Positions 1-64,000 of a stretch of DNA of 64,000 nt are shown here, one piece after another. The notes beneath the pieces are model-generated. The model did not search any database, was not told the origin of the DNA, and worked only from the letters and a program-made list of their open reading frames with translations. Position 1 is the stretch's first letter, and each line of letters begins with the position of its first letter. The stretch comes from Prillingera fragicola (Eukaryota; Basidiomycota; Tremellomycetes; Trichosporonales; Trichosporonaceae): NCBI GenBank assembly GCA_002335605.1, contig BEDY01000004.1, positions 124,001-188,000 of the forward strand, read 5' to 3'. The translations under genes and the position numbers were made by a program.

Positions 1-154
1 ACTAGTTGCGATAGCAGTCTGCATTTTGAAGACAACAATGAATATGTGGAGTTTATGTGAGATTTTTACTTCTGAGTATCTATTGGCTATCACCCACCAC
101 ACCGTGCACGACTGCGTGCTCGCCAAAGAGAATGACCTTGCCAGGTGCGCTGAC
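1..154 (-). CDS. ERG12: Mevalonate kinase N-terminal module (downstream half of the fusion, partial)
   Basis: This is the same reading frame as the beta-lyase, listed separately because it is a second enzyme. VSAPGKVILFGEHAVVHG is the N-terminal GHMP-kinase signature specific to mevalonate kinase, which phosphorylates mevalonate to 5-phosphomevalonate in isoprenoid and ergosterol synthesis. An intron (19..97: donor GTGGGT, acceptor ATGCAG) is followed by codons for TAIATS, which continue the family pattern (HGVTAIATS). The ATP-binding PGGGLGSSA-type motif and the rest of the enzyme lie left of the window. No ATG in this frame lies between the beta-lyase core and this motif, so a separate protein would need an unusual start or an unseen promoter and exon. 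Confidence 0.85.
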
Positions 155-1693
155 GACAATGTCGTCCTCGATCGTCTGGCTGTCGCCGTTGCCGAGAGTA
201 AGACCCTTCTTGACGCCCTCGACGAGGCCGTCGTCACCGCCAGGCCTGCGGAACGCACGCGCACGCTCAGTAGCCCATTTCTTGGGGTCCTGGTCGTAGA
301 GAATCGAGAGCTTCTCGGATGAGAGAAGGTCAGGGGCCACGGCGGGAACAATGGCACCGGCAATGACAAGAGCGCGCTCGAGGTCGTCGAGCAAGTCGCG
401 GGGGTCCTCGATACCGATGCAGAGGCGGATGAGGTTCTCGGGGAGACCGCGCTCGGCACGGACAGCGGCAGAGATCGAGGCGTGCCTAAGGATGGTTAGT
501 GACAACTCTTTCAGCAAGGGGCAAAGACTACTCACGACATGAGACAGGGCATCGAGATGAGCGAGTTGACAGCTCCAAACGACACACTGACACCCCAGAG
601 GCGGGCGGCGGAAACAATGCGCTCCGACAGCTGCTTGTCGCCAGTGACAAACGACATGACAGCACCGGCACCGCTGGCCTGCTTCCAGTGAATGTCGGCC
701 TTGGGGTGGCTCTTGAGACCGGGGTAGTGGACGAGGAAGTCGAGCTGGTCGAGATAGTTGGCCACGAGCTGGGCGTTGGCCTCCTGCTTGTCCATGCGAA
801 GCGCAAGAGTCTTGACACCACGCATAAGAAGGAACGAGTCGAAAGGTGCGAGACCTGATCCGCCGGCGTTGACGTGCCAAGCAACGTCTTTGGCGAGCTC
901 GGGCTGACCAACAGCAATGATACCAGCCATAAGGTCGTGGTGACCAGAGAGATACTTGGTTCCCGAGTCGTAGACAATGTCGGCACCGTACTCGAGGGGG
1001 CGCTGGAGGTAGGGCGACATCATGGTGTTGTCGACGACAATGATGGCGTTGGGGTAGGCAGTGTGGACAGCGGCAGAGATCTCTGCAATGTCGGCAATCT
1101 TGAGCAAAGGGTTGGTAGGCGACTCGAGTAGGACCATCTTGACCCTAGGTTTTGTCAGCGCAAGTTGTTGACGAGCATTAAGCAACTCACTTGTTTCCAG
1201 GCTCGAGATGCGGCCTCAAAGCGTCGACATTCGTAGTGTCCACATGACGGACGTCGACACCGCCATGGCTCTTGGCGTAGGTAAGAAGACGGTTGGTGCC
1301 GCCATACAAGTCGTCACCGGCAAGGACAGTCTCTCCGGGCCTGACAAGACGCAGAATAACGTCCAAGCAGGTCATGCCAGTCGAGAGGGCAAACGCCGCC
1401 GATGCACTGTAAAGACGCGCGAGGTGAGACTCGAGTCCGCCACGGGTAGGGTTACCACTGCGAGTGTAGTCGTAGGGTCCTTCCATGCCCTTGAAGGTCG
1501 CGGTCTGGAAGATTGGTGTGCTCGAGGCGCCATACTGGTTCTGGCTCGTGTCGGTCGCGACGACCTGGGTAGCGAAACGCCACTTTTGGGCGCGAGCCTC
1601 AAAGGAGTCGCCGTCCGAGGGAGACTTTGAGTCGTAGACCGAGGTCGCGAGTGATGACTCGCCGGGGGAGGAAGGGGCGGCAGACGACGACAT
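1..1693 (-). CDS. STR3: Cystathionine beta-lyase fused in frame to mevalonate kinase (3' end outside window)
   Basis: Exons read as complement(join(<1..18, 98..485, 536..1144, 1191..1693)); all three introns are GT-AG and keep phase. The first ~435 residues are a PLP-dependent Cys/Met-metabolism enzyme that closely follows fungal cystathionine beta-lyases, which cleave cystathionine to homocysteine in methionine synthesis. Landmarks are SGNPTR, GDDLYGGTNR, VLLESPTNPL, the PLP lysine in SGTKYLSGHHD (about K231) and the terminal VNSLISMPCLMSHAS and IRLCIGIEDP. I chose ATG 1693 (MSSSAAPSS) because the upstream open frame is a low-complexity leader. The family normally ends about 15 residues after the IEDP block. 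Here the frame stays open through a ~50-residue linker into VSAPGKVILFGEHAVVHG (from residue ~482), the mevalonate kinase signature, and continues across one more intron to the window edge. No in-frame Met separates the halves. The beta-lyase call is firm; the fusion is read directly from sequence but untested. Confidence 0.9.
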
Positions 1694-2849
1694 GGTTGGA
1701 AGGAAAGGAAGGGGTGGTGCGCGAGACGAGTAGCTTTGTGACGAGGTGTCTATTGTCTCTGCTGCTGCTCTATGTGTTACGGATCTAGAGTGAGAGCGAG
1801 TGTTTCCAAGGGAGCGAGAGAGCTGAAAGTGGCTTGTATGGGTGTGTAAGAGTCGAGTCTGAATGAGTATGATTTCCCGTGGAGTGGATGGGATTATTGC
1901 GTGCTTCGATGGCACGAGTCGGTTCAGTGTACGCGGCGGCATCTTCCACTTCCCGCCCACAGCCAGGCAGGCAGGGAGCGGGGCCAGGATTGGCACACGG
2001 ACGGAAGCATTTCTCTCATCACACCACAGCTGCACAGGGCGCTTGGCTGGTCCAATCCGAATATCCTGGGGCACGCCCGTGGGGAAGTGGAAAAATACGT
2101 GGCACCTTCCCCTTTAGCGGTTATCAGCATCTACTAGTTGTGGCACCCACTCCGGGGTCTCCAGCTTCAGGTGCGAGCGCCTCGTCGCGTCTCTCTGGTC
2201 ACCCAACGCGTCTTGCTCAGGTAGTGTGTCAAGCCATGGCCATTCTGCCAGCCAGCCAGCCCAGCGGCATCGACGCGTTCGTGTTCGCCCCTACCGCTTT
2301 CCATGGACGTGACTTGCTTTGTTCATTCACATTCTCCCTTTCTCTCTCCGTGCTCTTCATACCTCTCAAGTATCGATACGTCTTGCTTCCTCATCCACCC
2401 GTCTTCCCCAGTCGCGTTCATTCTTTCCTCGTCAGACACCATTACTCCTGCCTACTTCCAGGACCACACTGCCACCCATCGCATCTTGACCACCACTGTA
2501 AGTCACTACTCCATGCAGCAGACAGCACTAACACTGCCCAGCCGTACTGACGCGCTCTCCTGCAATCCTTGCAGCCAAAGGCAATGTACTCAATGGCATA
2601 CTAGCCTCACTAGACGGTGGGATATACACTACTACATAACTATCAGGTCCTATACACTAGGCACCGCGCAAGGCCATAAACAAGACAATCCAAGAGTATT
2701 TGTGCGCGTGTTCGCAAGTATCAAGGTAAGCAAGTCCACAGTCGCTCACGCGACGTCTCCCTATTGACATAACAACGCTAACTCAAAGTCAGCAAGGGGC
2801 ACATGACAAGACAACGGTCACAAAACTCACAATGTTCTTGGCCCTTGAC
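1694..2849. other. Intergenic region: STR3 promoter plus a possible spliced plus-strand transcript
   Basis: The right-hand two thirds (about 2300-2800) hold a pyrimidine-rich stretch followed by canonical plus-strand splice signals. One donor GTAAGT is at 2498, with acceptors at 2540 and 2574. A second donor GTAAGC is at 2726, with branch-like CTAAC and acceptor CAG ending at 2792. No convincing protein emerges: the best reading opens at ATG 2303 and stops soon after the first junction. The remainder, 1694 to about 2250, is the presumed STR3 promoter and 5' leader, CT-rich on the minus strand; I recognised no named regulatory box in it. Confidence 0.4.
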
Positions 2850-5348
2850 TCAAGCGGCCTTGTCACGACGCTTCTCCTCCCGTGCACCGGCCTCGTCGGC
2901 CTCCATTGCAGTTCCGAGACTCAGACTACTCGAGCTCGAACGCAAATGGCTAAACTTGTTGCTACTCAGCACGCGACGGTGGCCCAGCGCACCAAGCGAT
3001 CCGTACGGCGAAGGCGACACGGGCGCGCCGAGCATGTTCCGACGGATCGAAGGTGAACCTGGCCCGTCGGTGAACGGTGCGCGACGCGCGTCCGCCGTCA
3101 GGGTCTGCAGGAACTCGTGGCGGCTCGTCACTCCAGTGTCAGAGAATGGTGCGTTGCCAGAGACGTTGCGACCGCGGAATTGCGGCGTGTCACCCGCTAT
3201 GAGCATGGTGGATGGCACCCTCGACCGGCCCACCAAGGGGGTCATCGAGAACAGGCTTCCGGTAAACTGGCCAGCCATGCGCGGGTCAGTGCTCAGATGA
3301 CGCGACGGGGTCGAGTTGACGTCAAACACTGGGTCGTCGGCACGAGGAGTAGAGAAGCGGTCAGGCTGCCTGGCAGACGGCATGGGGGTACTGGGTGCCT
3401 CGTCATTGTTTGCGACGCCCCACAGGTCGTTGCCGTAGGACAGCACGCGCGCACGCTGGCGCCGGCTGGGCGTGAACGGGGTCTGGGCATTTACAGTACC
3501 AGCCGCACGCGCAGCCTCGCCAGCAAACATAGGGGACGGCGCCAAGGCAAGCGCCTGGTTGCCGCGGAAGGCAGTGGCCGAACGCTCGTTCGAGTTGAGG
3601 TACGACGGCGGAGTACGCGCTGAGGGAGTGGCCAAAGTGGCACGGCGGGCTTGGTGCACACAAGCGTTGCAGCTCCAGGTAGGAGCAAGCTGAACATCCT
3701 CTAGACCGACGCAACCCAGGTGGTGCCACGTTTTGCAAGAGTTGCACGAGATCATGGACCCGTTGCTGACCGGCTGCTTGCAGACACAGTTGATAATGGG
3801 CGTAACAGTCTGGTGAGACTGCCCCGGTCGCCGTCCTCGATTCAACGTTGACAGCAAAGCTGCCCTCGCATCCGAAGGGCTTCCCTGCGCCTGCGCCGAC
3901 AGAACGGGAGGCAAAACAGGACGAGCACGCGCATCCCTTGTACGCTTGTTGGGGAAACGAGCGGCACCGTCATCGTCATCCTCGTCATCACTGGAAGTCT
4001 CGAGGTAGCGCTGGAGCAAGGCGTTACGCTCCTTGTCCTCGCGGAGCTGCTTGGCGAGACGAGTGCAACCGTGCTTCCAGGGTGCCTCATCGTCTGGCCA
4101 GTCGGGGCGAACTGGTGCCCGCTCCGAGCCATTGACGGCAGCCCAGCTCTCCTCGTCCTCGCCGCGCCTCTCCTCAACAACATGGGTCGCCTTGTCGAAA
4201 CCGATGAAAGCCAGGGCAAGGTCCTTGCGGAGCGCCACACGAGTGGGCTGCCCTTGTCCCATGTCGAGGCGGATGGAGAACATCCGGTCCAATGGCCTCG
4301 ACACAACGTTGAAGGCAGATATCCTGCGCTTCACCTTTTGCTCCTTAGTCCTCGGTGTGTCGTCCTGCTCGCCAGGCGTCACTTGAGACTTTGGTGTTCC
4401 TGGAGTTGGTGTTTGAGGGGTGTCCTTTTCCAGCCACTCGAGGTCTGACCGCAGCACATTGGCACTGCCCACTGTGGCAACTCCAGAGTCGTTGACGGAA
4501 ATGGCAGGTGCTGCTGTAGTGCGCGGCGGTCCACATGATGCAACCTCGTGCACCGTCTCTGAACCAGAGGAGGTTTGGACCAAGCCAAGCTTGCGTCCTT
4601 CCTCCGCCGTGTTCGTGACGAAGACGCCGTGCTTGGGCGACTTTGCCTTTTCTGAAGGCACAGAGCCGCCGCTAAGTGTAGCGTTGTGTCCACCAGTCGA
4701 GGGAGGCGTCGGCAGTGACGATGCACCTGTTGGTAACCTCCGCTTCGTTGCACCACCTTCCGCGATGTCTGACGCAAGCGACGCCATTGATGTCTTTCGT
4801 GGTGTTCGCAACTCGTCTTTGACCTGTGAACTGCTGCTCCGCTTGCGCTTGTGCGACGATGACACTGATGCCGTGCTCACAACCGAGGCATTATCCCATC
4901 CTTGGCCTTGAGGCGGATGGTAGACGACTGGCTCGTACTGGAATGGCGCTTGGTACATTGGTTGAGGAGTCATGTCCGAAGGCTGACTCTGGCGCCTCGA
5001 GGGTCCAGGGACCGGTCCTCCTTGCGGGTAGACATAGTATGGCTCCTGCTGCTGCTGATAGTAGCCAGCTTGAGGTGCAGACGTGGGGTAGGTGGGGTAG
5101 ACGGGGGCAGAGAATTGGGGAGGGAGAGCGTCGACCTGGTAGGTAGCAGTGGTATTGATTTTCGGGGGACGGTTCATCCTAAGTCGTCAGCACGAGCTCA
5201 TGGCACAATCTCACCTTTCTTTGTCCTTGATAGACGGGCGTTTGGCGGTGATGGCGTAGTGCTCTGTCAGCAGCTCCTGCTTGAGAACAGGACCGCCAGA
5301 GTGAAGCTGAGAGTGCGGGTTCGACTCAAAGATGACGCCGCCGTTCAT
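2850..5348 (-). CDS. PHD-finger protein
   Basis: Model complement(join(2850..5178, 5215..5348)), 820 aa. The 36-nt intron has donor GTGAGA and acceptor TTAG and joins ...IKDKER to MNRPPKI in phase, so the ATG at 5177 is probably internal. I took ATG 5348 (MNGGVIFES) because the preceding bases look like a 5'-UTR intron end (CTAAC then ACAG). A single PHD finger sits near residues 504-552: CVC, then SCNSC, WHHLGC and WSCNAC supply the Cys4-His-Cys3 zinc ligands. PHD fingers read histone H3 tail modification in chromatin complexes. The rest is low-complexity: a Q/Y/P-rich N-terminus, Ser/Thr/Pro stretches with basic KRKRSS-type clusters that could be nuclear signals, an acidic SSDDEDDDD run, and a Ser-rich tail. 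I cannot assign a specific complex. The start is the least certain part. Confidence 0.75.
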
Positions 5349-8155
5349 GATTCCTGCCGGGGCCGGGGCAAGTAATGGCCCTCTGTTCAGGTTAGCGGGA
5401 AGCGGAAAGATAATGGGGAAAATGTGGATTGAGGTCGGATGAGTGGAGGTGACGGGGCGGACGACCTCCAAGTCTGGAGCTGCATCCAGCTTGTCCTTGT
5501 TGCCAACAGAGTCCACTGTGCACAAGAGATCCAAGGATGGAGCAGCAACATGGTCACGAGGACTGAGATCGGACGATCATGACACGCCCCCAGTTTGACG
5601 ACGCCGTCGGGGAGAGTACTCGAGCAAGAACTCACCAAGAGGTATGGACCGTAGAAGGATACCGTTGGGGTTTATTCAACGGTCCTCGTTGACCTTGAGG
5701 AGAGTTGCCAATTGCGCAGCTGTATAGCCAGTCACAGAAATGATAGGATAGGGGAATCTGAACCGGTGGCTGAGAAGGGCGGTAGGGTTTCGCCTTTGTT
5801 CAGGCAAAGTGGCCGCCGAAATATGACCTATCGAGAGAACGGTAGAGCAATGCGCCGGCGCTGCTCTGATCAAGATGTCGTGTGGGCAGTCGCACAACGG
5901 CCTCAACGAGCAGTGGGGGGCTGAGAGTAGTTGTTTTGTCGCTCCGGGCGGCTCGGATGGGAGAGGTCCCAGCAAAGGGAATATGTGTGCACGGACCGGG
6001 CAGTTCGTCGATCCAGAATGAGGCCAAGGCGGCGGCGGCGGGTGGGAAACGAATTTTGCGACCAATGCGTAAACCAGTTTCGCCACTTGGCAAAATGCTT
6101 GTTCTGATTGTGATGCAAGTTGTAGCGAGGTGCGAGTTTGGCGTTGAATGTTCAACTTGGAGAGCGCAAGTGGGTGCGGCTGGCCGGCTGGGCAGGCGAT
6201 CGGTGCGAACGTGGGGCCAACGCTGAGGTGCGAACTTGGGAGCGACGGCGAGGCCGAGAGTGGGGACAGACGTCGACGCGGCGACGTTGCAAAGAATAAG
6301 ACGGAGTGTGCGCCGTGGCACCTGGGGGGTATATTGACAAAAGGTCAAGACGTTGCAAGTGGAAGGGCAACCAACCCAGATGGCCGATACAGTTGCGAGC
6401 ACTGGTGCCCGACGAGACAAGAGGACGAGGTAGTGGGACCGTGGCGGCGGAGGCAGCGGGGGTATGGAAGCGACACGGAGGACAGGGGGAGGGTGGGAGC
6501 CTGGCTCGGGCAGGTGCATGATGGCCAGACAAGCACTCAGGAGTCGGGGAGGGAAACGCTCAATCCAGGGTATTTTCAGGGAAAGATTCAGGGACACGTC
6601 CTCAATCACTCATCTGTAGTCAGTCATTACAACGTACGCACTACGCTTACTGCTAGCATTGCCAGAAAGCGCGTCGGGCTCTTTAGCTCATTAGTGTGTG
6701 TGTGTGTGCATGTAGTCGCGTCTCGAGACAATTTGTCTCCAACGGCCATTGTGCTATGCATTCATGACGGCTCTGCATCAGGCGCATCACATGCCACTGT
6801 ACCACTGTCCGCATCCCGAGTCTCAACTGGGGGGGATGGACATGGGTGTGTGAGAGCGTTTGGCAAGCTGGGGGTGACGCGTCAGGGGCCGGGCAAACGC
6901 CACCGTCGTCAACCGCGTGCATGCACTGGTCTAGTCATCCCAGCTGCTCTGGCGCTGAGCTCTGGGCAGCAGGCGCTCACCTCTCTGGCGCTTTTTCCTT
7001 ACCCTTCCCTTACACAAAGCTTAGACAGTTTACGCCTCAAAATAATGTTCAGAGGTGCTTGGTGCACCGAAAGGTAGGATCGAGGCGGAGGGCAGCAGCA
7101 GCGAGGGGTCACACGTCCAGAACTCTGGAGCTCTAGTGGCCAGCCATTCAATTATTGAAAAGTTAGCTTTATTTTACGAGCTTCATAAGTTGCACGGCCA
7201 ACGCGGGTTGCGCGGATCCACCCTCGTTTCATGCCATTGGCGCGTGCTGTCGCGACGCCTCTTCCCACACTGCTAGCTGCAGCTGCCAACATGAACCACC
7301 TTGCCTAGAATGCTGTACGACCACCATCTCTGCGATGCAGCGACGAGCAGGAGCGAGCAGCTGCGCATGGCACAGCCGAAGCCACCCAGAATTGATCTGC
7401 ATGTCAGAAAGAACATGGGACAGTCACGCCCTGTAACCGGCGGCCTGCCAACCCTGTCACGCGCAGGCCAATAAAGTGGAGCAAGACGGTGCATCCCACC
7501 ATTGTCAACCTCGCTCCGCATCTCCCGGCGCGGAACCGGTCGGTCACATACGACGACGACCCAGCGGCCAACGGTCATCGCCTCCTACCTGGCCATATCT
7601 GCCGCTGCAGTCAAGGAGACAATCCAGCAGATTGCGCCGGCCCGCCCGTTGGGAATGTTACCCGATCGGGCAGGCGACGCCCTGTCACACCTCGGCGTGA
7701 AAGCAATGATTGGGACGGCATGGCCGTCACGATTACGAGAGAACTGCTACCGCCTGTGGACGGGATCGTCTCTTCGTCTGAATGATGTGAAGCGTGCAAC
7801 CTGCACCTGCATAGTGAGCAACTTAAAACACAGGAACAAAACCACACTGAACGTCGAGTGGAGACATGGGACCTAGACCCGACATTGATACGACGCTGGT
7901 GCAGCTCGTCGCAGGCCTTGCAACGTCGCGCAACATAGGCGCGTGTGTAGATGGACCTGGTCCGGAGGTTTTCCGGCCTCTGGGACCTTTCCGGGATCCG
8001 GGAATCCGTACCTCCACTTGGGCCCCGCATACATACGGCTAAGCGCTCACGCGCGTAGCTCCAATCGCCCACTTGCCCACTGCTGACTAGATATACTCTG
8101 CCTGCTCCAGTTGTATGATTCGACTGTTAGCTTGTCATTTCACAATCATCTCAAA
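5349..8155. other. Long divergent intergenic region, no supported gene
   Basis: These 2.8 kb separate the PHD gene (-) from the ornithine cyclodeaminase gene (+). Open frames on both strands (for example 5800-6609 minus and 6148-7077 plus) overlap each other, are Pro/Arg-rich and show no family resemblance, so I leave them out. The right end contains four CCGG cores within about 40 bp (7962-8001), about 155-195 bp before the cyclodeaminase ATG. A short (GT)n run is near 6694-6708. Part of the left end is likely the PHD gene's leader, possibly with a 5'-UTR intron. Confidence 0.5.
7962..8001. promoter_or_regulatory. Cluster of four CCGG cores upstream of ornithine cyclodeaminase gene
   Basis: CCGG occurs at 7962, 7973, 7991 and 7998, including a CGG-N7-CCG inverted pair (7963-7975). 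Zn2Cys6 regulators bind paired CGG triplets, and Put3-type proline regulators use CGG/CCG inverted pairs of fixed spacing. The site lies about 155-195 bp before the ATG of an enzyme expected to make proline. Assigning it to a specific regulator is inference. Confidence 0.3.
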
Positions 8156-9292
8156 ATGAGCTCTGGAGCACTCAGGGTTGTTACTGGCGCCGACGTTGAC
8201 AAAGTCCTCGACAACCTCGACTTTCAGAAGGCTGTCGACTCACAGGCACAGGTGTTTGCGGCATACTCGTCGCCCCAGGAGAAGGATGGTAGGTCGGTGA
8301 GCCGGGGAACGAAGACTGATTATGGTAGCGTCTGGTATTTCCCCTCTTCAGCTTCCCCTGAGGCATGTGATCTCTTCGCCCGAGCACTCGATGCTCTTCA
8401 TGCCGGCCCGCGTCGCCCAGAAGACGTCCATCAAGATCGTCTCTGTGCCGACAGCTGGCAGTGAGGGCCTTCCGGGAAGCACATTGGTTCTTGACGAAAA
8501 GTCAGGCAAGATGCGCGCGATCGTCAATGCTCGCCGTCTCACTGCTCTTCGCAACGCTGCAGGTGTGTGAGATCTGCGACTTTGATCTGACTCTCAGGCT
8601 CTGTACTCTCTTACCAGGCGCTCAACGCTGGAAAGGACCCCACGCCCACAAACATTGTCATCTTTGGATCTGGGGCTCAGGGTGAATCCCACGCTCGTGG
8701 CTTCATGGAGACCTACCCGTCAATCAGCAGCTGCGTCGTTGTGGCCCGCAAGTCCACCCCGCGCTCCACCGGACTGGTGGAGAAGCTCGCCAAGGCCTTT
8801 CCCAAGGTAGACGTCAAGGAGGGCGTCGCCTCGTACCCCGACGGCACGTCGGGTGGTGGCTTTGATCTCTCGGCGGCTGTCAGCGCCGCAGACATTATTT
8901 GCACCATGACCTCGTCGACCAAGGCGCTCTTCGCTTCCAAGGACGTCAAGGCCGGTGCCCACTGCTGCCTCGTCGGATCTTACAAGAAGCACATGCGCGA
9001 GATTGAGGACGACCTCGTCAAGCGGGCTGGCGTCGTTCTCGTCGACTCACGCGAGGCTTGTGGGGCAGAAGCTGGCGAGTTGCAGGAGCTCAAGGACGAC
9101 GACATGGTCGAGATTGGAGAGCTGGCCACTGAGTCAACCAAGAAGGCCGCCAGGGACAAGGTTAATGGCAAGGGCGACGTCAATGTCTACAAGAGTGTGG
9201 GTCTTGGTGTTCAGGATGTGTCAATTGCGGCTGTCGTCTTGGATGAGGCCGAGCGGATGGACCTGGGTGTGGTCATCCCGGACTATGACTAG
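8156..9292 (+). CDS. Ornithine cyclodeaminase / mu-crystallin family enzyme
   Basis: Model join(8156..8296, 8352..8562, 8598..9292), 348 aa, the usual family length. The phases fit only if the second intron is 35 nt. The family uses NAD(H) and includes ornithine cyclodeaminase (L-ornithine to L-proline plus ammonia) and ketimine reductases. Visible landmarks are the substrate-side block MLFMPARVA, the KSGKMRAIVNARRLTALRNAAG segment before the dinucleotide fold, and a Rossmann nucleotide-binding loop (VIFGSGAQG). The C-terminal KSVGLGVQDV carries the aspartate that is catalytic in ornithine cyclodeaminases. ATG 8156 (MSSGALRVV) starts the family-like sequence; an upstream in-frame triplet adds only non-conserved residues. 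The exact substrate cannot be told from sequence. The next gene on the same strand starts 229 bp later. Confidence 0.85.
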
Positions 9293-9381
9293 AAAGTGCA
9301 GATCTAATCTGAGACTCTAGTGAAGTCTATACAGCATCAGCAGTATAAACCATGCATTACTGCATCTGAAGCTTGAAGGGA

Positions 9382-9394
9382 GGTGGTAACCACC
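9382..9394. repeat. Short perfect inverted repeat GGTGGT-A-ACCACC
   Basis: Six-base arms are separated by one base, between the cyclodeaminase stop and the phosphatase ATG. It could be a 3'-end hairpin of the first transcript or a dimer-binding site in the second promoter; the sequence does not decide. Confidence 0.35.
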
Positions 9395-9520
9395 ATTATC
9401 AGTATCTATCACACAGGCACGGCTGTAGATGGAGACCCCGCGACTGCCGCGTCCCATAATAGCGATCCCATCCGGACCTTCTCACCAGTACCCAGTGTCA
9501 ACCACCCGCCGACTGTCGCG

Positions 9521-11358
9521 ATGAGCTCGTCATCAAACACGCCTAGCGCCTCAACGCCACTCCTCCCCTCGGGCTCTAGCGTTCCGGGCTACTTTCCACG
9601 CACGCGCAGGCGGCGGCGCAGCAGCAGGTGGCGATCGCCGCCGATCTATGCCTTTCCGGCCGTGTTCAGTGGGATCCTGTTTGCGCTCGTGTTTCTGGTA
9701 GCTTGGAACGCGTCCGACGGGCACTGCCGACAGGTGTGGCTGTGTCGAGCTCTTGGGGCTGTAGAGGAGCCGTGGGAGGAGGTCTGGGAGCGGAGTGCAG
9801 GGGCTTATGCCCCGTGGCGGAGTTTGGGCCATGGAGGTGGGAGGCATGGGTTGCCTCCTGGGTGTGAGGTGGATCAGGTGTCCATTGTACGTCCTGTACT
9901 CTGGGGATGCGATGCTAATAATCCAGCTACACAGGCATGCGGAGCGGTATCCTACACCTGAAGCGGGTGAACGCCTGATCAAGACGTTGGCCAAGCTCGA
10001 CTCGCGTGGCGTTCGTGTGCCCAAGAGTCGTGATCTGTCGTTCTTGCGATGGGCAGACCTGTCTCTGGACTCTTGGGAGTTTGGAAATCTCACTGCAGCT
10101 GGAAGGGAAGAGTAGGTATTGCCGCAACGGACAGCAGCTCACATCCCAGGGCCTACAAGTCGGGCGAGGTGTATGCCAAACGGTACAAGTCTCTGGCAGA
10201 CGCCGACGGCCTGTTTATCCGCACCACCGATAACGGCCGAGTACTCAAGACATCAAAGTACTGGGAACGAGGATTTTTGGGCCTCAAGCGCAACCACTCC
10301 GTCCTGCCCGACGTTGTGATTCCGGAAGGCTCGGTGCGTCCAATCCACCTACGCACGTGCCAGCTGACCTGTGAACAGAAGATGAACAATACCCTCTCGG
10401 TCCACTCGTGTACCAAGTTTGAGGAGCTGAACCCTCCCGATGGGCAAGCTGCAGCAGACAGCCTTGAAGTGCTTTTGAAAGACGCTGCGGAGCGTCTCAA
10501 CTCGCAACTCGACCCAGAGCCGCAACTCACGACCAGTGATGTGCGGCGGCTGTCAGATATGTGCGGCTACGACACGGCCCGCGAGAACGACGGGTGGAGC
10601 AGGTGGTGTCGCATTTTGACCCAGGATGAGTGGGACATTGTCAGCTACATTGCCGACGCTGAGAGGTGGTACCACGTCGGCGAGGGTAGCGTAAGTTCCG
10701 TACCGTAATGGCGACTGACCACCAGCGCTTCGGCAAACTCATGGGAGCCGGTTATGTCAATGAACTCATTGCCCGTCTCACAGACTCTGTACCCGAGGAC
10801 AGCACGACTGTCAACGATACACTTGACCGCGATCCATCAATGTTTCCCCGCGGCGGACACCGCATCTTTGCCGTGCGTCACCCCCTGGTTGCAAGCTAAC
10901 GCACCCAGGACTTCACTCATGACAACGAGATGATCGAAATCCTTACCGCCATGGGAGTACGCAAGATGCGCCGCAAGCTGCCCGTCACGCATGTTGTGCC
11001 CAGCGGGGAGCGCAGGTTTGTGCTCTCACAGCTCATTCCGTTTGGTGCTCGCTGGGCGTTTGAGCGAGTGTCATGTCCTGCCGTCGAGTCCGAGCAAGAG
11101 GCCCATGCTGTGGGTGAAGGTGAAGACAAGAAGATGGTCCACTATGTGCGCGTTCTGCTCAAGTGAGTCTTTTGGTTCTGGCACGGGTTGGAAGCGGGCT
11201 GACACCACAGCGACAAACCAGTGCAAGTTGACCACATGGCGTGTCGCTCTTCTGAACACTCTGAGCACCACCTCTGCGAGCTGAACGGTTTCATCGAGTC
11301 GCAAGTATTCGCGACAGACGAGGCACACTGGGCCGGGTGCAAGCGTCCCAGCAGGTGA
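9521..11358 (+). CDS. Histidine acid phosphatase family protein with N-terminal membrane anchor
   Basis: Model join(9521..9886, 9927..10111, 10150..10690, 10726..10872, 10909..11162, 11211..11358), 546 aa. Five introns of 35-48 nt are all in phase. Residues about 42-62 form one hydrophobic segment after an Arg-rich stretch (RTRRRRRSSRWR), which looks like a signal anchor (type II membrane protein) rather than a cleaved signal peptide. The catalytic phosphohistidine motif is LHRHAERYP (His126), a variant of the canonical RHGxRxP. The distal proton-donor motif is THDNE (about residues 416-420). Family members include acid phosphatases, phytases and multiple inositol polyphosphate phosphatases; they hydrolyse phosphomonoesters in secretory or extracellular space. 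Conserved tail cysteines (VSCPA, HMACR, HHLCE) fit disulfides. Its stop codon is only 66 bp from the MSH1 stop on the opposite strand. I used ATG 9521; an in-frame alternative start upstream is possible. Confidence 0.85.
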
Positions 11359-11424
11359 CCGAAAATATTCTCATTGGGTGTTCTATAGGTTGTATCGTTG
11401 TATGGATGTAAAATGTAGGTATCA

Positions 11425-14400
11425 TCATGATGCAGGGTTTGATGAGCGCGAGTCGGCAGCGTCAAGTGCCTCGAGGGTTGTTTGAGCTGCTTCCAGAAAG
11501 TTGGGTGGCATGCCTGCGAGCTGGGCTGCTTTCTGGCTTCGTCAGTGACAGCCGGATCAGAAGACTGACAATGGCATGCGAGTTGAAATTGATGCCCGGT
11601 TTGAGGCGGTACGAGTAGGCAAACGAGTCGCCCATCTCGTCGACGTCGGTGCACCAGAAGCTGACGCCTGGGCGCACGTCCTTCGGGTCAGAGACGAGTG
11701 CCACGCCGTTGCTGGTCTCAGTGTTTCCGCCTAGCATGCTGGCGAGCTCGTGATAGTGTGTCGCAAATAAGGTACGACACTTGATGTGGTTGAGAATGTA
11801 GTCTAGCGTTGCGTAGGCGATCGCCATGCCAGCGTTCAATGTGGTGCCACGGCCAATCCTGGAATGTCAGCGTCAATCACCGTTGAGGACGTACTCGTCC
11901 ATGATCACCAGCGACCTAGGTGTGGCGTGCTTCAGAATGGCGGCTGTCTCAATCATCTCGAGCATGAATGTGCTGCGGTCGCGATACAGATCGTCACGGG
12001 CACCAACTCGCGAGAACACACGATCAACAACGCCGACCTCGGCGCTGTCTGCTGGCACAAAGCAGCCCGATTGAGCAAGGATTGTGATGACAGCCGCTTG
12101 GCGGAGGAGAGTACTCTTTCCACCTTGGTTTGGACCGGTGATCACATGAAGATGACTGGACGGCGTCATGTGGGTCGAGTTAGGAGTAAATGTGCGTGCA
12201 GAGTGAAGCAGCCCCGCTTCAACCGACGGATGACGACCGTTGACAATATCGAGCTCGGTACTACCTGTTCAGCGCCGAATATAGATGTTCACTCACCCCT
12301 CATGCACAGTAGGTCGCACATAGTTGAGGTCAATAGCAGTCTGGGCAAAGGCGTTGGCCATGTCCAGCTCATCGATGAGCTCGGCATTGTGGCGGATGGT
12401 CTCGCCATGTTCAAGCACCATAGCGCGCAAGCGAATCATGGCCCTCGTTTGAGCGACACCTAGCTCCTGGAATGCTCGGTCCAGCTTAGAGCCAAGGGTA
12501 GACCATTCCTGCACATGTTAGTACTACTGCACACCGCATTGTTGGACCCACGCTGTAGGCAAATGTCCTACTAGACCGACTCTCCGAGACAGTGTGGAAC
12601 AGATCGGACGCCGCCAGTTGAGTGCCTTCGCTCTTCTTCTTCACATGGACCACAAACCCATTGCGGTTGTTGCTGACCAAGGTAAGCGAGGGAGCAGCGT
12701 ACTGTTCACGCAGATCCGCTTCCATCTTGTCGCGAGCGGCATGGAACCGCTTAATGCGCCTGTGCAAATCTCGGAGCTCGGTTGAGAAGCTGACTTCAGC
12801 AATGGTACGCTCACCAGCGCACTCACCTTGGACGGATCCACCACATCTTCCTCTCGTTATCCTCCCTCTTGCGCTCCTCCTCCTCGCGCCTCGTCCTAGC
12901 TGTAGGCTTCACGGGCTCAACCATTGCGTCTCCTGCCGCTTCTACGCCATCCTCGCCGTCTTCGGGCTGTCGTCGGGGAATGTGCTCCTGATCGATGGCA
13001 TCTTCAATTGACAGTGCGAGATCCTCAAGTGGCTGGAAAGCAGCGACAAACTCAGCTAGGCGGTCGATGCCCTCTGCTTGGTCTGACGTGCCCTTTCGAC
13101 TGGTCTTCCTGCCCTCAAAGCTGATAGCAATCTGAAGCCTATCAAGCACTTGCTGTACACTGCGAATCCAGCGAGCAACGTCCCACACGTCGCTCCCGTC
13201 GCCTCGGCGAGAACGGAAGCGTTGCAGGATACGCATCACGTCGCTTAGTGACCGTAGCTGGTCTCGAATGTCAGTGCGGAGAGCCTCACGCTCCTTCAAG
13301 CTAGAAACCAGGGCGAGGCGAGCGTTGATAAAGGGCAGTGATGTTGACGGGGCTGATAGCGTACGCCTCAGGAGGCGGCCACCTGAGTCGGTCACTGGGC
13401 GATCGATGACAGAGAGGAGCGTTCCCTTCTGGCTGAGCAGCAAGGTCGAACTGCCGGGGCCAGTGGCCGCGCCACCTCCGGGTCGGTAGACGTGTCGGAT
13501 TTCAAGAGCCTGGAGCGTCGCAGCATCAATGTGCATTTGGGTCGTCTCCGACTCGCGGCTGAAGTCCTCTGGGTCCTCAGGTATTGGCGGCATGGAGTCC
13601 CGAAGGGCATACTGAAGATGTTGTCGGAGGAGCGTGATAGCCTGGCGCTCGAGTTGACCAGGCGTGAGGGAAGTGTTCCGTTTAGGCTTGGTGACATCGA
13701 CGCTGGCAGGCTCGAAATCGGTGAAAGATACGTGGACACCCAAAACGCGAAGCAGAGGTAGAAGACTGCCAGAGACGCCAGATTCGGTGTCTTCTGTCTC
13801 CCAAGCATCACGCCACTTGGAGTCAAGCACAACCTCGCGCGGGACGATACGCGCAAGCTCGTCCTCAATTTGTCCCAGAGTCGCGGCCTTGGTGAAGAAC
13901 TCGCCAGTGGACACGTCCGCGTAAGCCAAGTAGAGAGGCAGCTGATTCTGAGCGTCAGCTTCCTCACCCTCGACTTCGCTAGGAGGCTCTCCGGCGGCAA
14001 TCGCCAAAAGATACCGGCTCTCGTTTCCCGTGAGCCAATGCTCGTCAATCAATGTACCGGGGGTAACGATCCGGGCGACCTTGCGAACAATATTGCCCGT
14101 ATCGCGAACAGGCTGTAGGGGGTCGTGCTGCTCATCCACCACAGCCACTGTCTGGCCAAGATCATGCACCAGCAACTTGAGATATTTGTCGCGTTGATGG
14201 ATAGGGAAACCGGTGAAAGGGAATGATCCAGTCTTGTAGGTTTTGCTGGTCAGCTTGATGCCGAGGAGCGAAGACAGTTGGATCGCTGGCTCAAAGTAGG
14301 ACTGTTGAGGGTTAGCAGAGTCTGGCTGGGCAGCATACCTCGTAGAAGTTGCCAACCTGCGTCAGGAGAACACAGTCCGGGAAGCGTCTCCAGTTCTCCC

Positions 14401-14809
14401 ATACGAGCCTCGCAAGGTCCGTCTCTGGAATGGTTCCAGCGGCGACTGCTCGTCGATAGTCGGCCTCCTCAGAGTCAACCGTGGAAACTGAAGGTTTCCT
14501 GCTTGGGGACGTTGCTACTTGTCAGCGATACATCTTTATACAGAGCTTACATTTCTTGGAAACCTTTGCAGGGGTTGACTTTGCTCCTTCCAAAAAGTCC
14601 TCTAGTGGTCCGACTTGATGGCCCTCGGCATCCAGCTTGTGACTTGGTAAGTCACTCAAGGACAGCGAGACGCGTTTAGATTTAGTGGAAGCCGCCCTTG
14701 ATACCCTTGCCGCCCAGCCTTTGAGCGATGGACAGGCTTGCCTTGAGGCCAGTTGGGTCGGGGGAGTTGCCAGGGCCCCATAGCGCGTTGAAGCCCTTCT
14801 CAACAACAT
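11425..14809 (-). CDS. MSH1: MutS homologue MSH1, mitochondrial DNA mismatch repair ATPase
   Basis: Model complement(join(11425..11532, 11570..11858, 11895..12260, 12297..12508, 12552..12789, 12827..14301, 14339..14517, 14551..14809)), 1041 aa. Every junction keeps phase. The N-terminus ([17 protein letters not shown]) is Arg/Ser/Ala-rich without acidic residues, a likely mitochondrial presequence, which with the sequence type separates it from nuclear Msh2-6. The mismatch-binding domain is recognisable at [16 protein letters not shown] (the Phe-x-Glu region), followed by connector and lever/clamp domains. The ATPase shows Walker [12 protein letters not shown], Walker B VIMDE continuing to IGRGTT across an intron, and the H-loop LFATHYHEL. 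Msh1 proteins maintain mitochondrial genome integrity. Walker A has Gln where MutS proteins usually have Met. It converges with the phosphatase gene; ARP5 diverges from its 5' end. Confidence 0.93.
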
Positions 14810-15162
14810 ACAGGTGGAGGTTTCAAGGAACCCTGTCCACTGACTGGCTCAACGTGCACAGGAGCCCGCTGCAGATACAGTTCTGCCACAAATGGGCAAT
14901 AAACCTGAATCGTTCAAGTCGTCCTGTATGCACAAGTGTGCTGACGCGACCTTTTGGAGGGTAACAATGAGAGTTGGGTGGGACGGATGACGGAAAGTGG
15001 ACGCGGACATGATCCACTTTTGGTCGCGGCCAGGCACGGGCAGCCTCTGCATGAATCCAAGAGACACCAAAATGACAGCTGCCATCAACGGCCCACTCAC
15101 TCTCATTGTCCTCTCTTTCCCTTTCCTAGACTCGCCCACGTCGGCATCCCTCCTTGTTTACC
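14810..15162. promoter_or_regulatory. Divergent promoter region between MSH1 and ARP5
   Basis: These 353 bp hold both 5' ends. The plus strand becomes pyrimidine-rich just before the ARP5 ATG, typical of leaders in this window. No named box was recognised and no ORF is credible. Confidence 0.5.
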
Positions 15163-17774
15163 ATGGAATCGTCGACGAAGGCGCGCTTGGCGTCATCGTC
15201 GTCGACCCCTCCGACCCCCAACGTTGTCTACATCCCGGATGGTGGCCCTTCCACATTCGAGCCGCTCGCTCCGTTCAACTACCACTCGCTGGATGGACAG
15301 GACCCCTCCATCTGCATCGATAATGGTATGTAGTGCTTCTTCGTGTGGTGGGCTGACAGGGTACAGGATCGCAATCATGGCGCGCAGGCTTTTCCACAAT
15401 GTCAAACCCGTACATTGACCAGCCCAACATTGTGTCGCGATACCGCGAGCGCAAGCTGGGGCGCAACATGCTCCTCTTTGGCAACGACTGCGAGGTGGAC
15501 TCCAACTCGCGTTCAAATGCTCGCTCCATGTTTGACGGCGATCTACTCGTTCACGGAGATCTCCTGGTAGGCCAACAAGTCGTGACTTGTAAGCTAATGA
15601 ACGTAGGAATGCGCATTGGACTACACTTTCCTGACCCTCGGCATTGATTCGAACCGGATCGAGCAGCCGATTGTTATGACTGAGCGCATGGCCAACCCTT
15701 TGTTCACTCGGGCTAGTATGTGTAACACACGTTGCGGGCGCGGGGCTGACAAACAGTGACCTCGGAGTTGCTCTTCGAGCTGTACGGTGCACCAGAGGTT
15801 AGCTTCGGCATCGACTCGCTCTTCGCCTTCTCCCGTCATCAGCACCAGGATGGCCTCTCTGTCAACCTGGGGCACAACTCGACGACTGTCATGCCCGTTG
15901 TCGACGGGCGTGGCGTCTTGTCACGAGCGAAGAGGTGAGTGGTAAACAACTTCAAATGGAATGTCACTGACAGCGCCAGGATACCGTGGGGCGGCGCGCA
16001 GGCTTCCGAGTTGCTGCTCAAGCTTGCTCAACTCAAGTACCCATCTTTCCCTTTGAAGGTGACTGGATCGCAGGCCACGTTCATGTACCGCGAAACATGC
16101 TTCTTCGCCTCCAATTACGAGGAAGAAATCTTGTCGCTTGCCAATCCAGCCAAGTTGACAGAAATGACCAAGGTTGTCCAGTTCCCCTACACCCAACCAG
16201 TAGGTCGAATAGCATTTGCTACACGGCCGACTCTGACACGATACACAGGAGGTCATTGAGAAGAGCGAAGAGGAGATCGCAGCAGCTCTGGAACGTCGCA
16301 AGGAGCAGGGCCGCAGGCTGCAAGACATGCAGGCTAAGCAGAGGGCTGAGAAGGTGCGTGCATGTGTGTGCCTTTGTCTGACATTCCAGCTCGCAGCCAA
16401 GATGGCTGAGATGGATGAGTACAAATTGATTCTCGCGGAGCGCGCAGGCTTGAAAAAGGTCGAGTTCCAAAAGCGCATCTCTGACGCCACACCTTTCGAG
16501 TCTGAGGCTGAGCTTGAGGCTTGGATCAAGAAGACTGAGGCTGAGATTAAGCGCAAGCAGCGCCGCGACTTGGGCGAGGATGCCGAGCCCGAGGAGGAGC
16601 CCACATTCCCTATGGCTGATCGCCCGGACGAGGAGCTCAACGAGGATGAGATCAAGGAGAAGCGGAGGCAGAGGTTGATGCGGGCTGGATGGGAGGCCCG
16701 CGTCAAGGTCAGGGAGGAGAAGAAGAAGGAGAAGGAGCGATTGGTGAGTTAGGCGATTCTGTCCCTCGACTAACGCGTGTAGGAGGAGATCCAGCGATTG
16801 GACGACGAGGAGCGCGAGAACAACCTCACGGGCTGGGCAGCCAAGCTGCGCCTTGAGCAAGACGCCGTTATTGAGCGTATGCGTGAGCGTAAGAAGCGTC
16901 GTGCGCAGATGGGAGACCGCAAGTCTGCGGCTGCCCAGAACCGCATGAAGTCGATTGCCAACCTCGCTGCCGAGTCGACCGGCGGCAAGAAGAGGAAAAA
17001 GGGAGACGACGGTGAGTCATCCGCCTCAGCTTGATGCGCATTATCTGACAATGCGCAGAGAAGGACGACGGCTTTGGACGGGACGACTCTGACTGGGCTG
17101 TCTACCGCGAGATCGGAGGAGAGGACGACTCTGAGGCCGAGGAGGACGATGTCGCGACTCTCGAGGCCGTCGAGACCAAGCTGTTGCGGTTCGACCCCCA
17201 CTTCACCGAGAGCGACACAATGATTGGCCGGGCTCACGCCAAGAATGCTCTTCTCAACGCCTTTGTCCGTGGCGGCACCGATGGACGGTACGACCCCGAA
17301 AACATGCAGCAGAGCTACCAGATCCACCTGAATGTCGAACGTATTCGCGTGCCAGAAACATGGTTCCAGCCTGCAATGTTTGGCGTTGACTCGGCTGGTC
17401 TGGGCGAGGTCGCTGGGTGGTTGCTGAACGGTTTTGACGATGACGTGCGCGCAAGGCTCATGCAGGTGAGTACTCCTCCCAGGGCAAGACCCAAGCTGAC
17501 AGGACAGTGCATAGTCGTTTCCGGCGGCTCGACCAGCCTCCCCAACCTCCTGCCCCGCATGCGCAACGCCCTCACCCCCGTGCTCCCCTTCCGCACCCCA
17601 CTAAAGATCATGGGCACACTGGACGGCGGCGACCCCCGCCTGGAGGCATGGAAGGGCATGGCGCAGTGGGCGAACAGCGCGGCCGCCAAGGCTGCACGCG
17701 TCACCCGTGCCGAGTACGAGGAGAACGGCGGGGAGTGGCTCAAGGAGCACGCCTGGGGGAACGTTGGGCCTTAG
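15163..17774 (+). CDS. ARP5: Actin-related protein 5 (INO80 complex subunit)
   Basis: Model join(15163..15325, 15367..15566, 15607..15715, 15757..15934, 15980..16199, 16249..16353, 16390..16743, 16783..17011, 17059..17465, 17508..17774), 743 aa, close to yeast Arp5. Actin-fold landmarks are the N-terminal nucleotide loop (CIDNGSQSWRAGF), VVDGRG... (phosphate-2 region) and the C-terminal VVSGGSTSLPNLLPR block. In the middle (exons 6-8) lies a long Glu/Lys/Arg-rich helical insertion with runs such as REEKKKEKERL, the hallmark that separates Arp5 from actin and other Arps. Arp5 pairs with Ies6 in the INO80 chromatin remodeller and couples ATP hydrolysis to nucleosome sliding. The nine introns are 36-49 nt. 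It converges with the carrier gene downstream. Confidence 0.93.
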
Positions 17775-18153
17775 GTGGGCCGTGGCGGAGTGGAGAGTGG
17801 AAGGTGGATATGCAGGGTTGGCTCACCCGCACAGAGCACTGTAGATTACAGCCAGCTTTATGAATAGAGCTGCACTCAACACCATCCGTACTCTCGCCCT
17901 CCTTGCGAACAGCTCCTGAGCGTTAGAGATACTGACTACTTGGCTTTTGCTTCGCTTGAGACCCGTTGACGATAAGCGATTGACTCTGGGAGATGCAACG
18001 TCAACGAGAGTGACCAGTAACAACCGCGAGCTCTACCAAATTAGTGTACCCACAACCGTGTTCGTAGGCATTGCATTCCCAGAGGCTGTACAGTACGATA
18101 CCCATGCAGAAAGACCAAGATCAACAGATCCCACGCGATCCCAAACCCACACT
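17775..18153. other. Convergent 3' region between ARP5 and carrier gene
   Basis: These 379 bp of 3'-flanking sequence shared by two convergent genes hold no credible ORF, RNA gene or repeat that I could see. Confidence 0.5.
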
Positions 18154-20020
18154 CTATGCAACACTCTCGATGTAAGGAGGGCCGAGGTGCTTGCGGAACA
18201 CGGTCGAGAGAGCCTCGACAACGAGGAGCAGAACACCACCACCGGGAGCAAGACGGAGCACCTTGGGCGCAAAGCCCTTGTACAGCGCGCCGACGCCCTC
18301 CTCGCGCGCAATCTTGGCGATCATGGGGTAGGTCCACTCGCCAGTGGCGTGGAGCTGGAGACGCGACTTGGCGACATCGACTGGGCGTGTCAGCGCCGTG
18401 GCTCCAGAAGGCACGCTTTACTTACAGGGAGTGTTGATGACGGTTCCAATGAAACCACCAACGGTACCGGCGGCAAGGTTGTTGAGCATCTCAGCCTGCT
18501 TGGTCTCGGCCTTGGGGAGCATGGCCTTGATCTGGAAGATGGAACCGAAGTAACCACCGTTCCACCACCAGTGACGCCAGAAGGTGGGCTCCATTCCCTG
18601 GTAGAGACTGCACTGTCAGCATTGTACAACTTGGGAGTCTACGCGCAAACTCACCCAAGGACACCGTTGCGCTGGACGACCTTCTTGACAACGTCAAGAG
18701 GACCGCTGTAGGTCGAGGCCTTGTCCTGCATGCGGATCTTGACCAGCTCGAAGGGAGTGACAATGAACGACTCGGTGGCACCGGCGCAGCATCCAGTGAG
18801 GAGAGCGAGCGACTGGGTCATCTTCTTCTTGCCGTTGTCGGTGAAGAGAGCACCCCACCAGCCGTTGGCACCGACTGCGAGCGTTAGCCATGTGCCAGTC
18901 TCACTGGCAGTTGTTACTCACACTTGACAGCACGCTTAGGCGCCTCCATGAACAGGGGCGACATGATACCGCGGTAGAGACGGCCGGCACCCTCCTGCTT
19001 GACAATGTTCTTGAAGGTGGTCATCATGCCGGCAGGGTTCTTGCTGGTGTCCAGCTGCTGGCGAGTCTTGACGACATCGAGGGGGTAGAGCAGCTGTGTT
19101 GTGTTAGTGAGCTGTCCAAGGAGCACGACTGGACTGTGTAGGACACCAAAACAGCAGGGGTCACCATCGAACAACCTCTCGGAAGCTCCAAACTGCCCTG
19201 CAGCACCTTTCCGGCGACACGAAGACTCTCCGAAACGGTTTTGGGTGTCCAGTCCTAGAGCACAAGGAGCACACCCGGACGTCCTCATCCAAAATATCGT
19301 GCACACCACATCAGGTCGGGAACTTCAGGTTTGACCGAACGCCACCGCATCCATGCACCCGAGATTGGGCCATGGTATGGGATTTTCGCCCAGCAGCCCC
19401 CATTCCGGCCTCTGGGATTTTGGATGTAGCTCTGCGGTGCAGAAACATGTCCACTGGCCACCACAGATGTTCGGTTGAAGTCCATAACGACTTGCTTAGG
19501 CTGCAACTCGCGTCCAGGCTGATACTGAGGTACCTCCGGCGGCGCCGGACATGAGATGGCCGGAAATGGCCGGTAGCTCGCGCGAGCTGCTTGCGAGTGG
19601 GGAGGAAGGGGGACAGAGTGGTGGGGACGTGATACGTACGAGGAGCTCAGTGACACCTAGCTTGGTCAGCTTTTGTACTTGCAGAGGACGTTAAACTTAC
19701 CGGCGATGGCACCGGCGGTGAAGGTGTACCCGAAGGGGAGGGGCGCTGCGTGTTTGTTAGCTACAGGTCGACATTAGAGACAGCGAGGCGAGAGGATGGC
19801 GTGAGAGACGGCTTGAGTCATCCACTATGCATGTGTATGACGAGGGCCGTACGCGATGCGCGGATCCCTGCGCCTCGTAATGCTCGACACGGTGTTGGAA
19901 CAGGTCGATTTGTGGGGCGCCCTCTGCCCTCTGCCGCCCCTCATTCGTTGCCAACCTGTTCATGCACGCGTCGCCAGCACAAGTAAACTCACGAAGGGGG
20001 GCCTTGACTGGCGAGGACAT
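18154..20020 (-). CDS. ODC1: Mitochondrial 2-oxodicarboxylate carrier (SLC25 family)
   Basis: Model complement(join(18154..18380, 18426..18607, 18655..18874, 18922..19093, 19640..19656, 19701..19745, 19993..20020)), 296 aa, the standard length for this carrier family. Three tandem repeats carry the carrier signature PX[DE]XX[KR]: YPLDVVKTR, TPFELVKIR and TPFDVAKSR. The sequence (AGVTELLLLYPLDVVKTRQQL, then APGGGVLLLVVEA near the end) follows Odc1/Odc2, which exchange 2-oxoadipate and 2-oxoglutarate across the inner membrane and so supply lysine biosynthesis. Two oddities are read directly. Exon 3 is only 17 nt (GVTELL junction). The intron after it is 546 nt, more than ten times the local norm, and the first intron is also long (247 nt). 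Both are needed to keep the carrier intact. Confidence 0.9.
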
Positions 20021-20703
20021 TTTTGAATGTTACAAGCGAGAGTGGTGAGTAGAGAGGTACAAGAGAAAGGACGACAGTTGGCGAGCACGCGTGGTAGGTC
20101 GGTCGTTCCCGGTGGGCCGTGATAAAAGTCGGCTCGGTGTTGGCTCAACGCTGCACAGGGACATCTTGCTCGGTTGGCCGGAGCAAGAGCCCCGCCCCCA
20201 TCCCTCACTCCAGGATTCCTGCACTCAACGCCACGGTGCCCTTGCTCATGGTATGCCTAGCAAATCGGGGACTCCGATGCCTCACGTTCCTTGACCAGGT
20301 GCTGCTGCCCATCGCGTGGCCATCGTCTCGTGATTGGCGAGATTTGAGCCGAGCCGCCGGGATAGTAATTCCTTGGATGTAACCTCTTGTCGCGCGTCTA
20401 GTTCAAAGAAAGTCATGTTCCGAGCCTGACCCGTGCGGTGGGCATGTGCTTCGCCTACATGCATGAACATTGTCAAAGCAGTCACGCTGTCGCAGGATGC
20501 ACTCTGGGACGCGACCTCGACAGCACTCTTCATGAACCATGCAATACATCGATATCCAAGAAACTCGAAACCCGAAATCCGAGTCACCCGAAAAGTACAT
20601 GACATCCAAAAGAGCTCACACAGTGCTGTCCGATTGACTCCTCCAATGTGAGCACTGCACAGAAACAGCCTGCAGCCTCGATTGCAACCAGCTAGCGCCA
20701 GGC
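20021..20703. other. Intergenic region between regulator gene and carrier promoter
   Basis: These 683 bp contain the carrier promoter and leader (right part) and the 3' flank of the upstream Zn2Cys6 gene (left part). No gene, RNA or strong repeat seen. Confidence 0.45.
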
Positions 20704-23700
20704 CTAGCTGCCAGGCACACCCCACGTGTTGGAATCAATAAAGAACTCGTCCACCACAGAGTGGGGCGTCTCCATTGACAGTCCCTCTCCCACGAGTCCC
20801 AGCGGGTCGACGGGCAATGTCGAGCCCGATATCTCAATACCTCCCATGGCCGCATCTCCACCGGCAGCCACGCCGTCAGCTGGAGGGAACATGGCGTTCC
20901 CACCCTCGCCGCCGGGGAAGAGGGCTGCGAGCCAGGCATCAAACTGGTCGTCGTTTGTGCTGGGCACTGGCGGCATGGTCAGGCCCAGGGGTTCGCCAAT
21001 GTCGAAGCCGGCCCATGGGAGGGCAGAGGAGGCGTCGGAGGGTGTCTCGAGGTTCTGACCTGGGAGGCTGACGGATGCAGCGACCCCGCTCGCTTGCTGG
21101 AGCTGCGGCATCGCAGCGCCTGGTGTCTGGGTCACGCCGAGAGGTACGTTCATTGTGAATGCCGACGGAGGGAAGCCGACTGGTGGTGCAGCAGTGAGTT
21201 GGCTAGGTGCAATGTTGGTGACCTGGCCCGACAAAGAGGGGAAGCGAGCCAGCGCCTCCCGAGCCTTTGCGGCCAAGCGGCGGGTACGCTGGACGAGTGC
21301 GCGGTTCTTCGAATTGGGGCGAGCGGTTGCCGTCCATTCGAGAACGGCAAGACCCTGCTCGAGCACACCCATGCGGGTCTGCGCGAGCGGGGCGTCGGTC
21401 GTTTTGACGACAAGTACCGTCTGGCATAAGAGCACCGAAAAGAGGTCTGCGGCGAACGACTGCAGAGTTAATACTTGGCCACCTCTTCACGCGAGCACTC
21501 ACAAACCACCGTGACATTGAGCCGTCCTGGCTCAAAATACCCTGCACCAGGGCCAACATGCGCTCGCACACCTCGATGACGGTGCGCACACTCAGCTCTG
21601 TCGCCTGGTCACCTGTCGCGAGAGCACGCATAAAGCAGGGGCGGTGGAGATAGACTGGCGCGTCAGCTGTCGAGTCTCTGAAGTCACTTACAGAAGACCA
21701 TGCAGATGTGGGTTGCCATGCGGTACTGCTGGTGCGTCAAACGTTCAGCCGAGAGCGTGGCGGGGTAATCGGACAGGCTGGGCTTGGCTTCAGGACTGGG
21801 CGGCGGGGCCGGCGAGACAACGACAGCAGGAGCGCCCGGACGGCAGAGCGGGAAGGCCTCGATGGGGAAGGTAGAGCAGCGGAGATGCGCAGGGAGTGCG
21901 TGTAGGAAACGACGCAAGCCAGCGTCAATGTCCTGCACCGCAGTGTAGTCTGGGGGGTCGATGCAGGTCCAGTAGTCAAAGACGCGGTCCATATGCAGGC
22001 CGAGATTCCACTTCCACCAAAAGTAGCCCTCCTTGTGCGCGTCTGAGGGATAAGGGGTGTCGTAGTGCTTGGTGCTGATTGATCCGGGAATGAGGGCGGT
22101 GAGACACTGCGTTGTCAGCACTGTACAATAGGCTAGCGACTCACATGAACACGCTCCAGGGCCAGCAGCTCGTGCCAGATTCGCCTCCGCCAGTCAATTT
22201 CTTGCTGAGACAGATGCGCTGGCGCCGAATCACGGTGGTAGCCTGCGATAACGGCGAGCTTGACTCCGAGCCCCACGATCGTAAAGATGCCGTCTGGCAG
22301 CCGCTTGTCGTCCGAGTTGATGATAAACGAGCCGAGCAGGTGCAGGCACACGAGTGAGCTGAGCGTGGTCTCGGTGTAAAAGTTGCCGGCGACGAGACAG
22401 CTGTATGCCGTCTGGTGGTAGTCTACCGCCTGGAAACCTGGCGCAGCACTTGCAGCATCCGTGTCGAACAGCATAGTCATCGCCTGTGTCGCAAACAGCA
22501 CGGCCAGGTCGTGAGGGTGCGCGCCCTCGGCGCTGTCGTAGACACTCGCAAGGACAGTGTCAAAGAACGCCGGTGTCATGGGGCAGATGCGCCAGCTCGT
22601 GACCTCGTAAAACTTGTCGAACATGTCCTTTGCCGCGCGGCGGCTACAGAGCATGGCACGGCACCTGTCAAGCAGCACACCAGGCAAGTTTCCACGACCC
22701 GTGAGGCTCACGCCGCGCGAGCCACCCCATGGTGGCCGCCAAAACTCGCCCTGTGCCGCGTCGCGAGCCCTTCCGCGTCCCAGCGCGCGCGCCGCGTCAT
22801 CGTTGTCGCTCCCGTCCTCGTCTGCGCTCTGGCTCGGCGACGAGAGGTAGAACGCCGTCGTGCCCATGCCAGCGTATCGCTTCGTGCCAACGTGGCCGAG
22901 GGCGAGGCGACCCAGCATCGCGGCCATGTCCATGCCGCTCTCGGACTGTGCTGTGCCTCCCTGCGAGGTGCTCGAGTCGCGGTGCCTGAGACCTGGACGC
23001 TGCGTCGAGTCCGCATCTTCTTCGCCTTCGGCAATGGTGCCCGGAACTATCTCGGACTGGAGCTCGTGTGCGAGACCATTCCGCCGCAACGCCTCTTCAA
23101 GCACTTTGACGCGGTTGGTGAGCTCGGCAATGGTAACCGACTTGGGCTGCGTGACCTTTGAGACCTGATTCGGACAGATATGGGCCAGGCCTGGGGTGTC
23201 AGCATCGACATACCAAGCAACGGAGTGGGTGTGTGATAATGTGGGGGTATGTTCTGTAGTGCTTGCACACCACCAGACATGCAATGCTGGCTACCCAACG
23301 ACTATAGCACGCTGAGCGGAGCCCTCGTCCGCTCAGACGACTTTGTCTTGGCAGCAACTGTAGTGTGCATGGCAACTGCAGACACTGCGAGACCCAAGAG
23401 GAGCGTCACTCACCTTTCTTGACACACTCTGTACATGGCCACGAACGGTTGCCTGTATAGCGTCAGCACGGCATGCAGTGGGTTGGAGGAAGATGAGGCC
23501 AGAGCGAACACGCCGGGGATGCCCCGGCAAAAGCCCAGCTAGCTCTGAAGCACATGCACGCGCCCTTGGGCACCGATGAGCAACGAGCAGCATGCTCAGC
23601 AGTGTACTACCCAAGACAACTACATGTCCCACCCCCTTCATTTCCCCATCGTCGCGCGCCATGATCTTGGTTTTTCACAACACGCACATTTCGACTTTGT

Positions 23701-23775
23701 CCTGCGACACTCCTCGCAATTGAGATGGATACGCCTGCGCTTCTTCTTGGCTCCAAGCTCGGGCCGGGGTTCCAT
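20704..23775 (-). CDS. Zn2Cys6 fungal-specific transcription factor (first of a tandem pair)
   Basis: Model complement(join(20704..21459, 21503..21654, 21692..22106, 22145..23190, 23414..23452, 23688..23775)), 831 aa. The zinc cluster is split over three exons and is recovered only after splicing. C20-x2-C23-x6-C30-x5-C36-x2-C39-x8-C48 sits after a basic run (KKKRRR), with RRTKSK as the recognition helix. A short coiled coil follows (IAELTNRVKVLEEALR). The long middle region is a fungal-specific transcription factor domain with YLHRPCFMRAL and WRRRIWHELLALERVH blocks. The last ~170 residues are Pro/Ala/Gly-rich and look like an activation region. Such proteins bind CGG triplets as dimers. The target is unknown. 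The first two introns are long (235 and 223 nt) compared with 37-44 nt for the others. A second Zn2Cys6 gene lies 780 bp upstream in the same direction. Confidence 0.87.
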
Positions 23776-24554
23776 TGTTGATTATCGCTGTGCTTGTTAT
23801 GTTTGTCAACGTTTGTCAGGTCGTGGTGGTGTTGCAAGTGTTGAAACAACAAAGTGCAAACGACAAGAATGTGTTCGGTGGGTCATGAGCCGGCCGGTGC
23901 GACGGTGCGATGCTGGCTACACCGTGGGTGGGCGAGGTACGGTGTTGTGGGGTTCGGTTCCTAGCAATGACCGGCGATTGTAGTCAACTTCAACAATGCG
24001 CCGACAACTTGCAGAGCCTGCGTTCCGACGCGACGACTACCGAGCGCTTGATATCTGATCTGCGTTGTCTCGTAGCTGGCAGCCGTGGCGCACTTCCTTG
24101 GGACATGTGCTGCAGTAAAGTTTGGCCAGTGCCGCACCCCAACCACCGCTGTCGACTACTGTCCACCTCTGTTCTGCAATCCTACTCGTCAACCTCCACT
24201 TTGCCAGATGCAATAGCCGCACGATGCAAATTTCGCCCTCATTTCCCTGCAAAAGGGGGGCACCTGCTGCGCATGCTGCTCTGCAGACCCTCAGCCACAC
24301 ATCTAGGGGTTGGGTTCCGTCTGTTACCGCTGCGCGACGCAGTCAATATGCGCATTCGACACGGTCGGTCGATTCTCGGGGCATTACCGGAGCCCAAGTC
24401 CGGTCCGCAATTCCGGACTTCGGGCCCCGCACGTGTGGGGTAATCCTGGCAACAATCAACAGTATCTTCATGGTGCGTTCTGTTCATGTCTATCTTCACA
24501 GTCCGTATGCATACCCAAAATATCCCATATCCCTCGCCCTACTAACACTGCTCA
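23776..24554. other. Intergenic region between the two Zn2Cys6 genes
   Basis: These 779 bp are the 3' flank of the upstream regulator gene and the promoter of the downstream one. The notable content is a nested inverted repeat at 24377-24429 (listed separately). No credible ORF. Confidence 0.5.
24377..24429. repeat. Nested CCGG-rich inverted repeat between tandem regulator genes
   Basis: Inner arms are gcccaagtccgg (24392-24403) and ccggacttcgggc (24413-24425), which pair with a single-base bulge around a 9-base loop. Outer arms are cggggc (24377-24382) and gccccg (24424-24429), sharing two bases with the inner right arm. It lies 126 bp past the stop of the upstream gene and about 600 bp before the ATG of the downstream gene. 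It can be a 3'-end hairpin or a paired CGG site for a Zn2Cys6 dimer. Confidence 0.5.
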
Positions 24555-26905
24555 TTACAGCAGCGTAGTCCACCATCCGCTCGACTCCTCATTCTCCAAT
24601 GCACCCAGCGCGTGCGTCCACACATCCTCACTGGCGTTCAGCCACGTCTCGCCAGCATTCTCAACAGGCAGTGAAGGCCACATCTCCTGCAGCGGCGCCG
24701 TAGCCGGCGCACCGACCGCGAGGGTCGCATTGGGTCCCAGGGTCTTGGCCGCAGCCTGGGCAGCTGCGGGAGAAGCGTCGATAAAGCTCTGGAGAAGCGG
24801 GATGCCGCGTTGGACCACGAGCGAGTTGGTGCCACACTCCCACAGACTGTCAATTATAGCCTGAATCTCGGAGACGAGCAGCCCGCGTTGAGCAGGTGTC
24901 GGGTTGCCGTGTACCAGCTCGGTCGCAATGACTACACCAGCCAGGACAGTGTAGGAGGCAATGGGCCAGGCGCGCAGGAACATGGGCGGGACCCGGCGCT
25001 TGCGTTGGCGCAGAATCTCGCGGGCAGCAGCGAGGCAGGTCTCGCGGACTTCGGCAAAGCGTTCGTCAACATAGCTGCGGCCGAGGAAACTGCGGTAAAC
25101 CAGAACAGTTCCACTGGCCATGAGCAAGGCCCAGATGTAGCGCGAGTGTGGCGCATGGTCGTGGGGTGCGTGGAGGTCAAAGTGCTCCTCAAAGTTGTCG
25201 GCGTCGCTGTTGTGCAGGCAGGGAAAGTCTGCAAAGTTGTCCTGGAGTGCACGATCCGCGGCAACGGCAATGACATACTGGTCGTTGAGAGACGTCGCGT
25301 CGCCGAAGGCTTCGGCAAACTGGCGGAAAATGCGGTAGCGACGACCCGCACACAGAAGATGGGTGTTGGCGCGGAACTCGGTGCGAGGACGCTCAATGAC
25401 GCTCGTGTCGGTCAGATCCTCGTCAGCACAGTGGAAGGGCTCGACGGTGATGCCTTGGGGCAGGCGCAAACCACCAGTGTTGGCAAAGTCGGGGCGACCT
25501 TCTCCGAGACGAAGCAGGAGCCAGATGCGACGGCCCTGTTCACGTTGGATGAGGCCCGGAGGCAGGTTGTTCAGGTCTTCAGTCTCGGGGCCGAGGAGGT
25601 GAAGCTTGAGAAGCTGGGCAATGCGGAGACCAACGTGCAGAAGCGACTCGGTGTAGGCGGATGCGCCAAAGTTGTAGGACACCATGGGCAGGACGACAAT
25701 AGTCTGAAGAGCCTCGATGGTCGGGTTGATGCTCATAAACTTGGAGCGGTTCAGGGCCTCAAGGCAGACGTCAAACCAGAATGAAGCCAGTGAAGCAGCC
25801 TCCTCGGGAGCTATTCCAAGCTCGGATGACAGCAGGTCGCCGCAAAAGTACATTCCGACGGAGAGAATAGAGAAATCTGCAAGTCAGCGAACCGCACACA
25901 AATGAGGAAACTCACAGAAGCTCAACCAGGCGTCACCCTTGCCACCCTCCTTGCCTTCGCTCACAGCGGTGATCCAAGCGTCATGCTCGGCAAGCCACAT
26001 TGGCACATGCACAGCACAGTGGAGGAAGTTCATGTACTTGAGACTCGCGCGCACAATGATCATACTTTGAGGAGCAGTTGGGAGAAGGGTGAGGAGATCC
26101 GAGTGAGCGAGGTCGGTGGCCTTGCGCGATGGAAGATCCGGCAGCGCCGATACGGGAGACATAGGCGCCTCACTCGCAAGACGTTCACGGCGACGGCTCG
26201 GCGACGAAGGGCGATCAGCACGCACGGCTGGCACACCCATCACGTGAACAAATGGCTCGAGAACGTCGGGCTCATCCTGCCTCGACCTCTCGTGCCCAGG
26301 CCCAGTGTTGCCACTGCCTTGGAGTAGATGCGAAAATGCGTTGCCCGGCGAGTCGGCCGGTGAGTCCTTGGAGGCCATGGACGGAACGGAACCGGGATTG
26401 CCTTCGAGCTCGCGGAGGCGCGACTCGAGATCGGCCACACGGCGCCTGAGATTGACATTCTCACGCTGCAGCTGGCCTTCACGAAGAAGGCGAATTTGCT
26501 CAGGGGTCAAGGGAGCACGATGAGCTGCACTCGGTGCATTGACCAGACGGCCGCGGACGATGGCAGGCAGACGAGTGCACGTCTCCGGGTGGCCACGGCG
26601 GATACAGTTGTCACATGGGATCGACTTGTTGCATTTGATTCTGCGCAGTTGTTAGCTCTTGATATCCATCAACTTGCCGAGCACGCGAGAGGTGCAGAGC
26701 CCAGCTGCCCTATCAGAAGCCACCAAGGGAGACGAGCTCGTGCGACCAACCACAGGCCGCACGGCCGCAGCCACCCAAACTTTTTCTACACTCACTTGCG
26801 TTTTGTGCAAAAGGCACACGAGTTGGAGGCGCGTTGTGATACACGAGGCGCCTCCCCAGGACGCGGGGAAGGGGTAGACGAGGAACCGGTAGGCTCTGCG
26901 TTCAT
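24555..26905 (-). CDS. Zn2Cys6 fungal-specific transcription factor (second of a tandem pair)
   Basis: Model complement(join(24555..25876, 25916..26640, 26796..26905)), 718 aa. The zinc cluster spans the first intron: C30-x2-C33-x6-C40-x5-C46-x2-C49-x8-C58, with TKRKIK as the recognition segment. A Glu/Arg/Leu-rich coiled coil follows (QIRLLREGQLQRENVNLRRR onward), then a Ser/Pro linker and a fungal transcription factor domain (SFWFDVCLEALNRSKFMSINPTIEALQTIVVLPMVS as its most typical stretch). ATG 26905 opens the only frame that supplies the first two cysteines. It has the same cysteine spacing as its neighbour, but intron positions within the cluster differ. If they are duplicates, they are old ones. 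DNA target and physiological role are unknown. Confidence 0.87.
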
Positions 26906-27590
26906 GGTTGCCGGGAGTATCTACCGGGCGAGCTTGACGGATGTGTGATAGCAGGACAAGATAGTACGCGGGGGAGATGTGCGGGAGAGAGAACGACGCA
27001 ATTCGAAAAGAGAAAGGTGTGTTTGCGTGGGTGCAGTCTGGGCCAGAGGCTGAGTGGCACAATTGGCATTAGAGGTTATTAGAAAGGGAGGATTAGAGAC
27101 GGAAGTAAAATTAGTGAACAAGAAATATATTACGTAATAAAATTGAGCGGTGGTGGTGCCTTTGTGGCTGACGAGGGGTCACATTCTTTGATGCTGATGG
27201 ATAGGGAATGACGCGGATCGCTTACCTATCCAGGCGCCTCTTGCTAGAGATTGCAGGTCACGCTGCACAGATAAGATGGCATCACCAACTGCAACATCTT
27301 CGCCAGAGCGTCGCAAGATGACTCCTTCATAGCGCTGCATGATGTACATGTGTGGCGCGACGGCCATTGACACCACCCTCAAGGAGAGATTGAGGCAGTG
27401 ACGTCAGCGATGGCGATCCCCCACGCGCGTCGTGTTTACAAGAGAGCGGGAAGCGAATGACACTCCGACAGGTACATCGGCCAAATGGTATTAGTAGCGT
27501 CCTCAGCGCTCTTTTCTCTCCGTCCTCTCTCTCAACACACACCCACCTGCTGTCCATCTATTGCTTAAACCTCTCACAGCGCACACAATC
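26906..27590. promoter_or_regulatory. Divergent promoter region between Zn2Cys6 gene and coiled-coil gene
   Basis: These 685 bp hold both 5' ends. The centre is AT-rich (27060-27150) and contains a perfect palindrome with a TTACGTAA core. The plus-strand side turns into a CT-rich leader just before the coiled-coil gene ATG. Confidence 0.5.
27128..27139. promoter_or_regulatory. Perfect palindrome TATTACGTAATA (bZIP-type site)
   Basis: The TTACGTAA core (27130-27137) is the preferred site of Yap/Pap1-type fungal bZIP factors. It is centred in the divergent promoter, about 220 bp from one ATG and 450 bp from the other. Function is inference. Confidence 0.4.
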
Positions 27591-28891
27591 ATGGGTCTTT
27601 TTTCTAAAACCGCAGAGGAGAAGGAGGAGGCCGTCCTTAGGAAGGGTAAGTACAGGTCACACGGTTCCACTGCCGCTTGGCCGCCTCCCAGTCCCACCGG
27701 AACTGACGCAACCCAGAGGCCAAGAACGACGAGAGCATCATCAAGCAGGCCCTCAAGGATGTCGAGAGGGCCAACAAGGCCGAGCACAAGGCCGCCAAGC
27801 AGTCGCACAACGTCGTCGAGGTAGGTGGCGACCACGTCGTGTGAAGTCACGCTGACACGCATTCCAGGACCTCGAGAAGTCGATTCGCCAGGAGAACAAG
27901 ATCCAGCAGGAGCTCATCAAGCTGCAACACGGTTAGTGACTTCACTGTAGCCCCTGTTCTGCGACTAATTCTGTGTACAGAGCACGAGACCGCTCTCAGC
28001 AAGAAGGCCCAGCTCGAAAAGGACGTGACACAGATCCAGGAGGAGCACAAGCGTCTCCAGCAGGCCACCATCGACGCTCGTCTGCGTCTCGAGGAACTCC
28101 AGCTCCAGGTTGACCAGAGCACTGCCCGCCGTGACCAGCGTCTCGAGCAGCTGAGCATTGCCAGCTCGCGCAGCCAGTCGCCCCGCAGCGCCTCGGGCAC
28201 TGCTGGCTCGTTTGCCGCCGCCGGTGCTGGTGCTGGTGCCGGCGCCGTTGCCGCCAACGAGTTTGGCCAGACCCCCTCGCGCGCCGTCTCTGGCACGGTT
28301 CCTTCGGAGGCTGGCGCCGCCGCTGTCTCTCCCACTCAGCAGTTCACCCAGACCCCACAGGTCGCGTCGCCCGTGTCGGCCACTCCCGGCGCCGGTCAGT
28401 CTCTGGCCGCTGGTGTACACCCCGCTGCTGGCGTTCCTGCCCACGGTGCCCCGGCTGCTATCCAGACCTCGGTCCCTCAGTCCGAGATGGGTGCCGCCGC
28501 CGCTGCGACCGCCACCAACCCTGTCCCTCCTCCACGCCACCCTTCGGCGGGCGTGTCGCCCGTTTCCCCCGTTCAGCGGCTCAACACTTCGAACATTCCC
28601 GAGGGTGTCCCCCAGCCCGGCTACGGTGGCGGAGTTCCCCAGCCCGGTGGTGTCCCTCAGCCTGGTGGTGTTCCCCAGCCTGGCGGTGTCCCTCAGCCCG
28701 GCGGCGTCCCCCAGCCCGGTGTCGGCGTCGGCGTCCTTGGCGAGCCCGGACTCGGCACAGCCATGCCCCCCGTCCAGTCGACCGGCGGCCACGTCGGTTC
28801 CCAGGTCACCGACAACGCCATCGGCTCGGCTCTCGAGCCTGGAATCAACGTCGACCAGCAGAACGCCCCGCAGCTGCCCCCCCGCGCCTAA
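27591..28891 (+). CDS. Coiled-coil protein with Ala/Pro/Gly-rich tail and GVPQPG repeats, unknown function
   Basis: Model join(27591..27645, 27717..27820, 27868..27931, 27981..28891), 377 aa. Residues about 1-150 are nearly all charged heptad-like sequence (EKEEAVLRK, KSIRQENKIQQELIKLQ, EEHKRLQQATIDARLRLEEL), predicting a long coiled coil. The rest is disordered: an Ala/Gly stretch, Ser/Pro/Thr sequence and six copies of GVPQPG (28603-28720), ending in a PPRA tail. The N-terminus MGLFSK has Gly2, so N-myristoylation can be asked about, but the residue at position 6 is Lys rather than the preferred Ser/Thr. I do not recognise an orthologue with a known role. Coiled coil plus low-complexity tail fits a scaffold or adaptor. 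Confidence 0.8.
28603..28720 (+). repeat. In-frame GVPQPG tandem repeats (six copies)
   Basis: Six copies of GVPQPG, the last five spaced by at most one Gly, lie inside the coiled-coil gene. DNA copies differ at third positions (ccc/cct, cag, ggt/ggc), so the array is not a fresh identical-copy expansion. Confidence 0.8.
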
Positions 28892-29321
28892 TTTAGTGCT
28901 TTCAGTATGATGACGAGCGTACGAGGAGTTTGTTTGTGATGCCGCAGAGTTTATATGCACGATTGTTACGCAGAACGGTCTTGATCCACTGGTTTCAGCA
29001 CTGCTTCTGAGAGTAGGAACCGCTACAAGCTGTCGCAACTGTAAATACCAGTGCATTTCTCGTTTCGCACGAGATCTGACGCCATGTCTGAAGGTGCTCA
29101 ACAAATGAACAGCTCGTTGAGTTTGTGTTTGTCTTCAGCCCTTGGAAGACACTGTAGTCGGCGGGACTTGGTGATCAGTAGACGACACCAGGCGGAAGGT
29201 GATGAGAATCTCATCACCGTCGTCCACGAAGAAAATAAGCTCTGCCTGCTCTACCACTATACATACTATCCCTCGACTACTTCTCGACCGGCCTGCAATC
29301 AGCGCCACCCACACAATAAAC
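28892..29321. other. Convergent 3' region between coiled-coil and hydrolase genes
   Basis: These 430 bp of shared 3' flank hold no credible coding sequence, RNA gene or repeat. Confidence 0.5.
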
Positions 29322-30352
29322 TCACCTAACATGCTGCCTAACCCATGGCATTGCCACGGCCCGAATCCTCTCTCCCTCATGCTTGGCCCCGGGCACCAAA
29401 TCCCAGTCATACACGATCCCCGCGTCGTCAAAGCTGCGCGCGACGTCCTTGGTGACATCCAAACGACTCTTGGGTGTGCGCGTGCCGTCGGGCTGGACGG
29501 GGTGCCAGTTGTCGAGCTCGCCGATGAGGAGGTGGACCTTTACGCGGCCGTCCCTGCTCCGGGCGGCGAGCTCGGCGACGTCGATAGGCTTCCCATTATC
29601 GGCCCGCGTCGGCGCGCCGACGATGCCCTCGGGCCAGGGAAGCTGCACGAGCGGCGTGGCGCGCCCCGGCGCACCAATGGAGACACAGTGCACGCGCTCC
29701 GGGTACAGGTAGAAGAACCTGTGCACAAACTGTCCTCCACCAGAGAAACCAACCAGCGCAAACGTCCGGGTATCAATGCTGCCCCACTCGGCGCCGATCG
29801 TGTTGATCATATCCAGCAGGACCTGGTCGTAGCGCACCTCCTCGCCCGAAGCCGTCGTCCACGCCAGGCGTTTGTAGTTGTCCGGCCCATCGGGGAACTG
29901 TCGTCAGCTCTATTTAGCAGTTCCCAACTCACCTTGAGGTCACAAGGAAAGTTGGGCGAGAGCACAACACACCCTTCCTCCTCGGCGAGCTCTGCCCAGT
30001 TATCCCTCAGCTTCTCCCCATCCCGCGAGCTATCGTGCATGACCACAAGCAGGGGGAACCCATTCGGCCCCGGCCCCCTCGCGGGCCGGAACAGCGTGGT
30101 GGGCGACACGGGCGACGTGCCCGCCAGCCCGGGGGCCGGCGAGGTGGAGAGCAGGGAGCCGTCGCGCCCCACGTCCTCACCGCGTGCGCGGCGGGCTACG
30201 GGGTGGGCGCGCGGGACGTACAGGAAGAAACTGTGGCGCGGGTCCGAGGGGAGTGTAAAGGATGCCGTGCGCCGGGAGGCCATGATTAGCGTCAGGTGGC
30301 CGGGAGGGGCGGCGAAGAGGGTGGACGTTGGTGAGGCGGGTGGAGGCGCCAT
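29322..30352 (-). CDS. Alpha/beta hydrolase (esterase or depolymerase-like)
   Basis: Model complement(join(29322..29897, 29933..30352)), 331 aa, one 35-nt intron. The nucleophile elbow is GFSGGG (in ALVGFSGGGQFVHRF), with candidate acid GELDNWH and histidine GAKHEGE in the expected order. The oxyanion side is marked by LLVVMHDSSRDGEKLRDNWAEL, a pattern seen in PHB-depolymerase/feruloyl-esterase-like hydrolases. Substrate cannot be inferred. The first ~100 residues are Pro/Ala-rich and weakly conserved, so a start at the second Met (LTLIMASRRT) is possible. I see no convincing signal peptide. The tRNA-Ile gene lies 285 bp upstream. Confidence 0.82.
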
Positions 30353-30636
30353 GGTAATGATAAGCTCTGATAGCAGAGTCGAGCAAGAGAAATAGAGAGT
30401 GTTGTGATGATGCAGACGGCAAGCAATGTCGCCCAGACAGCAATTGGAATGGTATAGTGTCAGGATATACCAAATGCCGCTGTTTACCGGCACCATGATT
30501 TATCCGGAATATGACCGGAATACACCCGACAGACTCTTTTTTCGACCACCTCCATCTGCAACTTCATCAATGTTGCGTCTCGCTTTTCTCAATCGTCCTC
30601 GCATGCAAAGGGAATGTACAAGCTGCAAAAAGGAAA

Positions 30637-30730
30637 TGACCACTGACAGGATCGAACTGCCGACCTTTGCATGGGCTAGTAACTCTTCGAGGTATTAGTA
30701 CAATGCTCTAACCAGCTGAGCTAAGCGGCC
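30637..30730 (-). tRNA. tRNA-Ile(AAU) with a 20-nt intron
   Basis: On the minus strand the acceptor stem GGCCGCT pairs with AGTGGTC (two G-T pairs) and discriminator A follows. The D arm is GCTC/GAGC. The anticodon stem TTGTA pairs with TGCAA, and the T arm GGCAG-TTCGATC-CTGTC is complete. The loop reads CTAATA, giving anticodon AAU (plus-strand 30694-30696; A34 is expected to become inosine). The intron occupies 30673-30692, directly after position 37, the canonical place for tRNA introns. The mature length is 74 nt. CCA is not encoded, as expected in a eukaryote. Confidence 0.93.
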
Positions 30731-31048
30731 TTGAATGTCTGCGTTTTGCGGCTGTGGGTTTCTGCAGAGGAGGCACTCCGGACGACAGAACACAAGATTC
30801 CTGCCCGTGAAAGAGCCTTCATGAAGGTGCTAGGGAAGCAGCGATTCTGCGTCGAACGGTCAGGGGACTGAAAGTTCAAGCCTGGCCCATCCTGACGGGT
30901 GCGAGATCTGATTGGCGTGCGACCTGCACCTGTCGCGGATACCGATACAGAGGCCAGCTACCCATGCTGGCACACAGTCAGTATCCACATGCTCGCTGAG
31001 ATTCAAACCGCCTCAACTGCTATTGTATAATGCCAGTGCATATGTGCT
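30731..31048. other. Intergenic region between tRNA-Ile and NMD3 3' end
   Basis: This 318-bp stretch forms the 3' flank of NMD3 and the upstream flank of the tRNA gene. Nothing else recognised. Confidence 0.45.
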
Positions 31049-32888
31049 CTACATAACCTGGCTCTCCGTAGGCTCGTTGGCAACGACCTCGCCGTCATTG
31101 ACGTCCATGCCCTCAAAGTGCTCGAGGAGCTCATCAAGCTCAATCTCGGGGAAGTCCTCCTCCTCCTCGTCCTCGTCGTCGCCCTCGGCACCAGCGACGT
31201 CGCTCTCGACCTCCATGGCCGAAGCAGCCTGCTGGGCCTTGCCGCCGCGACGCTTGCCACCACGCATACCCGAGCCGCCGGCGTTGCCGCCCATGGCGAC
31301 ATCGCCGTCCTCTTCGTCGTCTGCTGCCGGCTCGTCGGCACGGTACAGGTTGATGGCGGAACGCAAATCCTTGTCCTCCTCGAGGTCGCGCAGGAAGAGC
31401 TCGTAGTCGCGCTCGACGTTCTTCTGGTCCACACCACCACGGCGACCAAGAGCACCACGACCGACAGCGTTCGAGTCGGCTGTGAGATCCTCGGCCTCCT
31501 TGGCGATCGAACGGAGCTTCCAGTTCCTGGGCTTGGACTTCTTGCGGCGGTTGGGGTAGGTCTTCTTCACGAGAATCACGTCGGGTATCCTACCAGAGTC
31601 GAGAGCCTCAAAGTTGTCGCTGTTGTAGTTGGCGTTGGTCAGGTGGTAGCCGAGAACAGTGTCTCCAGGCTGGAGAATGGCACCGAGGTGGGTGCGGGTG
31701 TGGTAAATACCATCGTCACCCATGCCGTCCTCATCGAGCGACTGGCCGTTGCGGTTGGCGCGGGTCACCTGCGCGTCGGCAAGCACCCACTTGCCACGCT
31801 GGGCTCCAGAGGGCTCAATGTCGAGAACAACAAATTCGACAAGGTCAGAGACAGTGGCAAGAGAGTCAAACGGCTGGCGCCAGTAGACGGGTGCAGTCAC
31901 ATCGGTCTGCTGGAGAGTCATAGGGTCGAGGAGGTGCAGCGAGTTACCGACACGCGAGCAGATGGTAAGAGGAGAAATGTTACCCCACTGGCGAGCGAGC
32001 GACTTGGGAATGCACACCAAGTCATCCTTGCACACGGGCACAATCTCGACCGAGTAGGTGAACTTGTAGTTGGCAGTTCCGTTGTGGGTGTCTTGCGAGA
32101 TGAGCTGCTCGGATCCCTTGACGCGCACGGGCACGACACCGGCCAAGAACTCGCACATCTTGATAGCGTTGTTACGCTCAGTGTAGAAGAAGTCGAGACC
32201 GTCACGCTTCTCGGCGATACTGTTGGTGTCCTTGTGGGCGTTGTGCTTGAGGATGAGCTGCTCGAGGAACAAGAAGGTACGCTTGTGGGTCACCTTCTGG
32301 CGAACCTGGACTGATGCCTTCCAAGTGTTCTTGGCGGCAAGACGGGTACATGACGGGCACTGACCAGTCTGGACGACAAGAGTAAGAACAAAGGTCTGCT
32401 GGAGGACGGTGTGGGCGAGCACCTCCTTCTGGATAGTGATCTTGATCTTGATACGGCGCGAGTGAGGTTCTGTCCACACAAACGACGCGTCAATGAGGCG
32501 GACCTTGAGCAATGGCCTCGCAATCTTTTTCAAACAAATGGCTAAAAGAATGTTAGCAACAAGCAAAACCTCGGAGCCGACGAGTATCACTGACCAAGCA
32601 GCTCGCGCGACTCGGGCTGGCAAGCAACCCAGGTGCTGGGGGGCGACAAGAAGCGCTCACAGCCACGACAGAAGTTGATGACGGACTCCTTGGGAATACC
32701 CTCTGTGATGTCGACCGAGTTACGAAGACATCCCACACCTGTTGGTCAGCTATGTGCATGACAAGTTCCCCCGCAAAGGAGGTGGAGTACCTACAGAGCC
32801 CTGCGCCGTTGGCGGATGAGATGACTGTTCCACAGTCTGCACAGAGAATGTAGCTCTCCTGCCCTGCTGCGTCTGGTTCGTACTCCAT
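31049..32888 (-). CDS. NMD3: 60S ribosomal subunit export adaptor Nmd3
   Basis: Model complement(join(31049..32541, 32595..32738, 32795..32888)), 576 aa. The N-terminal zinc region carries four CxxC pairs: LCADCG, CVGCLR, FCRGCE and CPSCTR. The diagnostic block RNSVDITEGIPKESVINFCRGCERFLSPP follows the family closely. Downstream are KIARPLLKVRLIDASFVWTEPHSRRIK and the long central domain. The tail has a basic patch (KKTYPNRRKKSKPRNWK) and an acidic, Leu-containing stretch (EIELDELLEHFEGM) that fits the Crm1 export signal of Nmd3. The protein binds the nascent 60S subunit in the nucleus and escorts it through the pore. The first donor must be GTAGGT at 32794; the next GT downstream puts a stop codon into exon 2. 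Confidence 0.95.
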
Positions 32889-33279
32889 GATGTGCTAGGA
32901 GTATGTTTTGGGTCCAAGTCTAGATATGAGTAATCCCAGGAGCACGGTGCTGGCTGGTCGCTGCCCCGAACTGAAATCTTGGGAGTGGTGGCAAAATACT
33001 GAGGCTTGCCGTGTAATTATTTAAAAAAGTCCACGTCATTGATCACATGGGGAGGGAAGGCTGTTATCAATGTTCCGAACTGTCTTCCCTCCGTGCGTCC
33101 TTGGGTAGCTGGTGTACGTCACTTGTCACAGTTCCCACCACCACCACCTCTTGCAAAAGAGCAGTGCCGCACACAGCTCTTCAACAGGGCATCCTCGGCA
33201 CTCTCCCTCCTCATCCTCCTCTCCTGGCCACCAGCGCCCTCTGCAAGCCAGCAACAACAACTAGCAACTCGTCGCCAAA
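32889..33279. promoter_or_regulatory. Divergent promoter region between NMD3 and MDM31/32
   Basis: This 391-bp region drives two housekeeping genes in opposite directions. The plus side is CT-rich near the MDM31/32 ATG. No named element recognised. Confidence 0.45.
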
Positions 33280-35497
33280 ATGCAGCCAGTCGCCAGGCGG
33301 GTGGCGCACATTTTCTCACAACCCGCTGCACTCGCTTCTCTCCGAGCAAGCACCTCGAGAGCAGCGGCTACAAGCGTCATCCCCCGCCGGCAATCTGCTC
33401 ATGCTGACCGCTACCTCACTATCCATGCCTTCTTCACAAGACAGGCATCGAGCACCTCGCGATCGCTGCTGTCAAAACCTACCATCCCTCAGAGGTTCCC
33501 TCATACATTTCACCGACACAACTCGTCAACGTCGACGACCCCGGCAACACCGCCGCCCCCAGAGGATCCCAAGCGCGAACCGTGCCAGAACTGCCCCCAG
33601 CAGCTTCCGCTTGCACCGCGCGCGGCTGCTCCTCCCAAACCACCACCAGGAGCTCCTCAGGATTATGCGCCATTTATCAGGCGGTTGATACATCGATCAG
33701 ATTTGCAGCACGCCGCTACCCATCGGCCAACCAAAGCGGATCTCCTTGCTGCAGCGGACAGCTGGTGGCAGCGGTTGCGCATTCGATTCAAATACTTTAC
33801 CATCCGAGGATGGCGCAGGTTCAACACGGATGACCTGAGCGCCTTCCTGAGTTGGTTTGTGGTCGGCAATAGTGAGTTTGAGCACGTGTCCGAGAAGCCG
33901 GGACGCTAGCTAACGACTGATAGCGATCTGGATCTTGATTGGAACGACCACCTTTGTGTCTGCAGTCTTGTTCACGCTCAACTCGTTGTCCTTGCAAGAG
34001 TATGTGGCCCGCTGGATTTCGGACTACCTCACCTCTGCTGCTGGTGTCACCGTCATGTAAGTCACACGACCCACGTGCCTGTCCTAACTTGTCAGATTCG
34101 AGTCTGCTATCGTCCCCAAGTGGGGTGCATCCAAGATCTCGTTCCGCAACGTCTACGTGTCGCGCCGCCCAGTCGATGCCGACCCAAATGCGAAGAAGAC
34201 CAAGACGGCAACTGCGACCCCGCCCAACCCCACGGCCTACCTCGCTGCCAATGTGCCAGTCGAGACCTATGCCAGCCCCACGCGCGCTCCTGAGAGTGAA
34301 AACTATACCATGTACGACATCAACTTTGATGAAGTCGAGGTTACTCTCAGTTTGAGACGATGGCTGGATGGAAAGGGCCTGGTACAGCAGGCAAAGGTCA
34401 AGGGTGTTCGTGGCGTGATCGATCGTCGGTCCGTGTGGTGGGACCCCTCGAAAAGGCTGGAGCCTGCCGACTTCCGACACCCGACTGCCACTGGCGACTT
34501 TGAGCTCGACGACTTTGTTGTCGAAGACTTTTTGGTGACAGTGTACCAGCCCGGAGGCCAGCGACCGTACAACGTGTCCATCTTTAACGCACACTTTGGT
34601 CCCTTCCGCAAGCGCTGGCTGTTCTACGACATGCTCAGTGCCGAGGCAATGACTGGTCAGTACGACAACTGTCTTTTCAGTCTGCACATGCCGCAGAAGC
34701 TCGGCAAGGCCATACACGCCGATGGCATGGTCAAGAGGATGGCCCGTTTCCGCATCGATGGTCTGCCCATTGAGCACGCGCAGTATGCTTCAGGCAACCA
34801 GGGCCCCATGTCGTGGATCACATCTGGCAAACTGGATGCCGTTTTGGACATCAAGTTCCCCCAGCACCCCGATGACGAAAGCGTGGACATTATGGCCATT
34901 TTCGATGAGATTGGCCGCAACGTTGCCAACATTACGACCCAGGGCTCGCTGCCTGCCGACGTTGGCGAGAGCGGCGATCTCGGACGCATCAACGATGCCA
35001 TTGCAGCAACCGAGGCGAGCAGCTCGGCTCTGATTCCCGGTCAACACCGGCTTGCTCGCCCTCCCCTCCGCGCCCCTGGCCGGGCGGAACCCGTGGACCA
35101 ACGGCGTGTCACCATTGATATTGACATGCGCTTCCGCGACCTCAAGGCCGCAGTGCCCGTCTTCACTTATGACCTGAGCATGACAAACAATGCCCTCATT
35201 CGCCCCATTGTCGCATTCATCAACGCCAACCGCACCCTCGTCCCCATCCACTGCCAAGTGGCCGCCGACCTTCCCGACTTTGACGGCTCGTGGACTCTGT
35301 TCGAGACGGGTCTTATGACTTCTATCTCCCAGCAGATCTACGCTGCACTCGCCTATCATGTCACGTCTGAGGCGGCCAACTCGAAACGCATCCGCCAGGT
35401 CGGTTACTGGGGCCTGCAGCGCGGCGCTGCGGCGCTCCTCGACGCACTCAAGACAGTCGTCGACCCCATCAACGGCCAGGCCACGGCTGCTTTGTAA
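33280..35497 (+). CDS. MDM31: Mitochondrial inner membrane protein Mdm31/Mdm32
   Basis: Model join(33280..33871, 33924..34056, 34096..35497), 511 aa. The N-terminus (MQPVARRVAHIFSQPAALASLRAS) is an amphipathic Arg/Ala/Ser presequence. A Pro-rich spacer follows, then the conserved block KADLLAAADSWWQRLRIRFKYFTIRGWRRFNTDDLSAFLSW. A membrane span follows (IWILIGTTTFVSAVLF, about residues 198-214). The intermembrane-space domain includes AIVPKWGASKISFRNVYVSRRP and the NYTMYDINFDEVEVTLSLRRWLDGKGL motif shared by Mdm31 and Mdm32, which support mitochondrial shape, lipid homeostasis and mtDNA nucleoid maintenance. I cannot decide between the two paralogues. The downstream VPS15 gene starts 250 bp later on the same strand. 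Confidence 0.9.
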
Positions 35498-35747
35498 CTT
35501 CCCTACCACTCATAGTCTGCTTAGAAAAGCAATGTATGCATTTTTGTCCAGTGTTGATGAAGTGTGGTAACAATTGGAAGCGGGAGCAGATTGAGTTGCC
35601 ACCCCGGAGACCCCGCGTCGATTGTCGTCAGCAAGACCACATCTCAGATGTCATCATTCACCTTCATCCACCCAACTAACCTCCAACAACGCTTTCGTTT
35701 CGCAGTGCGACTCTTTTCAGCAGCACCGTAGCGGTGTAGTGCCCAAA

Positions 35748-38700
35748 ATGGGTAACATATCATCCATGGCCCGCGCGTGAGTCCTTTTGTTGTTAACACA
35801 AGCTGACGACCAAGCTCGACAGCGCTGGACTCGTACGTCTCTGAGCTCGGGAACGACATCTCGTATGACAAGAGGTGAGCTTCTTCTTGCAGTCCCAATC
35901 AGTGTGAGGAGACACTGACGGAGGGAACAGTTTGTCTTCGTCACGATTCCTCAAGACCATTCTCGCGCGACACAAGAACGGGCCTCTCGTGCTGAAGATC
36001 TTTATCAAGCCCGATGCGAGCATGACCCTGCGGCTCATCCAGCGGCGGCTGACCCGTGCGTTTCTCTGTTTTAAGACAGTGCTGACATTATACAGGCGAG
36101 AGGGACGCGCTCGCACACCTGCCCAATGTTATGACGTACCAAAAGTTCATTGAGACGGACAAGGCGGGATACCTCATTCGGCAATGGGTTGGGTCGAGTC
36201 TTTATGATCGCTTGAGGTGGGTTGCTGCATACTTGGAGAGCGTACTCTGACCAGTCAGTACCCAACCATATCTCACAGACATTGAGAAGAAGTGGATCGC
36301 GTTCCAGCTTCTCACTTGCCTGCGCGATGCCCGCACCAACAAGGTCAGTTGCGCACCAGGATTCGAGGAGGAGCTAACGCCGCAGGTCGCACACGGCGAC
36401 ATCAAGTCGGACAACGTCCTTATCACCTCTGACCTGACAGTGCTTGTGACCGACTTTTCCTCGGCCTTCAAACCAACCTACCTTCCCCTCGACGACCCGA
36501 GTGACTTCTCCTTCTTCTTTGACACTTCGGCAAGGCGTACATGCTACATTGCCCCGGAACGGTTCTACGAAGCTGATTCGAAAATGGCACAGGAGAAGGT
36601 CGCAGCTGCGTCAGAGTCTAAATCAGGCAGCGGGGCGGAGCCATGGGAGAAGCGCGACGAGAGGGTTACAGAGGAGATGGACGTGTTCTCGGCTGGATGT
36701 GTGCTGGCCGAGACATGGACGGATGGACGCACCGTGTTCAATTTGAGTGAGCTGTTTGCGTACCGCAACGGCTCTCTTGGGCTGGAAGGTATCCTTGACA
36801 ACCTCGAGGACGTGGACGTCAAGTCCATGATCGCTCAAATGCTCTCGCGCGAGCCATCGCAGCGCCCAAGCTTTGATCGTATCCTCGCCACCTACCGCGG
36901 TACCATCTTTCCCGAGTACTTTTATACTTTCCTCCAAGACTATGTCCAGGAGCTCGCCGAGCTGCCCGAATCGACTGGCCACGACTTTTTGCCCCGCGCA
37001 GCAACGCTGCCTGGAGCCAGGATTGATCGCATGCTGGAGCAGTGGGATTCGATTAGCGTGCACCTTGAGGGCAAAGGCATCAATGAGAGTGAGTCTGCGC
37101 GGTCTTGATCTGAGCTGATCACAGTAGATGGGCCAGCACTGCTGCTGCTCAACATCGTCACGTCGTCGCTGCGTAACTGCCTTTCGCCCAGCTCGCGACT
37201 GCACGGCTTGAAGCTGTTCCTCAACCTCTGCCCGTATCTTATGGACGAGGACAAGGTGGACCGCATTATTCCCTTCGTGGTCGAGCTGTTGTCTGATGAC
37301 GTGCCTATTGTGCGCGCCGAGGCGACACGCACCGTTGTTATTGTTGTAAGTCGACCATGTGCAGCGTGCGGCCACGCTGACCCTGCAGGTCGAGTCTATC
37401 ACAGCCATCACTGTCCACAACGCCACCTTTCTCCCCGAGTATTTGCTACCCCAGATGCGGCGACTCGCAAACGACACGGACGTCTTTGTGCGCGCAACCT
37501 ACGCTCGCGCCCTGGTCCGACTTGCCGACGCCGCCATGCGCATGCTCGAGCTGAGCCAGGCTGCAAAGCCCCAATCTCCCAACGACGGTCCACAGATCTC
37601 CGACTCCGACTATGATGCGATGCTGGCAGAGATTCAGGCCGTTGTCGAAGAACAAGCCACGACTTTGCTTGTCGACTCGTCCAGCAACGTCAAGCGCGGC
37701 ATGCTCGCCAATATCTCGGACTTGTGCCTCTTCTTTGGACGCCAAAAGTCGAGCGAAACCGTGCTCAGCCACATCATGACGTATCTCAACGACCGCGACT
37801 GGCAGCTTCGTCTTGCTTTCTTTGACAGCATCGTCGCTGTCGGCGCCTTCATCGGTATCCGCGCTATAGACGACTATGTGCTACCCCTCATGCTCCAGGC
37901 CCTGGCTGATCCAGAGGAGGCTGTCGTTGCGCGTGTCATTGCATCGCTTTCAAGCCTGACCTCACTCGGGCTGCTACCCCGCATGCGGCTATGGGACGTC
38001 TTCTCCGTCGTCCAAGGGTTCCTGTACCACCCGAACGCGTGGATTCGCCAAGGCGCTGCAGGGTTCGTGGCCGCAGCGGCTCGAAACCTGCCAACGTCGG
38101 ACGTGTGGTGTATCCTCTACCCATCAGTGCGCACAGCGCTGCGGTCAGACATTCTGAACCTGGACGAGGACTCCATTCTGAGCGCCCTGGTACCGCCACT
38201 CTCACGCTCTACTCTGCAGCTTGCCAAGGCAGCTGCGCTGCAAAACTCTCCCCCAGGATTCTGGAACGTTTTACCTAATCGCTCATCAGCCAAGTCGGCG
38301 CTCACGAAAGCAGCGACATCCGAGAGCTCGACGGACACGCCCCAGCTCCGCGAGAAGGGTATCTCTGCCAGGGAGGAGAAGAAGATTCTCGCCCTGCGCG
38401 AGTTCATTGTCAAGCAGGCGCACGCCAGCAAAGCTCGGGAGGGCTCGGATGGTGGCACGCTACCTGAAGCAGCTCTGACGTCTGGCAAGAGTATTTCTCT
38501 CATCAACCTCGGTGTGACGCCTCAAACCGTGTTTATCTCTCCCCGCAAGGTGGGAGTCGTGGACGCCAAGCTCGAGCTTTTAAAGCTACATCCTCATCTT
38601 GCGGGCGAGAGCCACAGCCGCCGCACGTCGTTTGCAAGCAAGAGTAACCGTGGGACGGACAGCCAGGCAGAGGAGCTCCGCAAGAAGCTGCAGGCCATTG

Positions 38701-40556
38701 ACGTGCCCAGCCGCTCTGTCTCGGTATCGGTCGAGCCACCACCTGTGGCCGGCAGTCCCTCCGAGTCGGCCATCTCGTCCACCATGGATATCACTAGCGT
38801 CACTCGGGCTGGTCGCCACAGGCTGGATTCCAAGGCTGCCCCCGCTGTTGGAGCTGTCAACACCACGGCAGTGGGCACAACCACTATTCACGACGATCCA
38901 CCAGCAAATCATTCTGGACGAAGCACGCCTGTCCTAGGCACCACAGTACAGCCTGGCACCAGTGGCTCTGTTGCTCCCTACAGCAGCACGTACGACGGTG
39001 CCGACCCAGGTGTAAGGGCCTACCTCGAGCAGGTCGACTTGGAGAACTATCGCGCACCACTGCTCGATTTTGGACCTCGCGTTGTGGCAGCACATCGCAA
39101 GCGTGGACCGCGAGGTGGCAAGTCGTCCAACCCGCAGTTTGTCACCATGATTGCACACCTCCCACAACACACTGGGGCTGTTACTGCGATTGTGACCTCG
39201 CCTGACCAAGTGTTCTTTGCCACTGCCTCTGAGGACTCGACAGTCTTGGTCTGGGACATTGCCCGCCTCGAACGCTCAGTGGCCGCTCGAGCTAGGCTGA
39301 TCTACAAGATGGACGCGCCTGTATCTGCAATGTGTCGGATCAACGAAACGCACTGTCTCGCCGTAGCCTCAGAGGATGGTGCGGTGGATATTCTGAGGGT
39401 ACACGTGTCGTTGACGGGGTCCTCCATCAAGTTTCGGGAGATTGACGCCATTCGCAAGTGGCGTGCGGCGCCTGCAGATGGCTATGTTACCCACATCTGC
39501 CACCTGCAGGAGTCGTCGTTGTTGCTCGTGACGAGCACGGGCACGATTGCTGTCTTTGACATGCGGTCCATGGAAATCAAGACTCGCCTTCAACACCCGC
39601 TGGAACTGGGACCCATCTCCGCGGTATGTGCCAGCTCGCACTGGCTTATCGTTGGCACTGTCACGGGTGCCTTGAGCTTGTGGGATCTACGATTTGGCTT
39701 GGTTCTCAAGAGCTGGGCCACTCGAGGTGGCGTGACCTCGCTGGCAATTCACCCATCACGAGGCCGCGGTCGTTGGCTAATGGTATCAATTAATCGCAAT
39801 GCCCAAGGGGACCGACCCGACAGCGATGCCAACGACACGCCCCTGGTCGAGACTTATGACATTGAAACTGCCAAGCTTGTCGAGGTGTACGAAGCGCGAT
39901 CGACTCGACCCTCCTCACGTGGCCACCCGCCACCGAACCGAGATGTGCTTCAGACCAAATCGGAGCTCATTGCCGAAGTCGCAGGTGGGCGCGGGGGGCT
40001 GCCATCACTGTCTGCGGACTCTGTCGACCTGCCTTCGGTCCAATCGCTCCTTGTAGGCACCGGCTTTATCTCACTCCAAGGAACGGCAACCGATTTGACG
40101 GGTGGCAACGACGCACGTCCCGGATGGATGGTGACTGCCGGCGACGACCGCGTGATCAGGTATTGGGATCTCATTCGTCCCAGTGATGGCTTTGTTGTTT
40201 GCGGCAGTCAACGAGAAAGGGATGTTGTGTTTAGGTCAGGTGCCCAAGCCACACCACAGCTCTTCTACACTGTCCCCGTCACGCGTGGAGCACTTGATGC
40301 CCGTCGTGGATCCACCTCGACTACGACCAGTGCTGGTGGCACGGGCTCCACTACCACTGCTGGGGCCAGCACGGCCGGCTCCTCATCGGCAGCGGCACAT
40401 GCTGCCAATTCCCAGCGACAACCGTTGCGGCCCCACTACGATGCTGTGTGTGCCTTGGGAGTGGTGGAGACTCCGTTCAGCAGCTGCATTGTCAGTGCCG
40501 ATCGAAGCGGAGTGATCAAGGTTTGGCGCATGGAGGGAGCACCCGTTGGGCGGTAA
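35748..40556 (+). CDS. VPS15: Vps15, regulatory pseudokinase/kinase subunit of Vps34 PI3-kinase
   Basis: Model join(35748..35776, 35815..35874, 35931..36055, 36096..36216, 36259..36343, 36386..37088, 37125..37345, 37389..40556), 1503 aa, similar to yeast Vps15. It starts MGNISS, a good N-myristoylation signal, as in all Vps15. The divergent kinase domain shows VLKIFIKP, HGDIKSDNVL (about residues 143-152), TDFSS in place of DFG, and the signature YLPLDDPSDFSFFFDTSARRTCYIAPERF. A helical HEAT-repeat region follows (residues ~370-620), then a Ser/Thr/Pro linker and a C-terminal WD40 propeller (ATASEDSTVLVWDI, VTAGDDRVIRYWDLIRP, IVSADRSGVIKVW). Vps15 anchors Vps34/Vps30 complexes on endosomes and autophagic membranes. 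Confidence 0.95.
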
Positions 40557-41071
40557 GCAGAATAAACCTCGGCACTGTAACAATAATTAGAACGTACATG
40601 CATGGGAGTCAGGCGTACGCATGCACTAACGGCAAGCCGACGGCCAGCCAGGCCCTGCTCGAATACTGGTCCGAAGGAACCCATCCTCGCTAAGCTGATC
40701 AAGCATATTTCGGTCTCACGGGAGCTCTCTGCAGATTGGTGCAGTGGAACGGGGATACCAGTTGACCGTTTCCGCACCACGTTTCTGGTTCCTGAACCGA
40801 CAGCTGTGCCTGGGGTGCTGGATGTTTAGCGTCGTCAACGTGTCCCGAGTTAGTGGCATTTGTACGGCGCGCTGATCGCGCTAATAGGTCGCGAGCTGTA
40901 CACAATAATATCATACGGTAGTGATGCAAACAGGCGAGAATGTGGATATGATATGGGCCGCTCGACGGCGACGAGCTGTACAATGCAAAAAAGACTCGAC
41001 GGCGACGAGCTGTACAATGCAAAAAAGACAAGCGGGAGTATGCACGGCATGCGTGAATCTTGACAAGATGC
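40557..41071. other. Convergent 3' region between VPS15 and homeodomain gene
   Basis: These 515 bp hold a 34-bp exact tandem duplication (listed separately) and no credible ORF. Confidence 0.5.
40961..41028. repeat. Exact 34-bp tandem duplication
   Basis: Two identical 34-bp units (40961-40994 and 40995-41028) begin ctcgacggcgacgagctgta and end in an A-rich stretch. A related gagctgtaca fragment occurs about 70 bp upstream. It sits in the 3' flank shared by two convergent genes. Confidence 0.9.
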
Positions 41072-43106
41072 CTAGTTTAAAAGGTTCTTGACCTTGAGGG
41101 CGGTTGGAGGCGAAGGTTGAGGGGCGGGTTCATCGATATCCATGTCTTGGGGAGCCCCAGCAGACGACGGCTTGGACGACGATGGTAAGCTTTGTGACAG
41201 AGTTCGCGGAGAGGCAATGTGCAGAGGAGGTGGTGACTCGGACACGGCAAGGAGTGCATTCTTGCGGTCACGGTCGCGAATGGATAGCTGATCGAGTGGC
41301 ACCGTCTGTTGAGGTGGCGTGAGCACCGTGGACTGCCGGTCGCCGGCTTGCTGGATGGGGGCATCCAGGACGAGGTTGAACAGTGAGGGTGGCAGTTGCG
41401 AGCCCCGTGACGGTGGGGACAGAAGCATGTTTGTTTGGCCAGACGGCGTAGTCTGGCCCTCATTGCGAGGAGTGGGTCCCATGTCGGGGAGCGCGTGTGG
41501 ATTCTCTCGTGTCATGAGACGATCGCTCTCGGCGCGCCACACAGCCCTACGGTGCCCACTCTCAATCGAGTGTGATCCTGGGTCCGACCCCGATTCCGGA
41601 GAGCGATATTCGGGCCATGTTGAGGCAGGCCCGGCATAACGCGAACCAGGCGGGACAGAAAAGTCTACACCTCGCGCATCAATCAAGCTGCGCATCTGAT
41701 GTGAAGGATGAGTCTCGGCGCGAACGAGAACTCCTGGGCCACTCTGACCAGTCGCTCCCTCGCCGTGAGCGTCGGGGGGCGGGTGGAACATTGTCGACGC
41801 TCGTTGCAGAGATGGTCGCTGAGTAGCTGATGAGTTTGAGGCAGAGGCAGGGGTGTACGGTCCCATGTCTGTGTGCATCGAACTTGAGCGTTGTCGCTCT
41901 GGTCCAGTACCCTGGTGTTGGCCGCGTATCGCTGGCGGCGGATCAAAGGCAAAGTGTGATCCGTGCTCCGGGCGTTCTGGGCGTCGTGTGTTATTTTGCA
42001 GACTGGAAGGGTAGCGCGAGGAAGGAGGTACACGAGTACCGCTCTGCGGGTCGGAAGGCGAGGTCTGCGTCCTACCACCGAGATAATCGTTCTGGGAACC
42101 CGGTGCGGGGCGGCCTGATTGCAAAGGAAAAGGGGCGCTGTGCATGGACCACACCGAAGCCGGAGAGGGTCCGCCTTGGGACCAGAGTGAGGCTTCAGCG
42201 GTGCGGGAATTCTCCTGTCGGCCCTGGTGGTTATAGCCGAGGTCGGTCTGTTCCCTGCGGCGCTTCTGCCGCTGGTTCTGATTGCGGTGAGCAAGATGTC
42301 TGCAGGATAGTAGAAGGAACCACTGACCTGAAACCAAACCTGCACCTGGCGCGGAGTCAGACCAATCTCTTGTGCCAGCTCCTCGCGTTCTCTTGTCGAT
42401 GGAAATACAGTCTGCATTGAAGTTAGCACAGCCTAACGACTGGTCTGCCGCAACTTACACGCTCGAGGAGGCCATTGAGTGCAGTCCACTGCATGCGTGT
42501 CATGAGCATTCGCGTCCGTCGCCGAGGCGGTGATTGGCTGCGACGAGTTGAGGGTTCGGACGCTGCCTGCGTCGAGACCTCAAAGCCACCTTGCCGTTCC
42601 GCCGGGCGTCCATGAAGTTGGCTGACGGCAGAAGCTGGAGAATGCTGGCTGATGGACAAGGATGGAGCGGACGACTCTGAGTGCTTGGAGCCGATCGACA
42701 TCTGCGAGTCTTGCGAGTCACCTCGAATCATGGCGGCGGAAATGTTGCACTGCGGACCCATGGCGTCGCTGCCAGGGACTCGGCGAGGGAGAGGGGCCGT
42801 GGAATTCATAGACGCAGCGTGCAGGCTATGCGAAGGGGGAGCTGAGCCCACCAAGTGGGAACCAGTGACGGAGCGGCTGTGATGACCGCAACTGCTAGCC
42901 TCCCCTTGCAGCCGGCCCGTCGTATGAACATGAGGCCGCTTGGGAGAGAGCGAGCTCGGAGGTGGAGGTGATGACGACGGGGGTTTAATTTCGCCTGCGT
43001 GCATGGGAGAAAATGGTCTCCGGGGCTTGATAGGGCGGCTGGGCGGCTGAGGGGGCGGCGAGCGACTCCCACTTGACCGCCATCCAGACCCACCGCCAGT
43101 GGCCAT
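41072..43106 (-). CDS. Homeodomain transcription factor
   Basis: Model complement(join(41072..42277, 42328..42411, 42459..43106)), 645 aa. The homeodomain (about residues 196-255) is assembled over both splice junctions: RRRTRMLMTRMQWTALNGLL, then ERTVFPSTREREELAQEIG, LTPRQVQVWFQ and NQRQKRRRE. It is a typical 60-residue class domain, not TALE, with Trp48, Phe49, Asn51 and Arg53 present but Gln at position 52, where Arg is usual. Both flanks are long, disordered Ser/Pro/Gln-rich regions. No second DNA-binding domain. Basidiomycete mating-type HD genes come as divergent pairs; no partner is visible here, so I favour a non-mating regulator. ATG 43106 (MATGGGSGW) is chosen; an in-frame ATG 108 bp upstream is an alternative. 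Confidence 0.85.
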
Positions 43107-46100
43107 GGAAGGCGCCGAAAAGCAACGAAGGAGTGTCGAGTGTCTCGATTGTGAAGAGGATGTGGACTCGGTGTGACCCCGAGTTCTAACAATGAAGCGA
43201 AACCGCACGTGCACAGGGAGGGACGGCGGTGGACCAGAGGGCGTCTATCAGATGGGTAGAGAAACTAGTCAAGACAAGGAGATACGCCAACGGTTGTAAT
43301 GTGTTTCTGATGGGCGGCAGGTGTGTGGTGATGTGAGAGAACCGATCGTGTGGTGTGGAAATCGTGTGGTGTGGAATTCGCAAGTAGGAGTGGCAAATAG
43401 CCGTTTGACCCAGTAAGGGGCTAGATCTGGACGCGAACAATATCAGGGAGAGGTTGCCGAGTCGGTGCGTGGGCTGTGGGAGCGGGCGTGGTTGTGTTGG
43501 TGTAGACGAGATGAAAGCCAGGGTGAATCTCCCGTGGGGTTGTAGTTTTAGGAGGGTTCGGGCTCTGGGCCTGAGTTAACGACCGTTCACCAGGCAGCTG
43601 CTGCTGAAAATAGGAGGGCGAAACTGGGGGGGGGCATGGAAGCGGCCGCGGGTGCTCAGAAGACAAGATGTGTGTGTGCGAGCGACGCACGTCATTATGG
43701 GTGTTGCGGGTGCGGTACGAGGGTGGGCTTAGAGTGCGGTACATGGCGCGCGGTATGTGAGGTACGGAATGAGGACTCACAATAGGCTACTGGCAGAGCA
43801 GCGCGTGGGACGAAAGCGGCGCCGCGTCGTCGGAGGACTTGGAGGCTAGGAACTCGGGTCCAATCAGAACCCTGCAAATATGACGTGTTTGCAGACCGGA
43901 TCCTTCACGGTACACGACGCGGGCTGTGTGCTGCAAGTGTTTATTGCGTTGTCTCCAGACCACAGACTTTGGACGGGTGTCGATTGCGTTCCTTTGTTTG
44001 AAGCGATGCACGTTGCTCGTTGAAAGAACGGCAACTGGAACGGAGCAGCCACGACGAGTGTGAATCCGTTTGATAATGCGTTGTCAGCTGGCCAATTCAA
44101 GAACGGGTCACTTCGAGCACTTCATCGAGATTATGGTGCAGTCAAACGAGGATGAACCTGCGTGATCTCAAGGCTCCAGGAGCCAGGAGCAGACCCAAGA
44201 GACCATGCAGAGTATACTCTCCGATCGGAAAGTATGTGCCCCTCCACAGGAAACAGAGCACGTAGGTAGGAGAAATGCAAGGCGGTAAATAGAGATGGAC
44301 CGTGCTGGTTACCCCAAACAGGGGCAATGTGGAGCCGTCCCCCACTATGCAGGCGTCCCTTCCTTTCCAGAGCTGAAGCAGCACACCAAACCATTTGTGT
44401 GCGATTGCTGCGGATGATGGGCGGAGCACGGAAAAATGCCGCCACTCGGCCATCGAAACGCGCCACGGGCTGGTTCTTTGCGACAGCTCGAGGGCAAGTC
44501 GAACGGCATCGCTGCGTCTGAGGGAACTCCCGCAGCGTGGGCAACCTCCATCGACGTGTAAAAGGGATAGAAACTATTCTGGGGCGACAAACAACTGAAT
44601 CGACTCACGACAACGCGATTGATCCAAGATGAAGGGTAGGACAAGGACAGAGTTGATCCCTGGTGTGCCTTTGGGGTCGCAAAAGGATAAGTCTCGCACG
44701 TCCTTAATCATGTCAGCGTTCTCTTGTCATGGGCTATCCTTCAACACATCCGGCTTTCTCGTATACAAATACTTTCGGCTAAGAACGGCTGCTCAGACGA
44801 TGGGTCGCCACTGGCCACTAGATAACCGCCCGCCACCGGGCCGCGGTCTTGGTACGATGATGGTTTCCGCCGCGTCCACGTCCCACCCCTGGGCGACACC
44901 GGTATCCAGGTTTCAACCCTGCAAACAACCACAGGAAAACCTTGTTGGCGGCAAGACTGGGATCCTGGGACAAGACGGCAGTGCCAAGCCCATCACCACG
45001 TCATGGGCCGCGGAACCCAGACTCACCGATATGCTCCACACTCTGCTTTGGACTGTCGGCACACGGGTGCTCCTTGCGGCTCCTTGCGTCTTGCTACAGC
45101 GTACGATTTTTGCGAAGGTGATGCTGTCCGCCAAGAACGAGAGGGGGTACGTAGATGCTGGAGTTGAGAGGAGCCTTCAAAAGTGCTCGTTGAGGGGTAA
45201 CTGGCAAACGAGAGATTGGGATGACCGTAGATTAGGCAACAAACACAAAATGACCCGCCGTTCTGCCTCTGCGTGGCACTGCTTGTCCCTTGCAATTCCT
45301 TGCCCCGATCTCATCTTCGCCCGTGTGCTTCAACCCCTTGGCTTGAATATGCCTTAATGTCTGTGCGCCTGTGCATCTGTGCGCGACTGAAGCTTGGTGT
45401 GTTGATGGGTGTGCATGTGTGGCACACAATGTTATGCTTTGCGCTCGGATGCCTGCAGTTGCAAATGTGTGTGTCTGGCCATGTCTGGGGTACAGACTGC
45501 CTTGCCTCGCGGTTCACAAACATCCACCGCCCAGTCTAGCCCTACCCCTCCACACCCTGGAACGCACGCGCGTCCCCTACACAGTCCTTCACTCTCCTAC
45601 ACCTCAGCCGCCCTGCCCTCGGAATGGATCAGCGTGCAGCGTATCAAACCCTTCCTTTCCCGGTAATGCACAGTCGCCGTGGCCAAGTTGGCCGACAAAT
45701 CACAACCATCACACACCAATGATGCAAACGCACATTCCATCTGGCCAATATGCTGGTGGCTGGTCAAGCTAGTGTGCTGCTGAAGGCAGAACTACCATAT
45801 GGCTATTTGCCTCACATGTCACATCTGCAGCCGCCGATTAAACAAGAAAAAAACACAACCCTAAAAGCCTCGGACGGCACAACGGACATGACGCAAAGGA
45901 CGATGTCCAGCCTACTGCTATGGCCGTGCTGTCCGTGAATTAATCGCTGTATCCCTAAACGGAAGCTCTGGCTGCCTGCCAAAAACGTTGTATGCATAGG
46001 GCTTGCCAAGCCTCTCAAAGAAAAGGAACTGGGGAACTGCAAACTAGAGTTGGAGAAGCGACACTTGCAAGAGTCGGAAACGCATCGAGAACCTTCCCCT

Positions 46101-48396
46101 ACGTTTGCTCAAAAATCCCAACCAGCTACTCAAAGATCAAAGTTATTCAGCATTCATATTTGTGAGTCATGTAACGACCTTCCCCAATTAATCACAACAG
46201 AGAGATGCGCAGTCAATGGCCAAAAGGCCAGAAGGACAGAAGGACAGGTATGCCCACTCTTCATTGTGCATAGTGAGCTTGTGAATAAGAGGGCGCCGTT
46301 TGCTTCTTCAGATCTTGAACACAGATTACTTCTTTGTTTCACCCACACAATCACACGTGTGTGCGCTCTGCACAAAGGACGGTCCTCGTCGTCCTGTCAA
46401 CGGCAAGACAGCCGCTCTCCAGGGGAATGCAAAGGAGATGCGCCCAAGTGCCTCTTCGCAATTCCGACTCTGAAGATCATTTTAAACCACTCCCAAATGA
46501 CACGGTGCACTCCTTCGGCATCCTCCGAGTCGCAAAATTGTACCGGTCCTGTCATTGAAGACCTGAAGACGTTCGCCTCTTTTTGACTCGTGATTCTTAA
46601 CGGATATCCAGAAGAATGTCATGGCCGGCGCCATTCAACAACCACAGACGTCCACGTCGTCTGTTTTGGCTGTCCTTTCTCCTAAGGACTTGGTCAGTGC
46701 TTGATCGTTTCCACGCGGAACAAGTCTGTTGTGATCGTTGTGACTCTAGGAGTGTGTGTTAGGCGCCACTCACGGAGGAACGAGGTCGAATTGCAGTCAA
46801 GGCCGAGTGACGATCTACACAAAGAACGGGTGAGGTATGCCGACCTGCTGTTCCGGATCTTCACCAGGGGCCAGGGCGCCAGGGATAGGAAGGTTGGCTG
46901 GAACCCGTTGTTCCAAGTCGCCACTCAACAATAGATGGCTCCCCATTAAGCAGCAAGATATGTACACACAGTGGCTGCCCACGGAATCGCCGCAGGTATG
47001 GATCCACCATGCCTTTCCCGATCTATCTTTGCATAGGACCATCTCTGCGAGCCCAGCACGAATTTGCCTAGTGAGTACGTAGACTCTGCAATGGTGGCGC
47101 AACGTGCAGAGGCGCAGATCCGTCTGTTGTCCGAGATTCGGAGGCGCCGTCACACAACAGGGCAACAGTCGACGAGGACATACATGTGGTTTGATCGGCA
47201 TTGCCACCGTACAAGTGCTCGACCTACGTACCTCCTTGTGTGGTGCAACAAGGGGTTGGGGGCCGGGGCCCAGAGAGACCAGGCATGAAGTGCACAGGCC
47301 TCAGATCTCAGACAGTCGACAATGTTTGAGAAGGACTGGTCTTATCTGCGCCAGTGGCGTGTGCCTAAGCGGTGGTCCGAGTGAGTGGCAAACACCTGAC
47401 TTCCAACCACCACTCCTTTATACTCTATTAATGAAACAATTGACAATGGTTTAGGTTGGCACCCAGCAGACGGTGTGAGACTGCACGCCTTCTAACAAAT
47501 CGTCAGCTCATCAAGGGTTCATCGCTCAGGAAAAGGGTTATGTCGATGAATGACAGCGACTCCGTAATGACCACGTTTTCCCCTCAAAACGGGGACGTCG
47601 AGGGCAAAGGAGCCCATGGGGCGCAGACAAAGCACAGCACGAGTCCGATTTTCATCGCAACATGTCGTAGATTCAACGCGTCACTTGTGCTGTGCACCTG
47701 ATGAAATTCCGCGAACGGGGAATATCTTGCATTGCATCACAAGCCAACGGTGCCACTCACTGCTCTCGGGGCGCCCGAGTGCTGCTTTAGCTCGTCACTT
47801 CGCAAGCCCCGCAAGCCCCGCAAGCCCCGCAAGCCCCGCTATACTCGGCCTTTGATCTGGGCGGCGTCGAGATGCGTAAAGAAGTCAGCGTACTGTACGT
47901 ACTGTGTGGCGCGTGGCAACGGTGTGGCTTCTAGCCGATTACTCGGGGCAGAGGGTGCTCCATGTCGGTCCTCGATTTAAGTTGCCCCCGAGGAATGCGG
48001 ACTGTAGACCATGAGTAGTCCGTTTGTACTCCGTCAGCATCATCGACATCTCCATCGGTGTAATAATTCGTTTTCAAATGCTACGTACGAATTTCGAAGT
48101 TGGGCATGACGGCACGCTGTGCTGCAGCATCTGGAGTGTCTTAGAGATGCTGGTACTTATGGAATATCCCAGGCACTGTCGCGGCCCGCATGGTACCGGG
48201 CTGGCCAAACGGCAAGCAGACACTATGTCACCAATGTCAACCAAGATAAATCGCCAGTAACACTCGCTGAGCGTCAACGACTCAACAGGGATTTGGTTTC
48301 TGCAACTTGCATGGGAAAAAACACAATGTGCATGCGTCATGTGAGCCGAGACTAATGTACAATGAGGGAATCACAATGCAAATCGGTCCCCAGCCC
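43107..48396. other. 5.3-kb gene-poor region upstream of the homeodomain gene
   Basis: Its left part is the homeodomain gene's promoter and CT-rich leader (about 43200-43800). Beyond that, open frames on both strands are short, mutually overlapping and low-similarity; the better ones are 44345-44644 minus and 46050-46586 plus. None links to neighbours by in-phase splicing well enough to report. A 9-bp tandem repeat lies at 47802-47837. I see no tRNA, rRNA, transposon ends or long inverted repeat. It may be regulatory sequence, an unannotated noncoding RNA locus or decayed genes. Confidence 0.4.
47802..47837. repeat. Four exact copies of a 9-bp unit (gcaagcccc)
   Basis: Perfect 9-bp minisatellite with four adjacent copies in the gene-poor region. 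No coding context. Confidence 0.9.
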
Positions 48397-51188
48397 TCAC
48401 CTGGCCAGGTGCCGAATGGTCAATTGGAGCAAAGAGGTTAGCCCATCTGGCGTCGACCACGGTGCCGTGGATGAAGATTGTTTGCTGTTCGAAAGCTCTT
48501 CTTTGGCGATTTGGATAGAGCGCCGCACGGCTTCTGGTTCCTTGTCCATGTCGACGGTTATGTTGCCATTGTCCGCTTGCATGGAAAGCAACTGGGTGGC
48601 GTACGAGACAAGGTCGTCATCTGAACAGAGCCCTTTAGTGTGCGCGGGGAAGAGAAGCTGGATGAAGAACACGTACCAGTTGGCTCGGTACGCAGGAGAT
48701 GAATGTCGCTGCAGTCTGCATCGGCACAGCTGCCGCCACCGGCCTCTGAGCGGCACATGGCAGCAGACTTGTCATGCAGGAGGCGATGGGTCAGTATGAT
48801 AGAAGACACGAGAGGCCAGTCGAGTGTTGCCATCGGTTGAGGGCTGGTGGTCATGAGGCTTGCAGTTCCAATGTTAACTGAATGTGCCGAGGATGCTAGT
48901 TGAGGATAGTGGGGTAGCAGTGGCTTGTATGCGCGGAAGTTCTGCCACAGTAGTCAGTGCCAGAGACGCAAGGATGCACTAACGCTGCTGGGCAAGCTTG
49001 TGGCTGTGGTTTTGGCTGCGAGTGAGACTTGTCACGCCCTGTTTAGATTTACCTGTTACAGCCGCAGACGGGCGTTCAGCTGTGCAAAGTTAGCATGCAT
49101 GCTGACTTCCTGGCACGGTCGCATGCTGAAATGCAGAGCGCGCCACCCACCAGAGTCGACGGCGATTGACATGGGAACTTCATCTCTGCATCAGCATAAA
49201 GAATGGCGGTAAACCCACCTTGGGTTTGGTCACGTTCATGATGTTCTTGAGCGGCAGCAAGAACGGCAGCTTGCACAACTTCAGTGGAGACGCCGGTCAC
49301 GCCAACACCCTCGGCGGCTTCGGCAGCATCTGCTACGCGGCTGGCTGGCGTCGGTGTAGCACTGCGGCTGTTGGCAGCGCTAGCAGTCTGTTTGACGAGC
49401 AACCTGGCTGCAATCTGCTCCTTGAGCCGGCGAATGCTGGCTTCCTTTTCAGCCAGCAATGCCTCTGTGTCATATTCGGGAGGAATAACAATCAGAGGGG
49501 TGTTCAGAGCGACAGGAGACGCCTCCTCGTCGTCGTCATCGTCGCTATCACTGTCGTCGTCAAGCTGGAGCACCAGCCTGCTGCCGAGTTGTCCGTGTGC
49601 ACCAAACACGTGACGCTTGGCTGTAGCCGGACGCACTGCCCTGATGCGACCGCGATCCATCAAGTCCTCTGCCAGTGGACGCTTGACGCCTCGGGTGGTT
49701 GTCTCTCGGGACAATGGCGGCGCCTCCACTGTGTCACTAGCTGGTATCTCACCTTCCTCTACCTCGTCGTCTATATCCATAGGAACCTCGGTTGTGGAGC
49801 CTAGAATCTGCTGCTCAAGGTTCGCTGCTTCTTCGACAATAGCGGGGGATGGCAGGCTTGGTGGTGCGGGCGGCGGAGGATGGAAGAGAAAGGGCGGAGG
49901 AGTGGGCGCGACCGAAGATGACGGCGTCGCTGTCTTGCGACGACGCATGCTCTCCAGTGCCCGGCGACGCGTTTCGGCGAGGGGATCGGGCTGGGTATTT
50001 GAAGCCAAGCGATCGGGAACAGATGGAGCTGGAATTGGCTCTGGGCTTGGGGGAGAGCTGGAGCTGTCGCCATAGTCGAGCACCGTGACATCAGTCGCTG
50101 TTGCACGATCAAGGTCGCGATGCCGCCGAGTCTTCACAGTAGTAGACGAAGAGGAACCGGCCATGTTGGATGCACGGGCAGACGGGCGATAACTCTCAAG
50201 ACGAATGGCTTGCGCTCGAGGGCGAGACGTTTCGCCCGTTGCTGGCGACCAGCTGGAGGTGGGAAGAATCCTGGGAGGAAACTGAGGGGGAACCATTCGC
50301 TCAATAATAGCTTCTGTTGAGCTATCAGAGCTCGAGCTGGCTATACGAGCCATCGAGACGGCAACTTCGACGTCGGGGCTGGGGCTACGGGGTGACCTGG
50401 CTCGTGATGGGCCTGCGCTGTCATAGCCGAGGTCCGGGGTGCCGCTGTCCTCACGAGCTGGTTCGCGTATCTGAGTCCACAGGTCTCGCCGATGACGCGA
50501 TCCAGCTACAATGTCCTCGCAGACCTTGGCGACGTAGCTGGCAGGGGCACCCTCGCGAATGATAACATCCGGTGCAATCCCTTCATTCAGCAGGTTGCGT
50601 ACTATCTCCATAATGCCGGTTTCCTCCTCAGGAGTAAAGGCTGCTAATGGTCAGCGGAAAGACTGGACTGTCAAACGTACTCTTGCCCGGGGACACGGGA
50701 AACGTTACTTCGCCTGCGCTGCCAGTGTTGATGTCGCTTATTTTCAATCTTGTGGAACGCGACACGACGGCTGGTGGCATGGTTGTTTGATAGGTAGATG
50801 ATTTCGCTTCTGTCGCAGTGGATGAGCTGACTGCTGGGAGAGGAGGGGTGGTGGGGGAGGAGTTCTTGTCCGAGGCGCTGATCTCGCCGTCTTCTTTGTC
50901 GCGTGTCATGACATCCTCGTCCGCATTGGAGACTGAGACCTTGGAAGCGCGAGCTTTCTTGAGCCTTGCAGACTTCAAGGCGGCTGCACGAAGAGCCGCA
51001 ACATCTACTGGCGCAGCCGAATTGGCTGACGCCGTATCTGTGGGCGAAGGGGGTCCATGCGTGGAATCTGGTGCAGGAGTGACTGCAGGTAGAGAGGTCG
51101 CGCTTGATGACGACCCCGAGTCCAATCCGATAGACTCTGAGTCAGAAGCACGGAGATCTGTGCTCATTCTCGAGGGCCCCGATCCCAT
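48397..51188 (-). CDS. Red1/ZFC3H1-type protein with C-terminal zf-C3H1 zinc finger
   Basis: Well-supported exons are 50681..51188, 49219..50640, 49151..49185, 48677..48941 and 48397..48620, all in phase. One or two small exons between about 48990 and 49079 are uncertain; a 10-nt piece (49070-49079) plus a 32-nt piece would restore phase. The N-terminal ~650 residues are disordered: Ser/Pro-rich, an acidic DDDSDSDDDDDEE run, and EEGEI-type patches at two places. An Arg-rich coiled segment (EALLAEKEASIRRLKEQIAARLL) precedes the C-terminal part. The diagnostic region NFRAYKPLLPHYP... then CRSEAGGGSCADADCSDIHL matches the C-x8-C-x4-C-x3-H finger of fission-yeast Red1 and human ZFC3H1. That scaffold links the Mtr4-like helicase to the nuclear exosome for RNA surveillance. 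The family call rests on this finger and the overall layout. Confidence 0.7.
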
Positions 51189-54120
51189 CTGGCCTACGTT
51201 GGGTAACGGCGGTGAGGGTATGAAGGGTAGAGTGAGTGGTAACAGTCCGGGGATGACTGGTTGAAATGTTGGTCAGTAGCGGTGGAATGACGGAAGCAAA
51301 TTTGCTGAGTGGCAAAATCAGATGGGCGGTTTGTGGCCGTGTGGTCAGTCAGCGACACCATTCCCATGTACGCTTGAACGTCGCACAAGCAAGATAGTTC
51401 AATTCCCAGGACAACAAACTGTTTTCCGTACTTTGAGTACTTGCAGATTGACTAGAGTCACAGCATCTCGACAGGGGGCCTTGGGCACTTGCGTGGTCAG
51501 CGCACTTACAGCTATCCATCTACTCACTCCCCAGCGCACCACCGTTTCTGAGATGGTAAGGTGCATCCCCAAGCCCCTTTCTACAATACCAGCTATAATC
51601 CACAGACATTAAAGAGTGCTGAAAACTCAATCCTCGTCATTTTCCACGGGTGGGTTTTGCTCAGCGAGCGAACCTACACCGGCCGCCACACCTTTTGCGA
51701 TGGCGTGCATACAGCGCTGTAACTGGCCATTTCAAGGCAGGAACTTGGATAAAAATCAGAGAGATTGCGAAACTACCAACTGTGACGTGAGACCACTCTT
51801 CCGCTTGCCAGGTACATGTAGACACATAGCAACGCTAACCTGACAGTGTTGCAATCGATTGACTGTGTGGGCACGTTTTGACGTCATCTCGAAACGGGAA
51901 CTCAAGATCAAGGTGGGGCAAAGAATATCAAAAACGGTACTGGTTGCCCTTGAATTCGCTGGGTGACCATTACCTAGTGTGGGACGCGTGGTGTACCCGA
52001 ACAAAATTGCAATGACAGAAACGGCCATACTGGAAAAGGGACGCCGAAGGAGAAAATGCAAGCCAGGTTTTGAGGCGGCAATGTAGAATTGACGACGAGA
52101 AGGGTATCCGACGGCACAGTGTAATTGCCGACAAGCACCCAAGTGAGTCAATCCGTGGTTTCCAAAGCCCGGTACTGTCATGTCCGATGCAATGCAGTCG
52201 CCTAGAACTCATCTGAGCATGCAGGATGATTTTGCAATGTGTGTCGCCAAGCCCGCCGCTCAGTTGTTTTTCTTCCGAGAATAAGCCTGGCACCACGCTG
52301 TCAGCGTGCAGCATGTGCAAGCACTTGTTTCTTGGCAAATTCCAACCAGTCTCCATTCTCCCTCTGTTTGTTTAGCCTCAACTTCGTCTGCATCGTCGCC
52401 TTTAGTTTAACCCCAAGAACACACAGGCTTCACGATCGGTTTAACTCGCAGAGCGCGACCAGAACGGTTCGGCCAAATTGGGTACTGAAGGTACCCGCAT
52501 GTATGCCAGTGATGTGGAGCCCTCACTCAATAGCTTCTTCGAGGATTTCTTCCTCCTTGCTCTCCTTCCTTCCACGAACAGGCAATTTTTGAGGGTAGTT
52601 AAAGCCGTTAATTCAACGTTCAGCGGGTGGATCCGGTTTCCGCCCGCAGCTGTGAAAACAGAAGGCTCAAGAAATCCTCCACCAGTCAGGCTAACGTCCA
52701 ACATGGTCAGCCTAATGACTTAAGAAACTCTGCACAGTAGTAATCTCATTTATTAAGTGTACATCGAAGGCTCATTCTTCATTGGGACGGACCAACAGTC
52801 TCCCAAGCACCATCAGCGCCGCAGCGAAACAATCTTGGCACTGTAGGCTGAAACGGCCCTGGCGCTTTTCTTTGGCTACTATACGTACCCAGGAGTCTAA
52901 TGCGAAGGGCCCAGTCGCCGTTTCTTGGTGCCGGCTGCTGATCTACTGCTCCTGGACAGGTATGTGTAGGCAAGAGGGACATGGCAGGTCATCATCTTCA
53001 AGACTGGTATTGTGTTTTAGTCGTGAGGAATGTGAGAAAAGTAGTTCGGTCGGTGCTGATTGTATAGGGCGATGATCGGCGTCCCATTTGAACATACATA
53101 GACATACCTTGCTGAATTGCGGACCGACTACGGGGCAAGATATGGAACGGGCTAGACGGCGCTACTCATTGTCATTCGCTTCCATCAACTCTTCGACAGC
53201 GTCGCGTAAGTCAATCCTGTCCCTTTCCTCCCTGACCTCTGCAGTCTCGGCACACAAATCGCGTTGCTGCACTGGATGCCCACTGCCCAGGTGGTCTTTC
53301 AGGAGTCATCTTCTAGTCATCTTCATGGTAGACAAGGTACGAGTCCCATATAAGCTGCTTTGCCTTCATTGGCATCACAGGCCGATCGCAGTCGACCCAA
53401 AGTTTTAGCAAACGGAAAGGTCGCGCTGGTGTCTATTGGTGTCGTCGACTCGACATCCGCTGGCCTCTTGATGAATTCATCGCCCAGGGCACTGCAGTAC
53501 TACGAACCTTCCAGCTGTACTTGTAGGTCCTGGTGGAGGATTTCAGCCGTGCTTCGTGATGCGGCATTGTCGCGTGCCTTTGGCTTCTTGTAAACCTTGG
53601 ATCGCTGTTTGCTGACATGGTCGGGATGAGCATTCTCGGCAAGTGATATACATAGAGACTTTGGCAAACCGCCAGATTGATAGAATGTAGCGAGTCTGAT
53701 CACGATGGCCAAGTGTACACTGCTAGGCGTGGTCAGTCATGCCAAGGCTGATGGGCGGCCTAATCTTGATTGTCAGGTCCGACCACCTATCGCGTCTCGC
53801 GGGCACCGGAGAGGGCGGAACCGAGCGGAAAGGAAGCAAAAAGGAGAACGTGTCTCTGATGTCCCGCCAAAGTGCCAAGCTTCGGCCAGGGTGGCGTCAG
53901 GGACCAACACCCGCGGGATCCCCAGCTCATGCGTGCAAATCGCCCCGTCAACCTTACGCGTCGCGCGTCTCTCGGTCATTCCATGTTCCCCGCAACATTG
54001 CACAGGCTCTCATGGGTTCTTTATGTAGCAGCTCCTCCTTCTTGTGCTCTCCATTTCTTCTCTCCCCCACCACGTCCACTGCACAACGCTTCATCTTCTA
54101 GTACAGCATCTACACACACC
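51189..54120. other. 2.9-kb divergent intergenic region with a possible small spliced gene
   Basis: It contains the promoters of the Red1-like (-) and DUF4246 (+) genes. At 53142-53593 (+) a spliced frame is possible (listed separately). Another weak plus frame starts at ATG 52499 (MYASDVEPSLNSFFEDFF) and ends at 52723. The remaining sequence shows nothing I can name. Confidence 0.4.
53142..53593 (+). CDS. Candidate small spliced gene, unrecognised (low confidence)
   Basis: Two plausible introns of local size are present: 53206-53244 (39 nt, donor GTAAGT, branch-like CTGAC, acceptor GCAG) and 53337-53380 (44 nt, donor GTACGA, acceptor ACAG). Splicing yields an ATG-to-stop frame, 53142-53593, of 122 residues starting MERARRRYSL. 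A different frame through the same junctions, entered from an upstream acceptor at 53155, is also open, ends at TAG 53526 and looks slightly more protein-like (LFDSVA, LLHWMPTAQVVFQ, RWPLDEFIAQGTAVLR). I cannot choose between them and recognise neither. The splicing signals are better supported than the protein. Confidence 0.25.
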
Positions 54121-56511
54121 ATGACAATTGCTGCCGAGGACATTGCAGCTCCGGCCCCCGAGGTCAAGGTCACCCCCGAACGCCCAACTACTCGCCCTGG
54201 CTTCAATGTGCCGCTCAACGAGTACAGGGACACCGACTACTCCTCCGTCACTGACGGTAACAAGCGCTTTCCTTCGGCAGTCATGGATGAGGAGTGGTTC
54301 TCCAACACGCCCACTGTCCGCGAGCGCGCCATGCTTTCGGTCATGAACATGGTGACGGACAAGCCCGAGTGGTCTCGCAAAGTGTTTGACGACACTATTG
54401 TGGCCAAGTGGAAGTCTGAGATTGCAACGTTCCCCTATGAGCAGCCATTCCACCTTGGGTTCACGGACAGGATGTTTGACTGGTGCATCCAAGAGCTGCG
54501 TGCAAAAGCGCCTGTGTTCGACAAGACAGGCATTGTCTCAGTGTTCGACCTCGCTGCTGCCGTCTTCAAGTCAGACAGCATTGTCCCCGCCGAGGTCCGT
54601 GCTGCGCTGCTCGAGGGAGTCAAGCCCCTCGAGGACGTGCCAGAGAAGGACAAGGACTGGCATCCCGGAAGCGACAACCTCGTCCTCGACCTCGTGCACC
54701 CCTCACTCTGGCCCGTCGTTTATGGCAAGACCCGTGCTGTCAAGGAGGAGCTTACCCTCGCCAACTGCCTCGATGCGTATGGCCAGGGCAAGGTTCTTGT
54801 CGAGCAGAAAGCCTGGGAGAAGAAGAAGGCGAAAACGAATCCTGTGTCTGACGAGGCACCCCAAGCTGAGGACGCCGAGACTAGTGCTCTTTTTAATCGT
54901 CTCGTTGGCCTTCCTGAAGATGATGACGGAGGCATCGACAACGACGATGAAGCCTCGGTCGACTCTTGGATGGTTGAATGCGGTCTTGTGAACGACAGTA
55001 TCATCGGGCCCTCATTCGGTGACGACGAACCCCTCTCGTCGCGCATCTTGTCGCGCAAGTTTCAGTGGCTCCCGTGCGAGGTCAAGCTCGACGACGCAGG
55101 CAAGACTAAGATCACAAGCTACATCAACAATCTACACCCAGTCGGGCACGCCGCCCTGTACCCCGTGGTCGAGAAGCTACTGGACGCCTCAATGCCCATG
55201 TTAGATGCCGCATACGAGCGTGTCATGAGCTGGGAGGGGCGTGACGCAGTCGACCCACTTAGCCGTACGCGTGTGCCATGCTTGGAGAGCAACCGCGACT
55301 GTGGCATGCCGGATTGGTGCAAAGCCAAGGGCAACTGCGCCAGTTACAATGGGCCTTACGATTCGGACGATGGAGGTGACGATGACGACGACGACGACGA
55401 CGACGACGACGAAGAAGACAATGATGGTGATGATGGTGGTGATGGTGATGATGGTGATGATGGCGACGACGATGAGGATGATGATGAGGAGGAGGAGGAT
55501 GATGGTGAGAATGACGACCACGACGACGACGACGACAATGACGAGAAGGTGGAGGATGGGACCAAGGACGAGACCGAGGCCGAAGCCACTGTTGGCGAGG
55601 ATTCCACGGGTACCGCCGTTGAGGAGATTGTTGTCCTTGACCCCGCGCTCCTTGACCCCGAGCTCCATAACCCCGAGCTTGAAGCGCGCTTCCCAGACGA
55701 CCCCGAGCTTGAAGCCTACGAGCGCAACGATCTTTGGTACAACCGCACACACCCTATCACGCAACCCGAACCTCGCGATACATTCGAGTGCATAGGTGTG
55801 ACTGAGTACAAGACGTCCGGGTACTTTGGCGGCCGCCGCGAACTGCAAGTCATTGTCAAACTTGCCAACATTCATCTCACCCCGGAGAAGCCCGAGTATA
55901 ACGGTGGTTCGTGGCACGTCGAGGGCGCGATCAACGAGCGCATCTGCGCCACGGCCCTCTACTATTACGACCAGGACAACATTACGCCCAGCTCTCTTGG
56001 ATTCCGCACCAACTGCGACTCGGAGGAAATGTGTATGAACTTTGAGTACGAGCAGAGCGACCACGTTCCCTTCGAGGCCATCTACGGCATGGTAGCAAGC
56101 TTTGCCAATGACTCTGGCACGATCGCCCACTTCGGGGAGGTACAGACGTCTGACAACCGTATGCTCGTCTTCCCCAACGTGTTCCAGCACCGCGTCTCGC
56201 CCTTCAAGCTCAGGGACGCCACCAAGCCCGGCCACCGCAAGATTGTCGCTCTCTTCCTCGTCGACCCCGCCACCCCCGTCCTCTCCACCGCCAACGTGCC
56301 GCCCCAGCAGCAGCACTGGGGTAACGTCCCCGAGGTCGACGAGCGCCTGCCAGCCGAGATCTCGCGCATGGTCTATGAACACATCGACTGCCCTTACCCG
56401 CTCGAGACGGCCAAGAAGATCCGTGAGGAGCTTATGGAGGAGCGCAAGAGCGTCGCCGAGGCCAGTAACAAGATCATCACCATGGGTGACTTTTCTCTTT
56501 GTGAGCACTAG
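54121..56511 (+). CDS. DUF4246 family protein with long acidic insertion
   Basis: Intronless, 796 aa, from ATG 54121 (MTIAAEDIAAPAPE) just after a CT-rich leader; the open frame upstream is not conserved. It has the fungal DUF4246 layout. An N-terminal half contains MDEEWFSNTPTVRERAMLSVMNMVTDKPEW and LDLVHPSLWPVVYGKT. A middle block includes LSRKFQWLPCEVKLDD and YINNLHPVGHAALYPVVEKL. A C-terminal core contains YNGGSWHVEGAINERICATALYYYD, FPNVFQHRVSPFKL and KPGHRKIVALFLVDP. Between middle and C-terminal core lies a stretch of ~62 mostly Asp/Glu residues (about 416-480). HxE (HVE), a distal His (QHR) and an Arg further on have the order of the metal and 2-oxoglutarate ligands of Fe(II) dioxygenases; this is inference. 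The biochemical role is unknown to me. Near the stop it converges with CDC9. Confidence 0.88.
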   Translation: MTIAAEDIAAPAPEVKVTPERPTTRPGFNVPLNEYRDTDYSSVTDGNKRFPSAVMDEEWFSNTPTVRERAMLSVMNMVTDKPEWSRKVFDDTIVAKWKSEIATFPYEQPFHLGFTDRMFDWCIQELRAKAPVFDKTGIVSVFDLAAAVFKSDSIVPAEVRAALLEGVKPLEDVPEKDKDWHPGSDNLVLDLVHPSLWPVVYGKTRAVKEELTLANCLDAYGQGKVLVEQKAWEKKKAKTNPVSDEAPQAEDAETSALFNRLVGLPEDDDGGIDNDDEASVDSWMVECGLVNDSIIGPSFGDDEPLSSRILSRKFQWLPCEVKLDDAGKTKITSYINNLHPVGHAALYPVVEKLLDASMPMLDAAYERVMSWEGRDAVDPLSRTRVPCLESNRDCGMPDWCKAKGNCASYNGPYDSDDGGDDDDDDDDDDDEEDNDGDDGGDGDDGDDGDDDEDDDEEEEDDGENDDHDDDDDNDEKVEDGTKDETEAEATVGEDSTGTAVEEIVVLDPALLDPELHNPELEARFPDDPELEAYERNDLWYNRTHPITQPEPRDTFECIGVTEYKTSGYFGGRRELQVIVKLANIHLTPEKPEYNGGSWHVEGAINERICATALYYYDQDNITPSSLGFRTNCDSEEMCMNFEYEQSDHVPFEAIYGMVASFANDSGTIAHFGEVQTSDNRMLVFPNVFQHRVSPFKLRDATKPGHRKIVALFLVDPATPVLSTANVPPQQQHWGNVPEVDERLPAEISRMVYEHIDCPYPLETAKKIREELMEERKSVAEASNKIITMGDFSLCEH
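55363..55557 (+). repeat. GAC/GAT/GAG trinucleotide-rich tract encoding an acidic run
   Basis: A near-microsatellite of Asp/Glu codons lies inside the DUF4246 gene. It starts with about ten nearly uninterrupted gac codons and then mixes gatggtgat-like units, so runs are imperfect. Length variation between strains would be expected. Confidence 0.85.
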
Positions 56512-56784
56512 GCTTTGCCAAGCATGGTCTTGCAGGCTGTAGATACCCAGAGTTTGTGGACAATGTGGCCAATAGTGGGAAAGAAGATGCAACTTGATGG
56601 ATGGAAAGGCACCTCGAATCAAGCATAGTTCATTCCTTCGGGCCATGATTGCTCACCGGACAAGGCACTGATTGAGAAGGAAGTGAACGCTATTGCTCCA
56701 TGTCAGCTCAACAGCTTCTCACAGTACACCCGCATGCATAGCTTGTGCGTATCCCATATTACATATCGTCATCAATCTAACCCA

Positions 56785-59596
56785 CTACCAAAAGTCGTCT
56801 TCACCGCCGCCACCGCCCTTCTTGGAGGCGGTAGCCTGGCGCTGGTAGAAGTCTGCCACCTGCTCGGAGGTTGTAGCGTCTTCGGCGTCCTTGTCATCGC
56901 GCACACGTTGGAAGCGAGGGAAACGAAGCGAGATACCACGGCTCTCAATCTGCGTCGTCAATGCTGTCCCAATGTGCACTAAGTACCCACAATACCGTGA
57001 GCTGCAGTGTAGACCGGACTCAAACTCAAATCGGCGGTGAGCACCTCCCAGACAATCTTGGGCTCAAACCAGACGTCGGGCTTGGCGCCTCCAGGCTCAA
57101 TGTCACCACGCATGGTCGCAGTCTGCAGAGGGTGAAGGTCACCGTAGAACTGCTGGAGCACCTCGTCGCTGAATCCCGTACCAATCTTGCAGATTGTCTG
57201 GAAGTTCTCAGAGTCGGGGTCGTAGCAGGCTAGGAGGAACGCGCCGTAGACGTTTGTGCGCTTGCCCTTGCCGTAGTAAGCCCCCACGACGACGAGGTCA
57301 AGGGAGTCGCCCACACCGGACAGGTAGTCCTTCTTGAGCTATCTTGTTAGCTGCACTCAACAGTCGTCAACCCACCTTCAGCCAGTTAATACTGCGACGA
57401 CTGGGCTCGTAAGTCGAGGCAGTGGTAGTGAGCATCTTGACCATGAGGCCCTCACAGCCGTCCTTCACACTCTGATCGAGGAAAAGCTGAATCTCCTCGG
57501 TGGTAGTGCCATCTGATGAGATGGCAAAACCAAACTCGCTCTCGACGGCGTGGAAGTGATCACGCATGATCTCGCGTCGCTCTTTGAGCTCCTTGTGGAG
57601 CAGGCTCTCGCCATTGAGGTACAGCAGGTCGAAAGCAAACAGGTGTACGCGCACGGTGATGTCCTCGGTGCGGACATCCTTGCGTTTGCGTCGGCTCAGG
57701 TCCTGGAACGGAAGAAGCTTCTTTGCCTCAATGTCGTACGCCACGGCCTCGGCATCGAGAACAAACGACTTGACGCCCTCCTTGATGCACTGAAATATAA
57801 GCAACAGTCCACGCGGCGTCACTAACCTTGGGAACCTGCTCCATCAAATCAGGGTACTTTGCACTCATGTTCTCCGAGTTGCGACTGAACACGGTAATCT
57901 TGCCGCCATCCAGCAGATGCACTTGAGCACGCTCGCCGTCGTACTTATACTCGCAAGTAAACTCTTTGCCCTCGAAGCGATCGAGGACTTCACCAATAGC
58001 CTTGGTAGGCTTGGCCAGCATGGGCTTGAGAGGAACACCAGGCGTCAACTTGCAGTTGGCGCGGAGATGGGCCACACCACCCTCCATGAGAGCAGGAATG
58101 ATAATGTCGTAGGTGGGCAACTCGCTGTACACCGCCTTCACAATCTGCGCTCCAGTCTCCAGCTTTTCTGAAAGAGACTCGGCTGAATAGCGCTTATCGC
58201 CTGCCATTGTTAGCTCCACAGTCATTTGGCATGCTACTCACCCAGCTCTTTCAGCACCATGGCATGTGCGAGGGCCACAACAAGGGTACCACCTGCCAGA
58301 CCAATACGCAGCTTGCCTTCCAGACTGCGAATGATAAACTTGGCCTCCATGCCCTGACAAGCGGACAGCATCTTCTTGATGATGCCAACCTTCTTCGATT
58401 GAGACTATGCGCATCCGTCAGTCATGAGCCACGTGTCGCGGTGTGCACTCACAGCATTGCCAGAAGCCTTGGCAATCTCAGTCAGGTTCTGGAAAACATA
58501 GGGCACGGTCAATGGTTTGGGCTTGAACATGGTCGGTTGAGTGTTCCTTGAAAGCTGAGTCTTTAGACGAGAACGGGCGACGTGAGCTCACCATCGCAAC
58601 CTTGCCTAGATCGCCTTCCTTGCGCAGATCCTCCTTAATCTTGGCGGCCGAGCGCCCCGTGCTCTCCGCAATAGCCTTGACAAGAAGCGACTCTCCGATA
58701 CCAAGCTCTGTACCCTCATAGTCCGGGCACAGCTGTAGGAGTCAGAAGCGGACTGATGTGGGTCACTCACGCGGTTTATGCACAGGTACACGACCTGGAG
58801 AAGACTCTTGCCATCACTCTTGTCACGATTTGCCACTGCCAACAAGAACTTTGTGAGAATTTCAAGAATCTCCAGGCGCTTCGTGGTGGCCTCAATCTTC
58901 TCAAACGTCGCGACAAGCGATGCGTACGGTACACTGGCATCAGCGTGCGGCCGGCATGAACACACTCACGGTTCCCCCTCCTTCCAGCCCTTTGTAAAAT
59001 CGGGCGTGACCTTGGCATTCTTGACAAAGATGGAAGCACTATTTCCGTCAGCGTAGCTCACAGTCTGAGCATACAGTTTAGACGCGGCCTTGCCCTCCTG
59101 CTTCTGAATCTCTTCGTCGCTAAGCTCGTCCTCGCCCTCTTCGTCGGCCGGGGAGATTTTGTCGTTCTCCTCAACCTCTGGCTTTGGCGTTGCTTTCTTG
59201 ATCTGGAATATAGAGGCGATTGGCTTTGACTTGGTCTCGGCATTCTTCTCCTTTCCAGACGAGCTCTGTTTTTTGGGACTACTCTTACCAGAGCCGGAAG
59301 GTATGGCGAAGATTGAAGCGGCGGGATCGTCCGTCTTCATCTTCTTGGCAGGGGGAGACATGACTGAAGACATTAGTTGGTGTATGGTACGAGCATGTCG
59401 CAATTTGCATACCTTTGGCCGCCTCGTCCTTGTCATCTGCCATTGGCTTGGCGGTCGTGGACGCGTCTGATCCCTCGTCGTCAGACTCGATAATGCGCTT
59501 TGGCTTGCGCTGCTTCTGGGGAGCCTTCACCGGGCTATCAATGTCTAAGATGTCAGTGAACAAAGCTCGAACGTTGAAGCGCGACTTGCCAGACAT
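56785..59596 (-). CDS. CDC9: DNA ligase I (ATP-dependent)
   Basis: Ten exons and nine short introns, all in phase, from ATG 59596 ([16 protein letters not shown]) to the stop at 56785 after [10 protein letters not shown]; about 800 aa. The N-terminal ~200 residues are Lys/Ser/Glu-rich and disordered. The DNA-binding domain follows ([21 protein letters not shown]). The nucleotidyltransferase has the AMP-lysine motif [10 protein letters not shown] (motif I), [26 protein letters not shown] (motif III) and EGLMVKML (motif IV). The OB domain contains [28 protein letters not shown] and [14 protein letters not shown], and near the end [16 protein letters not shown]. It seals Okazaki fragments and excision-repair nicks. 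The last donor must be GTGGGT (before ACTTAG) to give [14 protein letters not shown] MluI-type box (ACGCGT) lies 63 bp upstream of the ATG. Confidence 0.95.
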
Positions 59597-59944
59597 GGTG
59601 TTGCTTGACGCTGTGTCGGGAGGCTGAAGCGGGATTGTTGTTCATTGCGCACCAGAAGACGCGTCGAGCTGAGGTCAACCGACCTCCACCTGCAATAAAT
59701 TTTACGTAAACAGTCTGTTGGACACTTCTGGTTCCGTCCCTGTTTGCAAACCAGTTACGTCTTTTGAATCATGTTGTACCCAGCTCAAGCTCGAGTCCAC
59801 CGTCTGCGTCCACTTGCATCACAGTCCCTTGGTTTTCCTTACGGATCAACGGCGCCGACAGCTTGAAAGACTGTTCTGCTGCTTCACATTGGCACAGTTG
59901 AGCTCCAACTGTTTCACTGGCCCCTTGCTTCGGATCGGCAGACA
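59597..59944. promoter_or_regulatory. Divergent promoter between CDC9 and the zinc-finger nucleoporin gene
   Basis: A 348-bp region serving both genes. It includes ACGCGT at 59659-59664 and an AT-rich patch (about 59690-59715). Confidence 0.5.
59659..59664. promoter_or_regulatory. MluI cell-cycle box (ACGCGT) upstream of DNA ligase I
   Basis: ACGCGT is the binding core of the MBF (Mbp1/Swi6) G1/S regulator in yeasts, and CDC9 is a classical MCB-controlled gene in budding yeast. Here the box is 63 bp from the ligase ATG. Function in this fungus is inference. Confidence 0.5.
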
Positions 59945-62900
59945 ATGCATCGCTCATCGTCACGCAAGGACCTGCGTGCTGAGCGATTGGGGCAGAGCCC
60001 CTACTCTCGTTCAGGCAACGGCGAGCGCCATCAGCTCAAGCGAAGCGTATGTCCTACTCTACGACAGACATCTGACATGACCCAGGCTCTTTCGTCGCTT
60101 GTCAGCTTCGTGTCGGCACCCTTCCGCCGTCTCGGCAACGATGGAGCCGACGCTGAAGCTCAATCAGTATCAGGCTCAGAGGACGGATGGAACGGCGAGC
60201 CGCCGGCGACCATGAGGGGTCAGGACGTCTTCTCTCTTGCTTCGGCGGCGGGGCGGGAAGGCGCCGCTTTCGAGGCGCGCGCCGAGGCATGGCGAGCAGA
60301 CAAGGGCTTGCTGAACAAGAGTGTTGCTCGAGGTTTCCCCGTACGTCCAATCGCGTGCCCCCATTCACATCTAATCTTGCAGAGCTCCAACTCGCAATGG
60401 GGTCTTGACTTGGAGGCGGGTGCGTCCAAGTCGCACCTTCCGTACTCTCCCTCGCTTCCGTCAATGCAGACACCGCAGAGCCGCCAGCCAAAGGCTACTG
60501 GTACTCCTCAGGCAGCCAATGCGGCGTCGAGGGCAGCACTGCGTGCCTTTCTCGAAGCCAAGGGTGACACTCCTATGAAAGCTCAAGATTACGATGTCAT
60601 AGATAGCCTGACCCGCAACATCAAATCTGAAGGCAGCGCGCCCGATGTGGGCTTGGGCGGATGGAGCGCTGGCACAAACGCAGGCACACCGTCGAAGAGT
60701 CGCACAGTATTCCAGCCTCATTCGCCATCGGTGTCCACGCCTGGAACAAGCTTTTCTCTCGGTTCGACTGCAGTCCGAGGTCCCACCGGCTTGCTACGCA
60801 AGCGCACATATCTCGGTCCAGGAATGTCGCCCAGGCGCGCCCATCCCTTGCGATCAGCTGCCACTGGCCTTGGCACAAGCGTCCACCAAGCCACACCGAA
60901 GAAACGTCGAGTGTACGATGACATCGTGGTGGAGGATGTCACCGATGCTCCTTCTGCCTCGAGCCCACCCACAGGGTCTGCAGCCGTTGCAGAGGCCGTG
61001 GCAGCCAGCTTCAATGCCAAGGCTCGCAGCTCGTTGAACCGCTCGTCCTCGGCCGCTTCCCCCCGACCTGTCGTTACCCGTGCCAGTCAGAAGCGAGCTG
61101 CTGATATTATGCGTGAGGTGATTGACGCCGAGATCGGCTCACTTGCGGAGCCCTCACCATCCATTACGGTCAATCCTTACGAGGACTTCCAGCCAGCCCT
61201 CCCCTCGGGTAAGCACACCTCCGTGCGCTCCTCACTCCGCAAGTCGACGTCGGCTATGAGGTTGTCTCTTCGTAGCTCCACGCCCAGCCGCGGAGCAGCC
61301 GAGCAGATTGAACGTCTGCGCGGCACTTCGCGGCCGCTTACAACGCTCGAGATGGTTAGCAGCTACAAGCAGCAAGAAGGGCCCGCCGATGTTGAGATGA
61401 GCGACGATGAGCCAGAGGTCGTGTCGCCCCCTCCTCCAACGGTGAAGAAGGCACCCAAGGCACCAGCTCCTGCACCAGAGCCTGTTCAACATGCCCCTTC
61501 GGCAATGACAGTGATTCCCGAGGCTACGACTTACAAGTCTCTGAGCGTGCCGACTCACACTTCGTCCACCATTGGCAGTGCACCGTCCACTATAGTCAAG
61601 CCTGCCCAAGAGGCGAGCTCTGCCCTCACGGACTCTATCCTGTCTGCGTCAAAGACTCCCACTCCCACCTTTGAAGTACGGTCTGTCGGTATCGGTGCGC
61701 CGCCTCCTGCCGCGAGCTCCTCCGCACCTCGTTCTTTTGTTACCCGCGCTACCAGCCGCCGTGTGGACCCTACTGCGATCTACCTTTCCTCCAAGGACTC
61801 AGCTCTCAGCACGGACAAGGCCGCTCTGCCATTCTATACCTTCACTGTGTCTCCTACATTGGGCGGCAATTCGCCCAGTGAGGAGGTCAAGGAAAAGGCC
61901 CGCGCTCGCCCGGTCGAGCACTTTGAGTTCTCTCTTCCCACATCAGCCTTTTTGCCTCCGGCATCTCGTCCCGCGCCCTCAGATGCTCCCAAGGTTACTG
62001 CGCCCTCAGCTGCTGTCGCCAAGGCCGCTACGCCGAAGGCCGCAGAATGGACCTGTGACTTGTGCGGCTTGCAAAACCCGGATAGCGCGAAGGAGAAGTG
62101 TACCGTTTGCGAAGAGAAACGACCTGGAGCAACCCCAGCACCTGCCAAGGCACCTGCGACGATGCCTGCTGCTCCCTCGGGTGGATTCTCCTTTGGAGCT
62201 GCCAAGCCGGCTTCTGCGTCGGCAGCTGAGTGGACCTGCGACCTGTGTGGCCTGCAGAACCCCGACAGTGCCAAGGAGCAGTGCACTATTTGCGAGGCGA
62301 AGCGACCAGGGGATGCGCCTGCGACGGCTGGTGGATTCTCATTCGGGGCCAAGCCTGCGGCGCCTGCCGCTGCGGCTGGCGGAGCTGAGTGGGAATGCAG
62401 CGTCTGCATGCTCATGAGCCCCGACAGCGCGAAAGAGAAGTGCATCGTCTGTGAGGCACCTCGCCCCGGGGCATCGGCGAGTGCGTCGTCCGCGGCACCA
62501 CCGCCCGCCCTGCCCGCAGTGCCCACTGGCGGCTTCTCCTTTGGTGGGAAGCCCGTCTCCGCTCCTTCATCTGACGCACCACCCGCGCCACCGAGTGGTG
62601 GATTCTCCTTTGGCGGAGCCCCAGCTGCCCCCTCTGCTCCCTTCTCCTTCGGCGGCAAGCCCCTCGCCGCGAGCTCATCCAAGGCCGCAGCTGCCCCCGC
62701 CTCAGGAGGCTTTGGCTTCCCCGGAGCCCCAGCTGCGCCTTTCTCGTTCGGAGCCATGCCAGCAGCAAAGCCTGCTCCTGCAGCTTCGTCTGGCCCAGCC
62801 TGGACGTGCGACACGTGCATGCTCGAGAACCCGGACAGTGCAAAGGAGACGTGCACAATATGTGAGGCGCCTCGTCCTGGTGCCGCCGCTGCTGCGCCAG

Positions 62901-63082
62901 CCAAGGCTTCTGGCTTTGCCATGCCCAGCGCGCCATCGGGTGGGTTTAGCTTTGGCGCCAAGCCAAGCGCTCCCAAGCCGGCTGCCACTGCTGGTGCCGT
63001 TTGGACGTGCGACACTTGCATGCTCGAGAATCCCGCCAGTGCTACTGAGAAGTGCACGATATGTGATGCCCCCAGGCCATAG
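59945..63082 (+). CDS. FG nucleoporin with five RanBP2-type zinc fingers (Nup153-like)
   Basis: Model join(59945..60046, 60086..60340, 60383..63082), 1018 aa. Both introns (39 and 42 nt) are multiples of three without stops, so the unspliced frame is also open. The N-terminal part has short conserved-looking segments (SSLVSFVSAPFRRLG) and helical stretches. The middle is Ser/Thr/Pro-rich with KKRRVYDD, a possible nuclear signal. From about residue 674 come five zinc fingers of the form W-x-C-x2-C-x11-C-x2-C (EWTCDLCGLQNPDSAKEKC first; the last forms the C-terminus at about 992-1018). They are separated by GGFSFG/FSFGAKP repeats typical of FxFG nucleoporins. RanBP2-type fingers in Nup153 and Nup358 bind Ran. 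The mix of FG repeats and fingers points to a nuclear-basket pore protein. Confidence 0.85.
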   Translation: MHRSSSRKDLRAERLGQSPYSRSGNGERHQLKRSVCPTLRQTSDMTQALSSLVSFVSAPFRRLGNDGADAEAQSVSGSEDGWNGEPPATMRGQDVFSLASAAGREGAAFEARAEAWRADKGLLNKSVARGFPVRPIACPHSHLILQSSNSQWGLDLEAGASKSHLPYSPSLPSMQTPQSRQPKATGTPQAANAASRAALRAFLEAKGDTPMKAQDYDVIDSLTRNIKSEGSAPDVGLGGWSAGTNAGTPSKSRTVFQPHSPSVSTPGTSFSLGSTAVRGPTGLLRKRTYLGPGMSPRRAHPLRSAATGLGTSVHQATPKKRRVYDDIVVEDVTDAPSASSPPTGSAAVAEAVAASFNAKARSSLNRSSSAASPRPVVTRASQKRAADIMREVIDAEIGSLAEPSPSITVNPYEDFQPALPSGKHTSVRSSLRKSTSAMRLSLRSSTPSRGAAEQIERLRGTSRPLTTLEMVSSYKQQEGPADVEMSDDEPEVVSPPPPTVKKAPKAPAPAPEPVQHAPSAMTVIPEATTYKSLSVPTHTSSTIGSAPSTIVKPAQEASSALTDSILSASKTPTPTFEVRSVGIGAPPPAASSSAPRSFVTRATSRRVDPTAIYLSSKDSALSTDKAALPFYTFTVSPTLGGNSPSEEVKEKARARPVEHFEFSLPTSAFLPPASRPAPSDAPKVTAPSAAVAKAATPKAAEWTCDLCGLQNPDSAKEKCTVCEEKRPGATPAPAKAPATMPAAPSGGFSFGAAKPASASAAEWTCDLCGLQNPDSAKEQCTICEAKRPGDAPATAGGFSFGAKPAAPAAAAGGAEWECSVCMLMSPDSAKEKCIVCEAPRPGASASASSAAPPPALPAVPTGGFSFGGKPVSAPSSDAPPAPPSGGFSFGGAPAAPSAPFSFGGKPLAASSSKAAAAPASGGFGFPGAPAAPFSFGAMPAAKPAPAASSGPAWTCDTCMLENPDSAKETCTICEAPRPGAAAAAPAKASGFAMPSAPSGGFSFGAKPSAPKPAATAGAVWTCDTCMLENPASATEKCTICDAPRP

Positions 63083-63195
63083 AGTCGTCTGCATCTATCA
63101 GTACATTATACGATGCATCAGTGCAACCATCCTCGCGTACCCCGACTGACTCTTGACTATGATTATTCATGATGATTACTCTTTCCCTCGCCATT

Positions 63196-64000
63196 CTACA
63201 CTACGCTAGCAGAATCGCTGCCCTCTGCCGGCAACGACGACGAGCTCCGCACATACTCTCGCTGTTCGGCATGGCCCCTAGGGCCAACATTGAGCGCATC
63301 TGGGCCACGACCAGCCGTTTGGCGACCGATAAGTTTGCGCCGAAGAACGGTCCACTTGGACCATAGCTTCTTGCGATCATGTCTATCCTGGCTAAAGCCC
63401 TGCTCGTCATCCGAGGCACTGTCCTCGAGGCGGCGGTATGGCAAGGGAATCTCGCGAGTGACGCGGTACGCGTCTGCGTTACCGAGATGTTCGGTCTCGA
63501 CACGGAAAAAGTTCCATTGCCAGCGACGCAGCATTTCAAGCAGCGCAAAGATCCACGAACGCATGCTCTTGTGGTGTTCAATGTTGGGAATGTACCAGAC
63601 CCAGATGAAGCGGATGATAATGTTGGTCGCCATGGCCCAGTAATAGACAAACTTGTTTGCGTAACCGAGGTCGGGGCGGAGGAGCTTACAGTGTGGTCGC
63701 AAGAGCGACCAATCGACAACAAGGTCCCAAGATGCCGTATAGATGCTCGCGATGGTTGCAAAGAGAACCCACAGGATGAAAGCCGGACCGCTCGGTACGC
63801 CGCCGCGCGAGCGCCAGTACACCATCATGCACGCAGACATGATGGAGCTGCAGTATTTGCCGCCGTTGACGAGATGGATGGTGAGATTCGAGTCCCACCA
63901 ACGCTTGACACACTGGATGAGACGGATCAGGGGTGGAATGCTGGCGAGCAACGCATAGGGCCAGCTCGAGCCGGATTTACACTGGGTATAGACATTCTCC
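63196..64000 (-). CDS. SYG1: Xpr1/Syg1-type EXS-domain protein, C-terminal part (5' end outside window)
   Basis: A single open frame runs from the window edge to the stop at 63196. It begins within ENVYTQCKSGSSWPYALLA, followed by SIPPLIRLIQCVKRWWDSN, HLVNGGKYCSSI, FILWVLFATIASIYTASWDLVVDWSLLRP, YYWAMATNIIIRFIWVWYIPNIEH and LEMLRRWQWNFFRVETEHLGNADAYRVTREIPLPY. This is the complete-looking EXS domain of the Xpr1/Syg1 phosphate-exporter family, with several membrane segments. An ~80-residue cytosolic tail rich in charged residues follows. The SPX domain and first membrane helices would lie to the right of the window. The gene converges with the nucleoporin, 113 bp between stops. Confidence 0.92.
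   Translation of the reverse strand, partial: ENVYTQCKSGSSWPYALLASIPPLIRLIQCVKRWWDSNLTIHLVNGGKYCSSIMSACMMVYWRSRGGVPSGPAFILWVLFATIASIYTASWDLVVDWSLLRPHCKLLRPDLGYANKFVYYWAMATNIIIRFIWVWYIPNIEHHKSMRSWIFALLEMLRRWQWNFFRVETEHLGNADAYRVTREIPLPYRRLEDSASDDEQGFSQDRHDRKKLWSKWTVLRRKLIGRQTAGRGPDALNVGPRGHAEQREYVRSSSSLPAEGSDSASVV

What the first reader, a model, noticed from the sequence alone, without database searches (positions are those of the whole stretch)
1..1693. Cystathionine beta-lyase and mevalonate kinase share one uninterrupted reading frame
After the complete beta-lyase the frame has no stop. It crosses a linker of about 50 residues and enters the mevalonate kinase signature VSAPGKVILFGEHAVVHG, then continues in phase over another intron. 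No in-frame Met lies between the halves. A fusion of a methionine-pathway lyase with an early sterol-pathway kinase is not one I know from model fungi. It would tie sulfur amino-acid synthesis, and hence S-adenosylmethionine used in ergosterol C-24 methylation, to isoprenoid flux, or simply co-express the two. The functional link is inference; the open frame is directly visible.
Basis: partly seen in the sequence, partly recalled or inferred. Interest (0 to 1): 0.85.

Follow-up and report, generated by a model that had tools for sequence, protein, structure and literature searches.

The report
Basidiomycete lyase–mevalonate kinase fusion gene
One gene in this yeast makes a single protein joining an enzyme of methionine synthesis to an enzyme of sterol synthesis; the join is real, but it is the usual arrangement in mushrooms and their relatives and has been in print since 2012, although its purpose is unknown.

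Summary
The gene runs on the minus strand from window 1693 out of the left edge. The host assembly holds the rest: four GT–AG introns and one 890-residue frame, with a complete cystathionine beta-lyase (residues 42-410), a 69-residue linker without methionine, and a complete mevalonate kinase (480-890). No other locus for either enzyme was found in this genome.

It is not new. Of the 120 listed database hits, 119 carry both domains by table annotation and the last has the kinase motif. They span three basidiomycete subphyla. The 36 fused kinases tested form one clade beside ascomycete stand-alone enzymes. Two 2012 papers describe the fusion as general in basidiomycetes (PMC3342255, PMC3468542).

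Active-site residues are intact in 118 of 118 near-full-length relatives. Most likely it is a bifunctional enzyme of two independent catalysts on one chain, made once early in the phylum and locked in because the kinase has no start codon of its own. A regulatory link between methionine/SAM and sterol synthesis is possible but untested.

The parts
1191..1693 (-). exon 1: ATG at 1693, N-terminal extension and first part of cystathionine beta-lyase
   Evidence: spliced model; Pfam PF01053 at residues 42-410, 403 bits
1145..1190 (-). intron 1, 46 nt, GT..AG
   Evidence: the spliced reading NKVKMVLLESPTNP continues the lyase in the alignment to 1ibj
536..1144 (-). exon 2: lyase core; the PLP lysine K231 (SGTKYLSGH) lies at 957-955
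   Evidence: K231 conserved in 118 of 118 fusions; role recalled
486..535 (-). intron 2, 50 nt, GT..AG
98..485 (-). exon 3: lyase C-terminus (to 368), linker (367-161, residues 411-479, no Met) and first 21 residues of mevalonate kinase (160-98, ending VVSAPGKVILFGEHAVVHGV)
   Evidence: kinase K487 aligns with rat MVK K13, 118 of 118 fusions
19..97 (-). intron 3, 79 nt, phase 0 after HGV; if unspliced the frame stops after VGDSQ
   Evidence: 7 of 120 protein models listed run into the unspliced equivalent intron
1..18 (-). start of exon 4 (TAIATS), which continues left out of the window; stop codon at L005:4808, 1,192 bases beyond window base 1

Best explanation
This is the basidiomycete metC-MVK (STR3-ERG12) fusion gene. 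It encodes one polypeptide with two enzymes on a tether. The N-terminal half is a PLP enzyme that cleaves cystathionine to homocysteine, ammonia and pyruvate for methionine synthesis. The C-terminal half is the only mevalonate kinase found in the genome; it starts the phosphorylation steps of isoprenoid and ergosterol synthesis. Shown here: one frame, both sets of active-site residues conserved, no second locus for either enzyme found, one clade for the kinase halves tested. Inferred: both halves are active; they work independently (unrelated substrates, a linker of variable length and sequence); and the fusion arose once in or before the common ancestor of the three subphyla and stayed because the kinase half lost its own promoter and start codon while remaining essential. 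The main consequence is fixed 1:1 production of the two enzymes under one promoter.
For: The full frame and domains are. The lyase half passes the curated cystathionine beta-lyase cut-off TIGR01329 (527.5 against 487.5 bits), and Arabidopsis CBL 1ibj is its best solved relative. The kinase half matches rat and human mevalonate kinase over most of its length (1kvk, 2r3v). Residues aligned with rat K13, S146, E193 and D204, and PLP lysine K231, are conserved in 118 of 118 fusions (catalytic roles recalled). The other three GHMP loci read as homoserine kinase, mevalonate diphosphate decarboxylase and phosphomevalonate kinase, and the other four PF01053 loci over the Pfam cut-off do not pass the beta-lyase cut-off. 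Between the lyase motif RxCxGxED and the kinase motif SAPGK there are 53-124 residues (median 62; 84 in the window), with no Met in 73 of 114 fusions and no position shared by the other 41. The kinase tree gives one fusion clade, 99/97, sister to Ascomycota. In the predicted model of an orthologue the stretch 454-472 of the linker is weak and pTM is 0.53, so the two halves have no well-defined mutual orientation. Published descriptions agree.
Against: There are no transcript, protein or activity data for this organism. 41 of 114 fusions do have a Met before the kinase motif, in some lineages about 28 residues upstream (Ustilago relatives), so an internal start is not excluded everywhere. The first part of the linker is predicted helical with good confidence (427-446), so it is not only a loose tether. 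Two unnamed kinase rows with no visible lyase, P0154 and P0159, sit inside the fusion clade; they may be splits or incomplete exon-wise predictions. Rat E296 is not conserved (T in the window, mostly A in relatives). G. lingzhi mevalonate kinase is reported as a direct SREBP target (PMC9810662), so a regulatory meaning is not excluded.
Confidence: 0.85

Rival explanations
1. Two neighbouring genes that only look joined: the kinase is made from its own transcript with its own start exon, or by a non-AUG start.
For: No cDNA is available. Some database models list a lyase without the kinase domain, e.g. Vanrija humicola 506 aa, or a kinase without lyase, e.g. a 315-aa Phaffia record and unnamed rows. 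An ATG at the end of intron 3 is in frame with exon 4 (by eye).
Against: There is no in-frame ATG between M370 and M591 in the spliced frame. A start at the end of intron 3 would leave out the first kinase motif. The Vanrija model and six others run into the unspliced intron 3 and carry that motif. The Phaffia record lacks the motif and the species also has a 905-aa fusion.
Confidence: 0.03
2. The fusion couples the two pathways functionally: shared transcriptional control by sterol-sensing SREBP, or allosteric cross-talk, matches homocysteine/SAM supply to sterol methylation demand.
For: The join is conserved across three subphyla with both sites intact. The mevalonate kinase gene g3941 of Ganoderma lingzhi is a direct SREBP target and is upregulated by it (PMC9810662 passages), and in Ganoderma lucidum the fusion is the only kinase homologue. 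Helices in the linker.
Against: Whether g3941 is the fusion is not stated in the passages read. SREBP-like motifs are near chance here: 7 one-mismatch sites in the window against 4.19 expected, 12 of 100 shuffles as high (motif recalled). Linker length and sequence vary. The substrates are unrelated, so channelling makes no sense.
Confidence: 0.15
3. Retention of the conserved intron 3 switches between a lyase-only protein of about 505 residues and the full fusion.
For: Protein models from several lineages run into an intron at the same site after HGV, and in 6 of 7 the unspliced read ends within 32 residues of the motif start (the seventh after 71). It is the longest of the four introns here.
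Against: Most unspliced introns would do this by chance. The models that end there may be prediction artefacts; I saw no RNA. A Mucoromycota stand-alone kinase model (P0188) seems to share the intron site, so the intron may predate the fusion (weak).
Confidence: 0.05
4. Assembly or sequencing error that removed a stop codon in the linker.
For: Only one assembly of this organism is held.
Against: The same continuous frame occurs in the hits, 107 of 120 with an organism name, and in two papers' own genome sets.
Confidence: 0.01

Closest known systems
metC-MVK fusion of Ganoderma lucidum and other basidiomycetes (Liu et al. 2012, PMC3342255; passages read)
   Same: N-terminal cystathionine beta-lyase and C-terminal mevalonate kinase, about 886 aa on average; the only MVK homologue and only metC best hit in the genomes; found only in basidiomycetes.
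   Different: Nothing essential. The window protein (890 aa) appears to lack the 16-residue kinase insert that 7 of their 12 species have (by eye, not tested).
STR3 orthologues with a C-terminal mevalonate kinase in Basidiomycota (PMC3468542; passages read)
   Same: The same fusion, found from the lyase side; no stand-alone kinase found in basidiomycetes.
   Different: That paper saw Postia placenta as an exception; Postia was not examined here.
Separate STR3 (cystathionine beta-lyase) and ERG12 (mevalonate kinase) of ascomycetes
   Same: The same two enzymes; the ascomycete kinases tested are the sister group of the fused ones.
   Different: Two genes, reported as not clustered (PMC3468542).
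Spermidine synthase-saccharopine reductase fusion SpdsSr of basidiomycetes (PMC10051792; abstract and outline read)
   Same: Another basidiomycete fusion of two biosynthetic enzymes from different pathways that are separate in ascomycetes.
   Different: Different enzymes.
Arabidopsis cystathionine beta-lyase 1ibj and rat mevalonate kinase 1kvk
   Same: Best solved relatives of each half by sequence; 1ibj is also first by predicted fold and 1kvk rank 38 (2r3v leads the kinases at rank 13).
   Different: Stand-alone proteins; none of the 58 PDB sequences matched at E <= 1e-60 spans both halves.

Membership tests
basidiomycete metC-MVK fusion | one frame with lyase then kinase, about 890 aa | tested here: met
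   890 aa, PF01053 then PF00288 and PF08544
basidiomycete metC-MVK fusion | no other mevalonate kinase in the genome | tested here: met
   the other GHMP loci are homoserine kinase and mevalonate diphosphate decarboxylase (both over cut-off) and a frame whose best hit is ERG8 phosphomevalonate kinase (293.6 bits, under its 376.95 cut-off); 17-contig assembly, completeness not given
basidiomycete metC-MVK fusion | kinase half groups with other fused kinases | tested here: met
   inside the fusion clade (99/97), next to Cutaneotrichosporon cavernicola (100/99)
basidiomycete metC-MVK fusion | 16-residue insert in the kinase (7 of 12 published species) | tested here: inconclusive
   by eye the window lacks the HxGRxA stretch of the A1 consensus; that this stretch is the published insert is assumed
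cystathionine beta-lyase (TIGR01329) | score above the curated cut-off | tested here: met
   527.5 against 487.5 bits
cystathionine beta-lyase (TIGR01329) | PLP-binding lysine | tested here: met
   K231 in SGTKYLSGHHD, 118 of 118 relatives; role recalled
cystathionine beta-lyase (TIGR01329) | cleaves cystathionine | not testable with these tools
   needs an assay
mevalonate kinase (GHMP family) | GHMP N and C domains above cut-off | tested here: met
   38.9 against 22.3 bits and 26.3 against 21 bits
mevalonate kinase (GHMP family) | catalytic and Mg-binding residues (rat K13, S146, E193, D204) | tested here: met
   window K487, S620, E661, D672; 118 of 118 relatives; roles recalled
mevalonate kinase (GHMP family) | phosphorylates mevalonate | not testable with these tools
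   needs an assay

The most novel reading that the evidence does not exclude
The fusion is kept because it lets one sterol-sensing promoter, and possibly retention of intron 3, set methyl-donor (homocysteine/SAM) supply and isoprenoid flux together in basidiomycetes, a control link that ascomycetes, with two separate genes, do not have in this form.
Probability: 0.1. Interest if true: 0.6.

Novelty: already known. Interest (0 to 1): 0.3.

Why it matters
The fusion ties an amino-acid enzyme to an essential sterol enzyme in fungi of three subphyla, and no functional study of it showed up in the listings of ten literature searches (open-licence papers only). It also has a practical consequence: deleting or silencing 'mevalonate kinase' or 'cystathionine beta-lyase' in such a fungus would touch both enzymes. 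Names in databases hide this: in the list only two rows (P0044, P0115) are named for both halves.

Tried and rejected
Separate-gene reading: looked for an internal ATG, a second kinase locus and stand-alone basidiomycete relatives. No named exception survived, but the lists are capped at 120 of 6191 and 120 of 7856 hits, and 29 of the 119 new rows lack the first kinase motif, unnamed fragments among them. P0154 and P0159, unnamed kinases with no visible lyase inside the fusion clade, could not be followed to their contigs and stay open. P0169, which also shows no lyase, is 93% identical to the fused P0168.

Sterol-response promoter motif: a one-mismatch ATCACCCCAC site (motif recalled) lies at 2018-2027, upstream of the gene, but such sites are near chance in the window, so it is not used. 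The other motifs scanned gave no hit. The bacterial promoter/terminator scan is not informative for a fungus.

Channelling between the active sites: rejected on chemistry and on the variable linker; the model cannot place the halves relative to each other (pTM 0.53).

Lyase tree (52 rows): basidiomycete lyases against ascomycete plus Mucoromycota ones need one change, but the basal fork is open and the outgroup branches are very long, so it is only compatible with one origin. Kinase tree: 84 rows chosen by me: 36 of 120 fusions, 20 unnamed rows, 27 named outside rows and the window.

Counts: one search used the 120 hits; 6 lacked a motif by the pattern used and were dropped (114 left). One search used 118 of the 120 (two under 800 aa dropped). 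Alignment A1 and the model used 76 of the 120. In one search, three weaker PF01053 matches under the cut-off (on C8, C6 and C1) were not scanned further.

Full report
Observation. The window is bases 124001-188000 of contig 4 of a 20.25-Mb, 17-contig assembly. On the minus strand a frame starts at ATG 1693 and runs out of the left edge. I fetched the neighbouring bases (L005) and spliced the gene at GT-AG introns: introns of 46, 50, 79 and 38 nt, an uninterrupted frame of 890 codons, and a stop at L005:4808, 1,192 bases beyond the window. Pfam finds Cys_Met_Meta_PP at residues 42-410 (403 bits), GHMP_kinases_N at 595-679 and GHMP_kinases_C at 766-837. The 69-residue linker has no methionine; the nearest are M370 inside the lyase and M591 deep in the kinase.

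What the halves are. The lyase half scores 527.5 bits against the cystathionine beta-lyase model TIGR01329 (cut-off 487.5), and its best solved relative is Arabidopsis CBL 1ibj. The kinase half aligns over residues 2-379 of 411 with rat and human mevalonate kinase (1kvk, 2r3v). The PLP lysine (K231) and the kinase residues matching rat K13, S146, E193 and D204 are present in the window and in 118 of 118 near-full-length relatives (catalytic roles are recalled). Rat E296 is not conserved (T in the window, mostly A in relatives).

Is it the only copy? The genome has three other GHMP loci over the Pfam cut-off. They read as homoserine kinase and mevalonate diphosphate decarboxylase, both over their NCBIfam cut-offs, and phosphomevalonate kinase ERG8 as best hit but under its cut-off (single open frames, introns not resolved). 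Searching with the kinase half itself finds only this gene, exon by exon. Four other PF01053 loci over the cut-off are an O-acetylhomoserine sulfhydrylase (over its cut-off), two frames whose best hits are cystathionine gamma-synthase or gamma-lyase models (under cut-off), and a distant one (best hit BesB, under cut-off); none reaches the beta-lyase cut-off. So the fusion is the sole source of both activities as far as this assembly and these searches show.

Relatives. A search with residues 380-890 gave 1216 hits among 7989 scored candidates, 120 listed. By the table 119 carry PF01053 together with a GHMP domain; the other (P0003) has the kinase motif. 107 of the 120 bear an organism name. 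The closest is Cutaneotrichosporon cavernicola (66%). The lyase half is 83-85% identical to P0241 of Vanrija humicola and the unnamed P0240, so the host is probably in Trichosporonales (lineage of Vanrija). The list includes Tremellomycetes, Dacrymycetes, Agaricomycetes, Microbotryomycetes and Ustilaginomycetes (classes recalled from the genus names). With the kinase alone as query (120 of 6191 hits listed), the named single-domain hits are ascomycetes, Mucoromycota and other early-branching fungi, and animals; the one named basidiomycete without a lyase is a 315-aa Phaffia record whose species also has the fusion. With the lyase alone (120 of 7856 listed), all 8 named basidiomycete rows contain the kinase motif. 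Seven of those 120 rows, Vanrija humicola among them, run into the unspliced equivalent of intron 3 after HGV. The window's own unspliced reading does the same.

Linker. Between the lyase motif RxCxGxED and SAPGK there are 53-124 residues in 114 fusions, median 62, 84 in the window; 73 have no Met there. The other 41 have Met at differing places, shared only among close relatives (for example about 84 residues upstream in Kwoniella and about 28 in Ustilago relatives).

Origin. A tree of 84 kinase domains puts the 36 fused kinases tested, the window and 16 unnamed rows in one clade (99/97), sister to the ascomycete kinases (97/82). Within it are groups matching Pucciniomycotina, Ustilaginomycotina and Agaricomycotina (names recalled), with one unnamed fusion (P0158) outside them. 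One fusion event in or before their common ancestor is the simplest account. The lyase tree is compatible but weakly resolved at its base. P0154 and P0159, unnamed rows with no visible lyase, fall inside the clade and may be secondary splits or incomplete predictions.

Structure. An AlphaFold model of the Cutaneotrichosporon orthologue as a monomer (76-row alignment) has mean pLDDT 82.8 and pTM 0.53. Most of both domains is confident, but 1-29, 36-79 and 352-365 in the lyase part and 454-472 in the linker are under 50; linker helices at 427-446 are confident. Foldseek's best hit is 1ibj for the lyase; 2r3v, 8tfo and 1kvk lead for the kinase. None of 58 PDB sequences matched at E <= 1e-60 spans both halves.

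Literature. Liu et al. 2012 (PMC3342255, passages) describe 'metC-MVK' in 12 basidiomycetes except Laccaria bicolor, as the only MVK homologue and only metC best hit, and place its origin in the basidiomycete ancestor. A Magnaporthe study of the same year (PMC3468542, passages) found the same from the lyase side, with Postia placenta as exception. Two later papers repeat it (PMC3720577, PMC4129116; passages). Two Xanthophyllomyces papers list ERG12 with no occurrence of 'cystathion' in their text (PMC4393869, PMC8420053; passages). The listings of ten searches showed no functional study of the fusion; the library holds only open-licence papers.

Mechanism. Both active sites are kept in the relatives examined, the linker varies, and the two reactions share no metabolite. 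The best reading is two independent enzymes on one chain, locked together because the kinase half has no start of its own and is essential (genes reading as the next two enzymes of the pathway are present and no other kinase was found). A regulatory benefit is possible: the Ganoderma lingzhi mevalonate kinase gene is a direct SREBP target (PMC9810662, passages), which if it is the fusion would place a methionine enzyme under sterol control. This is inference, and no sterol-response signal above chance was seen here.

Verdict. Real, correctly observed, already known. The open question is why the fusion has been kept.

Noticed in passing
L005:4052-4551 (about 1.4-1.9 kb left of the window): Two tRNA-Ser genes (anticodons cga and aga) downstream of the fusion; by eye a third serine-tRNA-like copy with an insert lies between them and was not called by ARAGORN.
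   Followed up: partly
2850-5183, minus strand: 777-codon open frame with a PHD finger, upstream of the fusion gene.
   Followed up: partly
P0241 (Vanrija humicola VHUM_04162): A database lyase model that ends in the unspliced intron after the first kinase motif, so the species looks unfused in annotation but probably is not.
   Followed up: partly
P0188 (Jimgerdemannia, stand-alone kinase): The gene model has QTAIAAS after an unrelated start, as if an acceptor site lay there, suggesting the intron after HGV may predate the fusion.
   Followed up: no
P0154 and P0159 (unnamed metagenomic proteins): Mevalonate kinases with no visible lyase that group inside the fusion clade: possible secondary splits or incomplete predictions.
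   Followed up: partly
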